The position numbers were made by a program, and so were the translations under genes. The notes under the pieces were generated by a model. That model made no database searches and was not told the origin of the DNA. It saw only the letters and a program-made list of their open reading frames with translations. Positions 1 through 64,000 of a DNA stretch of 64,000 bases are shown here, piece by piece. The stretch's first letter is position 1. Every line of letters starts with the position of its first letter. The DNA is from Russula earlei (Eukaryota > Basidiomycota > Agaricomycetes > Russulales > Russulaceae), in NCBI GenBank assembly GCA_025769875.1, contig JAGFNK010000007.1, forward strand, positions 62,001-126,000, read 5' to 3'.

Positions 1-461
1 CTCCCGAACGAGCTCCTTTTCGTACGCGTCCGCGAGCTCTTCGAGGTCGTCTTGGAGCGACTCGTCGATCGTGTGGATGTTCTCGCGCGGGATGGGCACC
101 TTGGAGTAGAGCGTGTCCTGCGCGAGCTTGTGGTTGGAATCTTCGTGGTCGAGCGGCACGACGCGTTCGTCGGCATAGAAGACGTGCCTGTAGAAACACG
201 GGATAGGATCGGGGATTAAGAGGGGGGGGAGGTATGCAGGACGGGGTGGAGGGCCACTCGCCACTTGTCCCACTTCACGCCCGACTTTGAGATCAGGGCC
301 GTGAGCGTCTTTGGGAGAGATCCGCCAGAAATCGCGACGGTGAACCTGCCGCGCTTGTCGACGGACTCCCTCTGAGCTTTGATAATGTATTCTGCGAGAG
401 AATCAGAGAGGTTCGAGGTGTCGGAAAAGGAGTAAACGACAGGTCGAGTGGGGACTGCCAT
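1..461 (-). CDS. 6-phosphogluconolactonase, 5' part (gene runs off the window)
   Basis: The enzyme hydrolyses 6-phosphogluconolactone in the oxidative pentose phosphate pathway, in the cytosol. Exon 1 (461-265) starts MAVPTRPVVYSF and contains the NagB-fold motif FTVAISGGSLPKTL. Exon 2 (187-1) contains VFYADERVVPLDHEDSN, the second conserved block of the SOL/6PGL family, and stays open to the window edge. The intron (264-188) ends in CAG. Its GTGGCG donor is the only one I found that keeps the frame, so the exact donor is less certain than the exons. The family is usually about 250 residues, so roughly half is visible. A decayed copy of this 5' end lies at 6954-7021. The symbol is left empty because fungi have several SOL paralogues. 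Confidence 0.9.
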
Positions 462-862
462 GACTGTGAATGAAAAAGAGGAGTAAAGGGCGATGACATA
501 AGTTAAATATCATGACGTCATCCAGACGACGAGCCGAAAAGCCAATCCCAAGCAGTGAAGTGACCCGACGACGTGAGCACGCTTTGCACTATGATGGGGA
601 CAAACCCGTCAATTTCATTCGTTGTTACAAAGGACTTTTGTTGTGACCTCGGCCCTGGGGCTGGAAGGACCACGTGCGTTGCCAAGGGCTGGAAGGTACA
701 CGTGATGGATGATACAGATGTGATACTGTATCCTCACTACGAACGGAGCCAGACTTAGTGCTCGCTGTTCTGCCTCCCATTATCACAGCCAGCAGTCGCA
801 TATCCAACTCTCCAACCCCATAGCACCTCCGGTTGCTATCTACCAGGCGCTCAAATACAGGA
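462..862. other. intergenic spacer between divergent genes
   Basis: This stretch separates the 6-phosphogluconolactonase start (minus strand) from the first F-box-like gene (plus strand). I see no convincing gene. It must hold both promoters. The part from about 475 to 508 is repeated, in mutated form, at 6990-7021. Confidence 0.5.
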
Positions 863-2325
863 ATGGGCATTGCACCAGGATTGTGTGCTGAGGATCGAAG
901 TGAGTCGCCACATATTGTGATGCATAAGTATCATTGAGTTGGGCGCTGCAGGCACACAGGTGTCAATCGGAACACTCACCGATGACGTCCTCCTAGAAAT
1001 ATTTGATTTTTATGGGCGCGAAGCCGAACACGACGATTGGTGGCATACACTGGTGCATGTTCGCAGGAGATGGCGACACGTTGTGTTTGAATCACCGCAT
1101 CGTCTGAAGCTGCGACTTTTCTGCACGGAAGTCACGCCTGTGAGGAAGATGCTGGATATCTGGCCGGCGCTCCCTCTCTTCATATCCTATGACAATCCCA
1201 ATGTCGGATGTGGAGGACATGGATAACGTCATTGCCGCACTCGAGCACAGCGACCGCGTCTGTGAAATCTACCTCGGAGATGTCCCGAGTCCGCTTTTGC
1301 AACAATTCGCTGCGGTGATGCAGGTGCCCTTCCCGACGCTGACCTCTCTCGAACTTTGGACGAATACCGGATCGGTGCTGGTCCTTCCAAATCCGCTCTT
1401 GGGTGGATATGCCCCACGTCTACGAACGCTTCGGGTGGACAACCTTCCCATTCCGGTATTACGGAAACTGCCGTTGTCCTCCCCTGACCTCGTCAATCTC
1501 CAACTTTGGAAGATGTCTTACGTTGAGCCTCAGACGATAGTCAATTGCCTTGCTGCATTGACCAGGCTCGAAACCTTTGATCTCACCTTTTATTTCCCTC
1601 CATCCCGTCATCATCGGACACGTCGACGCCCAATCCCATTGACACGCGTTATCCTTCCCAATCTTACCTCGCTTCTATTCAAGGGAGACAGCGAGTACTT
1701 AGAAGACCTCGTCGGCCAGCTCAGCATGCCTCTGCTTGACCACCTCTCCGTCATATTGCACAATCAACTGATATTTGATATGCCACAACTACCTCAATTT
1801 ATCAGGCGCACGGAAAAGTTAAAAGCACTCACCCAAGCAAATATTACCTTCTACGATTGGTTGGCCGAGGTCAGAATTACCGGGAAAACGGGCACGGCCA
1901 ATGACGGAACGTTCTCACTGGGAATCTTATGCACAAACCTAGATTGGCAGGTTGCATCTCTGGCGGAGGTCTGTGGCTCGTGCTTGCATCCCCTCTCCAC
2001 CTTGGAACATCTCGGCATCCACCAGGATCGATTTTGGCCGCTACATTGGCCAGACGACATGGATAACATCCCATGGTTAGATCTTTTACGTCCATTCACT
2101 ACAATGAAGAATCTGCACCTATACAAGGAGCTCACTCCACGTGTGGTGTCAGCCTTGCAAGAGCTCTCCGGCGAAGGAGAAATAGAAGTGATGCCAGCAT
2201 TAGAATGTCTTCTTTTAGAGGATCCCCACCCATCAGGACGTATCCAGGAAGCCATTGATCAGTTCGTCGCCACGCGACAGCTGTCTGGTCATCCCGTAGC
2301 TGTTCGCCCTTTGAATGGATTATAA
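863..2325 (+). pseudogene. F-box-like protein gene 1, frameshifted
   Basis: Agaricomycete F-box-like proteins are presumed substrate adaptors of SCF ubiquitin ligases. My model has exon 1 at 863-899 (start MGIAPGLCAEDR), a 52-nt intron 900-951 (GTGAGT to CAG) and exon 2 from 952. Exon 2 encodes the F-box-like start LTDDVLLEIFDFYG, the block LVHVRRRWRHVVFESPHRL and MLDIWPALPL. At about 1185-1225 the frame changes: the first frame stops near 1226, and the rest (DNVIAALEH to the stop at 2325) is in the next frame. Aligned with the paralogues at 3570 and 31273, this gene is 2 nt shorter between CATATC and GATAA, so a small deletion explains the break. No intron fits there. Downstream lie leucine-rich stretches like those of the paralogues. 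It is either a recent pseudogene or a sequence error. Confidence 0.75.
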
Positions 2326-3569
2326 ATTTGGTGGGAGGTCGATGATTGATTGATGAGTGTGCTCTGTGTTCCATGCCATGTACTCACATTCTCGTTTAGG
2401 CTCATTTCTTTATGCTTAAGACGCAGGTTAACATTACTATAATCTTACTTTCTTGCGTCTCTTAACCCGCATCAAGTGCGTTACCTACCAAGCACTCTAC
2501 GTTGGTGCGATACCAAGTCACGATAGTGACCTCGAAGGATGGATACACGTCCAGGCCTCAGATAATCTTCACCCTAGTGAAAAGGGCAGTGTTTATGATG
2601 AAGATGGGGTGTGGACGACTGGAGAGTTCAGATCATTTCTCAAAGGAGCACAGCATTCAAATGGACATGCGGAGCATCAAGGTTCGGTCCAGAGGCTGGG
2701 GTTGAGACTGCAGAAACGCGGTGTGCCGACGCGCAACTCGCTCGAGCTGGAGGAGGGGGAGGACCAAATCAATCACAATGTCCTAATGGAGGCAAACCAT
2801 CATCCTGTTCGAGTTGTTTCGGAGGTGCACGCAATCCATGTGAAGATGAAAAAAATTGGGTTGACCTGTAAGACTTGAAGCGATAATGTGTTCCTAGCGC
2901 TGTCAATGACTGGCGGCCTCGGCAAGGACGCACTCTTCAGTAAAGAAAATAGAACAGGGGATCGGGTATCACTAGGCGCAGACCCGTGCTTCGAATGGGT
3001 TCCCGCCAGTCATGGAGAAAAAAAATTTATAGAAAGTGGAACGGAGGGAAGTTGATAGACCCAGTTGTATGTTGGGTTTACCATCCATCCGAGTCAGCAG
3101 TCGTGGTTGAGGCCAAGCTGGAAGCCACGAGTGAGGAGTGACCTGGCAGATGTGGACCACGCCACACGCCGCTCCTTGCAAGTACGCCCATTCAACCTTT
3201 TAACACTGCTACATAGTACTGATCATAATACATGCAACGTCATGGTCCCATATAAATACACTGCCCAATTCTGTGGTCAGAGAGGCGAATTAGCAGTGTC
3301 ATGCCGCAGCTCAGGCTGTGCAGGTTGCCACCGTTACATGAAAGCGTGTGAGAGGTGACATATAAGCGAGACTCCCCTACTTCCTTCGACGCTCTGGCAG
3401 ATAGAAACTAAAGTCCTGCGCTAGGCCCTACTAGTATTGCAAAACGGGACGCAATTGAACGTACCTCACACCCATCTCTGTTTCAGCCTCTGCCAAATCC
3501 TGATCGATCGTCGTCTTTCTCGTAAACAGACAATAACATCATCAAGTATTCATCTCCCAGCACCTTTCG
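2326..3569. other. spacer with the left end of a duplicated segment
   Basis: No gene is supported here. From 2583 onward (AGGGCAGTGT) the sequence matches 29991 onward, so this is the 5' flank of the F-box gene shared by both copies. A TATAAATA at about 3251 and TATAAG near 3360 are shared with the second copy and are plausible promoter elements. Short ORFs here are not conserved between the copies. Confidence 0.55.
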
Positions 3570-5125
3570 ATGATGCATACCAGGCGAAAGGAATTGTGGG
3601 TGGAAAAGAGCCGAGGTCACGGTGAGTGTTTAGACGCACCGGCTCGCTCTTGTGGTCAATATCGAGTTGCATGAGTACAGGTCCCTTTCATAGAAATGTG
3701 ACGCTCCCAGATGAAGTCCTCCTAGAGATATTTGCTCTCTATGGGGGCTTATACAGAAAGAAGAATTGGTGGTTCAAGCTGGTGCACGTGTGCAGAAAAT
3801 GGAGACAAGTCGTATTTGCATCACCACGTCGCCTGAACCTACAACTTCTCTGCACACCAATCACACCTGCGAGGAAGATGCTGGATGTCTGGCCGGACCT
3901 GCCTATCCTCATACATCATATCGGCACTGCAGATCCGACTCCGGAACTTGCGGATAATGTCATTGCTGCACTCGAGCGAACTAACCGCGCGTCTAAAATC
4001 TTGATCTACGGGGTTCCAAGTTCGCTCGTGGAAAGATATGCATCGGCAATGCAGGAACCATTCCCGGCGTTGACATCTCTTGCTCTCTCCTCGCATGATA
4101 TTTCAGTGCCTGTTCTCCAATCTTCGTTTTTGGGCGGATATGCCCCACGTCTGGAATACCTCGAGGTGGAGAACATTCCAACTCCACTATTCCGGAAACT
4201 ACCCTCGTGTTCCCCTTCCCTTGTCTCTCTTTACCTTACGAACAACCTGTACGTTCCACCTGGAGTGATCGTCGATTGCCTAGCTGGATTGACCAGGCTT
4301 GAATCATTCCACCTTATCTTCCATTCTCCTCGGTCTCGCCCTGATCAAACAAGTCTACGTCCCCCTATGCTAGCACGCGTTGTCCTCCCCTCTCTCACCT
4401 CGTTTCTTTTTAATGGCGTCAGCGAATACTTTGAAGACCTCACTGCGCGGATCGACACACCGAAGCTTGACGACCTCTCTGTGTCATTCTTCAATCAACT
4501 TATATTTGATATTCCGCAGTTAACGCAATTCATCAGTCGCATTGAAAAGTCCACAGCACTCGATCGCGCAGAGGTTTACTTTGGCCGTCACTCGGTCGAG
4601 ATCACACTCAAGGTCGACGAGGAAACGTATCAAAACGGATTCCTCTCGTTGTCGATTTCATGTACATCGCTAGATTGGCAGGTTTCAGCACTGGAGCAGG
4701 TCTGCAGCTCGACCTTGCAGTCCCTTCCCAACTTGAAATCTCTCCATATCTGGCATGACGATCGTTTGACGGATGGCGTGGAGAACACTCAATGGCCAGA
4801 ACTCCTACGTCCATTCACTACTCTGGAGACCCTGATTGTACCCAAGGATTCCATCCCGTTCGTGGAGCGGATCCTGGGAGCTCTCGCTGGAGAAGGAGTG
4901 ACAGAGGCCATGCGCGCACTTGAACGCATTGATATTGACTTGGGGCCAGTGGAGACTATTCCAGAAGGCATTGAGCAATTCGTCACTGTCCGACAGCTCT
5001 CTGGTCACCCTGTAGCTGTTGAACGCAAATGGGAGCCGGTGGTTGATCGTACTGTGGTTCTACCTCCAATACTAAAGCTATTTACGGTCAGTGATGGAGG
5101 TCACAGGCTCCGAACCGCAGTCTAG
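3570..5125 (+). CDS. F-box-like protein gene 2
   Basis: Presumed SCF-type ubiquitin ligase adaptor; the target is unknown. I place exon 1 at 3570-3621 (MMHTRRKELWVEKSRGH), then a 59-nt intron 3622-3680 (GTGAGT to TACAG), then exon 2 at 3681-5125. This gives RGHGPFHRNVTLPDEVLLEIF; the reading frame that opens at 3626 lies inside the intron and has no ATG. The F-box-like domain spans about residues 22-60 (LPDEVLLEIFALYG, LVHVCRKWRQVVFASPRRL). It is followed by LDVWPDLPILI and a long leucine-rich region of degenerate repeats. The whole is about 500 residues, typical of these proteins. The exon-intron structure is identical in the paralogue at 31273. The frame is intact. Confidence 0.87.
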
Positions 5126-5319
5126 CATTCTCGTTTATGCCCCATCAATTTATGGTCGAGACGCAGGATAACCTTTGTTAACCTTTCCATATGATCCAGT
5201 CTTCTTGTATGATATCCTAGATCCAGTGCAGGATCTGGTACGTGGTGTAGTGGCATGGCAGTTGTCTGGTGAATGATTCGAGGAAATACATGTCTTGGAG
5301 GATTCTGGATGTCTGTCCT

Positions 5320-6358
5320 CATCAGGAAAATCACATAAATATTTTTTAGCTTTATAAAGTCTTTATTTATATTATAAAAGTCAACAATTGGTTAAACTGA
5401 TCCTAATTCTAGAAAGTCATGACCTGAATATCAACTATACTATCACCTATGGGGAACTCGCCATTCCACTACCATCTCGCCAGTCACAAATGTCACGAAA
5501 GTAACGGACATGTAACACATGCCAAATTAAAGTCCGCCCACGATGAATGATTGGGGACTAGGGAAAACAGTTGTAATGGAGTAGCATTATCAAGGAGTGA
5601 AATCCAGGACTTGCTATGTACGGAACGCGGTGCTCACATCATGGGCCAGTGCTGCACGAGTAAAAGTAAAAGATCAATATATATCATTGTTATAGCTGCC
5701 TGTAGCCGCTGCTCATACGTATGGTCTTGTGCTGGCCGATTGGACCGCCTGTAACATGGCATTAAGAGGATAAAACAGCAGTGTTGACCCAGACTCCTTC
5801 CGAGTCAGCATACGGTGATCACCCAGCTGGAATCAAACTCCGCACTCCGCCATGACAGAAGGCGTGATGCAGGCGTGACCCCCAGCCAAAATACTACTCG
5901 AAAACCACTCAATGGACCTCCATTTTTCTTGCTAGAATGACATTAATGGCACTCAATAGTATAACTACAAAGTTTTAAATGGGGTTGTTTTGAGCAGATA
6001 CAGGGGAAAATGAAATCGGCGAGATGGTAGTGGAATGGCAAGTTCCCCATAGGTGATAGTATAGCCAAGAAAGTTGAGAAAGTCATGTAAGTTAGTTCTC
6101 AAAAGTCAGAAAGTCACATCAGCCAGCCTTAGGGCTATCAACCAATTTACACTCCAATGCAGCTACTGATAAAGTTAAGAGCCCTCCATCCAATGTTGGT
6201 TTGGGACATATCTGGGACTTTACAGACTCTACCAGCTTTACTACCTTTTCTGGCTTTATGGAGGCTTGAACAGTGCTTTACTATTTTACAAACTTTCAAC
6301 TTTAGAAATACTCTCTATAAAGCTTGTAGCTCAAAAAAGTCATAAATTTTCACTGATG
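5320..6358. mobile_element. insertion with imperfect terminal inverted repeats (CATCAG...CTGATG)
   Basis: Copy 2 of the duplication (around 33025) lacks this block, which gives the empty site. Both ends start CATCAG on the inward-reading strands, followed by AAAAT and TTTTTTAGCT-like sequence, and TTATAAAG recurs inside each end, so these are imperfect inverted termini. A second, partial member lies at 62763-62970. There is no coding capacity, so it is a non-autonomous element. A separate element (5435-6064) is nested within it. A 2-bp CT target duplication is possible. Confidence 0.65.
5435..6064. mobile_element. nested MITE-like element with 47-bp terminal inverted repeats
   Basis: Positions 5435-5481 and 6018-6064 are inverted copies that differ at one base in 47, so the insertion is young. 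The 630-bp element has no credible ORF. The ends read CTATACTATCACC inward, so a TA target duplication is possible but cannot be separated from the repeat itself. It retains CpGs, unlike the surrounding older element. Confidence 0.75.
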
Positions 6359-6953
6359 CTCCTTCACAGCAAAATGAGGCAGTATTCACAATTTCATGTT
6401 CAAAACCCAAAACCCATTTGAATGGGTTGCTGGGACCTTGCAAGAGGCTGGCAATGGTCAGAACAAGTGCCCACACATGAGCAACCTCAAGGGCCAGGGA
6501 GTAGCAGCATTTATTCTGCAGGCAAAGAAACCACCCTGTCAAATTTCATAGTTGCAATGAATATGCAAGCATGCAGAAAACCAAGGTCAATTCAGGTGGC
6601 ACAAGATTTAACTTGAAGTGTGGTGCCATTGTTGGCACTCTTGACACTTGTGTAAGGATCTAGTGAAGAAAGAAAGTAAAGCAAAAAGGGGATCTGGTAT
6701 CATGAAATAAATACAAAAAGCAGAGAGAAAGATCTGAGGCAAGCCAGAAAATGGATGAGAGGATACATCAGTGGTTTGGGGAGGATAAACCAAATTCAAC
6801 CAAACTACCATTTAGTAGAGTAACATATTGGTAGGACATTACAAGGTGCCATGTGGTAAAGTAAAAAGCATGCATATGCAAGGCATAAATTTGTACCTAG
6901 AAACACTCACAGATTTCATTAGGCTTTGCTGACACCAACTGAGTCAAAATCTC

Positions 6954-7021
6954 GAGAATGTACACTGCAAGAGAATTCAAGGTGTTGGAAAAAGAGGAGT
7001 AAAGGATGATGACATAAGTTA
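6954..7021 (-). pseudogene. decayed fragment of the 6-phosphogluconolactonase 5' end and promoter
   Basis: The sequence from AATGTACACTGCAAGAGAAT to GATGACATAAGTTA matches 386-436 plus 475-508 of this window. The start codon region between those two parts is missing, and CpGs are changed to CpA or TpG. It sits directly at the right end of duplication copy 1. Confidence 0.7.
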
Positions 7022-7126
7022 CTGTCTTTTTTTTGGATGTCATTTCAAGTGTGAAATGAAAACTGCTATATCTCAACAGTTTCTCAACAGATTGCCTTGA
7101 AACCTTGACAGTAGAACCTTATATAC

Positions 7127-7746
7127 TGTTACGGCGTTGCGGCTGTAAGAGCATTAGCTCAAGGTTCAGTGGGGCCAAGTCCCTGTGACTTGGTTCAAGG
7201 GTTCAGTGGGGCCGGCTCAAAAGAGACCAGATCAAAGGTTTAGCATCTCAAGGCTGAGTCAGACAATGACTTAGTCTGTGGACAGAGTTGATCTTCTGGT
7301 TTCACAGAAGAGGAGGACAATGAGAGAGAGGCAGAGGAGGAAGAGGAACACAAGGGTTCCTTGAGGTGTGCTCAGGTCAAGTAGAGTGTAGGCCAGCACA
7401 AGTGAGTTGTGATTGAGAGAATATACAGGGCAAGGGATGCGACAGGAGATGGGACAAAGCTAAGCTTGGGGCATTACCCAGCTTTTACAGGCACTTAAAT
7501 ACTGTATGTAGCGAGGCTGTACAGTACTATAAGCAGGACAATAGATAAAAGTGGGCCAATAGCAGAAAGGGATCAATCACAGGTGAAACCATGGATGAAA
7601 CACAATGGGTGAAACAATAAGGGATCATCAGCATCAAGGGATGAAACAGTAACCAAGGGGGTGAGGGTGATGGAGGAGAACAATAGTAAAAGTAAACAAT
7701 AACAACAGAATGTAGAGATGAACCGATAAGGGGGTAATTCACAACA
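7127..7746 (-). repeat. chromovirus 3' LTR
   Basis: 620 bp, TGTTACGGCG to TTCACAACA on the plus strand. It is the partner of 16140-16759 and is related to the solo LTR at 63126-63700. It lies downstream of the coding region, which reads on the minus strand. Confidence 0.93.
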
Positions 7747-8517
7747 TCATGCCCCCTTCATGCTTAGTTCTCCAAACTAATTGGTTTTGGGGCCCGACTC
7801 ATGGAGTTTGTCACCTTTGACTTCTAGCCACGTGCTTTGTGATCCTGCTGCCTTTGGACAGAGACCTCTATAGCTTTGATGAGTCCTCCTGAGGATACAG
7901 TCCGTCCGTCCACTACAGTTAGTGTGCGGTCTGTTACAGTCCTTGTTCCAATGACCCCTGGTATTGCAGTGTTTGCAAACATGCTGTCGTTTCTGGAGTT
8001 GGTGACACTGTGCTTTGATCATGCATGCTGGGGTGAGGGGAGTGTTGGGGGTACCAGCGTCATCTGAGAACATTTGTGGGAAGTGAGAGGGTGACCCCAT
8101 TGGGGCATTGTTTTGAGACTGGTCAATGACACGAGGGAGGTATTCAAGGGGGGGAGTTAAAGAGAGAGGAGGACAAGTAGGTAGTGGAGGGGAAGGGAGA
8201 GAGGATGGCTCTCTCGACTTCTCGATTCTGTTGTAGCTCCCTGCCAGTGAGTAATACGGCCCAGTGCTACGAGTGAGGCCTCCATTGGTCATGAGGTTGT
8301 CAAGTTGGTGATGGACTCAGATGGAAGTGTTGTTAGCACGGAGGTGGCTGCGGATGGCGGTGGTTTCTTTGGTTTGAGACTGAATCTCATGAAGTCAATC
8401 AGCAAGTTGTCCCTGAAGAACATTTAAGGCTCCTTGGATAGAGGCATGCTTGCCCTCCAAGACCTTCAACTGAAATGAACTGGTATGGAGGCAGTAGACG
8501 TCAGCAAGGGCACCAGG

Positions 8518-9346
8518 TGTCAAGACACGTACTGCTGATCACTAAGGACTCAGGAGCAGGTGGGCAAGGGTCGGAACAGACGGTACGCAGCGTAAATGGT
8601 GTTGAACAGGAGGACGAGCCAAACAACTAGAAGATACCAGATGGGGACTGGTATGTGTTGCAGGAGGCAGAGGCAAAGAGTAGAGGCCAGTGCAGTAAGG
8701 GGCTTTAAGCAAGGTGGTCGTTGAAGAGTACCTTGAGGACGAGGGAGGACTTTAAACTGAGCGGTTGCAGGGGAGTACCCAGGAAGATGAGAGTATCACA
8801 AATGGACAGTCTGACGACTGCCATGCTTCATTGGGGCTTATATACAGTGTACAGGATCGATTACAAAGCACTGGGACTATTCTAGACTCTTTGGTACCAT
8901 CCAATAGGACTACAGAGGCATAAACTTGCTTGTGTCAAGTTTCAGGCTTACTGAGCGCATTACTGATCATTGTGGAGCGATGACATCATTATGATGTCAC
9001 TGTGGGGCACTTAGTGAGCCTATGAGGTCACTGTGGAGTCGCTCAGTCAGCCATGATGTCATTGGAGCCTTGATGACATCAGATGATTTATGCAACAGTT
9101 TCTAAGAGTTTGTGCCACTGTTTTGGGTCCATGGTGGCTGGGTGGCCATGTGGCTGCCACGCGATGATTACCCGATTAGGAAACGGGTGCCTGGTTGTGT
9201 TATAGTGCTTTTGCAATAGCAATATCTTGTACCACAGGAGGGATAGCCCAGAAAATGGAAGGGAGTCGGCAATGCAAAGTGAGAGAGGTCTTTCTTGAGT
9301 AAAATAGGACAATCCTCGGCCAGGACTTGGCCTTGGTTCATAACAC
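8518..9346 (-). mobile_element. solo LTR (diverged relative of the 941-964-bp LTR family)
   Basis: It runs from TGTCAAGACACG to GGTTCATAACA on the plus strand and is flanked by CCAGG on both sides (8513-8517 and 9347-9351). On the minus strand it has TATATAAG (8844-8837), a near-palindrome (8804-8822) and a short hydrophobic reading frame ending at 8550, in the same order as the family at 14728. Removing it restores the accessory ORF of the host element. Confidence 0.85.
8550..8690 (-). other. hydrophobic short reading frame inside the solo LTR
   Basis: The minus strand reads LASTLCLC, then IPVPIWYLLVVWLVLLFNT, a likely membrane span, then TIYAAYRLF and a stop at 8552-8550. It is the counterpart of the frame at 15439-15639. 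Shared positions are VPxWYLLxxWxxLL and the preceding LAS(S/T)L. No ATG is visible at its start. Confidence 0.5.
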
Positions 9347-9967
9347 CAGGGTCATGAAGGTCCTCGAGAGCCTGGGCAACGTCAAAATGAAAAGGGTGGT
9401 CCTCAACTAAGAGGTGAAGGTCAGAGGCAGTGGTAGCAGGATGGGGGGCAGAGATGACAGGGCAAGCTATGAGCCTTTCTCCATAGGCGGGCTCTCCTCG
9501 ACCCATAGTTCCTAGAAGCATGGGTTCATCATTGTATAAAGTGATACATAAGTACGGTAATAGACATTTCCGTCCATTAAAATTAATGTAAAAGGGAGGA
9601 ATGTGCGTGTAAGGTTCATAAACAAACCAAGGGGGGCCAGGGTGAGTAGGGTCCGCCTCAGTCAGAGTAGGTGAAGGGGTCCCTTTGCGAATGGCGAGTG
9701 GATTGAGGGTGGCAGCGAGGTCCTGAAGTTTGGCTTCGTCTGGGATGATGAAGGTGCATTGGTCGATGATGTGTTGTATTACTTTGGGTGAGAGGGGTTC
9801 TTGTTTAATGGTGGGGGAAGGAGTAAGGATAGGTAAGGGGGATGAAGAGGGAGCAGGAGAAGACATGGGAGTATTGTAGGTTGAAGTAGTGTGTTTGTGG
9901 TGCCAGGCTGACCACTCAGAGGGGGTGGGGGTATTTATGGGTACTGACCATACAACATGATTCCATA

Positions 9968-11383
9968 CTAAGTCTGTAAGTACTGCCCTTTGTATGGATA
10001 GATGAAATCTGAAAAATGGGGGTCCATCATAAGAAGTTGAAAGCTGTGGAAGTCACCAGGGGAGAGAATTCCAGAAAAAAGTTGTTCCCTGGCAGCTATA
10101 TTAAAAATGGTGTGCCTGTGGTCGGGGATAGTGGGGTCATTGACTGAATAGGAAGGAGGGTTATGTGAATTGGCTCGGGGGAGTAAGGTACGTTGTTGTA
10201 TCATAAGTCCCTGAAATTGATGTTCCAGGTTGTCTAGGCTATCATCTGAGTGGTGGGATTCTGTGGGATCAGAGTTAGTGGTCGACATAGTGCGGACTTT
10301 GGTGGGTTGTTGTAGATGAAACATGGTGATGGCATCTTGGGCATTTTTAAGATTTGAGAGGGGCTCCCACGTGTCTTCTGCTGCGGAGTATCCCTTCCAC
10401 CGAACTCTGTACTGGAGCCGATTTCTATGGGTACATTGGGCGGTGATCTTCTTGACTTCGTATTCCCCTGAGAGGAGATTGGGTGGTGGTTCAGGGAATT
10501 TCGGTCCATGTTCGGTCGTTTCTGTGACCAGGGATAAGAGGGAAGTGTGAAACACGTTATGAATTCTCCATTGGGGGGGAAGTTGGAGTTGGTAGATGAC
10601 ATGAGAGATCCTTTTGGTGATGGTGAAGGGGCCGAATTGTTTGGGGCGGAACTTCTGAAACTGATGGGGAGTTTTAAGGTTAGTGCCTTCTAGCCAAACC
10701 TTTTGTCCTTCTTCAAAACCCTTGAACTTAGTTTCCTTGATCCAGTTGTTTTGTGTTTTTCTCATCGTTTCTTGTGCTGATTCCCTCATGTCTTTTAGTG
10801 CTTGGAGTCGTTCGTGGATTCCGGGGAACTTGGATTTGAGTTGGGTGCCAAGTCCTTGAGGGTTAAAACTGATGAGGAGTTTGTATGGGGTTCTCCTGGT
10901 AGTGGTAGACTTGTGGGCATTAAAATGGTATTGGGCTATGGGGAGCCAGTGTACCCATTCTTCTTGTTTCTCCCCTGTGTAGATGCATAAGTACATCTCC
11001 AAGGTCTGATTGGTCCTTTCTGATTGTCCGTCAGTTTGGGGGTGATAGGCAGTGCTTAGATTTTGGTTGATTCTGAGGATTCGGGAGACTTCTTGAAACA
11101 GGTTGGAGGTAAAGCAGGAATCACAATTGGAGATGATTTTGGAAGGGACCCCTGTCCACAGGAAGGCGTATCGTAAAAACAGTTTAGCCATTTGTAGGGT
11201 CCCCATGTCCTTATGGCAAGGTATGAATATAGCCGCTTTAGTGGAGTTGTGATTGGTAATGGTCATGATGGCGTTACTCCCTTCTGATAGTGGGAGATTG
11301 ATGATCCAGTCAATTGCCATGGTTTGAAATGGTTTCTGGAATTCGGGGGGAATTGGGTGAATTGGGGGACGAGTGGGGTGCAT
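9968..11383 (-). CDS. chromovirus integrase core with C-terminal chromodomain
   Basis: This reading frame carries the DDE integrase core: MAIDWIINLPLS (first D), the NCDSCF region (second D) and TDGQSERTNQTLE (the E). The GPF/Y-like module HQFQKFRPKQFGPFTI follows, then a chromodomain at about residues 295-345 (EYEVKKI, YRVRWKGYSAAEDTWEP). The chromodomain assigns the element to the chromoviruses, where it is thought to steer integration to modified chromatin. A Ser/His/Asp-rich tail of about 110 residues follows. The N-terminal zinc module is in the preceding frame (11429-12196), so Pol is broken by a frameshift near 11400. Confidence 0.92.
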   Translation of the reverse strand: MHPTRPPIHPIPPEFQKPFQTMAIDWIINLPLSEGSNAIMTITNHNSTKAAIFIPCHKDMGTLQMAKLFLRYAFLWTGVPSKIISNCDSCFTSNLFQEVSRILRINQNLSTAYHPQTDGQSERTNQTLEMYLCIYTGEKQEEWVHWLPIAQYHFNAHKSTTTRRTPYKLLISFNPQGLGTQLKSKFPGIHERLQALKDMRESAQETMRKTQNNWIKETKFKGFEEGQKVWLEGTNLKTPHQFQKFRPKQFGPFTITKRISHVIYQLQLPPQWRIHNVFHTSLLSLVTETTEHGPKFPEPPPNLLSGEYEVKKITAQCTHRNRLQYRVRWKGYSAAEDTWEPLSNLKNAQDAITMFHLQQPTKVRTMSTTNSDPTESHHSDDSLDNLEHQFQGLMIQQRTLLPRANSHNPPSYSVNDPTIPDHRHTIFNIAAREQLFSGILSPGDFHSFQLLMMDPHFSDFIYPYKGQYLQT

Positions 11384-11428
11384 GGAGGATTTGTTGGCCT
11401 GACAGGTGGCGCAACCCCGAATGTAGTC

Positions 11429-12196
11429 TCAGATGAAGTAACCCATTTTGGGCCACCAGAAGGATTCTTGGATTGAATACAAGGTTCGGGCATTTCCTGT
11501 GTGTCCTCCAAGAATGCTGTCATGATATGTGTGTAAAATCTTTTGTAGTAGGGGTTCTTGATATGGTACAACCAATTTTCCATTTTTGAACAGCAAGCCT
11601 TCTTCTTCCTGAAGATCGTGTTTGACCTTCCACATGAGGAGGTCCGCTTTTCGGTTTTTTTGTTCGACTAGGACTTGGGTGTAGCGGTCCTCAGTATGAA
11701 GCGTGCAAATGAAAAGCTTATCAGGGAGTGCCGTGATGTTTTGGTTATCTCCCAACCCATTGTTGTGGTCAGGTTGTCGCAAAAGAGCGTCTGCATGATT
11801 TGAGGTTCCTGGTTTGTGGTGGATTTCGAAATGATAATCTGCTAATGTGGAAATGTAACCTGCAATCCTTCGATTAATTTTATGGGGGAGTCGGTAGTGG
11901 GCCAGGTTAGCATGATCAGTAAAGATCTTGATGGGGTGTCTTGTTCCCACCAATAGATATTGCCAGTGTTGGAGTGCAATAATCAAGGCTAGGAACTCCC
12001 TGTCCCAAATTGGGTAGTTCCTTTCTGCTTCATTGAACGCATGTGACATATTGCCGATCATTTTCATTTTTCCTCTTGGGTCCTTCTGAAACAGGATTGC
12101 TCTGGTGGCAAATTGTGAGGTGTCAGCTTCTAGTTCATATGGAAGGTCGGGGTTGGCAATGTAGAGTTTGGGGTCATCGCAGACTGCTGATATCAA
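11429..12196 (-). pseudogene. chromovirus RNase H and integrase zinc-binding region
   Basis: This is an internal part of Pol. The RNase H domain shows YELEADTSQFATRAILFQ, DREFLALIIALQHWQYLL and FTDHANLAHY, with the closing motif NHADALLRQPD; the usual DALSR reads DALLR. After it comes the H2C2-like integrase N-terminal region (HDSILGGHTGNARTL, then FWWPKMGYFI), whose cysteines are lost or lie beyond the break. It is separated from the RT above by a frame change near 12200-12300. Confidence 0.87.
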
Positions 12197-12302
12197 GGTT
12201 TCTAGGGCTTATGGTCGCTTCTGGGGTCCAGAGAAAGGGGGTTCCTTTCTTGATTGTAGAGAAAATGGGGCGAGCGATTTTAGCGAAGTCTCGGATAAAT
12301 GG

Positions 12303-12900
12303 TCATTGGTAATTGAGGGCGCCCATGATTTGTTGTACTTGTTTCAAGTTATTGGGGGGTCTCGGCCAGTTTTTGAGGCCATCCATTTTGACTGGGTCGA
12401 TTTTGAGGGTTCCTTGGTTGATTCGAAAACCCAGGAAGTCGATCTCTCTTTGTTCAAAGGCACACTTGGATGCTTTTAGGAAATAAGAGTCTTTTTCTAG
12501 GAGATCAAGGAATTCGTGTGTAATTTGTTGGTGTAGTTGTTCTTCTCCAATTCCTGTGGCTATTGCCACATTGTCTAGGTAATTGCAGGTGTTTTCTGGA
12601 TACTTGAGGAGCCAGGATCTGAGAGTGTGGTTCATTGCTCGTTGAAAGGCTGCTGGTGCATTGGTAAAGCCGAAGCCCATTACCATGGGGATGAATGTGC
12701 CAAATTGAGTTTTGAAGGCCCCCTTGTGTCGGTCTTCTGGGTGGATTAGGATGTTATTGTAGCCAGCTCTGATGTCAAATTTGCTAAAGGTGGTTTTGCC
12801 CCTTAGACAGTGTAATTGTTCTTCCATGTTTGGTAGGGTGTGATAATCTGGAATGGTGGCATTGTTGAGTTTTTGGTAGTCACTACCATTCTTGGGGCGG
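12303..12900 (-). pseudogene. chromovirus reverse transcriptase (active site changed)
   Basis: It shows the RT core FSKFDIRAGYNNILIHPED, KTQFGTFIPMVMGFGFTNAP and CAFEQREIDFLGF. The catalytic YLDD reads YLDN here (about 12575). The ancestral GAC-GAT has a CpG across the codon boundary, and GAC-AAT is the expected result of deamination on the other strand. Upstream RT sequence continues to about 13060 in other frames (a match to LPPKNGSDYQKLN is visible with breaks). Confidence 0.88.
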
Positions 12901-13093
12901 TGCCATCCTTCTTTTGAACAAAGAAGACAGGGGATACAAAGTCTGAAATGCCATCTTTGATGAAACCCTTGGCTAGGTCTTCTTGTATTTGTCTTGATAA
13001 TTCTTGTTTTTCATTCTGGGGGAGTGGGTAAGTTTGGCAATCAAGGAACTTGGGGGCATCAGGTTTCAGGGTGATTCTGAAGTTGAGTTCTCC

Positions 13094-13681
13094 TCAACTG
13101 GGTGGGAGTTGTTTGGCTGCTTCTTCTGAGAAGACCTTCTGGTGTTGTAAGTATTCAGGGGGAATGATGGTTGTCCTTATCCATGCGGCCCATATTTTTG
13201 GTGATTTAGCTAGGGGTATGGGGGTGAGGAGGACCCCTAGGTGGTTTCTTAGGCGACCAGTGCTCCAGTTGACAAGGGGGTTTAATGCCTTTAGGAAGGG
13301 GTAGCCAAGAATCATTCTATCTTCTCCCAAATTTGTAACATAAAAAGTGAGAAGTCATGTGGTAGGGCCATGATGTACGGCCATATGAGCATAATGGGTT
13401 AGTGCTCCTCCTTGGTTACTGGTACCATCTACATTGATGATGGGTCTGGGGGTCCTGAGGGTTCAAAGTGGGATTTGTAAATTTTCCACAATTCCTTGGC
13501 TAATGAAGTTTTCCATTGCTCCGCTGTCTAGGAGCGCTTGGCCAGTCTTTCCATTTGTTGTGATCATAAAGGGAACTTTCATTGAGTTTTCTTTATGTTG
13601 GACAATGGTATCTATTTGGGCCTTAGTATCGACTGTTGTACTTTGGCCTAGAGAAAATCTTCCTTGAGGATGAGGTCCCAA
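13094..13681 (-). pseudogene. chromovirus aspartic protease region
   Basis: The frame 13681-13463 contains the protease active site block ALLDSGAMENFIS (DSGA). The next piece, 13330-13094, contains the C-terminal protease motif MILGYPFLKALNPLVNW. Between them the frame is broken by stops and shifts (13331-13462). It follows the gag zinc knuckle directly, in the usual gag-protease order. Confidence 0.8.
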
Positions 13682-15416
13682 AGTTTGGCTCTATCCTCTG
13701 CTGGTAATGTTTTCATGTGGGCTACCATAGTGGAGGCTTCCTCCTCTTTTGGTGGTTCTTGAGTTGGTTCGGTAGTGCGTGCTTTGGAAGTGGTGGGTGC
13801 CATGTTTTTAGGGCACTCCCGGCTAAGGTGGCCCTTCTCTCGGCAATGGAAGCAATGTCCTTCTTTTGCCAATTGATTCCTTTCTTCTTCAGTAAGTTTC
13901 TTAAAGTTGGACTTGGTGGCGTCCACTTGCATTCGGTCAGGGTGATGGGATTTGTGTTCTGAGGGGGAGTGTGTAGTTTTCCCTTTAATCTTCTCTCTGA
14001 TGGTGATGAATTGTCGATGCTGTCTCCTAGCTTCCTCCTTCCATTCTTGAAGGGTGGTGGGCCAGACATATTTGTTTAAGATTGCATGGTAGAGTCCGAT
14101 TTTTAGGCCATTTTTGAAACTTTCAATAGCAATGACGTCTGTTTCTGGCCACCCTGTTTTGTTCAGAAGTTGTTCGAAGGTGGAGATGTAATCGTCAAGG
14201 GATTCCTTCATTGTGTGTTTGGCAAGAGCTGCTTGGGCATCTTCTTTCTCCGCAGTATTGGTGAACTTGAACGTAAAGTCTGTGACAAAGTCATTCCATA
14301 ATGCTTTGTGCATTCTGTTGACAGGATTTTGGGCCCTGTTCACCTTTTCCCTGAGTGCGGTTGGCTGTGAGTTGACCCATTCTTTGATCTTTTCCCCTTG
14401 AATATAGGAGAGGGCCAGCATTGTTCATTTAAAAGGGGAAACCATTACTGCCTTGTCATCATTGAGGCCCCAGTATAGGTTGAATTCCATGATAAAGCAT
14501 TTTGTTTTGTTCCTTTCCCCTGTGAAGGCTCTGGGTTCTTTACCGCTGAGGGACCCATTAGTGCCTTGTGGTGCTGGGGCAGCTGCTTGAGGGGGGGGGG
14601 GGGGGGGGGGGGGGGGAATGACAACTGGGGGGGCCTGGGCGGCCATCTGAGGAGCCTGAGTGGTGGCTTGGGGTGGTTGTACAGTGACTTGGGGTTGGGC
14701 TGCTATAATGAGTTCTGGGGGGTTCTGTGTCATGAACCATTCTCCGGAGAGGGCCCTTGAAGGACCCTTCCTTATAGGAGGAAACCCAGCCTCTATGGTG
14801 TCACCCTGTTCACATGAGCAAAAGGGGTGAGTAGAGGTGTCCACAATATTGCGCGTGCATTGTCGTGCAAGCAATTCTCGGCACAATCGACATACAGCAA
14901 GCCCCACTTATTGGCAACCCTTCTAGCAATAAAGAACAGTATAAGGGCCCTTCTAAGGACCCTTTAGGACGACTCTAGGTGCTCTACAATGGGTACTAAC
15001 CTAGTATCAAAGACTCTACAACATGTTATTAGACCAACTCTAATAACTATAGAATGAACTATAAGGCAATACTAAGGACCTTAATAGGAGTATTAGGGTT
15101 GACTCTAAGGACCCTAATAGAGCTATATAAGGGCCTTATAAGATAACACTATTCCCTAACCAAACTACAAGTCCTCAAATGACCGGCCCTAAACTAACTA
15201 AACAGGAAATGAATCAGGTGCTTGCACGTGGACTAGAACAGCAAAACACGTGGACAATGAAAGCTCTTACTCAGCAGCTTACTGAGCATGACTGAGCATG
15301 CTCAGTAAGCGCACTCCGACTTCTTACTCAGCACTCTATTGTGCTTGATAACAAGGTTATGACTTGTTCTCTATTTAGCAGTTCTCTTGTAGTATATAAG
15401 CGCTCAGTAAAGTAGA

Positions 15417-15436
15417 GGACAGTCCTCAGACTGTCC
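15417..15436 (+). promoter_or_regulatory. conserved hairpin downstream of the LTR TATA box
   Basis: GGACAGTC, loop CTCA, GACTGTCC: a perfect 8-bp stem 17 nt after TATATAAG (15393-15400). The stem is kept in all four family members (loop CTCA, or CTCC in the truncated copy), and a weaker version is in the relative at 8804-8822. It falls at or just after the expected transcription start, so it would be near the 5' end of the RNA. Confidence 0.6.
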
Positions 15437-15438
15437 AT

Positions 15439-15639
15439 TTGTTTACGGCACTCTCTATTCCTGGGATACTCCTTAAGGACCGTCCCCTTGTGACTATCCT
15501 GGCCTCCTCTCTGCGTGATTGTTCAACTCTCACAGTAACAGTACCTCTCTGGTATCTGTTACTACTCTGGACTCTACTCCTTGCCCACGCCGTCTTGGAC
15601 ATCTATCAACTCGTCTCCAAGCTTACCCCTCGCTCTTGA
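15439..15639 (+). other. short hydrophobic ORF in the U5 part of the LTR
   Basis: The frame reads FTALSIPGILL, RPLVTILASSLRDC, then VPLWYLLLLWTLLLAH (a probable membrane span), AVLDIYQLVSKLTPRS and a stop about 30 bp before the LTR end. The region from VTxPLWYLL to the stop is open in all four copies of this family (A, B at 21745, C at 27552 and truncated D at 18355), and the differences among A, B and C there are mostly silent. A related frame is in the LTR at 8518. No ATG is conserved, so the start, if translated, would be non-AUG or supplied by splicing. Confidence 0.55.
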
Positions 15640-16139
15640 ACTGGATAGTTCAACAGTGAGTCTTGACATTCTGTGGTTTGAGTTCTAGGATTTCAATGGG
15701 TTCCTGATTTCCAAGGGGGTCCTCTGGTTCTAATGCAGGAGATTCGAAGGGTGTCTGAGTTTCAACAATGTTTTCTGGTTCAGGGGGGTTGCCTTCTGTG
15801 GAAGAGGCTTCTGATTCTGACAGTGGTTCGTAGAGAGGGTCGTTTCCCCTCCAGTAGCCTAATCCAAGGCTGTTTCTGAGGAGTTCTAGGTCTAGGTGAG
15901 TGTAGAGCTGTCCTCTTCTAAGTCGTAGTTTGAACCAATGATTGTTGATGAATTCGACTGGTAGTTCTTCGTTGTTTTCAGTGGTGACGTAACAAAGGAA
16001 GGTGTGAAAGCTGTCCCAAGTGGCAGTTCCTACAATGTGTTCGGGAAGGTCTGGGGATGGTCTGGGTCGGATGTGGACCCAATGGTTTGATGGTAGTTCA
16101 AGGTTGATCTCCAGAATGGAGTAAAGAAAACTTAGCTTG

Positions 16140-16759
16140 TGTTATGGCGTTGCAGCCATAAGAGCATTAGCTCAAGGTTCAGTGGGGCCAAATCCCTGTG
16201 ATTTGGTTCAAGGGTTCAGTGGGGCCGGCTCAAAAGAGACCGGATCAAAGGTTTAGCATCTCAAGGCTGAGTCAGACAATGACTTAGTCCGTGGACAGAG
16301 TTGATCTTCTGGTTTCACAGAAGAGGAGGATGATGAGAGAGAGGCAGAGGAGGAAGAGGAACACAAGGGTTCCTTGAGGTGTGCTCAGGTCAAGTAGAGT
16401 GTAGGCCAGCACAAGTGAGTTGTGATTGAGAGAATATACAGGGCAAGGGATGTGACAGGAGATGGGACAAAGCTAAGCTTGGGGCATTACCCAGCTTTTA
16501 CAGGCACTTAAATACTGTATGTAGCAAGGCTGTACAGTACTATAAGCGGGACAATAGATAAAAGTGGGCCAATAGCAGAAAGGGATCAACCACAAGTGAA
16601 ACCATGGATGAAACACAATGGGTGAAACAATAAGGGATCATCAGCATCAAGGGATGAAACGGTAACCAAGGGGGTGAGGGTGATGGAGGAGAACAATAGT
16701 AAAAGTAAACAATAACAACAGAATGTAGAGATGAACCAATAAGGGGGTCATTCACAACA
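16140..16759 (-). repeat. chromovirus 5' LTR
   Basis: 620 bp, TGTTATGGCG to TTCACAACA on the plus strand; upstream of gag because the element reads on the minus strand. Next to it on the minus strand the internal region begins CAAGCTAAG, where the primer-binding site should lie; I could not match it to a tRNA. Confidence 0.93.
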
Positions 16760-16764
16760 TATAC

Positions 16765-17620
16765 TGCATTTAGGTGCAGCTAAACTATGGGAGCCTGACA
16801 TTGTTGAGATAAAGAGTAGCCGAGGTGTTGACGTGTTGGCCCAAACTGTCTGGGCAGCCCACAGGCCCAGACCACATAAGTGTTTCAGCTAAGTTGCTGA
16901 AACGTGTATGATAACAAAATTGATAGTATGATCTAAGACAATTGGTAGCTAGCACATAGCGATTGTGAAAACAATTTGATAGTTACTACAGATAAAATAA
17001 TTAGGGACGCTCTCAGATACTTAAGAGTGTTGTACATACAGTAGATACTTCAGTTTTGTCTCACAGAAACTGAAGTAAGTACTTACTATCTCACAATCTT
17101 ATCAGTAGCTGATTACATGTTGTAGTAAGTTTTTATTAGGTAAATATGACACAACACAGAAACTGAATAAGTTTTTATTAGATCTATTACGATCTAATCT
17201 ACCTTATCACTGTGCGATTCAACAGACATTCAGTTCTTGACATTTCAATTTTCAGGTGCTGACATGAGAGCAGAAATTTGAACTGCTATATCTCAACTGT
17301 TTCTCAATTGATTGATTGACTTGAAACTTTGACAGTGTGATCTCATGTACTGTATCTAGGTGCAGCTTAAGAGTTGGGGTCTAATTCTTAGTTCTTGAAG
17401 TTTTGATTTTTGGGTGCAATCTGAGTGTGAAATTTTGAACTGCCATATCTTGACTGTTTCTCAATGGATTGCCTTGAAACTTGGAAAGTAGAACATCATA
17501 TACTGTATCTAGGTGCAGGTAAAATATGGGAGCCGATTATTCAGTTCTTGAGGTTTCAATTTTTGGGTGCTGATCTGCATGTGAAATTTCAAACTGCCAT
17601 ATCCATATGATCCCTCCCAG
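16765..17620. repeat. AT-rich tandem repeat, period about 155 bp
   Basis: Units beginning (T)CAGTTCTTGA near 17229, 17388 and 17540 share TATCTCAAC, TTTCTCAA, GCCTTGAAAC and TACTGTATCTAGGTGCAG. A further unit was split by the chromovirus: its left half is at about 7035-7126 and its right half starts at 16765 (TGCATTTAGGTGCAG). There is no coding sequence. It may be part of a larger unidentified element. Confidence 0.65.
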
Positions 17621-18354
17621 CCCACTCCTTTGTTACTACTTCCTTTGCTCTTATCCTGAGCACACTCTACAAGCCTGGTTGAGGATATATGGACCATGCT
17701 ATCTGGATGGGTAACCGGCTCTTTGTTGTGATTTTGAATGCATGAGGTGCCAAGGACTTGCTGGTCAACAATGGTGCTATCTTCTCTAGTCATAGGACAA
17801 TACTTCATGGCCATGCCATCACTGCAACTCCCTATAATGACACATTGTAAGTTGCAGGCAGGTGAATGACCTCCACTATGCCATGTGGATGATGTTTCCT
17901 CTGCAGGCAACAGCATTGATGGATCACAATGCAGCTACTTTCCCTCAAGACCATCCAAGGATACTCCTCTGTCTTTGATTATGAAGCCCACATCTAACTT
18001 TGATCAATGTATCACACTACAAACTGGCTGCCCCAGTGAGGCTCTGATCTGAGTCAATCTGACCCCCCTGTTCCCATTGAATTCCCTTGTGCAGTTCTCT
18101 CAGGCAACCAATCTTATGAGCAAGCCCTCAGTCCCTTGTCACATTTCATCTTCAGCCACCCATGCTGCCAGACCACTACTATGACCAGAACCTTGAAAGC
18201 TTTGTGACCACCTCATCAAGACTTTGTATGTGCAACCTAGAAGATGTCTTTCAGTACCACTTGGACTTCAGATCATTATGTGGCCCCCTTGTATGTGCAT
18301 GCCACCTATCCTACAAAGACTGACAAATTGTTCTGGTTCAGACTCCACCCAGAC
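17621..18354. other. unclassified degenerate repeat sequence
   Basis: CpG-poor sequence with short frames on both strands. Some plus-strand stretches look like decayed coding sequence (for example QNLESFVTTSSRLCMCN), but I cannot assign a family. It is bounded on the right by a truncated LTR. Confidence 0.35.
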
Positions 18355-18800
18355 TGTCAGGACTCACTGTTGAACAATCCAGTTCAAGAGTGGAGGGGAA
18401 AGCTCGGAGATGAGTTGATAGATGTCTAAGACAGTGTGGGCAAGGAGGAGAGTCCAGAGCAGTAACAAGTACCAAAGGGGTATTGTTACTGGTAGCATGG
18501 AGAAGTTATACAAAGAGGAGGCCAGTGGAGCACAAGGGGGTGGTCCTAAAGGAGTACCCCTGGAGAAGAGAGTGCCGCAAATCAAATGGACAGTCTGGAG
18601 ACTGTCCAGTACTTTATTGAGCACTTATATACTACAAGAGAACTACTGCATAAGGAACAAGCTGTAACCTTGTTATCAAACACAATAGCTTGATGAGTAA
18701 GACATTTAGGGGGCTTGGTAAGCATGCTCAGTCATGCTTAGTTGCTTGCTGAGTAAGAAGGCCTTCAGTGATGAGTAATGGTTCTTGGAATCCATGTGAT
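18355..18800 (-). mobile_element. truncated LTR, copy D of the 941-964-bp family
   Basis: TGTCAGGACTCACTGTTGAAC begins at 18355, and similarity to copy B continues to about 18800, where it is lost. It is more CpG-depleted than copies A-C, so older. The U5 frame is still open on the minus strand (IPLWYLLLLWTLLLAHTVLD; complement of 18364-18624), and the hairpin (GGACAGTC/GACTGTCC) is intact. Confidence 0.75.
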
Positions 18801-18989
18801 CATCATATAGGACTTGTGTGAACTATACAGCCCACTTGCTGTTCTTTGCACTTACTAATATAGTCAGTAAACCTTGTTGACTCTTCTTTGGAGACCCAGG
18901 CATGTGAATTTCCATTTTGGGAGTGTTCAGGTTAAGTTTTCATTTTGTGTGTTGAGTGGTTATAAGGGTTGAACCACTTTACTGTAGTA

Positions 18990-19260
18990 AAGGCTGAGTA
19001 GCTCAGTGGCCATGAGTGCTTGGTCTAGTTGGTTAGGGGTCCTGGGTTCAATCCTGGCAGTGGGCTATCTTACAAGGTGACTTGGAGCCAAACTTGGCAC
19101 TGTTGTCTTGTAAGTATATAATGCTTGTTGTTTAGTCCCCTTTCTACTGAAGTCCATAGCTGGCTTCTGTATCAAGGGTCTTGGGTTCAATCCTCTGTAA
19201 TGGACTATTATGTGAGATATAACTGGAGTCAATCCTGGCACTGTTGTCTTGCTGGTTAAT
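18990..19260 (+). repeat. tRNA-like, SINE-like repeat
   Basis: TAGCTCAGTGG (18999-19009) resembles a pol III A box, and GGTTCAATCC (19045-19054) a B box, at tRNA-like spacing. A second unit with GGGTTCAATCC follows near 19175-19200 and shares the tail CTTGGCACTGTTGTCTTG. It does not fold as a convincing functional tRNA, so I read it as tRNA-derived repeat DNA. Confidence 0.55.
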
Positions 19261-20660
19261 AGTTGTATGTGTTCCTCATTAAGTCCCTATGAAGTCCCAT
19301 TAATGGAATGGACTCTTTGAGAGTGTTCATGACACAGACAATCACAAAATGATATACAGATGCCTCAACCCCTGGTGTAAGAATGAGCAATGAAGAACTT
19401 ATTATGATTTCCAAGACATATTTGATACTGCAGTCAACATCCTCTCTCAAGACCCTCACAACATCCACTGGGAATGCCAACTTGACTCTGTCAATGGAGA
19501 CAAAGACAATTACATCTATCCTATGCCCACACCAGCTCTTGCCTTCATCCCTGCATCACCCTCATCACCTTCATGTCCCCTGCTCCCATCATCCCTGCAG
19601 TTCCCATGTCTGTCCAAGCCCTAGCCTCCTCTGCCTCACCCACCATCAGCACCACATCACCCACTCCCAATCCTGTTGTCCCTGCTATCCCCACATGTCC
19701 AACATTGCCCAGCATCACCTCCACATCACCTGCTCTTGCCCTGTCTGCTCCCATTGCCTCACCCTTGAATCTTTCACATCCAGTCCCATCTGTTGCCACA
19801 TCCACCCAAGCTCCAGCCCTGTATGCCTTGCCCACCATCCCACCTCCTTCCATTGTCATTCCAGCCACTGGCACTGGCACTATGGTGCCTGTCTCCATTC
19901 CAGTCTTGTCAACTGCTGCTATCTTAGCCTCAGTCTTGTCCACCATTGTATCACTGGAATTGCCAGCTGCCACCTCTATGTCTCCTGTTACTGCCCCAGT
20001 TCTCATCTCACACTCTGCCACACCCATAGCCCCAGCCTCACCTGCTGACTTAGTGTGGCCTGCTGCCTCAGGCCCAGCTCAGTCAACTGTCACCACCACA
20101 CCCTCAGCCTTGTCCATCATTTCCTTTGTCTTTGTCTTTGAGGTGTTCTTCTAGGTGGCATATGTAGATTTGTTTGGCTGGATGTAGTGGTGTGGTGGCA
20201 AAAGGTGGAATCATGGGTGTGGCTGAGTCAGAAGATGTGAGAGGCAATTGCATATTGGAGTGTGGCAGAGCAGACATGGGTGGGAAGCAAGAGTTTAGTA
20301 GCCATAGATGTAGGTGGTGAGGACTCAAGAAGTGGAGATGGAAGTGACAAGGAGCTAAGAGGCAAGGTGTTGAGTGGCAGAGACAAAGGTAGAGACACAG
20401 CAGGTGACTCTGGACCAAGGGGTGGTGATATAGTGGACTGGGCTGAGGCAAAGATGGTGGTGGCTGGTGATGGTTGTCATGAACACTCTCAAAGAGTCTG
20501 TTCCATTAAAGGGACTTAATGAGGAACATATACAACTACTAACAAGCAAGATAACAATGCCAAGATTGACTCCAAGATATCAGTCCATTACATAGGATTG
20601 AACCCAAGACCCTTAGCACAGGAAGCTCCTGTCCAATTCAATGTGCCCAAGCCTTAGGCA
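19140..20660. repeat. long inverted repeat flanking a 1.1-kb unit
   Basis: The left arm (about 19140-19335, ending GAGAGTGTTCATGAC) returns inverted at 20477-20660 (GTCATGAACACTCTC onward). The arms include the tRNA-like B-box segment GGGTTCAATCC and TGTTCCTCATTAAGTCCC. The interior is low-complexity sequence rich in Pro/Ser/Thr/Ala codons. Confidence 0.6.
19573..20154 (+). other. low-complexity Pro/Ser/Thr/Ala-rich open frame
   Basis: 193 codons with no domain, starting MSPAPIIPAVPMSVQALASS. It lies wholly inside the inverted-repeat unit. The minus strand opposite 20104-20451 is open as well and also Pro/Ser-rich, so openness may reflect base composition. I do not regard it as an established gene. 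Confidence 0.25.
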
Positions 20661-21744
20661 TTGCTTCACCATCATCAATGTACAAATGGTCCCTGGTTGA
20701 AGGCTTGCACACCAGAGTGAAATGGTATCATGGCCACCTGAGAAGATTCATTCAACTGCAACAGCAGAGCCTAGCAAAGACAAAGAGTTGATGTTTAACA
20801 TGATAACATTGGGTAGGTATTCAAAGGAAGACATACCAGGGATTGAGATTAAATCCTGAGCAAGGTGGTAAAGATTTGAGAACTGGGCTCATTGTCCCAC
20901 CCACCACTCAAGGGGCCTACAGGTGTCAAAATCCTCACATGGCAGTTTGAAGTACTCATCTAGTTATCCTTCTTCTTATACATTGATGTGAAGTTGACTT
21001 TAGAAGGAGACTTGTCATTGACCATAGAATCAACAGGGTCACTGCCAGATTGATCAAGTGAATGGGTGTGACCAGCATAGAGCTTTGAGTAGTAAGTGTG
21101 AAGTGATGACCTCACAGATTCCAAATACGTAAGGAGATCAGGATCATCTGCATAATCCTCACATACACCTTTGTAGGATATGCAGGGGTCAAGGACTGAA
21201 AAACACAGTCATTAGAGGGATCCAGGTATTGTCAGGGGATGTATGTGCAGCCCATGTATAGAATGGTGATTGGTCATACTTATAGTAGTAGTTGCTAAGC
21301 TTTTGGTACACATCAAGAAGGCCAGCCTTAATTTTGCATGGCATGGACATTGGGAGGTTGCAGTAGATCAGTTGGATGTGTTCTTGAAGGCCCCTGAAGA
21401 TTGTATGCATGGTGGAAAGCATTGGTTGCTTGGACATTGACATCTGTGTTGTTGTAGATCGAAATGCCTTGAGCCAGCTAGAAACTTGAGCAATTGCTAC
21501 CCATTCAGCTTCAGCAAGTTCTAGGGCTTGAAGGTCTCAATTGCACCCAATGAAATTGTTGATGTCCTTTTGAAACTCCAGAGCTCAACCTGTATATCAA
21601 GATAGTAACAAATTGACAAGAAATGAAGTAAAATAACTAATGCATCATTTGGTGAGTGGATGACCATTGCATCTTAACATCAAGAATTAACATGAGAGGT
21701 CGTTGAAGGCCATCCACATCAGTTTGGCCATGCTGAGATGCAGT

Positions 21745-22705
21745 TGTCAAGACTCACTGTTGAACTATCCAGTTCAAGAGCGAGGGATAAGCTCGAAGAC
21801 GAGTCGGTAGACGTCCAAGACGGCGTGGGCAAGGAGTAGAGTCCAGAGTAGTAACAAATACCAGAGAGGTATTGTTACTGTGAGAGTAGAACAATCACGC
21901 AGGGAAGAGGCCAGAATGGTCACAAGGGGACGGTCCTTAAAGGAGTATCCCAGGGATGGAGAGTGCCGTAAACAAATGGACAGTCTGAGGACTGTCCGCT
22001 ACTTTATTGAGCGCTTATATACTACAAGAGAACTGCTAAATAGGGAACAAGTCATAACCTTGTTATCAAGCACAATAGAGTGATGAGTAAGAAGTCAGAG
22101 GACGCTTACTGAGCATGCTCAGTCATGCTCAGTAAGCTGCTGAGTAAGAAGCTTCTCTTGATGAGTAAGAGCTTCCATTGTCCACGTGCCCACTGCTTTA
22201 GTGCACGTGCAAGCACCTGATTCATTTCTTGTTAGTTAGTTTAGGGCCGGTCATTTGAGGACTTGTAGTTTGGTTAGAGAATAGTGTTATCTTATAAGGC
22301 CCTTATATAGTTCTATTAGGGTCCTTAGAGTCGACCCTAATACTTCTATTAAGGTCCTTAGTGTTGCCTTATAGTTCGTTCTATAGTTATTAGAGTTGGT
22401 CTAATAACGCGTTGTAGGGCCTTTGATACTAGGTTAGTACCTATTGTAGAGTTCCTAGGGTCGTTCCAAAGGGTCCTTAGGAAGGCCCTAATGCTGTCTT
22501 TCATTGCTAGAAGGGTTGCCTTTAAGTGGGGCTTGCTGTATGTCGATTGTGCCGAGAATCGCTCGCGCAACAATGCATGCGCGATATTGTGGACACCTCT
22601 ACTCACCCCTTTTGCTCGTGTGAACAGGGTGACACCATAGAGACCAGGTTTCCTCCTATAAGGAAGGGTCCTTCAAGGGCCCTCTCCGGAGAATGGTTCA
22701 TGACA
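21745..22705 (-). mobile_element. solo LTR, copy B (961 bp)
   Basis: TGTCAAGACTCAC to GGTTCATGACA, flanked by GCAGT on both sides (21740-21744 and 22706-22710). It is inverted relative to copy A. CpGs are largely retained, so it is younger than the hAT gene it interrupts. The U5 hydrophobic frame is open on the minus strand. Confidence 0.92.
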
Positions 22706-25276
22706 GCAGTGACCTGATTGAGCCAGCTGCATTTGCACTGGGGGCTTGATTGTACTGCATGGATAATTTTTCATAGCTGAGAAATAATACAAATATCATG
22801 TACAAATGGAAATGATGCACCCACCTTTTTGACTGCAGAAAGGATACTACTTGATTCAACCTCAAGGACAAGCTTGTCCTGCTCATCTTCATCATCTTGT
22901 GCCACAGCATCATCATCAGATGTTTGGCTCAGGGGCACAGTCACAGAATCTTGGTAGTTTCTGCTGTGAGACATTGCCTTCTTGCTTTCTCCAGCAGAAA
23001 TGGCCCCAATGCCTTCAAGGAGCTGTGTGATTATCAAAAAGTCATGATAAAACAGAATCATCATCTTAAATGCTTACTTTGCAAGTGGCAAGGTGAACGG
23101 TGTGTGGCATGCAACAAAGACAAACCCATTCAGCATTCATCAAGATACCCTGCCACCTCACATGCTGTACAACCCTGTCAACAAGAGTATCATTATTTGA
23201 TGCATTATTTAGCATAAACACCATGACCTGTGAGAGAAACCCATTCAGCATCAAGCATCATAGCATGTTCACAAAGTGACTCACCTGGGTTTCAATCCCA
23301 TAGTAGGTCAATGTTTCCCAGACCACCAGAGCCATGTTTGCACCAGAATGTTCACCTTCCAGCTTGTGGAAATTGATCAGAAGTTCTTCTAATTGGGTCT
23401 CATGGTCCGTAGGTGTGATTTCACTGTAAATTTACATACCAAGTCATCCCTCATTCATGACATAATGTGCAACAATGGTCATGAAGGCATAATTGTTACT
23501 TGATGTCCACACATTGAGAGAAATACTGATTTTCCCATTGATGTTTGTCTATTTGTCCCAATGAGAATATGTAATTATTGGTTGATAGTGGATGTTAACA
23601 AACCAGAAACATATCTTTCATGGCCTGTATGGTATCATCTCCCATCTTCATGATCCACCTTTTGACTGCATCATGGTGGGGGATTTTGAGGGACAGTGAG
23701 GGGTGGTGTGTATACTTTAGGAATTTTCAGAATTCTGGTTCATTGACAGTGTAGAATGGCTGATCAGTTGCAACAATCCACTTTGCCAACAGATCTTCAA
23801 ACATTTCCTGGTCCCATGGGCCCTTAGAACCTTCAGTGTTGCCATAAGTGTATAGAGCTGTTCATGCATTCATGTACTGCAGCAGTTTCCACCTGCTTCT
23901 CAAATGCACACTGGATATCACTGTTCATTGATTCCAGCTCATCAAGAAACTTTGAGGCTTCTCTGGGATTGAGTACCTTCTGCCCTGACACAATCATGAT
24001 CTCCTCCTGAGTGACATTGTCAGGCACATGCTCCTTCATTGCCACATAGAGGCAAAACATTGGTGTTGAAGCCAATTTCAAACTGCCAACCAATCCTGGT
24101 GGCAATTGTAAGTGGAAGGTAACTCAAAATGCTGAAGACTTACCATTGAGAGAGTACCAAATCTTCTTTGTTATAGTCAACACTTTCCAATTCCCATGAA
24201 GACATTAGTAGTGTTTGTCCCCAAGATTACTGACCTCCCCATTTGAGTTTTGCTCAATTTTCTCATAGAAGTAATATACCGGGTTTTGGGTGATCTATTG
24301 TTTGTTAGAACTGTGTTAGCTTACAAAAATCAGGACAACACTCACAGCCGATTTTTTCATTATATTACCTGTATCTTTATTGGCACTCCCAGCCACAATT
24401 GCTTCGGGTTCCTCAGCAACAACTACATTTTTTGAGCAGACATGCTTGTTGGAAGCACCTCACCCAATGGTGGGAACAGTGTTTGAAGGCAGTATGCCAG
24501 CAACCTAATCAATCATGTACAAGGAATGAAATGACAGGATGATGAGAGACATACCTCAGCATTTGAGGGAATGAGGGTGTCACCCATGTCACTACCAGGA
24601 CTTGATGTGGACTCAGGTTCCTCATAGTCATCATCTGTTCCATCTGAAGACTTGGAGGCCACCACATCTGCTACATTGGTGCACTGCTTCATGGCTTTCT
24701 GGGGGTTTCTAGGTGGATGGTGCTTTACTGGGTTTCCATGCTTGTCAGCATTGGGAGAATGGTGAAACACATAAGGATAAAGTTAATAATAAAAGACATA
24801 CAGTGATGTAATAGTCCTTTACACACTAATAGTCCTTTACACACTCATAGAGAAACATGATCAGTTTTTCTCCAATGCTCATCAAACTTGGCACACCCAA
24901 TTGTATGCCTATTGTCCCCATTCTGTCAAAGTTTGAGCAGAATTCACTCAGATTCAAAGGATAGAGAAATGAATTACATGTGAAAAATGCTCTTTAAGTC
25001 AATTCAAATTTTTTTGAAATGGTTTTATAGAGAAACAACATAACAGGCCATCATATTTCTGTACCCACCATGTATATTGTACTCTTATGTATCTTTCATC
25101 CCCTTACATCAAAAGAATCGGGTGAGAATTGCAGGTGGTAGGGATCAGTAGAGTTTGGGTGTGACAGCCATGTCAGTGTAAGCCCTATCTCATGCTTTGG
25201 GTCATCACTGCCCATGTTGTGCCTGTCTTCCCCTTCATTTCGTTCACTTTGTCCAAATTGGGCATATCATAGCAAG

Positions 25277-27454
25277 ATGGTAGGAAAGGCACTATCTGAA
25301 CAGGTCAAAAAGCAGAAAGCACGCAGAGCCTTAAACTTGATGTATCAGGAGGCTGTTGATGAATACCACCAAGAGCAGCTCAAGCCACCAGAGTGGCACC
25401 ATGGTCTTCGCCCAATTGCTGCCAAACACAGCTTGAACTTCAAGACACTCAGCAATCTTGCAAAGGGTAAATGTAATCTCAGCACATTCAATGCATCAAA
25501 AAGGAATTTGTCAGAACAAGAAGAGCATGTGCTTGCCAATCTTGTTCTGGAGTCCGCAGATTGAGGGATCCCACTCACACATATGGCACTTTGTGCAACA
25601 GCAAATGCAATCATCAAGGCACATAATGGAGAACTATATAAACCAGTTGGAAAGGGATGGGCTCAAGGGTTCTTGGATAGACATCGTGACAAGATCCAGA
25701 CACATTGGAGCAAACCCCTTGACACACAAAGAGCACATGCTCTGAATCCTGAGGTGGTCCGAAAATGGTTTGAGTTGGTCAGGGAATGGATTGTTGCTGC
25801 AGGGATCCACCTAGAGGACATATATAGCATGGATGACAGTGGATTATCTCCTTCTGATCAGGGAACACAGCACGTTCTTGGAAGAAGGGGGACAAAAACA
25901 CAGCACAAACAAGGAATGGCCAACCAAGAAAATGTCACAGTTCTTGTGACTATTTGTGCAGATGGGACAACAGTCAAGCCATGCATTGTGTTCAAGGGCA
26001 AAAATTTTCAGGCCAGCTGGTGTCGAGACAATGTGTTGGAGGCAGCGTAAGCACCTTTTATCTTATTGTACACCCTCCCAAGTGCTTACACCACCTCAAG
26101 AATATCCTGCTCCGAGAATGGCTGGACAGATGGAGGCATTGCACAACAATGGATGGAAAAGGTGTTTGATGCTGAGACAAGGGACAAGGCCATGGGGTGC
26201 ACTTGTGTTCTCTTTGTGGATGGGCACAACTCACACCATACACCCAATCTCCTGAACTATGCAAAAGACAACAACATTGAGATTATTGGATACCCACCCC
26301 ACTGTACCCACGCACTCCAGGGCCTTGATGTAGCTTGCTTTGCAAAGATGAAGGAATGTTGGAAGGCCAAATTGCACCTTTTTGAGGAAGAATATGGCCA
26401 CGGCGTTAACAAGTCTGATTTTGCTAGGGTTTGGGGAACAGCGTACCTCAAGGCCTTCACACAAGAGCTTGTTGAGGCTGCATTCCACTCCACAGGGATC
26501 CATCTATTCAACCCCTACATCATCACGCCAGAGCAAATGAAGCCTAGTGAACCAACATCAGTACAGGCTCTTTTCCCACTTCTGCAAACAAGCCCAACTC
26601 GTGCCATCATGGCAGCGTTTCAATATGCAAGACCTACCAATTTTGATGTATCTCCATCAACACACACACTTCCTTCCCTATTGTCCCCCCCCACACTGGC
26701 AACTCCCACATGTTGTCGAGTACATGATCCAGACATTGATCCTGCACTTTACACACCTTCAAAGCGCATGAGACTGTTGAATTCAGCATTAGCATCCACC
26801 TCATCTGGCTCGTACCTCGTCTCACAAACTCACCTAACTGCTGCACAAGCATCACAGCTTGCTGAATCACCTGTCCTAGAGAAGCCACCTCCATTGCCAG
26901 AACCAGACTGGTCCCTCCTTGAAACACTAGACAACAACAGGTATCAGACACAAGAAGAACTCAAACAGCATATAGATACACTCACCACAAGCCTCAGATA
27001 CGCAAGACACCAGATCCATGCAAGGAACTTGGTAATTGAGGGGAATCAGGCTCAGCTCGTTGTCCAGGGGATGGCATTAAAGAAGATGAAAGAGTCAGTT
27101 GAGGCAAGGGAGAAGAGTAAAACAACAGAGAGAAGCACCTTATTTCCAGGCGGACATGGGCTTGTGCTCACAAATACTGAGTTTATTCAGAAGGTGGAAG
27201 AGCATAGAAGGAGTAAGTTAGATGAGGAAGAGGGTAGGAATCTGCATCGCACCATGAGAGCAGGGAAACAGGTGGAGAAGGTGAAGATAGAGGATGAATG
27301 GCAGCAAATCAAAGAGGCACATGAGAAGGCTGTAGACACATGGGTAGTGAGATGTGCACAACTTACCTCAAGTGGAACCCTCAAGAAGGACCTCCCCAAA
27401 TGCCCCAAGTGTCCGTTGAAGCCCAAACCAGCCCCCATCGCAACATCGAGTTGA
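25277..27454 (+). pseudogene. pogo transposase (DDE_1), one nonsense codon
   Basis: Exon 1 (25277-26046) starts MVGKALSEQVKKQKARRAL, with psq-like and CENP-B-like helix-turn-helix DNA-binding regions (to about residue 170). Exon 2 (26101-27454) follows a 54-nt intron (GTAAGC to CAAG) that joins LEAA to ISCSENGWTDGG. The catalytic triad is visible: MDDSGLS (first Asp), VLFVDGHNSHHTPN (second) and HCTHALQGLDVACF (third). The C-terminal third is charged and coiled-coil-like. A single TGA at 25562-25564 interrupts LESAD-GIPLTH, where family members have Arg; CGA to TGA explains it. Everything else is open, so it died recently. Confidence 0.92.
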
Positions 27455-27551
27455 TTCCAGCTGGAGGACCTTGATGGGCAGTCAGACAAAGAAGTATTGC
27501 ATAGTGATGTGGGGAATAAGGCCTATGATGACAGGTTTAGTGTCTAGTGAT

Positions 27552-28515
27552 TGTCATGAACCATTCTCCAGAGAGGGCTCTTGAAGGACCCTTCCTTATA
27601 GGAGGAAACCCAGCCTCTATGGTGTCACCCTGTTCACATGAGCAAAAGGGGTGAGTAGAGGTGTCCACAATATCGCACGTACATTGTCGTGCGAGCAATT
27701 CTCGGCACAATTGACATACAGCAAGCCCCACTTAGAGGCAACCCTTGTAGCAATAAAAGACAATACTAGGACCTTCCTAGGGACCCTTCAGGATGACTAT
27801 AAGTGCTCTACAATAGACGCTAACACAGTATCAAAGACCCTGCAACACGTTATTAGACTAACTCTAATAACTATAGAACGAACTATAAGGCAATACTAGG
27901 GACCTTAATAGAAACATTAGGGTCAACTCTAAGGACCCTAATAGAGCTATATAAGGGGCCTTATAGAATAACACTATTCCCCGAACCAGACTACAAGTCC
28001 TCTCATGACCGGCCCTAAACTAACTAACAGAAAATGAATCAGGTGCTTGCACGTGTACTAAAGCAGTGAACATGTGGACAGTGAAGGCTCTTACTCATCA
28101 AGAGAAGCCTTCTTACTCAGCAGCTTACTGAGCATGACTGAGCATGCTCAGTAAGCGCACTCTGACTTCTTACTCATCACTCTATTGTGCTTGATAACAA
28201 GGCTATGACTTGTTCCCTATTTAGCAGTTCTCTTGTAGTATATAAGCGCTCAATAAAGTAGCGGACAGTCCTCAGACTGTCCATTTGTTTACAGCACTCT
28301 CCATCCCTGGGATACTCCTTTAAGGACCGTCCCCTTGTGACCATCTGGGCCTCCTCCCTGCATGACTGCTCAACTCTCACAGTAACGATACCTCTCTGGT
28401 ATTTGTTACTACTCTGGACTCTGCTTCTAGCCCACGCCGTCCTAGACATCTATCAACTCGTCTCAGAACTAACCCCTCGCTCTTGAACTGGATTGTTCAA
28501 CAGTGAGTCTTGACA
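27552..28515 (+). mobile_element. solo LTR, copy C (964 bp)
   Basis: TGTCATGAACC to GTCTTGACA, flanked by GTGAT on both sides (27547-27551 and 28516-28520). It is inserted downstream of the pogo transposase. The TATA box, hairpin and U5 hydrophobic frame are all present on the plus strand. Confidence 0.92.
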
Positions 28516-28992
28516 GTGATGTGTTTTGATGGTTCCAGATGTATCTGACAGTGATATGAGGCCAATGACTGCCTGTATTCATGAGATTCAGCAATTTGCA
28601 AGATGGGCAGAAGTGGGATGTCATGCTGTCACAGGTGTGTAAAGGACTCGTTTTTGTGACAATTTGGTGCATCGCCAAAATCAGCATACGACAACCTCAC
28701 AACAGTGGGGAAAAACTATATAGTAAACTAGAAGTGGTCCAAAGACCTCTTGTGATGTGTCTATGATATAAAAAGTTTGATTTTTTGATGTGGAGAAGTA
28801 CACGGCAGAATTTTCAAAGTGGTGTGTAAAGGACTACTCAAACACTGTACTCGACTCAGATGACTCTGCAATTAGAGTACTGCCCTTTGGTATTGCATCA
28901 CCATGTGCAGTAGGTGCAAGAGGGTTGTCATCACCTTCAGAGTGATACCAGGTGAAGTCATCTGCAGATGCTGGCTTAGAATGGGCTTGCAT

Positions 28993-29589
28993 GATGGAGA
29001 TTGTGTTGGTATGACTTACATGCAGATTGTCCTCCTTTTATATGGTTCAAAATGGTGGTGATATGATCAGCTTGGACAGACCAGTATCCATTGCAATATG
29101 GCTGCATGGTCACCTGTCTGAAATTGATCTCATCAGAGGAGCAGAAAAGAGAGGGAATATATAATTACCACATCATATAAACAGTGTGAAGTCATCATGA
29201 GGCTGCTGTTTATCAGCAGTGTTGAAGTCTAGGATCAGCTGACACATGTCAAGCTGTGAGACCAAGAGACACCAGGGAGGTTAAAGTGGGTGGTGGTGGA
29301 GCTGGAGCAATGCAAAGTTGAACCCAATACCACAGGTGATGTAAAGTTGAACCCATCATGGAGCACAAACACATCATTACTAGGTCATGTAGTCACATTG
29401 GTTGATTTCAACTGGTCCATACTGCTGTTGACAGCTGTTTTCACCCATCATTGTACAGCTGGTACAGCACACAAACAGGTCAGGTATGGCCATCCTCCAT
29501 GTATATTTTCTGACCCAATGGTATGGTAACAGGACCTGTATAATTATGGTAGTATGGCCATCAGTTACAGCAACAGCATGCAGCCCTAG
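28993..29589. other. degenerate repeat DNA upstream of the hAT gene
   Basis: CpG-poor sequence between the hAT start and the copia remnant. It presumably holds the hAT 5' end and possibly the copia LTR. I found no inverted terminus or reading frame I can defend. Confidence 0.35.
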
Positions 29590-29990
29590 TGTCTATGGTG
29601 TCTAGGTAATCCACAGATTTTAAGTGGCATCTATGGACCAGTCACATTTTTCCTGATGTTTGGCACAGGAAGTGGTGTCACACCTTGATGTGCTTGGTGT
29701 TGTTGTGAAACTCTGGGTTCTTGGCAATGGCCATGGCAGATTGGTTATTGATATGGAGTGTGGTGGGGAGATGGGGGCCTGGGCCCAGTTTGGTGAGTAA
29801 CCACCTCAACCACACCACTTCCTTTGCTGCCTGTGTGGCTGCAATGTACTTGGCCTCTGTGCTTGAGGGCTACTACTGACATTTGCTTTTTGAGCTCCAA
29901 TTTGTAGTCCTGTTTGCCAACATGAAGACAAAAGCCAGAAGTCAACTTTCTATCATTCACATCACTAGCCCAGTCTGCATCAATTTATCT
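29590..29990 (-). pseudogene. Ty1/copia RNase H remnant
   Basis: On the minus strand, DWASDVNDRKLTSGF, then (after frame changes) HINNQSAMAIAKNPEFHNNTKHI and a YLDT-like end. These are the copia RNase H blocks normally read as DADWA..DRKSTSG and DNQSAIALAKNPxFHxRTKHI. Frames are broken and CpG is absent. It abuts the left end of duplication copy 2 at 29991. Confidence 0.75.
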
Positions 29991-30539
29991 AGGGCAGTGT
30001 TTATGATGAGATGGGGTGTGGACAACTGGGGAGTTCAGCTCATTTCCCAAAAGAGCACAGCATTCAAATGGACATGTGGTGCATCAAGGTTCAGTCCAGA
30101 GGCTGGGGTTGAGACTGCAGAAATGTGGTATGCCAACACGCAACTTGCTCGAGCTGGAGGAGGGTGAGGACCAGATCATCCTGTTCGAGTTGTTTCGGAG
30201 GTGCACACAATCCATGTGACAATGAAGAGAAACTGGGTTGAGCTGTAAGACTTGAAGCAATAATGTGGTACTAGCGCTGTCAATGACTGGCGGCCTTGAC
30301 AAGCACGCACGCGTCAGTAAAGAAAATAGAACAGGGGGTCGGGTATCACTAGGCGCAGACCCATGCTTCGACTTCAAATGGGTTCCCGCCAGTCATGGGG
30401 AAAAATTTTACGGAAAGTGGAACGGAGGGAAGTTGATAGACCCAGTTGTATGTTGGGTTTACCATCCGAGTCAGTGGTCGTGGCTGAGGCCAAGCCGTAA
30501 GCCACTAGTGAAACTGTAAAAAATATTGAAACAATTCCC

Positions 30540-31272
30540 ACCGTAGTGGGTTTGCGGTACAAAAAAAGGGATGTGAAATAGCTGATGTACAGTCATGAAC
30601 AGTGGAGGCAGGCCTGGCAGAGGTGGACCACGCCACACGCCACTCCTTGTCCAAGTACACACAGCCTTGTAACACTGCTAAACAGCATGATCATAATACA
30701 TGCACCCATCATGGTCCCATATAAATACACTGCCCAATTCTGTGGTCAGAGAAGCAGTTGGCAGTGTCATGCCGTTACTGTTACTCATGTTCCCAACTTA
30801 AAGGCGAGGTGCTGTGTTAGCTTGCTTGCTCCCCACATATCATATTCGCAGTTTCGTGTGTTCAACCACTAGCAGCTGTCAATAGCGTTATTTCTGGCGA
30901 CGAGAGCGCGAGCTATTTTTTACTAAAATGAATTTAATCGTTTATTAGCTTTGGCGGCGGACTCATCCGGGTCCAACTTGAGGGGCTCAGGCTGTGCAGC
31001 TCAGGCTGTGCAGATTACCACCGCATGAAAAGCGTGTGAGAGGGTGACATATAAGCGAGACACCTCCAGGGCGATTCCCTACTTCCTTCTCGCTCTGGCA
31101 GATAAAAACCTGCGCTGGCCCTACTAGTATTGCAGAACGGGACGCAATTGAACGTACTTCACACCCATCTCTCAGAGTCTGTTTCAGCCCCTCTGCCAAA
31201 TCCTGATCGGTCATCGTCCTTCTCGTAAGCAGACAATAACGTCACCAAGTATTCATCTCCCAGCACCTTTCG
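30540..31272. other. promoter region of F-box gene 3
   Basis: No gene is supported. TATAAATA at about 30720 and TATAAG at about 31050 correspond to those of copy 1. The stretch 30780-31000 has no counterpart in copy 1 and includes a CpG-rich block. Confidence 0.45.
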
Positions 31273-32837
31273 ATGATGCATACCAGGCGAAAGGAATTTT
31301 GGGTGGAAAAGAGTCGAGGTCATGGTGAGTGTTTACACGCACCGGCTCGCTCTTGTGGCCAATATCGAGTTGTATGTGTACAGATCCTTTTTATAGAAAT
31401 GTGACACTCCCAGATGAAGTCCTCCTGGAGATATTTGCTCTCTATGGGCACGAATATATACTCGCAAACATATGGTGGCTCAAGCTGGTGCACGTGTGCA
31501 GACAATGGAGACAAGTCGTGTTTGCATCACCACGTCGCCTGAACCTACGACTTCGCTGCACACCATTCACACCTGCGAGGAAGATGCTGGATATGTGGCC
31601 GAACCTGCCTCTCGTCATATCTCATGACGGCACTGCAGATTTGCCTCCAGAACTTGCGGATAATGTCATTGCTGCACTCGAACGAACTAACCGCGTGTCT
31701 GAAATCTGGATCTTCAGGGTTCCAAGTTCGCTTGTGAAAAGATTTGCAGCAGCAATGCAGGAACCATTCCCGGCGTTGACACATCTGTCTTTTCTCTCGG
31801 ATGGTAGTTCAGCGCCTGTTCTCCCATCTTCATTTTTGGGTGGACATGCCCCACGTCTGGAATCCCTCGATGTAGAGAACATTCCAATTCCACCATTCCG
31901 GAAACTACCCTCGTGTTCTCCTTCCCTTGCCACTCTTCACCTTACGAACAATCTATACATCCCACCTGGAGTGATCGTCGATTGCCTCTCTGGATTGATC
32001 GGGCTTGAAACATTCCATCTTGGCATACGGTCTCGCCCTGATCAAACAAGTCTACGTCCCCCTATGCTGGCACGCGTTGTCCTCCCCTCTCTCACCTCGT
32101 TTCTTTTCAATGGCGTCAGCGAATACTTTGAAGACCTCATTGCGCGGATCGACACACCGACGCTTGACAACCTCTCTGTGTCATTCTTCAATCAACTTAT
32201 ATTTGACATTCCGCGATTATCGCAATTCATCAGTCGCACAGAACAGTTCGAATTACTCGATCGTGCAGGGGTTGCTTTTAACAGTCACTCAGTCAAGATC
32301 ACACTCGTAATCGACGACGAAACAGAGACAACTTTTGCAAATTTAACGCTCTCGTTGGCGATTTCATGTACACCGCTAGATTGGCAGGTTTTCGCACTGG
32401 AGCAGGTCTGCAGCTCGACCTTGCACTCCCTCTCCAACTTGAACACTCTCTATATTTGGCAGTATCCTCATCATGAAGATCGTTCGACGGATGGCGTGGA
32501 GAACACTCAATGGCTAGAACTTCTACGTCCATTTACTACTCTGGAGACCCTGATTGTAGAACAGGGTTCCATTCCATTTGTGGAGCGGATCCTGGGAGCT
32601 CTCGCTGGAGGAGTGACAGAGGCCATGCCCGCACTTGAACTCATTTATATTGACTTGGGGCCACTGGAACCTATTCCAGATGGCATTGAGCAATTCGTCA
32701 CTGCCCGACAGCTCTCTGGTCGCCCTGTAGCTGTTGAACGCACAGGGGAGCCGGTGGTTGATCGTACGTTGGTTCTACCTCCAATACGAGAACAAATTTC
32801 GGTCACTGACGGTCACATGCTCCCAACCGCAGTCTAG
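31273..32837 (+). CDS. F-box-like protein gene 3
   Basis: Presumed SCF ubiquitin ligase adaptor; target unknown. Exon 1 is 31273-31324 (MMHTRRKEFWVEKSRGH), the intron 31325-31383 (59 nt, GTGAGT to CAG) and exon 2 31384-32837. The F-box-like domain is LPDEVLLEIFALYGHEY with LVHVCRQWRQVVFASPRRL. It continues LDMWPNLPLVISHDG and then leucine-rich degenerate repeats to the stop. It is the closest paralogue of gene 2 (3570-5125), with identical intron position and length and near-identical stretches such as LRPPMLARVVLPSLTSFLFN. The main differences are small indels in the C-terminal half. The frame that opens at 31329 starts inside the intron without an ATG. Confidence 0.88.
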
Positions 32838-33605
32838 CATTCTCGTTTATGCAATTCATGGTTGAGACGCAGGATAACCTTTGTCAACGTTTCCATATGA
32901 CCCGTTCTTCTTGTACAATATCCTAGATCTGGTGCAGGATCTGGTACGTGGTGTAGTAGCACGACAGTTGTTGGCGAATGATTCGAACTCGAACAAAATA
33001 CATGTCTCGGAGGATTCTGGATGTCTGACCTCCTTCGCAGCGAAATGAGGCAGTATTCACAATTTCATATTCAAAGCCCAAATCCCATTCGAATGGGATG
33101 CTGGGACCTTGCGAGAGGCAGAGGCTGGCAACGATCGGAACGAGCGCACACACGTGAGCAACATCAAGGGCCAGGGAGTATCAGATATTTATACTGCAGG
33201 CGAAAAAAAACACCCTGTCAAGTTTCATAGGTGCAAAGAATATGCAAGCGCGCAGGAAACCAAGGTCAATTCGGGTGGCACAAGATTTAACTTGAAGTGT
33301 GGTGCCATCGTCGGCACTCTCGACACTCGCGTAAGGATCTAGTGAGGAAAGAAAGTAAAGCAAAAAGGGGATCTGGTATCATGAAATAAATACAAAAAGC
33401 AGGGAGAAAAATTTGAGGCGAGCGATCATGAAAATGGATGAGAGGATACATCAGCATACACGGTTCGAGGGGATAACCAAATTCAACCAAACTACCATGT
33501 AGTGGAGTAACATATCAGTAGGATATTACGAGGTGGCATATGATAAAGTAAAAAGCATGCATACGCGAGGCACAAGTTTGTACCTAGAAACGCTCACGGA
33601 TTTCA

Positions 33606-35004
33606 TTAGGCTTTGCTGACGCCAACCGAGTCGAAATCTCTTATCGCCATGAGCGACTCCAGGCGCTCCTCAAGGCCTTGACCGAGGCCTTCGCGTTCCC
33701 ACTCGCCACCAACATCATCGATAAACAGACCCTCTCGGCCTTCCCTGACATCTCTATCGCCATAGAAGCTGGTACGTGGACTAGCACTAGCAATTCCGCC
33801 ACTGACGTGTTGGGGAATGCCCAACACGGACAAAAGATGGGGGGGAGGATCTGAGACGGTTGCGGAGGTGGTAAGAGTCGAAAGGGGGAGTGTGGATGAA
33901 GGCGCTGAGGTGAGCAAGTCGGTATACGATATGAACGAAAGTCGTTTGGTAGCGACATGCGGAGAAGGAGGATGAGAAAGGGCGAGGGGAGATACAGGCC
34001 TCACGAAAGGTGAAGAACGTTGTGGGGGGTCCGAGAGGTACCACAGTGGTTGGTGTAGGGTGCGCGTCAGTGGTAGTTTCCTGTGATACAGATCCGGCGA
34101 AATAACTAGCGGTCGGCGTGGGAGACGGAGCGCCTATCGCATCAGCGTTGTGCGCAGCCGGCGGTGTCTGTATGTTAAATTTTTGTGATGTTGTATAAAG
34201 GCCAGGATGAGCCGGCAGCGGAAGAGTAAGACTGGGGCTCGGGCTAGGCAGATTCATGAAAGGTACGTTGGTCCTGCCATAAGTAGGACTCGGGCTGCGG
34301 ACTACTGAGTCGCGAGCTAAGACCGCTGAGAGATGCGTACTCTGAGGTCGCAGGAGCAACCACAGCGATTAGTTGATCATCCGTAGGGGATGACAATACG
34401 GTTGCAGCGCTGTCAAGAACAGTGGGAACAGCATGGTCGAGTTGTTCGGTCGCCTTGCCTCGGGGGGTGCGGTGAGGATGGGAGGGGTGAGGAGGAGAGG
34501 GTGTGATGGGTTCGATATCGCGTTCAAAGATCGCGGAGGAGGACGAGTGACTGTGGGTAGATGTTAGGTAATGCGACGACAAATGGAGAATCCGGCAAAG
34601 GAGACAGTAAAGAAAACGGCGCTCCACGAATCCCGCGGTTGATAGACCCAAATTCAGCGGAGAGCGATGGATAAGGGGATAACAAAGCACATGCGCCAGG
34701 GTGAGGGGAGGGGATGCATCACTCACACAGAGGTTGGCGATGATGGGATTGATGTGGGGGATCGAGATCCGACTCGAAGGCCAAGGTGTTGTGAATGGTG
34801 TGCTGAGAGCTTGCGCTCGCGCACACATTCCCTCTGAGGGGTGAGAGCCCCAGAAGAAATTATGTGACGAAGCTCATTCGGCGAGGAAGGTTGGGAGGAG
34901 GGGGTGGTGGTGGTTGAGGGAGAGACTGAAATGAAAAGGTAAGAGGAGAGTGAAAGAGGACGGAGCTAGGACGGACCTTGGCTTGATGGATTAGGGGAAG
35001 ACAT
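33606..35004 (-). pseudogene. conserved Ser/Pro-rich protein of unknown function, two frameshifts
   Basis: Exon 1 is 35004-34977 (MSSPNPSSQ), exon 2 34925-34727 (SPSTTTTPSSQPSSP, NELRHIISSGALTPQRE) and exon 3 34550-33606. Introns are 34976-34926 and 34726-34551. Exon 3 needs two one-base corrections: near 34285, where LSSPQPESYLW must shift to SPTYGRTNVPFMNLPSP, and near 34025 in a run of six C, to reach RPVSPLALSHPPSP. Both are extra bases in C runs, so sequence error is as likely as mutation. The C-terminus RLSFISYTDLL, SVLGIPQH, GGEWEREGLGQGLEERL looks like a conserved fungal protein, but I cannot name its function. Its last 11 codons were copied with the duplicated segment. Confidence 0.6.
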
Positions 35005-35169
35005 TTGGAAGACGAGATGAGAGATAGGGTGGAGTGGAAGGGGGAAGGGATAAAATAGTACGATACGATACGTGGTCGTTCAAGTGAAGAAGGTCACGGT
35101 GGAGTGGACAAGACAAGCACAAGGCTCTGATTAAGAAACCCGGCACCGGCCCGCGTGGATGCCCGCACG

Positions 35170-36358
35170 ATGCCATGGCCTCGCCTCGCCCTACGACCCT
35201 TCGCCACAGTACATTCACACCTCATAGTCGCAAGGCCCCCAAATCCACCTCTGCTAGCATCCGCACCTCGTCCCCTAGATCGTCTTGTCCTTGAAACTTT
35301 GGCGGGTACTCCTTCCGCCGGACGCACTGCCCTTCCACAGCTCCTCCAACAGTACCTCGAACGTTCCGGGAATGTTCTTGACGCACAGCTTCCTTATGAA
35401 CCCCACCCATCTCCTTCTCGCCGGGTCTCGTTCTCTGCTGACAGTGGCGGCTGTGTTCGCCTCATTGCCCACGTCGTACGTGAGGGCGACCGCAGCAAAA
35501 TAACTGTTTCATCAGGCTTTGCCGTCGACACCTCGGACGGACAGTCTGTGCTCGTTACCTGTGCCCACACGCTTGAAGAGGTACGCCATCTTCTCTGTGT
35601 TCGGAGTACGGGGCCCGAGTTGCTGATTTCTGTAGATTCGTTGGTCGCCTTTGCTCGTCCTTCCAAAGGAGCCTCAAGCTTCTCTGCTCGCCGCTCCTCC
35701 CGACCTCTCTGATGTGCGCTCGTCGGGGTCGTTCGTCCTCTCCGCAATAGATTCGGCTTTCACAGCTCATCCAATCGCGTCGGTCCTCTCCTCTCTCCAT
35801 CGATCCGATATTATGTTGTTGTCTCCATTCCCTATGCGGGTACCCTTGCGCTCGCTTCCAATATCGCCTTATCCTGTACCGGCAGGAACTCCCATTCGTG
35901 CGCATTTTGTATCAGAGACAAAACCCAAGGAAGAAGGTTGGCAGCCTTGGATCAGTTGTACATGGTCCAAGTGGGTACAGGGCACCGTAGTCGGTTATCG
36001 TGATTTTGCTGGCCGTGAGGCAGTGGTGAGCCGACTTGTTTCCGTCACTGGAAATGCGCCCACTATCGAGACATGGTCAACAGCCTGGAACGTATGATAC
36101 GCTTTCCCATATGCTCTTCCGACCACTGCCCACAACAGGTTCCAGCGGGGGTCCGATTGTGGACGAGAACACAGGAGCGGTGGTAGGCGTCATGCTTGGT
36201 ACTCGAATGGACAGCACCATCGAGGGTGTACGTGGCTGGGGCGTTCCAGCTGAGACCATTTTTGAGGTGCGCGCGTTCAAAGGTGCTGCCAGTGGATTGA
36301 ATATGTTGGTGATAATTTTTAGATGTTCAGCCTTCCGGGAGTCAATAATTCCAAATAG
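35170..36358 (+). CDS. trypsin-like serine peptidase, possibly mitochondrial
   Basis: Exons 35170-35580, 35636-36025, 36084-36266 and 36323-36358; introns of 55, 58 and 56 nt, all GT-AG and frame-preserving. The ATG at 35170 is the first in frame. The N-terminus MPWPRLALRPFATVHSH is Arg-rich and lacks acidic residues, fitting a mitochondrial presequence. The catalytic triad is visible: His in VLVTCAHTLE (end of exon 1), Asp in HRSDIMLLSP (exon 2) and Ser in TTGSSGGPIVDE (exon 3). The last exon gives MFSLPGVNNSK. The fold is chymotrypsin-like (PA clan), as in HtrA-type peptidases; I see no PDZ domain, and the total is about 340 residues. The substrate is unknown. Confidence 0.82.
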
Positions 36359-37598
36359 CGGTTCCTGGGGTCTTGATCGAACGAGCGGACCAATCGCATA
36401 ATTTCGGACCGCTAAATTTGCTCAGTCGCACCCTCAAAAGGCTCGGGCTGACCCAAAATTGCCTCACATCCCTTTGCTCTTCCGCACCTGCTTTCACCCC
36501 TCTTTACTTCAAACCCTTATACCCTCAGCAACAAACGACCTCATCTGTTACTTTTGTCCCTTCCCTTGATTTCTTTTACATCGCCCTTGTCTGACTTGCC
36601 CAGCTTCAGTTGTGACACTCGGCCCATATCTTGTATGCTCCGGGTTGTCGCCATGTTCCTCTATGACGCAAGTCAGTCGTGAGGGCTTATCGTACCTATC
36701 TGTCACTGTTACCCACTGTCCAGCTCTCGATTGTGTTCGTTCCTGTCCAATCAACAACGATCTGTCAAGGATGGACCTCATGTCGCCCCCACATCTACAT
36801 CTTCATCCATACCTAGTCCCCTCGTCCCCCATATCACTGAGACACTCAATCCCTTCCAACCTCCAACCTCGGTGACCGCATCATGAGGCCCCATCGCCCC
36901 TTCGGCCCGTCGCCGTCATCCCGGGTTTGTCATTCTACTCATCGTCTGTCCCTTGTCGACGTTGCCGGCACCTTGTGATCATTTGTTGACCTAGAACAAA
37001 CAGCGATTGCTCATCATTGCGTGATGGCTCGGGACTCTGACGCCATGACTCGGGGTTTACACGTGATGGAACCGCATGCGTTGACGAGATTGCGGCGACG
37101 TCGGTTCGGTTTGCTCGGGCGGGCGGTCAATTGGCAGACGTACCCCTTGTCTGCTTTCCATACGTGATTATATTGTTTTTGGATTTGCTCACTGGCACGT
37201 GAATTAGGACCTTTTATCGTTATCGTCGTCCGCTCGACGACATCGCCACAATTTGGGCACTTGGGTTAATCAATGGCCACTATATTCTAGACTACCGATT
37301 AGTTCTGGTGGCCAGTCTTCTGATTAGCGTGCTGTAACTCGGCTGCAAAGCCAGAGGAGTAGCTAGCGTTTTATATTACAATGTTAACGACTTTTGAGTG
37401 GGAATGCGTAGCGTGCCGCAGCTTGAGTGAGTGACCGCCGCGTGGGATTCGATGGGATTGGGTCGGCCCGGTCGAATTGTGCTCGAACTCGAGTTGTGAT
37501 CACATCATCATCATCCCCTTCCCTTTCGCTCACTCTCGCCCCCACGGTTGTAATTATCGGCCATTCTAACCTTATTATTTGGGGACACCCAAGCTATC
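36359..37598. other. intergenic region without a supported gene
   Basis: Short frames only, on both strands, with no recognisable domain. It contains the promoter of the RNA-binding protein gene, with several CT-rich stretches (37500-37540). Confidence 0.5.
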
Positions 37599-40350
37599 AT
37601 GATTCTCGACCCTTCCGCATCTGAACACCTCAAGCCTTGGCTCACGAAGAATCTCGAACCCATGTCTGTCCTTTCTCTTCTTCTTCACAACTTGTCCAGT
37701 TTGCTTACCCCACTTTCTTCTCTTTAGATGCGACGCAGACCCATCGGCGCTGGCCGACTACATCCTCGCCTTGCTAAAACATAGCGGCCCAGAGTCCGAG
37801 TTGCGCAAAGAATTGGCAGCACAGTTGGATGAATTTCTTGAAAAAGGCGCGTCCCTTGTCTTTCCCTGTTTTTCGCTTTCTGAACATCCTTTGTGTGTCC
37901 AGAGGGCCCTCCCTTCATCGATGCGCTCTTCACCACCCTCCGTACCAAGTCGTATCTTCCATATAATTCTCCCCCTCCCCCCTCTGCCCCATTATTACCC
38001 GCCGATAATGGCATCCCAATCCCACTCGACGCCATCATTCCATCCGGCTCATCAAGCCCTTCTGAACGTAGTAGGAAACGTCAGTCAGATTATGACGACG
38101 ACATCCGACCACCAAAGGGTCCACGCTTAACCAAGGACGCTTCCTTCTCACGACCTGGCCCACACAGAGGACCCGGATGGAGTAATAACAACTGGAGTGG
38201 AGCAAGTCCCGGTCGTGGCGGCTACAGTGGTGGTCTGGACGACGTGAATGGTGCCACAGGTCCCCGTATGAATGGGCGCGGACCACCGTCGCAGTACCAC
38301 CCTCCAGAGCAAAGGAGAGGGATCTGCAGGGACTATTACAGTGAGTATATCCCCTTCAAACGTCGACGTCATACTAATATGCACAGACAACGGATACTGT
38401 GCTCGTGGTGCGTACTGCAAGTACAGCCACGGTGACGACGCGCTCGTGCCGGGCGTCTTTCCCATCCCCCAACAAATTCCAGGAAACATATTCATGCCCA
38501 TATTCCCACCGGGAATGCCTTTCGGCATGGGTCCTCCTGCTGCGTATGATCCACATGAAGCACGCCTCGATATGCGAGTCGGAGCTCCTTCAGGTCCCAT
38601 GGGACGCACGCAGCGAGCGGCGATGCTCCCCAGGGTCAATGGTGATGCCCAGTCACTTCATCCTCAGGCCTCCGGAGAGCTTCCTGTCATCCAAGACCTT
38701 ACTCCCGCAGTATACAACGACGAATCCGCACAGCAACAACCAGAGAGGTCTGTGCATCCACCCAGCCTTGATGCGCAACCGAATGGCATAAATATCCCGG
38801 CGTCCCCTACCACCAAAATGGAAGTGGATGCAATCGCAGGCAGCCCATCGTCGTATCCTGTTCGCCCGCATCGTGGTTCACCGAACTCCCCTGCCCGAGC
38901 GCGCGGTGGCCGGCCAGGTATTTTTGGTGGCGAGGTGCAGCGATTTCATCCAGAACGGAAAGATAAGACTCTTGTCGTCGAGAAGATTCCGGAGGACAAG
39001 CTTTCGCTTGATGCGGTCAATGGCTGGTTCAAGCGTTTTGGGACAGTCACGAATGTTGCTGTGGATGCGCCGAGTGCGAAGGCCCTCGTGAGCTTTTCAA
39101 CCCACGAAGAGGCCCATGCCGCGTGGAAGACCGAGGACGCCGTCTTCAGCAACAGATTCGTCAAGGTGTATTGGCATCGCCCAATGGATGGACAAGGTCT
39201 TGCGGGGCAGCGTGCTCTCGCTGCTTCGGCACCAGTCGTTGCAAGCGTCGCAGCAAGGGAGCAAACACAGACGACACCCTCATCGGATGCAGTGCCTGCC
39301 GATACTTCCGTTCCAGGACCGGCCGCGAAAAAGATCGGTTTGGCTTCATCGAGTTCGACTGCATCGGCGCTCGCGGCGAGGCAGAAACTGCTCGAGCAGC
39401 AGATCGCCGAGCAGAAGGCACTCATGGAAAAGCTGAACACCGCATCAGCTGAGGAGAAGAAAGAGATCTTCGCGCAATTACGCAAGCTGGGCCGGGAAAT
39501 CAAGGCTACTTCATCGCCGGCGGCTCCAAGCCCGTCGACAAAGCCAAGTTTAAGTATACCAAAACCCGAGGATCGGGAGGCCAAGGAGCGGGAGCGGTTA
39601 GACAAGGAGCTAGAGTTGCACTCCGCGGCCGTTGATGGCGAAGAGACGACGGAGGCACTGCAGGCGAAGCTGGCCAAGCTCAAAGCCGAGGTACGTAGTC
39701 GAGACTTCATTAGTGTCAGTCTATCTCATCCGCGTCCTTCGTGCAGGCTGCAAGCCTCGGCATTGATCCTTCAGCAGAGTCTCTGCCTACGTACTCTTAC
39801 CGTGGCCGTGGACGGGGCCGTGGTAGGGCATTCTACCGCGGGGGCGGCCGCGGTGGTCCTCCACGCGCGAGCATGAAGCTCGACAATCGGCCCAAGAAGC
39901 TTCTCATAAAAGACGTTGGAAGTGATGGAGTACAGGCCGTGCGGGATTGGTATGAGCCAGGTGGCCAGGTCGACGCGATCGAGACGCTGGAGAACGGGGA
40001 CGTCGTTGTGTCGTTCAGGACGCGGGCAGCGGCGGAGCAGGTGCGTTCATCAAAGACCTGTTGTTGTCCATTGATGCATTAAACTTTATATATAAATGCA
40101 GGGTCTCGCCAAAGGGTTCAACATCCCACTTGCTGGCCAAAAGCAGGTCAGCTGGTACGTTGTTTCGCCAGCGGCAACTGGGGCGACGCCGTCCAAGTCG
40201 ACTACGCTGCCTGGCGCGCCAACGTCCGAGTATGTTGAAGAGGAGTATAGCCGCGAGCATTACCCTGTGGCGCATTTGGTGCACGAGGAAGAGCCTGCGG
40301 TGAGCGGCTGGGGCGGAGATGAGGACGAGGACGGGATGGGCATGCTATGA
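37599..40350 (+). CDS. RBM26/RBM27-like RNA-binding protein (PWI-like, CCCH, RRM)
   Basis: Exons 37599-37663, 37728-37846, 37903-38340, 38387-39690, 39747-40040 and 40102-40350. The N-terminus MILDPSASEHLKPWLTKNLEP with DADPSALADYILALLKH is the PWI-like fold of RBM26/27. A perfect CX8CX5CX3H zinc finger (CRDYYNNGYC, then ARGAYCKYSHG) spans the 38341-38386 intron. One RRM follows (KTLVVEKIPEDKLSLDAVNGW), then a coiled coil (about 39380-39690). A C-terminal RRM-like domain (KKLLIKDVGSDG) comes after an Arg/Gly-rich stretch. RBM26/27 and S. pombe Rmn1 work with nuclear exosome adaptor complexes (PAXT/MTREC) in polyadenylated RNA decay; I infer the same nuclear role. Intron 2 (37847-37902) appears to be GC-AG. 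Confidence 0.9.
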
Positions 40351-40963
40351 TGGGCCTCGAACGAATCATACACAACTCATTTATCCCCTAACGTTTCGCC
40401 ATAATTTGTGTGCACGCGGTTGTTACTGCTGCTTGCATGTGCACGTCCTCTTTTCCTTCTTCATGTTTCTCCGTTCTTCCCTCCCCACCTGAGCTTTTCT
40501 TTGCGCATGTATCCCTTGCGGTCCGCCTCCGCCTCCCCGCGCCTCCCATCTCTCTCTTTTTCTTCTGCTCATTAATGAGCCAAAGAACAACGAGCGGCGG
40601 ATTCTTCCCACAGCTCTGAGATGCTGTGACGCTTTTCTCGCGCATTTTCTGCCTGATTCATGCGATTAAGGGTTTGATGCACGCAAGTCAAACAGACGCT
40701 GTTCAGAGTCCACACTCAATTGTTTCTGAGAAAGAGAAAGCACTGATGGGTTAAGAACTCAATAGTGAGCCAAGTAAATGCGGTGATGTGATGGAGCTGT
40801 ACAACGTAATTCGTGTTGGGTACGTGTGTCCCTTGATCAAATGGGGGCAAAGATTAGTAGATAAAGACGAGGAACAAGAGTCGTGAAGGTGTCTCGGATG
40901 GGATAGGCACCAAGGGGGAACAAAGAAAAGGAAGGGTTGCCGGTTGGTTCGCCGAAGGGGGGG
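40351..40963. other. spacer between convergent genes
   Basis: Lies between the 3' ends of the RNA-binding protein gene (plus) and the Mph1 gene (minus). CT-rich near 40440-40560. No gene is supported; it presumably contains both 3' UTRs. Confidence 0.5.
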
Positions 40964-43900
40964 CTAAGATTCGCTCGATGACCGCAGGAAAGATATCTCC
41001 GCCTCGTCGTCCACCACGAAGCTTCCGAGCATGTAATAGTCCTCGCCCTCGTCCTCGTCGACGGGAGCAGGCGAGCCGAGCGGCGCGAAGCGCCCACGAC
41101 GGGCAAGGCCGGGATCGGGACCAGGGCCAGGCTCACCGCGCGCTCGTGACGCCGTGGCGGCGGCGGCGACCGCAGGGCCCCCGAGCCTCGCGCCTCGCCT
41201 CGCCGGCGGGGCGGCGAACACGGGGACCGAGGCCTTCCTCGTGCCGTTGTTGTCACCGCTGTTGTTCCGCGCCGGCATCGGCGCCTGGGACAGCAGGCTC
41301 TGCCTGTACACCGCCGCCTGGTCGTAGGACGAGGACGGGGAGGGCAGCGTGCCGGGCAAGTCCGTCACGAACCGTCTGTCGCTCTCGCTCACGTCCTCGT
41401 CCTCAGGGGGCGAGGACGGCCCGCCGCTCACCTCGTCCCCCGAGTGTCCCGCTTCGACGTCGATCCAGGGGTTCAGCCGAGCCGCGGCCGCCGCGTCGCG
41501 AACTTTGAGTTTCGGGCGGCGTCTCCTCTTTTTCTTCGGAGAAGGAAGAGCCAGCGCCCTGGCGGCGGAACTCGAACTCGGGAGGTGATGGTCGCGGCGA
41601 TGAAGGCGTTTTTGGGAGGAAGATGGTCGTCGCAGGGGTGACGAGGATGTGTCTACGACTTGTGCGATGGCGGCCGAGCGCTTTTTGCCTCGGCCGGCTG
41701 CGCGAATGGGGAGGGACGGCTCGGGTGCCATTGGCGAGGAAGGAGCGGCCTGGGGCAACATGGCTGCAGGAGGCGGCACGTCGTCGTGATTGCATGTGTG
41801 CGAACTGGACAACACGATCGGGGATCCATTCTCGGGTTCCGTCTCAGAGTCCTCGATCTCGATAGCATCCGAAGCTTGAGACCCTAACGTCCGAGAGCGT
41901 GCCCTGACAGCAGGGCTACCTGCCCCCGCGGACGCACCGCCGTCATCAGAATCTGCTAATAGCCAGGCGAGACTGTCGTCTTCTGTGACCGTTTCTGTAC
42001 TGGGAGCGTTTCCCTGATCTGGGGGTCCGTTCGATGGTGCGCTGCTAAAATGTAGTTGAGAAGCGGTCACGGCATCTGGTGGGCTGACAGATGGCGACTT
42101 GGGTAGGGAGGGAGAGGGGAACAGTGGGACGGTGTAGTCATCGGAATATAGTGGGGGAGTCGAATATCGATATTTACGACTAGGCGAGGGAGATCTCGAG
42201 GGTGTGGCAGATGCACAGATCTCAACTATTGATCGATTCTGGGAAAGAAGGATCTTAACTGAGGGAGAGCACTTGGAACCGGGAGAGGGATTGGCGGGCG
42301 GTGTACGTTGGGTACCCCATAGACCCTTCTCGATCTCCTTATCATCTGAATCCTCGACACCCTGGCGCGAAAATTGACTGAGAGTCAACTCAGTGCCACC
42401 TGCACCTGCTTTTGCCTTTTTGGAGGTTGTTTGTTTCTTCTTGCCTCCATCCGCCGTCGTCTTCGCTCGTTTGAGTTTGGTTTTCGGTAGCCTTGCAGAA
42501 GTAGCAGAGGTAGAGGCTGCCCGTCTGGGAGCAAACAACCCAGCTTCGATCTCTTCGTCGGTGTCGTCGTCCATTCCATTGGTGTCGTCAAACTTGGATG
42601 CTTTTTTCCGCTTCTTCGCCTTCTGCTTCACAAGGAGTTCTGCAACACTGACAAAGCCCGTACATGCTCCTGGGGGTATGTCCCGCGTCGGGTCATTGGT
42701 CCGCTTGCGTTTCTTACTGGGCTCTTTCGCTATGTTTTCTCGAGACTTCTCCGTGACGGCACGGTCGTACTCCTCGATTTCCATCACCATTTCGAGGCAT
42801 TCGGGTTTGACGTGATCAGGAAGCAATCGCTCGACATCATCGTAGAGTTCCAATTGCTCCCCACGCACGATGCTCCTCTGAACGTCGTTGTAAGCTTCTC
42901 TAGCTTTGTTCCAGTTCATCTCTTCTCGGCCTTCGGCTAGGAGAACGTGTACGAAGCCTTGACGCTTGCGGCCAGTCCGTCCTACACGTTGCAACTACCA
43001 ATAATCACCATGCATGACGCAACTATAAGTCTCTCAAATTTACCATTCGAATCGGTGTCTTCTGCGCATCGTAGCACACTATTAGGTCGACTTCCCCTAT
43101 ATCGAGGCCCTCTTCTCCAACCGATGTGGCTACGAGAACATTAAAAATGCCATCCTTGAACTGATTGATGATCTAATCAAGCGAAGATGTATCAACAACG
43201 GGAGAAAGACTAATGTCAGGATCAGCTAAAAGCCCTCACGTCTAGTTGTTCTCGTTGTGCTAAACCCCTCTTGCCCATTCTATCCAACCCCTGTCCGATG
43301 AACTTGGTTGCCCTGAGTAGTGGAGATTCTTGATTTAAGAAGTCGACAATCTCTTCTACGGCCTCACGGAACGTCACGAACACCATGGCTCGTGTGTTCT
43401 CGTCAGAACGCTCTTCCCCGTTTGAATCGCCGGCATCATCGCGCAACCGTTGTCCAAAGTGGTGTACCACGAGCGTTTTGAGTTTTTCCAACTTTGGATG
43501 AATGGCAAAACCCCTGCTTTTCTGTAGCCTCAACTCATCCATAAGCGCTTGGAATCCTGGGTCCTTGTTGAGCCCCGAAGGCTTATCGGAACTACCACCC
43601 TCTGCATCTTCTGTCAGAGAACGGAAGCACATTTGTGGAGTAGCCTCGAGCTGGGTAGCCTATCAGACTTGGGTCGCGCCAAGGCGCGTTCACGCACCAA
43701 ATAGCCCATCGCTCGAGCCATCGCGCCTATCTTCCTAAGTAAGGGATATGCCCATTGGAGCTGATTGCTATCTGGACGTCTGTAAATTTCCTCCATAGCA
43801 GCGTTAGCTCGGTATGGATGAAAATTGATCGGGTCTAAATTTCCGCGGAGGATTCCAGGTCCAACACACTTTCTGATGTACGTCTAATTCCCATCAGAAC

Positions 43901-45601
43901 ACGGTCAACATATCGGGGCTGCAATTGTGACAGACCCCCAAGACCTTTGCGAGTAGATCGCGGAGTTTCGCAATTCCTTCATCCATCGCAATTATATGCT
44001 GCTCAACTTTCTAAGGAAATCGGGTGTCAGAGGATTCACAAGATCCAGGATATCGCTATACCCTCTCGTTGATGTAGCTTCGGATATCTAAACTCTGCTC
44101 GTCTCGAATCTCGATCCGGCTGATGTGGAGGGCATCGACTAGAGCCTGAACTGCCTCTGGCGTGCGTCCTGGGGTCGCTGTGAGGGCTAGGACACGAAAG
44201 TATGGGTTCTTGGCCATGAGGAGCCGGACCACTTTCGCATAGGCATACTCTCCCGCGCCTTTGTGTGCTTCGTCTAGCAGAAACATCTCAGCTGCTGATC
44301 ACACTAACATTTCTGGAGAGTGGGCGTGCCTACGACCAGAAGGACGATCTCTCTCGCATCGCAATTATCAGTTTTGAGGTCATTCTCAAGCGTTTGTGGT
44401 GTCATATAGAATATACGCTTCTCTTGCCACTGAAAGAATCAAGATAACGTCGGCGCGCAGGGGGTACACATGGGGACTTACAGCCTTGTATCTGAAAGTT
44501 CTCGGGTTATTCCCGGTAAGTTCGATAGCGTCTCTGCCAGGAATGCCACAGGTCTTATGACATGCGTCAATCTGCTGTGCCACAAGTGGCTTTGTTGGGG
44601 CAACAAAAACAAGCTTGCCCTCAGGGTACCATTTATAGACTACGAATAAAGATTAACGCAGATGGAAAGGAGACGATTATGGCTTACAGTTCAGCATCAC
44701 TACACCAGCTATGAACGTCTTCCCTAGGCCGGTGGGGAGCGAGACGAGGGTATTGTCAAATAGACAATGTCGAGATATATTGAACTGATAGTCACGCTTT
44801 GGCCTGTTCAGGGGATAAATCCAACGTTGAGCCGCCAAAAGGTCGGGCTGCAGTTTCATGGGCGGAGGCTGAGAGCGAAGATAATAAGCCGATGTTCAGA
44901 TGATCTACAGTCAACTTACAGGTCTAGACGATAAAACGGTGCATACTTCAGAAATACCGACGACCAAGGTCTGGAGCTTTACTTACCCGACTACATAGGG
45001 GGAGAGTAAGTGGCATCGGTTTGTGAGTACTAGTAATTTAGGAAATTAGCGTACCTTGAACAAAAGGTGCGGGAAACTGTTCGAACTCAACATCTTCCCC
45101 TTCATCCCCTTCCTCATCCATGTTTTCCTTTCCCTTTCCCTTGCCTGCTTTCCGTCTCTTGCCAGTCTTTGCAAAAGCGGTGTGGTCCCACGTCTTCGTT
45201 TTGCGTTTGATTGGACGCGTAGGAGACTTTCTCTGCTGGGTCCCTCGGCGTGAGGGCTTCGGGGAGACAACACCACCCAAGAGAGTGGTTTGGCGACCGG
45301 AGAATGGGCGAGTCGGAAATGCCACAGACGGTGAGTTTGGCGGGGAAGCAGCCTTCCGCCTGTACTCGCTCTCTATAGCGGCATCCACCCTCTGCAGATC
45401 TTCGACGCCAACGTCGAATGTGATGTCAAACAGGTCATCGGAATCCGCGACGGTGAGAAAGGATGGTGCATGGTTGGACGAAGGCTTTCGAAGGACTGGC
45501 TTAGAGGTAGACGCGATCTGGGAGGCATCGATGGCCACGAGTTGAGTTAATACAGCAGCGTTGAGCTCTTCGTCATCCCAATAACCAGTCGGTGAGCTCA
45601 T
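40964..45601 (-). CDS. mph1: FANCM/Mph1-type DNA helicase
   Basis: ATP-dependent 3'-5' DNA helicase that remodels replication forks and D-loops in the nucleus. Exons (minus strand): 45601-45055, 44990-44987, 44923-44920, 44868-44688, 44639-44482, 44429-44330, 44273-44062, 44010-43936, 43883-43698, 43650-43240, 43172-43044 and 42994-40964. Motifs in order: [16 protein letters not shown], Walker [77 protein letters not shown] and [12 protein letters not shown]. The insert between helicase lobes ([14 protein letters not shown]) is family-typical. A long charged, Ser-rich tail follows. Two 4-nt exons (TCGG and ACCT) are needed to join FVQ to VGPPPPMKL. The intron 44329-44274 begins with GC. It is divergent from the G-patch gene, with 156 bp between. 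Confidence 0.92.
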
Positions 45602-45757
45602 GACTTGGCTTTGTCGAGCTGGAATCGAGTCAAAATGGCGCGTCCAACTCAACAAGTCGCGTTGCCAGCACAAGTCACGTGTCAGCTCCTGACGACATTG
45701 CCCAGCCCGCGTTGTTGTCGTCCAGCGCAACAACTCTCCACTACTATCGATATCACC

Positions 45758-47470
45758 ATGTCTGCAGAGTCCATCGCCAGGTGGAATGCTATCCCGATGA
45801 CAAGGCCCGAGCATGACGGACTTTCTTCTGGTACGAAGGTACTGCCGGTGCTTCTCCTACCCTAGTTTCCTTCCTCGGTACTACCCCGTCCCTCTTTGTT
45901 TTCCCTCCAGCGACCTCGAGATGATGGTGATGATCACGACGACAGCGGACGTGGAGAAGACATCAAGGTAGATGGAGATGAGAGCGACGACCCCATGTCG
46001 CTCGTTTCACGAAGTCCCTCCCCAGTTGCCCAGAATCAGATGGACATTGACAAATACGATGACTACGTTCGTGGCCCTGTCAGAGAAGTCATCACCGTTG
46101 ACACGAAAATCAAGAACACCAACAAGGGCTTTGAGATACTTTCAAAATTAGGCTGGGTCGAAGGACAGCCCCTCGGACTTTCTAAGGATGGTGTGCTTTC
46201 TCCCCTCAATCATCCGGCGAAGCTCTATATGTCCGCGTAGCTCGGATCGATCCAATCCCTTTCCATGTCAAGAATGATGCGACGGGACTCGGGAAAACTA
46301 ATCAAGATTTTCGCATGATTGAGACTACGGTATCACAGCGGCGTGAGATGGATTCCGAGCGCCAGCGGAACGAAACGGAAGAACAACGAAAAGCTAGGGA
46401 GGCGAGTGTTTCATCCCTTTCTTTGTGCTCCGTGGCTCATCATCGTATAATCATAGGGAGATGTCGCCCGTCGCACTGCTCTTCTGACGGAAATATCAGA
46501 AGTCCTTCGGCCGTTTTACTGCACCGTCTGCGACAAGCAATTCCAAAACGTCGCACAATATGACGAGCACACCAATTCATATGCGCACCACCACAAGATC
46601 CGTTTCCGCGACATGCAAAACAATCAGCGTGCCAAACAGAACACTCGTGAGGAGCAGGACAAACGGAAGGAGAAGGAACGGAAACGCGAAGAGAAGGAGC
46701 TGCGTAAGATCGCCGCCGCCGCCGGCGTGAGGATGGCAAAATCTTCGTCAAGCTCCGCCGCGCTCGCTCCAGTTGCGCCCTCTGCAGAGTCCAAGCCGAC
46801 CGCTTTCAAGAAGGGTGGCTGGGCAAGTGTCGCATCAGCCACCGCCGAATCGTCATCCGCATCGCCTTCGCCACCACGCGCGGCCTGGGCCGCGGTGAGT
46901 GCGTCCCCGGTCCGGTCCCATCCCCATTCCCCTTGGCCGGCGCCCGACGGGACCCCCTCATCTTCTGGCGCCTTTCCGACAACGACGACGACGGCAGCGG
47001 CCACGTCGTTGCCACCCTGCGATCCATCCACGCGAGAGGCAGAGCCATTCCGGGATGACCAACGCCGACTTCATCAGCCGCCGCCTGTATTTCGTACCGG
47101 CGGCTGGTCCTCGATCGACAGCACGACGGGTACATCACCGTCTCCCCTACCACCACCCCCGACCGCGACCGTGTGTCGTGCTCGTGACGTGCTCGTGTCG
47201 ACAATGACAGGCGTCCACAGCCAACAGGGACTCCGCCCTGGTGCTGGTGACCCTGCGTCTGCTCCGACAGCGTCACCCTCCGCCGTGGCCGTGACGCCAA
47301 CGGATCTTTCGCTCCTTGGAGCCCCACCACGACCCCAAGCTTCTTGCATCACGGACCCGGACGGTAAGGCCGCGAAACCGTTCAAATCCAAGAAGGAGAA
47401 GGAGGCCGAGATGCGGGAGAATTCACGCTCAGGATGGCAGAGCTTTCAGAAGGGCGGTCGTCGAAAGTGA
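45758..47470 (+). CDS. G-patch and C2H2 zinc-finger protein (GPATCH8-like)
   Basis: Exons 45758-45838, 45911-46190, 46241-46401 and 46457-47470. Start MSAESIARWNAIPMTRPEHD. The G-patch-like block NTNKGFEILSKLGWVEGQPLGL continues across the 46191-46240 intron into ARIDPIPFHVKNDATGLGKT. Then comes an Arg/Glu-rich helix and a C2H2 finger, FYCTVCDKQFQNVAQYDEHT, with the second His pair in SYAHHHK. The rest is Lys/Arg/Glu-rich, then Ser/Pro/Ala-rich, ending GWQSFQKGGRRK. G-patch proteins usually activate DEAH helicases in splicing; a nuclear splicing role is inferred. The third intron seems to start GCGAGT rather than GT. An alternative donor, AGT/GTTTCA, would add two residues. Confidence 0.87.
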
Positions 47471-47844
47471 TTTACCGCCCTATCTTTTTCCCCCCAACCA
47501 AGATGTGTCGTTCATCATGCCCTGACGCACAACCGCGACATTGAACATCGCCAGTCAATCGTGGCGAGCATAGATACCGCCCTTATTAATCGAGTCGTTT
47601 TCATAGTTGCTTTTATTCGGGCTGTCTTATTCACTAAAGGCAAATTACTACCAAAGGTCATTAAGCCGCAAGACGTCATGTTCGAGTAAAGTATCAACTA
47701 GTTACAAGTTCGATATCTTAAATTTGTATGCGTGCAGTTAGGGGTCGAAGGATATGCAGAGTTTGACGAATAAGATACGGACACAGTAAAGGACGAAGAC
47801 GACCACCATAAGCACAAACGTAAAGCAATCGCATACACAAGCAT
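47471..47844. other. spacer between convergent genes
   Basis: 3' flanks of the G-patch gene and the BET gene. No gene is supported. AT-rich in the middle. Confidence 0.5.
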
Positions 47845-50542
47845 TCACTCCGACTCTGAGCCTGAGCTGTCGTCATCTGAGCTTGATTCTGACGAGTGCT
47901 CGCTGTCACGAATGTGAGCAGCGTGTGTCCCGGGTGTAACTGCATCGCCGTTCGCAGTTTTCTCGAAAAGCTTCATGCGGTCCTCAAGTTTGCGGATCTT
48001 CTCCGCTTCGAGGTCCTCATCCATGCTCTTCCTTTTCAGCCCGCCTGTACCTGTACCTTTACCGGTACGATTTCGCTTTACGGGTGGCTGACGTAGAGGA
48101 CGGAATGACAAAGTTGTACAACTTGGTCAGGACAGATGCAGGGAGCTGTGTCAATCTCCAGCTCGATCTCCTCTTGGCTCTGTGAAGATAGTCAGAAGTG
48201 GAAAATGCACAGGGTGATACGGGTCATACATCTCGGATCTCGGGTACACCCTCATGGATTATCTGGATGACCCGCTCAAGCTTCTGTCCATCAAGCGTCT
48301 GGATCGCTTCACTCAGATCTTTCTTCTGTTCGAACGAGAGTACATCGTCATCTGGAATTTGGGTCTTCTTCGGCGCAGATTTCTTTTTCGGAACCTTCGT
48401 CTCTTTTTTCACTGCCTTGGAGGTCGTCGCTGAAATCGAGGCAGAAGCGTCCTTTTTCTTTGATTTCTTCGTCTTCTTCTCCTTCTGATTCTTCAGTGCG
48501 CTGATACTATTGCGCATTGTCTCTATTTGAGACTCCATGGCAGCGATAGTGACTAGAAAGCGTATCAGGGGAACGCAGCGCAGCATAACGTAACAAAAGA
48601 CATACGAGCACGCGTGCGCTCCTCATCGGAATCTGTGTCATCCTCATCCTCTTCATCCTCAGACTCGGCCCGGAGCGGCGGCAATCCTTTCCATTTCTCC
48701 TCGAACAACTTCTTGAGCTCAACCCCTGCTTGGTGTACAACTGTACCAGGAGGATTGTATAGAAAGCAGTTGCTGATTATCAATTTGAAATCGTCGCGGA
48801 ATTTCTCAGCTGTAGCATAGGCACCACTATCGAGTTTGTTACGCATTGTGCCCAGATCCATAGGCTTCTTGACTATCTTTGGATAGTCAGGAATAGCAAG
48901 CTTGGCCCAGTCTAGAAGACGGTCAAGGTTGGCTGGGGATCACGAGACGGTTCGCTACCCACCAACTGGCTCGCTGAAAGGCCCGACGACAGTAGCGTGT
49001 TGCTTTCGCCCCAGTTGATCCAAAATTTTTACACAATGTCGTAGCTGCTCGTTAGAAGCATCCTTCTTAACGGACCGACGACGATGCTTCTTTGGGGCAT
49101 CAGCGTAAGGCAAGTCTTTAGGGGGCGGGGGGTGAATTTCTCGCTTTGGTCTGCCTGCGTTCTCGGTTTCGTTGCGCCTAATAACAGGGACGGATGTCGA
49201 TGGTCGTCGTGGCGCCTTTTTAGGCACAGGAGGGGGCGGGGGTGGGGGCGGAGGCGGTGTTGCTGGCTTCTTCACTATCACAGGTTTAGGCTAGGGGTTT
49301 CTTCAGGGTATGGTAAAATACGAGACGAGGCCATCTTACCTCTTCAGGAGGGGGCAACTGCTTGATCTGTTTGTCGAACACAGCTTCTACACGCTTGCCC
49401 TGCTGCGTTACGACGTGCTCCGGTCCATTGAAGGTCACACAGTTACTAAAGATTAATCGAACATCGGCAATGAACTCGTCAGCACTGATGTAACGAGGAT
49501 TGGCTGCGTTGAGGTCGGGTTTGACGGGGCTAGATGCCAATAATTTGTGCTCGATAGTTGAAAAATCCATGGGATGCTTGATGATCTGAAGATAATGCGG
49601 TATCTTCAGAGCCTCGGGATCGACAGGGAAGCGGAACGGAGTGGCGTCCTTCAACTTTTTGAGAGTCCGTATTGTAGACAAAGCAAACTTGTACTGCGAT
49701 AGACTGAAAGTAGAAGGAGGCAACTCGCCGTTTACGTGGGTGGCCGCTGCTGATACCTGATCAGGTGCAGGAGAAGTCTTTCCACGGACAGACAGGGGAA
49801 AGCAACAATATTAGCACGCCATGAACGGCGCGCAAGGCAATGTGGGCTTACATGAGCCGCGGTCTGGTGTGCCGACGCTTGATCGGCATCAGAGAATTTT
49901 CTTGCCCGCTTCGCGGGAGGAGCATCATCTTCATTTGGAGACACGTCGCGAACATGTACGGAATCTACAGCAGTGATGGACGAACCGCCGACTGCGGAAC
50001 CAGGAGTGCCAGTAGGGGACCGCGTAAGGGGTGGATCGTCGGCTTCAGTGGACGACTTGAGCGGTTCTGCATCACCCATCTCAACATCCTCCTGTGTGGG
50101 GTTTCCGTTCTGAGATTGGGGATTTTCTTCTGCCATAAAAATGTCTGGAAGGGGATGAACGGCAGATGGGGGAAGCGTACCGAGAGAGGAGATTGAAACT
50201 GATCAAGAGACTGGGATGAGGATGGACGAAAGGCGAAGAAAAGGGAAAGGAGAAAAAAAAAGACTGACGGGGATCGATCGGAGTGTCAATCTGTGGACGA
50301 ATGGACGCGTCGTCCAACTTGGAGAGACTGATCTGGTAAGGCTCGTGGCGCACGTCGCTCTCCACTTCGGGGATATCCGATGTGATCTTCACGGCGACGT
50401 CGGAGACATTATTGATGGGAGTGTCGGGAGAATCAGCTAGGGGAGAATCGGGGTCCGTGTTGGGATCATAGTGGAGGCCATCTGTGGTGGGAGCTGTGGC
50501 TGAGGCCGGTTTGATGGTCGCGGTCGTGGTCGCGTCGGGCAT
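47845..50542 (-). CDS. BET family double-bromodomain protein (Bdf1/BRD4-like)
   Basis: Binds acetylated histone tails in the nucleus and supports transcription. Exons (minus strand): 50542-50269, 50144-49852, 49756-49340, 49290-48963, 48911-48606, 48552-48230 and 48179-47845. Bromodomain 1 is in exon 3 (FRFPVDPEALKIPHYLQIIKH, PMDFSTIEHKL, FSNCVTFNGPEH). Bromodomain 2 is in exon 5 (WAKLAIPDYPKIVKKPMDLG, ISNCFLYNPPGTVVHQAG), followed by an acidic stretch. The ET domain is in exons 6-7 (LSFEQKKDLSEAIQTLDGQK, then QEEIELEID). In exon 7 the frame changes twice (EID to LPASVLTKLYNFVI, then to RPLRQPPVKRNRTGKGTG), each as if one base were extra. The end KRKSMDEDLEAEKIRKLEDR, then SESSSDDDSSGSESE, is typical. 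As essential genes rarely break, sequence error is likely. Confidence 0.88.
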
Positions 50543-50797
50543 TGCACGCGTGACAGGTCACGGGGTAACGGTGGGGAAGAGAAAAAAGGGGGAAAGGCGA
50601 AAGGCAGCCAAGGGATCGATTTCAAGTGGACGGGCATCCGAATGGGTCCCACCAGGTTTTATAGGTGCTCAAAATTAAAGTTCGATCTCAAAACGCAGGG
50701 GCTATCCTCTCCTTCCTTTATCCCCCCCTCCCCTCCTCCTTTCTCATATCTTTACGAACGCTATGCTACGGGTGACATACACCAACACGATACCGTC

Positions 50798-53452
50798 TCA
50801 CTCTTCATCCTCTTCCTTCTCCTCCTCCTCTTTTGCAAACACAGGCTGGGGTTGGTTGATTCTCCAAGCTGTCAAATGTTTAGGCGGAGTTTTAAAAAAC
50901 CATCACCCCGTCAACAGCAGCAAACAAACGAGCATCCCCATCAGATTTACCCTGAAAAAGCGAAAAGACTTCGTACCTGCGGTCCATTGTGGATCCTCTT
51001 CACCGACCTTCGCATACTTGAGAAGAGCCTCCCGAGGCTGCGTTGGTGTCGTGGTCAGTGGAATGGCAAGGCAAAGATCCGAGAGGAACACAAAAGTGAG
51101 CGTGGGAGGGTCATGTCAAGGTTAAAGCGCCGCTATTACGCCGTAGCCGGGTGCGTTTCCGAGGACGCGTCGCCACGACGATTCCTCGAAAATGCGACGT
51201 GGCTGCTACCTTGCCGCGCGGTGCATCGTATTCACCGCCACGCCACCCTCCCCCTTGTCCCTTTCTGTCCTCCTTTACTGGAGCTGCGAACGACGTCCCC
51301 CTTAAACCCACCACGATCGGACGGGCGATTCGTTTGATGCACCATCACACCAGCATACCCGAGTTTTCCACAAAAGGCAGAGGCAAAGATGGGAAAGAAA
51401 ATGACACCACGCACATCCTCGTCCCTGGTTGTGTCGCGCACAAGATTCTGCACAACATGTTGCGTCGCACTTGCCCCCACTCGTCCTCCTCGTCCGGGCC
51501 CTTGTACGGGCAACTCAGGCCTTCGACTCTTTCGAGGGTCTTGTCTGTCTTTGTCCCGCTTCCGTTTATTTGGAAGCCCAGAAGTGAATTCACCGTCCCG
51601 AGTTACGCCTGGAATAATAATAGCGGGTGCAGCGACTGCGTCCGACATGTCTTCAATTGTTGGTAGCTTGGCTGGACCCTTGTTGAGCAACAATTTGGCC
51701 CCGTTGAGAGACGTCTGGGGCGAATACAATACGCATAACGCCCCACTTGTGAGTCCCACGACGATCTGCGCCTTTTGATGAGAATCGTGACCGCAATAAG
51801 ACCAAAACGCACCTGATTTATCTTTGGGTGCCATTGCACAACGACGGGCGTCGCGCCAACATCAAGTTGCTTCACTTCTTCCAGGTTTTGACGATTCATG
51901 AAAAGAAGGGCACCGTGTCCCCCCGTCTCCGATCCTCCCGCCCCGGTCACGACGTATTTGTTATCGGGACTGAATATCGCATTTGTGGAAGGGTACAGAG
52001 TGGTAACCCCTGACCGCGTTGCGACAGGCCGCTTGAATGAACGAATATCCCATACTGAGAATGCTGTGAGCAACAGGCCGAATGCATTACGTGAAACCTA
52101 CGCTTGACGGTGTGATCACCTCCCCGTGTTAGTATTGTATTCCCATCCACAGAGAACGTAAGCGACCCCGTCTCCGTTCCCTTGACGTGGGCGTCTTGAG
52201 TGGTGATGTCGGGTCGCACAAAATTCGAATTCGTTTTCCACAGATGCAAAGTCCCGTCAAGGCACGCTAGCCTAATTATGGCCACCGAATGAATAACATG
52301 ATAACGGGGGCGTACCTCCAGCGATGTATCTTCCATCCGGGGAGTACCCGCATGACGTTACTTTTGTACGCGCGCCCCGTTCTTTCGACTTGACCACTAT
52401 TACAGTTTTTTGCTTACGCTTGTTCTCAACGTTCCAGATTCTGTTCGTCAGGTAAATGTGAGTTGAGTTGAGATCCCATGAAAGGGACCCGTACCGTATA
52501 GTGGAATCCGCTGAACTGGTGATAAACGTCTGCGCATCTTTTGGGTGCCAGGCGCACGATGTCAACTCGCTGACATGCCCCCTGCAGCGATGCTTGAGCG
52601 CATATTGGCAATAAACATTATCAAGCGGGAATGACCCACGCAGTATTTTTCATGTCACGAATATATGGGTCTCCCTTAATGAATGTTGCTCTGGACTGAA
52701 CATCAGCACATATGGCCCCCTACGTGAGAAGGCTACGTACTTTTCTTCACCATCCCGGTCATAAAGCTTGGCTTGCGTCGTCCCAGAGATCACCAGGAAG
52801 CTCTGACCATCTGGCGCGTACCTTAAATTATGTATCTAAACCATTCAGTGTCAGGACAAAAGGGGGGGGGGAGGTTCATGTGACACTAACGTGGTAGCTC
52901 TCCGCAGGCTCCCAAGACTTGAAAGGTTTACATCGCTGATCCATGCCGCCAAAATCCCATAACTTGCAGTCATAGTCATGCGATCCCGAGAGAATGCGCG
53001 CACCGGAAGGATCCAGCGCGAGCGCGGACACGACCTTTGTATGGTCCTTCAGGATCAGCTCATGCGTTATGGGAAATTCAGGAGGGTCCGCTTGACCAGA
53101 GATGCCATATTCCTCATCTGGATCATACACCGACTCTTCCGCCGGAGGTTCCTCTGGCCGAGGCGCAGGAACGACGGAGCGCGATTCCGGGGGACCCACA
53201 TCTTCCAGCGCAGAACCTGAGAGCCCCGACGGAGGGGCGTTGGCCACACCGCGAGGAGGCTGTTCCTTTACGTGGATAGGCAAAGACGCGGATGCATGGG
53301 AATTTATCAGTAATTCTCGAGGTGGATGCGCAAGCTGCACGACAGACCTCCTCCCGCTTGGCCCCGTCGAAGCGCGCAGCGTCAAGCTGGCGTTTGCGTG
53401 GCTGCTTCCCAAACCCAGAGATCCCCATCGCTGCCATCACGTCGGCGTCCAT
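50798..53452 (-). CDS. WDR70-like WD40-repeat protein
   Basis: Exons (minus strand): 53452-52891, 52835-52741, 52690-52640, 52581-52495, 52440-52317, 52267-52102, 52054-51813, 51765-51415, 51037-50976 and 50868-50798. The start MDADVMAAMGISGFGKQ is the conserved N-terminus; an upstream in-frame ATG at 53605 is probably untranslated. WD repeats include HTKVVSALALDPSGARILSG, YDCKLWDFGGMDQRCKPFK, WNVENKRKQKTV and TVKLWDIRSFKRPVAT. The C-terminus DPREALLKYAKVGEEDPQWT, then AWRINQPQPVFAKEEEE, matches the family and defines the last two exons beyond a 377-nt intron. Exon 1 either has a small intron after KREE or a one-base frame change into VVQLAHPPRE. WDR70 works with the CRL4 ubiquitin ligase in chromatin and DNA-break responses; the role here is inferred. 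Confidence 0.87.
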
Positions 53453-53658
53453 TGTGTAGCGTTGGGCAACAGAGCGAGCGTAAGAAAGGTTCGCCTTCGA
53501 CCGTGCGCGGCCCTCGTCAGGTCGCCTTACATAATCGAGCTTTTTAAAAGAGTCAATCACCTCGCGCCTCCGTCTCTTGTCTCTCGACCAGTTATCATCT
53601 TCCATCGCACCTTCTTTGTTGCAGCCAGGCGTAGTACCAAGCACCACTCCCTGCAGAA

Positions 53659-54352
53659 ATGCTCAAGCGACAACGTGCTTCATCTCCGTCGCCCCTTACC
53701 CAAGGTACGGCAACGGAAGTTCCCTGTCTATCATCCGACCCGACGTCGTCCGAACACGGGGCGAAGCGCCGCAGAAGAACACTGGCTCCATCACCGGACG
53801 GATCATCTTGTGGATGGGATCAGCCCCCTTTCCCGTTGGAGGTCGAGGCAGACAAAGACGATATAATGGGAGATGGCACCTCGAATCCTTGGGCCAGCGC
53901 GGGCGAACGGAGGCTGGGAGTCGCTGGCAAATACAAGGCGGTCAACTGCCTTCTGCACGATCTTCACGCAGAACAGCAGCACAGGCGATTGATGTCCCCT
54001 TCATCACACTCGGGCTCTTCTTCGCCTGGGCCATTTTCTTCAAACGGCTGGCCCTCGTCGGCTCCCGTTGAGCCACCAGCAGGGATGCCCGACTTCACAC
54101 TACATCCGCATCCAAACTTCATCGAATACGTGCCACGCACTGGGAAGGATTCAGAAGAGGTTCTCGCAAGTGAGACAAAGAACAGGTTATACCACGACAA
54201 TGACGTGAGTGTGTACGATTGGTATGAAGAAACGAATCGGTAGGGTCTTTCTTCCTTGTTTGCATTTCCATTGTCACTCATTTCCCCTCTCCCTCAGGTT
54301 TCTGGGGTCAGTCTTTCTAGAACGTAGACGGGACCTCTCCGCCGGTTTATAG
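53659..54352 (+). CDS. small conserved protein of unknown function
   Basis: Exons 53659-54239 and 54298-54352, with a 58-nt intron (GTAGGG to CAG), giving 211 residues. MLKRQRASSPSPL begins a Ser/Pro-rich N-terminus with a basic nuclear-localisation-like AKRRRRTLAPS. The middle has GKYKAVNCLLHDLHAEQQHR. The C-terminus SVYDWYEETNRFLGSVFLER is formed across the intron. The joint gives a helical, conserved-looking end (RRRDLSAGL), which supports the second exon. I do not recognise a domain. It is divergent from the WDR70 gene, sharing a promoter region of about 206 bp. Confidence 0.65.
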
Positions 54353-54606
54353 CACCTGGGTTTGTCGTACGCTGTCTTCTTTGCATCGCCTGATACTTCA
54401 CTGGACACGCATCATCTAGTCATTGTTCTGTATTGCCATTATCCCCGTCGTAGCACTGCACAGTATCATTAGTATTTTAAGTTTCGGACATACGGTTCAA
54501 TTTTCCCTCCAACAACGCATGAATAAGTTAGCTTGAGCGATGCTGTATGATCGTTATCGACATCTGTCTTATGAATAGGCATATGAATAGGCATAACCCT
54601 GAATCA

Positions 54607-55333
54607 CTATGAATCCTTGGGTCTCAAGTCAATTTCGCATTCCACACCCAGAGCCGCGTTCAGTTCCTCATTGAGTAATGCCTCGAGAAGTTCTCCGCTT
54701 CGAGAGTCGACCCATTGGCGCGTCAATGTGTCATAGTTGAATCTCTTGGGCCCGCTGTGTACCCGTCAATATTCGGCCGTGAAACGCAATCGGTGCACGC
54801 ACCTCACGGGGGAGGAGAGCCAGATTTGTTTATTCGGCGGTTGCTTGTTGATCACGTACGTGCCACGCTGACCGAGGTCGAGGGTGATAACCCCACTCTA
54901 TGGGACAGGGACGATCAGCTTGGACGGCGGTGAAAAAAGCGCGGGCACGAGGGTGCGAGAGTAACGACGCACATGATACTCGACCTCTAGCGAGGAATCC
55001 GCATGCGAATCCAAGATATCCTGCAACTCGTCAAGCAGCTCCTCCATGGCAACGTCTGCAAGTTTATCATATGCAGATTGTGGCAGGGAACTGCTAGATC
55101 AGAGGCACGAGAATGTCGTTTTACAATCGGTTATCACGACCGTGCGAGGAGAGAGAGAGCGAAGCGAAGCCTGACCTCTGTGCCACTTGGGGAGCAGGAG
55201 TGGTGAAGAAGCGCGTCTGTGCAATGCGATGGCCAGTAGGAGGTAAGAGCGGTTTGTGGCATAAAGACCCGGTGGCGACGCGAGTTTGCGAGAAAGCAAC
55301 CAATAACCGTGAAGAAGGTCTCAATAATAACAT
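54607..55333 (-). CDS. YFH1: frataxin, mitochondrial iron-sulfur cluster assembly protein
   Basis: Allosteric activator of cysteine desulfurase in the mitochondrial matrix. Exons (minus strand): 55333-55176, 55093-54973, 54897-54803 and 54754-54607; introns of 82, 75 and 48 nt. The presequence [20 protein letters not shown], then RFFTTPAPQ, is Arg/Ser-rich and lacks acidic residues. The frataxin fold is clear: [20 protein letters not shown] with [20 protein letters not shown] (acidic helix and first strand), then [19 protein letters not shown], the family signature, and [15 protein letters not shown]. It ends LRPKDS. The length, about 173 residues, is normal. It neighbours a second mitochondrial sulfur-metabolism gene (rhodanese), reading the same way. 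Confidence 0.93.
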
Positions 55334-55752
55334 AACGAGGTCGTAGGAGTACAGTATGAGCAAGCGACTTGCGAGTTTGTTTGCTAGGCGCCTTATATTA
55401 TACTCGATCCGACCCAAGCCTGCTTGTTATGCCTAACCACACCACACAGCAGCGCTCCCACACCACTTCCCTTGTTCCGCGTAATAAGTACAAGTACGAT
55501 TGTGACTCAGAGCGAGGGAAAGGATATAACAAAATAATCTCAAGATTGTTCGCTTTAGCATGCAGAAACACTCAGCGCCCCCAAGTCCACGCGCGACGTT
55601 TGATACACCCGCCGAATCCGTTACATCCGGTGTTCTTCCGGCTTCAAACAACTAGAGTATTATTGAACCCACGTAATATGCCATAGGCTCACGGGGCCGC
55701 GGGTCACGCAATCCAGTGGTGACGTTAGCAGAGAGGACAGAACGGGTGAACA

Positions 55753-56382
55753 CTACGTCGATTGTTTGCCCTCCCTCGCCGTCCAATCCAACCAGGACCC
55801 TTTATAGTTCAAGATACTGGGACGGAAGCCTATCAACACAGAAGCGCCATAGTGTAAGGATATGCATACTTTGTGTACCCGTTCCTCCGCGCAACGTCAC
55901 TTGCGGTTGCGCTGCGCATGCCGCTACGGCAGTAGAAAGCAACTTCCTGGTCAAGTGAGGGCTTTTGAAAGCCATATTGTTCCATGAACTTCTCTCCTTC
56001 CATGTTCAACGCCGCAGGAAGGACGGAGAGTGGGAGATTCACTGCAGAGGGGATCATGCCTTGCAATACCTCGTCAGGCTCCCGTACATCGATCAGATAC
56101 GCATTCTAGATCGAGGTTTTGGGTCAATCGAGGAAAAGTGAAAGCAGCACGCACTTCACTTGGTTGCTGTGACTTCTGTTTGACTTGCTCGTACGTAAGA
56201 ATTGGTGCAATCCAATCCTTGAGCAATTCCTCCTTCGCCTTATTGTAAGCCTTTTTCTCTTCTGGAGTTCGTGACGAGTTGTGTCGGGCTCCAAGGACCA
56301 CGAGCGGGCGAGAAATTCGAACACTCGCGAGTGATCGAGTTGAGATTATTGCAAAGGAGGACTTGAAACTTGCGCGTAGCAT
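55753..56382 (-). CDS. mitochondrial rhodanese (thiosulfate sulfurtransferase-like)
   Basis: Exons (minus strand): 56382-56155, 55870-56105 (read 56105-55870) and 55816-55753; introns of 49 and 53 nt; 175 residues. The presequence MLRASFKSSFAIISTRSLAS is Ser/Arg-rich. The rhodanese domain shows NAYLIDVREPDEVLQGMIP, SAVNLPLSVLPAAL and the active-site loop CRSGMRSA with the catalytic Cys. The end GYTNILNYKGSWLDWTAREG is created by the last splice and is family-typical. It resembles the single-domain yeast Rdl2 type, which transfers sulfane sulfur in mitochondria. It lies 420 bp downstream of, and is codirectional with, the frataxin gene. The adjacency is suggestive, but there is no direct evidence of co-regulation. 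Confidence 0.9.
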
Positions 56383-57064
56383 TTTCTTTCACAACATACG
56401 GACGGTGAGACGAGACAAGCTTTAAGTATCTATCATATCATTCCACGTGACTCTGCGGCTATCGGTCTGAGCCATTTTTGACTATCGGCCCCTCCCAAGA
56501 ACGCACTCGTCGCAGCCACAGCGCGATGACACCACATTACAAGCTCGCTCGGAAGTCCCACATACTGCACGTTTAGATAGCATGGCATTCCTTTCATGCC
56601 ACTTTACCATTGTCTAATGTATATGTATATAACTTTATTCCTTCGCACCTAAGTCTTGATTCCACACAGATATACACCCTCTCATTCCCGTGGATTGACG
56701 CCCTGATTTTATCTGTATTACCGAAAAATCCGAATTTATCGCATTGTCCGTGCTATCGCACCGACTGCTCGCTCTGCTCCTTTGATGCATGGACGATTCA
56801 ATTTACTCTGATTTGGCTTCTGGTGTAGTGGTCCGAATGCGGGCATACTCTCCTGATGTTTGTCCCATGATGTCCTCAAAAGGCGACGGACTTTCTCTGG
56901 TTTCTGTCGTGATTATCTGCCAGCAAACCCCGAGTGCTATGCCTCCCGCGGGCCGCGGTGACCAGGAAGCATTAGTTTGCCTCAAGTGTGGGCTAGGCTT
57001 GGTGATAAACTGTCAGCCCCCACCGATAATTTATCGCCAGCTCGTCCCCCTTATCACATCTACC
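56383..57064. other. upstream region of copper transporter gene A
   Basis: No separate gene is supported. An ORF from 56789 runs in frame into the transporter start at 57065, but the paralogue begins at the equivalent of 57065, so I treat the upstream part as promoter and leader. Confidence 0.45.
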
Positions 57065-57635
57065 ATGTACCAGACAAATTCATCTGAGCTTGACATGATG
57101 ACACCGTACTTACATTTTACTGGTGGAGACACAGTTTATTTCAGGTCATGGCGCCCATCCTCCCGCGGCGCTATTGCGGGGACCAGCTTCGCACTTCTCG
57201 TATTGGCCGTTTCTGAGAGGCTGCTTCATGCCACCCGTGCAATCATGGATGCTGGTTGGAGGAGGTATGCACTTCATGACTGCTTTGGCTCGATTTACCG
57301 CAATTTTGGCTCAGCGCCCTCACTTTACAACCCAAGCATCGCACCCAAAGTAGTGCGATCGCCTCAACAAACGAGTTCCGCGATGTAAGAAGGACTATTC
57401 CCCCGTTTGTCCTTTCTCGCGATTCCGCAAGGGGTGCCTTGTGCTCTTTGCATGCGTTGGTCACCTATGCTCTTATGTTAGCCGTGATGTGAGCTATGAT
57501 GGTTCTTCTCACTGCCATTTACCACTTAAGCGCTTCCTGGCTAGGACATTCCAGGCAGCATACGTCATCTCAATCATTATTGGATTGGGTCTCGGTGAAG
57601 TTTTATTTGGGCGGTTCGCAAATGCACACCCATAA
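57065..57635 (+). CDS. CTR-type high-affinity copper transporter A
   Basis: Imports Cu(I) across the plasma membrane as a trimer. Exons 57065-57264, 57351-57488 and 57545-57635; introns of 86 and 56 nt; 142 residues. MYQTNSSELDMMTPYLHFTG leads into TM1 (GAIAGTSFALLVLAVSERLL). A loop with VRRTIPPFVLSRDSARGAL follows, then TM2 with the MxxxM selectivity motif (YALMLAVMTF) and TM3 with GxxxG packing (IIGLGLGEVLFGR). The MxxxM motif is formed across the second intron (GTGAT/GACATTC), which confirms the splice. The extracellular Met-rich tail is very short. The paralogue at 60002 has the same three-exon structure; exons 1 and 3 have identical lengths, exon 2 differs by one codon. Confidence 0.9.
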
Positions 57636-60001
57636 TCTACCAACGGGTCTTGGGAATAGATTAAACGTCTGTACAGTCGGAAAGCCTTGTCCTCGAACCT
57701 AGCAATCGTATCTGTTGACTGGCCCTACCAGTATGGGGTTAAAAGTATTCAGGTAAAGGAAAGTGTAGACCTCAAACTGAGAGCATATCTTCCAGCGTTC
57801 GAGTAGGCGGGGCTCGACAGGTGGAGCAGGGGTCGGCGGGTCGATGGGAGCAAGAGTCAGCGCGTTTGTCTTTCCGCTGGCGATTTTGGGGTTGGCGAGG
57901 CGGTGGTGGTTCAAGAGAGGTCCCGTGTAGCTGCGTGCTCTGAGATGGCCGTTTGAGAATGCCTTACGCTAGCCCGGCAGTCGAACTTTCGGTCAGATAC
58001 CTTGACAGGAAAGCTGCGCGTCTAAACTGTCATCCCTGCAAGAGCGTTGGCGCCACTTCGGAGGTAGCGACTGCGGAGGCATTGGGCGGAGCGTGTGAGC
58101 GGCTGTACTCGAGTGCATCGTTGCGCGTTGGGGTAATGCCGGGCGTCGTTGTCGTGTACTGCCGACGCTAATGCTGCAGTGGTCCTCTTGTCGCCGCGAC
58201 GGCGTCTTCTCTGTCTGAGGGCGCATGAGTGAGGTGGGTGATAGTGTACTGTGTGGGTGTCGGTGGTGCTGCTGAGGCCGGCGGCGTCTCCGTGCGTGTC
58301 GACGCGGATTGTGTGATAGCCACGGCTGAGGCTTCTAAGGCTTCGAGGTGTTCGGGGGCGAGGTCTTATACACTTGAGGTGCCATTGGCAGGCGTGGACG
58401 AGGACGCGCTAGTGAACGGGGAGGGGACATGAGCTGTGGTGCGCGCCGTGCTGCTGGGGTCGGCGGCATTCCTTCGGGGTGGGTGCTTGTGATTGTGGTA
58501 GCTTCTGCTCCTGAGCGCGAGCGTCGCTGTGACTGACTTTTGAGAGTTCAAAGCATTCTTGAATAAGGCATTCGTTGAGCGTGACTTGAGCTGGGTGAGG
58601 CCGCGTGGCCGCGAGGGTTGGAGGCACAGGCACGGCGGGATGGAAAATGGAAGCGGCGAGTCAAAACTTGGGCAAGCTGGTGTGGGAGGGGCGATAGCTA
58701 CAATCAGGGCAGAGACGGCTGGCGCTAAAATCATGGCGGAAGACGGGCTGGAACGACGACGGCAGATAAGGCCGAAACTGACGGTAAGAAATTGAGCGGG
58801 ATAACAGGATCGGACTGTGTGATTCAGGCGAGGACAGAGAAAACTAGAGACGGGGAGCTGCACGGCGGAGAAGGTGTTGCGACCGTTGTCAATCTCTGTG
58901 TCTGGCGTCATTGGGGAGGGGTTGAAAGTCTACTAGGCCAATTCTTTGCTTGACTCTTGGGTGCGGCAGTCCAGCGGCCGTGAGAGGTGGCGCCTTTACC
59001 GGATGGCAAGGTTGGGGTAAGGACGAAACGGTATCGGTGGCGTGCAACTTCGACCCTCAGACGGGAAACGAGGAGGCTGACCGTATGTGCGGCGATGATT
59101 CCTTGGCGATGGGGGGGGGACAGTAGCCCCATTCTGCAAACGAGGTGGCGTAGGCGCGTATACAAGCAGGTAGGCAGCGCAGGCTCCTGATCATATGCTC
59201 TAGCTCCCGATCTTCCTCGTCTTTCGAGGCGCGGCTTCGGTTTCAAGACCTTTGCGAGCAAGAAGGGTTGACAAATGCATCTTCCCTGTATATTCAAGAC
59301 CAGGAAGTATTGGATATACAGGATTGGCTCATCCTTTGATAAACGTCCATAGAATTGAGGGGCTGCCTGGTGAGCCGGTGAGCTGGGCGGACGATCATTT
59401 CGAGAGTGTGGGACTGGTGACTAGCGGCAGACGAAATGACTCGCAAAGTGGGAATTAGAACCCACGTGACCCTTCGGCTTTGTCATACAGGGGTTCTCTT
59501 GAGGCAATTTTTACGATTGGTTGAAAATTGCCTCACTGATGGCGTCACAGTCCCACCTTTTTCCCTCCCTCACCCTCACCCACCTCGCACTTTGCATTCA
59601 TCAGTCATCCTGCTGTCCAGGTTGTCCGCGCACCCATGGATTATGGGTCATCAGCCTTGTCCTGTCCCTCTGTATTGCGGCTGACTACAGAAAACTCTAC
59701 TTGTCAGTTGCTGCCGTTGGCTCCAGGTCCAAATGTGATTCTCTCCCCTTGCTACAACGACTTGAAAATATCAGCATGTCTGGTCTCTTGTCGACTAAAT
59801 TCTGCGCTGCATGATTTTCTTCTCGTGGTTGTCGTGCGTGTGTCATTGGACGTCTGACTTCGGGGTTTGCCGGCGCCTGCGTGGCAAATCCCGAAGGTCA
59901 CGCCTCATTTTTCGCTTTTTCGCATGCGCCTGAATTCGCCTGGGATAAACATTCCCACCACAGACAGCCCATCACCAGCTCATTGCCTTCATACGTCTAC
60001 C
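57636..60001. other. region between the copper transporter genes, no firm gene
   Basis: The minus strand has a 181-codon Pro/Ser-rich frame (58911-58366, start MTPDTEIDNGRNTFSAV) and further open stretches on either side. A short frame MHLSTLLARKGLETEAAPRK lies on the minus strand near 59279. These could be exons of one low-complexity gene, but I found no domain and no reliable splice chain. The last 100 bases are the promoter of transporter B. Confidence 0.3.
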
Positions 60002-60576
60002 ATGACCTCTAATAATTCATCTGTGGTCTTAATGACACCATACCTCCATTTCACTGGTGAAGATCACCTTTACTTTAGGTCATGGCACCCATCCTCCGGT
60101 GGTGCTATCGCAGGGGCCAGTATCATACTTCTCATATTGGCTATTTTAGAGAGACTGCTTCATGCCACCTGTGCAGTCATGGATGCCCATTGGAGGAGGA
60201 GGTATGCGCTCTATGATTATCTTGATTAGTTCCATTTCAATGTCAGCTCAGTGCTCTCGCTCTGGATCTCACTTTTCCTGCTGGGAATAGTGTAGCCCCT
60301 CCAACGAAAGAGTCTCGCAATGTACGAAGGACTCGTACCATCCCTCCTTTTGTCCTCTCCCGCGATTGCGCAAGGGGTGCCCTGTACTCTCTTCAGGCAT
60401 CACTCTCCTATGCTCTCATGCTAGCTGTGATGTGAGCTACTGGTTTTTGTCTCTTTTCATTACAACTTAAACATTCCCTGGCTAGGACCTTTCAGGCAGC
60501 ATATATCATCTCAATTATTGTCGGATTGGGCCTTGGAGAAGTTCTATTTGGGCGGCTCGCTCATGCGCATCTGTAG
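60002..60576 (+). CDS. CTR-type high-affinity copper transporter B
   Basis: Exons 60002-60201, 60291-60431 and 60486-60576; introns of 89 and 54 nt; 143 residues. MTSNNSSVVLMTPYLHFTGE precedes TM1 (GAIAGASIILLILAILERLL). Then come SVAPPTKESRNVRRTRTIPP, TM2 with MLAVM formed across the second intron, and TM3 VGLGLGEVLFGRLAHAHL. Intron phases match gene A exactly, so the pair arose by tandem duplication. The C-terminus lacks a Cys/His tail. With gene A and the BIM1-like gene 0.5 kb downstream it forms a copper-uptake cluster. Regulation by a copper-sensing factor such as Cuf1 is likely from the family, but I could not confirm binding sites. Confidence 0.9.
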
Positions 60577-61097
60577 TCTACTACAAGAATCTATGCTGGG
60601 GTCTTTGAATACATTTGAGTGTCTGCGAGTGAAACGCTGCTATTGTTTTTCTCACATGGAACCTGGTGATCCCGTCATCGTTGGAATCCAGGAGTATGAA
60701 CGTGAAGGAGTCGTCGATCTCCGTCAGAGCCGAGGGTGGATGGTGACTGGGCGCGACGTAGGCCAGGACGCGGAGAGATGATGGATGAACGATGAGAGCG
60801 GGCTGAAATTGCTGACGAGTGAGAGGCACTCGACGGAGGGGACACTGCCAGCGTTGCGTGGCCATTTGGATGGCGAGCGTCCCAGGCGACGTTCTCTAAG
60901 GTGCGAGGGACCCAAACCTGGTGGGGCTTTGAACGAAGAAAGCGGCGATCGAGGAGTTCCGGGGCGACGACGGCTTGGCCCTTCTGCCACCAATGAGGTA
61001 CGCACAGAAATTCCCACAGCTGAAAAGTTTTTTCACCGCTCGCCTTCGATATTATAATTAAAGTCTTCATAGGGTCATTCTACGTTGGACGATCAGA
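60577..61097. other. spacer between transporter B and the BIM1-like gene
   Basis: No gene is supported; short frames on both strands without domains. It presumably contains the BIM1-like promoter. Confidence 0.45.
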
Positions 61098-61919
61098 ATG
61101 TTTTTTTCTATGTTCGTTCTGCTATCCGGTGTTATTACCCTAGTCAACGCCCATTTCGAGCTGGCGTACCCGCCTCCTCGAGGTCCTTTCGACGATAACA
61201 ATGAAGTGAATTTTTGTGGTAAGTGGTTCAATTAGGTCCTTGTCCATTCTGATTCCCATACTCGCGGCAGACAATTACGTTCACGCTGCGGCTAACAGGA
61301 GCGAATTTCCTCTCAGCGGCGGATTTGTCACGCTAGCCTCGGAGCATGTCAGCTGGAGTCGTAAGTCGAAATTCTGACCGTCCACGGCCTTTACCTGTCG
61401 ACGAGCTTCGTGTCCATCAGTTGGGATCTTGCTTTCGACCGTGCAAGATCCAACGTCTTTTGATAACTTCACGACATCATCCGGGCAGCAACAGCTTGCC
61501 CGAAACTATGCCAGCGCCACGGGGGTCGGCAGTTTTTGTATTCCCCTCGACCTGTCCAACACCGGAATCAGCGGCGTCGGTGACGGTGCCAATGTGACGA
61601 TTCAGTTTCTTTACAACGGAGGCGACGGCAGCCTGTACCAGGTACGTATTTCGGGCGGGCGCTTCCGCCATCCCCCCCGCATGTCTTACGCCGTCGCGGT
61701 TCAACTGAATTTTTTTTCTCGGTCCAGTGCGCGGACCTGACACTGTCGAATAACTTCACCATCCCGTCCAATATCACTTGCAGCAATTCATCTACCACCA
61801 ACACCGCCTCTTCGTCGTCGCCGAGCTCGACGTCGAGCGGCAAGAATGTCGCCAATAGAATCGCCGCGCCGGGCTTCGCTGGAGTGCTCGGTTTCCTGGC
61901 AACGTTGGTTGTGGTCTGA
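61098..61919 (+). CDS. BIM1-like (X325) secreted copper-binding protein, GPI-type
   Basis: Exons 61098-61218, 61271-61360, 61421-61641 and 61728-61919; introns of 52, 60 and 86 nt; 207 residues. A signal peptide ([18 protein letters not shown]) is followed directly by His ([11 protein letters not shown]). That leaves an N-terminal His, as required for the histidine-brace copper site of LPMO-like proteins. [26 protein letters not shown] (second His) and YQCADLTL are family blocks; the Cys pair is conserved. A Ser/Thr-rich linker and a hydrophobic tail ([15 protein letters not shown]) suggest GPI anchoring. In Cryptococcus, BIM1 assists CTR1 in copper acquisition and does not cut polysaccharide; the same role is inferred from the two CTR genes next to it. 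Confidence 0.9.
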
Positions 61920-62762
61920 GTCATGCTGGGGACAACGGTTGTGTGCCTCTCGTTTGGATCGACAGGTGACGCACAAACTGTCCCTGTGTTCGTACGTAGC
62001 ATGCGTTTATGAGTAGTACATTTTCGAGAGGGGTAGCGTGATGTAAGGGAAGGACTTGGCGCAAATCCTTTTAGAGCTGGGCACTCTGAAGGTCCACCAT
62101 CCCAATATATATATATCTTCATTCCCATTGATTTTCAAAGACGGTGTTCGATACTGGTGAATAGGAACTTGGTCACATGCCCACCTTACTCCCGCGGACC
62201 GTAGTACTAACTTGGCAGCTCACCAACGCCTCGCGAACTTGTCTGGCATAGGGATAATGTAGGACGAAGCCCGCCTGGGAAGACTTGTTGTTTAACTAAC
62301 CACGTTGAGGGCTTTGTACTTGCTGTCTCCGGCTCGGCTCGAAACCGCTTGGAGCCGAGCCGTTCAACGGTCGAAACCGCTCAGAAAGAGCGCGAGCCGT
62401 TTCGAGCCGTTTCGAAGTGCCATATTTGGATATGGTTACTCGATTTGGAGAGTTGTCTGTCACCCCACCTCTCTGTCTCTGGAATCTACCTTGCGTTGCA
62501 AGAGACTCATCCCACAACTCCACCGGTTGATCAGTCAAGCAGTTGTTCAAGACATGCGACAGGGCGACTGTGTGCACTTCCAATCATGGAATTCGATCCA
62601 CACATCAGGAAAAAATGAAAAGGCTATGTCAACTTCCATTGAGGTTTCATGCCTACACTGTGGCATAGCAACCACCAAACTCTATATAGCCACTGCCAGA
62701 GTTATATAGAGCACCATTGACTACATTTCTTCTACCAATGTTACATGAATCATACAATGTTA
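61920..62762. other. intergenic region with short GAGCCG/GAAACCG repeats
   Basis: No gene is supported. Between about 62330 and 62435 short motifs (CGAAACCGCT, GAGCCGTT, CGAGCCGTTTCGA) recur and could pair within the strand. From about 62590 the sequence becomes AT-rich and CpG-poor, like the repeat island. Confidence 0.45.
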
Positions 62763-62970
62763 CATCAGCAAAATCACAAGAAAATTTATGACTTTTTGAC
62801 TTTTTAGCTTTATAGGGAGTATTTCTAAAGTTGAAAGTTTGTAAAGTAGTAGAGTGCTGTTCAAGCCTCCATAAAGCCAGAAAAGGTAGTAAAGTTTGTA
62901 AAGTCTGCCAAACCAACATTGGACAGAGGGCTCTTATCTTTAGCAGTAGCCCCATTAGATGTAAATTGGC
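62763..62970. mobile_element. fragment of the CATCAG element
   Basis: From CATCAGCAAAATCACA onward it matches the inverted sequence of 6150-6345 (for example TTTCTAAAGTTGAAAGTTTG and CAAGCCTCCATAAAGCCAG). It is cut off at the LINE poly(A) tract. Confidence 0.6.
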
Positions 62971-64000
62971 TTTTTTTTTTTTTTTTTTTTTTAAAAAAAA
63001 TCTGAATTTGTATTCGGCTTGCACATAAAACATGATACAGAGGTGGTCATGGGCATGATATGCGACATAATGTGATTAGGTGTTTATGGGTCTTGGATTG
63101 TCCACTGGGGCAGTATGACAGCAATTGTTATGGCATTGTGGCCGTTGGAGCGTTAGCTCAGAGTTCAGTGGGGTCAAGTCCCAGTGACTTGGTTCAGGGG
63201 TTCAATGGGGACTGGCTCAAAGAGACCGGTTCAGAGGTTTAGCATCTCAAGACTGAGTCAGACAGTGACTCAACCCGCAGACAGAGTTGATCTTCTGGTT
63301 TCACAGAAGAGGAGAGCGATGAGAGAGAGGCAGAGGAGGAAGAGGAACACAAAGGTTCCTCTAGGTGTGCTCAGGTCAAGCAGAGTGTAAGCCAGCACAA
63401 GCAAGTTGTGATTAAGAGAGTATACAGATGTGACAGGAAATGGGACAAAGCTAAGCTGGGGGCATTCCCCAGCTTTTACAGGTGCTTAAATACTGTATCT
63501 AGCAAGGCTGTACAGTACCATATGTGGAACAATAGGTAATACTTGAGCCAATAGCAGAAAGGGATCAAACAATAGATGAGACACAAAAGATGAAACAATA
63601 AGGGACCATCAACATCAAGGGATGAAATGGTAACCAAGGGGATGAGGGTAGGAAAGAGAGGAACAATAACAAAACAGGAATGAGTCAGGAAATCACAACA
63701 GCAATAGAGTATAGTGCTTGGTGGTTGGTTGTGATGATTATGTGGGGTGTCTCTGCATTCCCTGGTTCTCCCTTCTCCCTCCTGGGTCCCAGTTTTCCCT
63801 CAGTTTTAGGCACGCCTTTGTTTCTTTGAGAAAGAGGAGCATGCTCTGTGCCTGTTCTGGGTGGTCAAATAGCTGGGGTAGGTTTCATGGGCAGCCATTT
63901 GTGGACAGATGTCCATGGTGCACATCATGGAAGAGTGGGCATGTCAGGAGCATGTGCTCAACTGTTTGGAGGGGCTTGCTGCATAGGCACACAATCTGTG
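62971..64000 (-). mobile_element. LINE retrotransposon 3' end with poly(A) tract
   Basis: On the minus strand the window edge is coding: CLCSKPLQTVEHMLLTCPLF, a zinc-binding CxC..H..C module found at the C-terminus of fungal LINE polyproteins. It continues FDHPEQAQSMLLFLKETKAC and LRENWDPGG; an in-frame TGA (63887-63885) fits CGA decay. The 3' part ends in a run of 22 A on the minus strand (62971-62992 as T). Solo LTR 63126-63700 interrupts it. The element continues beyond the window. Confidence 0.65.
63126..63700 (-). mobile_element. solo LTR of the chromovirus family
   Basis: 575 bp, TGTTATGGCA to ATCACAACA, flanked by GCAAT on both sides (63121-63125 and 63701-63705). It is similar along its length to the LTRs at 7127 and 16140 (for example AGAGTTGATCTTCTGGTTTC), with small deletions. 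It is inserted in the LINE 3' end. Confidence 0.9.

Follow-up and report, generated by a model that had tools for sequence, protein, structure and literature searches.

The stretch of DNA analyzed here, referred to as the window, comprises 64,000 nt of a Russula earlei contig and carries LTRs of two families. The LTRs at 14728, 18355, 21745 and 27552 belong to one family (A), in which the partial copy represents a diverged subfamily, and the LTR at 8518-9345 represents a second family (X). Target duplications of 5 bp lie directly at both ends of 14728-15668, 21745-22705, 27552-28515 and 8518-9345, indicating that these LTRs are solo. The features of these LTRs, with positions counted in the window, are as follows.

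8518..9345, reverse strand: family X LTR, solo, inside another gypsy element, target duplication CCAGG
8527..8532, reverse strand: GTACGT, putative 5' splice site of family X
8550..8690, reverse strand: family X U5 micro-ORF, 46 codons
14728..15668, forward strand: LTR copy A, solo, TGTCA...TGACA, with the 5-bp target duplication TTCTG on both sides
15393..15399, forward strand: TATATAA box, upstream of the presumed RNA start
15418..15425, forward strand: GGACAGTC, 5' arm of a palindrome above the presumed RNA start, by direct reading
15428..15437, forward strand: AGACTGTCCA, presumed to be both the start of the mRNA and the self-primer; its reverse complement TGGACAGTCT is the primer-binding site after the 5' LTR of full elements
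15499..15639, forward strand: U5 micro-ORF of copy A, 46 codons with a CTG start and a TGA stop, hydropathy indicating one membrane span
15656..15661, forward strand: GTGAGT, putative 5' splice site of copy A, the last exon base being the A at 15655
18355..18770, reverse strand: partial LTR copy B, core frame open, tail with a 1-nt length change
21745..22705, reverse strand: LTR copy C, solo, target duplication GCAGT
21774..21914, reverse strand: U5 micro-ORF of copy C
27552..28515, forward strand: LTR copy D, solo, target duplication GTGAT
28346..28486, forward strand: U5 micro-ORF of copy D, first codon W and not CTG, coordinates taken from the 29-nt LTR-end offset of A and C

The element that surrounds the X LTR, at 9347-14424 on the reverse strand, is a different gypsy chromovirus, whose gag has a zinc knuckle and which encodes a Tf2-1-like SH3 domain and a chromodomain. 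An extra frame follows the chromodomain and is the site into which the solo X LTR was inserted. The ORF at 9168-10052 (reverse strand) was considered as a third gene running into the X LTR and was rejected as an effect of the insertion, the X LTR being solo with its own target duplication. Elsewhere in the window, a DDE superfamily endonuclease (transposase) frame at 26051-27454 (forward strand) lies just before LTR copy D, and a tRNA-Ala (GGC) is predicted at 18978-19065 (forward strand). Long frames at 1144-5125 and 31329-32837 have tandem repeats and a dispersed duplicate and are leucine-rich and F-box-like by eye only.

A sequence-only reading of the window had proposed a micro-ORF in the A-family U5 that ends about 30 bp before the LTR end. 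In copy A this frame runs from CTG at 15499 to TGA at 15639, 29 nt before 15668. The frame had been described as open in all four A copies. It is open in A, C and D, but in the partial copy at 18355-18770 only the core is open, and the 1-nt change in the tail loses the common stop. A matching layout with a related frame had also been noted in the diverged LTR, then placed at 8518-9346. This observation holds, as the LTR at 8518-9345, which codes on the reverse strand, has the TATATAA box, the hairpin and a 46-codon frame at 8690-8550 as in A.

We searched the genome (66.6 Mb, 1,374 contigs) for further copies; in each query, the 40 best of the 2,148-2,728 first-look candidates were scored. The sample, drawn from the window and the first 88 loci, comprises 117 distinct near-complete copies, 76 A-type and 41 X. 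An ungapped 46-codon block is present in 109 of the 117 (72 A-type, 37 X), and the eight copies with length changes were left out of the counts. A further U5 subfamily with VPFWYLLLVWTMLFANF occurs at three loci (L010, L011, L021), and its core is related to both A and X.

Between the two diverged LTR families the U5 frame is gap-free over 46 codons, with a common CTG start and a common TGA stop. The CTG is present in 68/72 A-type and 37/37 X copies. It has a purine at -3 in 57/72 A-type copies (15/72 are without) and 37/37 X copies, and G at +4 in 71/72 and 37/37, respectively. The TGA is present in 72/72 A-type and 36/37 X copies. The lack of a conserved ATG had been named as the main weakness of a coding interpretation. 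An ATG is indeed missing, but the conserved CTG offers an explanation. The best 19-residue hydropathy of the peptide is ~2.0 in both families, and the frame matched no Pfam family at E up to 1. Judged by these features, the U5 product appears to be a 46-residue membrane peptide that is started at CUG instead of AUG. We can only guess at its function, perhaps that of a membrane helper when particles are assembled or released.

The U5 frame is open throughout in 45/72 A-type and 36/37 X copies. At codon 37, A-type copies have CGA (31), CAA (16) or TGA (25), and the only other A-type stops are two at codon 18. The stops at codon 37 resemble the CpG decay of dead copies. Of the two remaining forward frames, one is open in 2/72 and the other in 0/72 A-type copies, and in X the corresponding counts are 7/37 and 31/37. 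Because one other X frame is open in 31/37 copies, openness alone cannot distinguish the U5 frame in this family, and the case for coding is not built on openness.

The two families were also compared in a permutation test, in which substitutions were shuffled among sites with the same base and amino-acid BLOSUM similarity was scored per frame. The window pair of A and X has 68 differences in 141 nt, and the peptides still align gap-free. For this pair the U5 frame scores 84, compared to 17 ± 16 after permutation, and 0 of 5000 permutations reach the observed score; the other frames give P = 0.22 and 0.46. We also drew 20 random A-X pairs and permuted each of them 500 times; the U5 frame gave P < 0.01 in 20/20 pairs and the other frames in 0/20. 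The tail alone (codons 33-46) reached P < 0.01 in only 4/20 random A-X pairs, which places the constraint on the membrane core and the start. Of the core and polar tail that had been proposed to be kept open, the tail shows weaker conservation than the core and is interrupted in some copies. The frame-specific similarity of these sequences supports selection on a small membrane peptide in U5, as originally suggested.

U5 could instead be conserved as RNA or DNA for priming, packaging or integration, the frame being a by-product of pyrimidine-rich sequence. The self-primer and the LTR end are near by, T- and C-rich DNA reads as a Leu-rich peptide, and the second X frame that is open in 31/37 copies would fit this explanation. 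However, the similarity between A and X is frame-specific, and because permutation was carried out within base classes, composition was kept in the test. We consider conservation at the RNA or DNA level alone to be highly improbable as the origin of the frame.

A candidate full X copy spans 10.5 kb (C265:3470-13978; the two ends were read), with a GTTCT duplication, a purine tract before the 3' LTR and an integrase that carries a Tf2-1-like SH3 domain and a chromodomain. The X sequence L059:3-1250 encodes an integrase core and then a chromodomain, with rve, SH3_Tf2-1 and Chromo above Pfam cut-offs. By its domains, X is a Ty3/gypsy chromovirus; the internal region of A is known from 161 nt of one copy. 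The LTR end is followed by TC and TGGACAGTCT, and in both families the hairpin below TATATAA contains its reverse complement, AGACTGTCCA. This primer-binding site and the presumed first RNA bases are complementary at 10/10 nt in X and A. A search for LTR-end/primer-site junctions returned 431 matches, 65 of them with an A-type end, and a reversed-pattern control of the junction returned 0 matches. With the RNA start presumed to lie at AGACTGTCCA, the A and X LTRs apparently belong to self-priming Ty3/gypsy elements.

This arrangement resembles that of the Tf1/sushi group of self-priming Ty3/gypsy elements, in which the primer site just past the 5' LTR is complementary to the RNA start. In Tf1 this pairing involves the first 11 bases of the RNA (PMC7175516), compared to 10/10 nt here. 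X also shares with this group a chromodomain integrase with a Tf2-1-like SH3 domain. Unlike the Tf1/sushi group, the elements described here have a U5-coded peptide, two conserved genes before gag and a primer site inside a putative intron.

The two genes before gag, ORF0 and ORF2, were characterized in X copy L063. ORF0 is 312 codons long from stop to stop and 307 codons long from an AG|TG. Genomic matches to ORF0 (127 scored of 877 candidates) are without a stop in 108/127 cases, and those to ORF2 (150 scored of 579 candidates) are without a stop in ~88 cases and with a stop in 62/150, both by hand count. Among the 65 A-type junctions, at least 19 have a match to an ORF0 homologue within 300 nt (hand count; 107 of 597 candidates scored). 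When L063 was compared to seven copies over the columns of L063, dN/dS was 0.10-0.28 for ORF0 and 0.02-0.09 for ORF2 (153 codons). Almost all values for the other frames are close to 1 or higher, with 0.52 and 0.65 as the two lowest, and one is undefined.

Both ORF0 and ORF2 of L063 are without internal Met. Fourteen ORF0 homologues were found, the second protein search having scored only the 7,996 candidates that share most words, and the named matches come from Russula earlei and R. ochroleuca. Twelve of the 14 have no Met in 4,147 internal residues, and these 12 are related among themselves and are not 12 independent cases. Two R. earlei homologue models contain Met. The 12 Met-free homologues begin with V-S (six), V-A (two), V-D (one), M-S (two) or M-Y (one); one of the six V-S homologues (P0009) is cut short and begins inside the domain. 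When ORF0 and ORF2 were shuffled synonymously, the shuffles held a mean of 2.6 and 2.4 out-of-frame ATG, with zero in 4.5% and 3.6% of shuffles. Avoidance of out-of-frame ATG inside each ORF alone is therefore modest (P = 0.045 and P = 0.036).

For ORF2, the search for homologues gave 0 matches at E 0.001 from 331 candidates, and the end of the R. ochroleuca gene model P0014 resembles ORF2 by eye. Neither ORF0 nor ORF2 matched a Pfam family at E up to 1. No solved relative of ORF0 was found by sequence, and a fold comparison gave no clear match, with the model confident only over a C-terminal domain of ~155 residues.

In three X copies (L054, L063 and L068), the 1,793-1,795 nt from AGACTGTCCA on contain 0 ATG, compared to 11.1-11.5 expected from dinucleotides, and CAT occurs 28-33 times in the same stretch. 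The other four X copies read over the full stretch contain 2, 2, 7 and 10 ATG. In addition, L007, an older decayed copy split by an A LTR, has 6 ATG in its first 1,208 nt, where the clean copies have none. At 26 comparable ATGs in the five ATG-bearing copies (L007 included), the three clean copies have ACG at 24 and GTG at 2. The ATGs of the other copies would mostly represent later C-to-T decay.

The LTRs of the window contain 12, 10, 10 and 14 ATG in U3, compared to 0, 0, 1 and 0 in R-U5. ATG avoidance thus starts at the presumed RNA start. Across the sampled copies, the mean number of ATG in R-U5 is 1.08 in A-type copies (2.67 expected; zero in 21/76) and 0.73 in X copies (2.13 expected; zero in 22/41), and CAT in R-U5 is above expectation in both. 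We read the residual ATGs as decay. The 3' end of the element has no ATG shortage, with 27 in 1,500 nt compared to 19.5 expected. In L007, a gag-like ATG frame lies ~3.1 kb after the LTR (by eye; the distance comes from two pieces). The 1,305 nt before this frame contain 7 ATG compared to 14.0 expected, and CAT is also low there, at 16 compared to 20.9. L007 is compatible, as weak evidence, with an AUG-free leader of ~3.4 kb that would extend to gag.

The AUG-free stretch could be explained without splicing. A polycistronic RNA would then use near-cognate starts (CUG for the U5 frame, GUG for ORF0 and ORF2) with leaky scanning to the gag AUG, in the manner of ORF I of rice tungro bacilliform virus (RTBV). 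In RTBV, ORF I starts at AUU, ORFs I and II are without internal AUG over 900 nt, and splicing serves another product (PMC5902531). Consistent with such an RNA, V is the first residue of 9/12 Met-free ORF0 homologues, as though their models had been started at GTG, and the unspliced ORF2 GTG has A at -3. In A and X alike, the -3 base of the unspliced ORF0 GTG is C, which argues against such an RNA, and so does the sequence around the LTR end.

A donor-like hexamer lies near the LTR end in both families. It is GTGAGT in 66/67 A-type rows with a recognized LTR end, and 8/9 A rows without one, which are outside the donor count, hold AGTGAGT by eye. In X it is GTACGT in 32/41 rows, GTATGT in 3/41 and GTACAT in 6/41. 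The last exon base before the hexamer is A in 108/108 rows, such that the putative leader exon ends CA|GTGAGT in A and CA|GTACGT in X. The putative first intron, 59 nt in the A copy and 62 nt in X (L063), contains the primer-binding site. In L063, the first AG|TG past the primer site opens ORF0 at the 62-nt spacing, and another AG|TG opens ORF2. The 1.5 kb that follow the LTR of L063 contain just four AG|TG, and the other two open 74 and 2 codons. Among nine X-type sequences, the LTR/primer junction is present in seven, with CTCAAG|TG in 7/7, and the ORF0-ORF2 gap is present in eight, with CTAAAG|TG in 8/8. Joining the exon A to TG gives ATG for both ORF0 and ORF2. ATG would likewise result from an internal donor, AAAA(A)|GTAAGA, which lies 68 nt ahead of the ORF2 acceptor. 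In L063 the ORF0-ORF2 gap (about 3289-3370) has a hairpin-like GGTTCTTA..TAAGAACC that holds a GTAAGA donor and is followed by AATAAA-like motifs.

If the ATG is made by splicing in X, the same arrangement is expected in family A. The A copy (one of the 65 junctions, 161 nt read) has TTCAACA|GTGAGT..TGGACAGTCT..GCTGACC..CATCAAG|TGTCC, with a spacing of 59 nt and in frame with the following ORF0 match, as expected from X. In both families the joined ORF0 AUG has A at -3. Both putative acceptors, of ORF0 and ORF2, are AAG, and AAG acceptors are less usual in fungi. A genome-wide search for spliced retrocopies with the U5-donor A|TG junction gave 0 exact and 2 one-mismatch matches for X. For A it gave 11 one-mismatch matches and 2 exact ones; of the exact matches, one is in unrelated sequence and the other is an LTR whose end has changed. 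No spliced genomic copy was found in this search for the U5-donor junction, in which the A-family exact matches were read. The sequences suggest that the AUG start codons of ORF0 and ORF2 seem to be made only by RNA splicing. Translation of an unspliced polycistronic RNA leaves unexplained the donor-like hexamer in both families, the A that always precedes it, the spacing of 59-62 nt and the matching arrangement in the A copy, and we regard it as unlikely.

The sequence-only reading had offered, as an alternative to a separate peptide, that U5 is an exon spliced to downstream sequence. The frame does lie on what may be a leader exon, whose donor-like site is conserved, but it stops before this site in A and X, so the U5 peptide would not be fused to the next exon. 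Two other splice arrangements were dropped: a U3 donor joined in frame to the U5 frame failed on phase, and an acceptor CAG just before the VP codons was abandoned because the frame is conserved upstream to the CTG. The U5 frame might also be the N-terminal membrane part of ORF0, reached by readthrough or splicing, with the separate peptide of A and X being derived. In L063 and L068 the two frames are in the same reading frame, with three TGA between them, and in the R. ochroleuca model P0014, in which introns are possible, a stop-free hydrophobic segment precedes ORF0. However, the three stops in X are in frame, and the P0014 segment was rejected as a homologue of the U5 peptide, since its similarity is not significant (156/1000 shuffles reach the score with X and 568/1000 with A). 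We find an origin of the U5 frame as part of ORF0 improbable.

In the model that we favor, the RNA would start at AGACTGTCCA, below TATATAA. A scanning ribosome would sometimes start at the CUG and make the 46-residue membrane peptide as the first of several leader products. On unspliced RNA, ribosomes that miss the CUG would meet no AUG for 1.8 kb or more, perhaps for the ~3.4 kb to gag. A splice between the CA|GT close to the LTR end and AAG|TG would join A to TG and create the ORF0 AUG, and the ORF2 AUG would be made likewise, from the U5 donor or the internal donor. The same splice would remove the primer-binding site and would separate reverse-transcribable RNA from RNA that makes accessory proteins. 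We think it likely that the U5 frame is a real, CUG-started gene of self-priming Ty3/gypsy elements with a scanning leader and splice-made AUGs for ORF0 and ORF2. With the balance only slightly in its favor, we further propose that this one splice acts as a switch. By removing the primer site and building the accessory AUG, it would leave each RNA with one of two exclusive roles, as template for replication or as accessory mRNA. The unspliced RNA would be kept for gag because the 5' kilobases are purged of AUG, and the CUG-started U5 peptide would come from both RNAs.

By analogy, RTBV is the nearest precedent for an AUG-purged leader with a non-AUG first frame. As in RTBV and badnaviruses (pararetroviruses), the frames upstream of the main polyprotein are free of internal AUG. 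Unlike in RTBV, the stretch here is at least 1.8 kb rather than 900 nt and the AUG of the extra genes is seemingly splice-made; no relationship is claimed. In murine leukaemia viruses, Glyco-Gag is a CUG-started, membrane-bound leader product that extends Gag. The U5 peptide is likewise proposed to be CUG-started, membrane-bound and made from the leader, but it would be separate and is coded in the LTR itself. A figure of fungal elements in PMC2864245 shows an "additional ORF" without an assigned function, which may overlap with ORF0. No earlier report of this arrangement was found in open-licence literature among the matches listed, and three features seem to be new: a peptide encoded in U5, an intronic primer site, and start codons that arise when this intron is removed.

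The question of how a retroelement allots one RNA to both translation and replication is still open. In the elements described here a single splice may decide, a case that is built on sequence only. Our analysis suggests start codons that are absent from the DNA. Standard annotation can miss genes that have no ATG and lie inside an LTR, and a search for AUG-free sense strands with AG|TG acceptors may serve as a rule for finding more cases.
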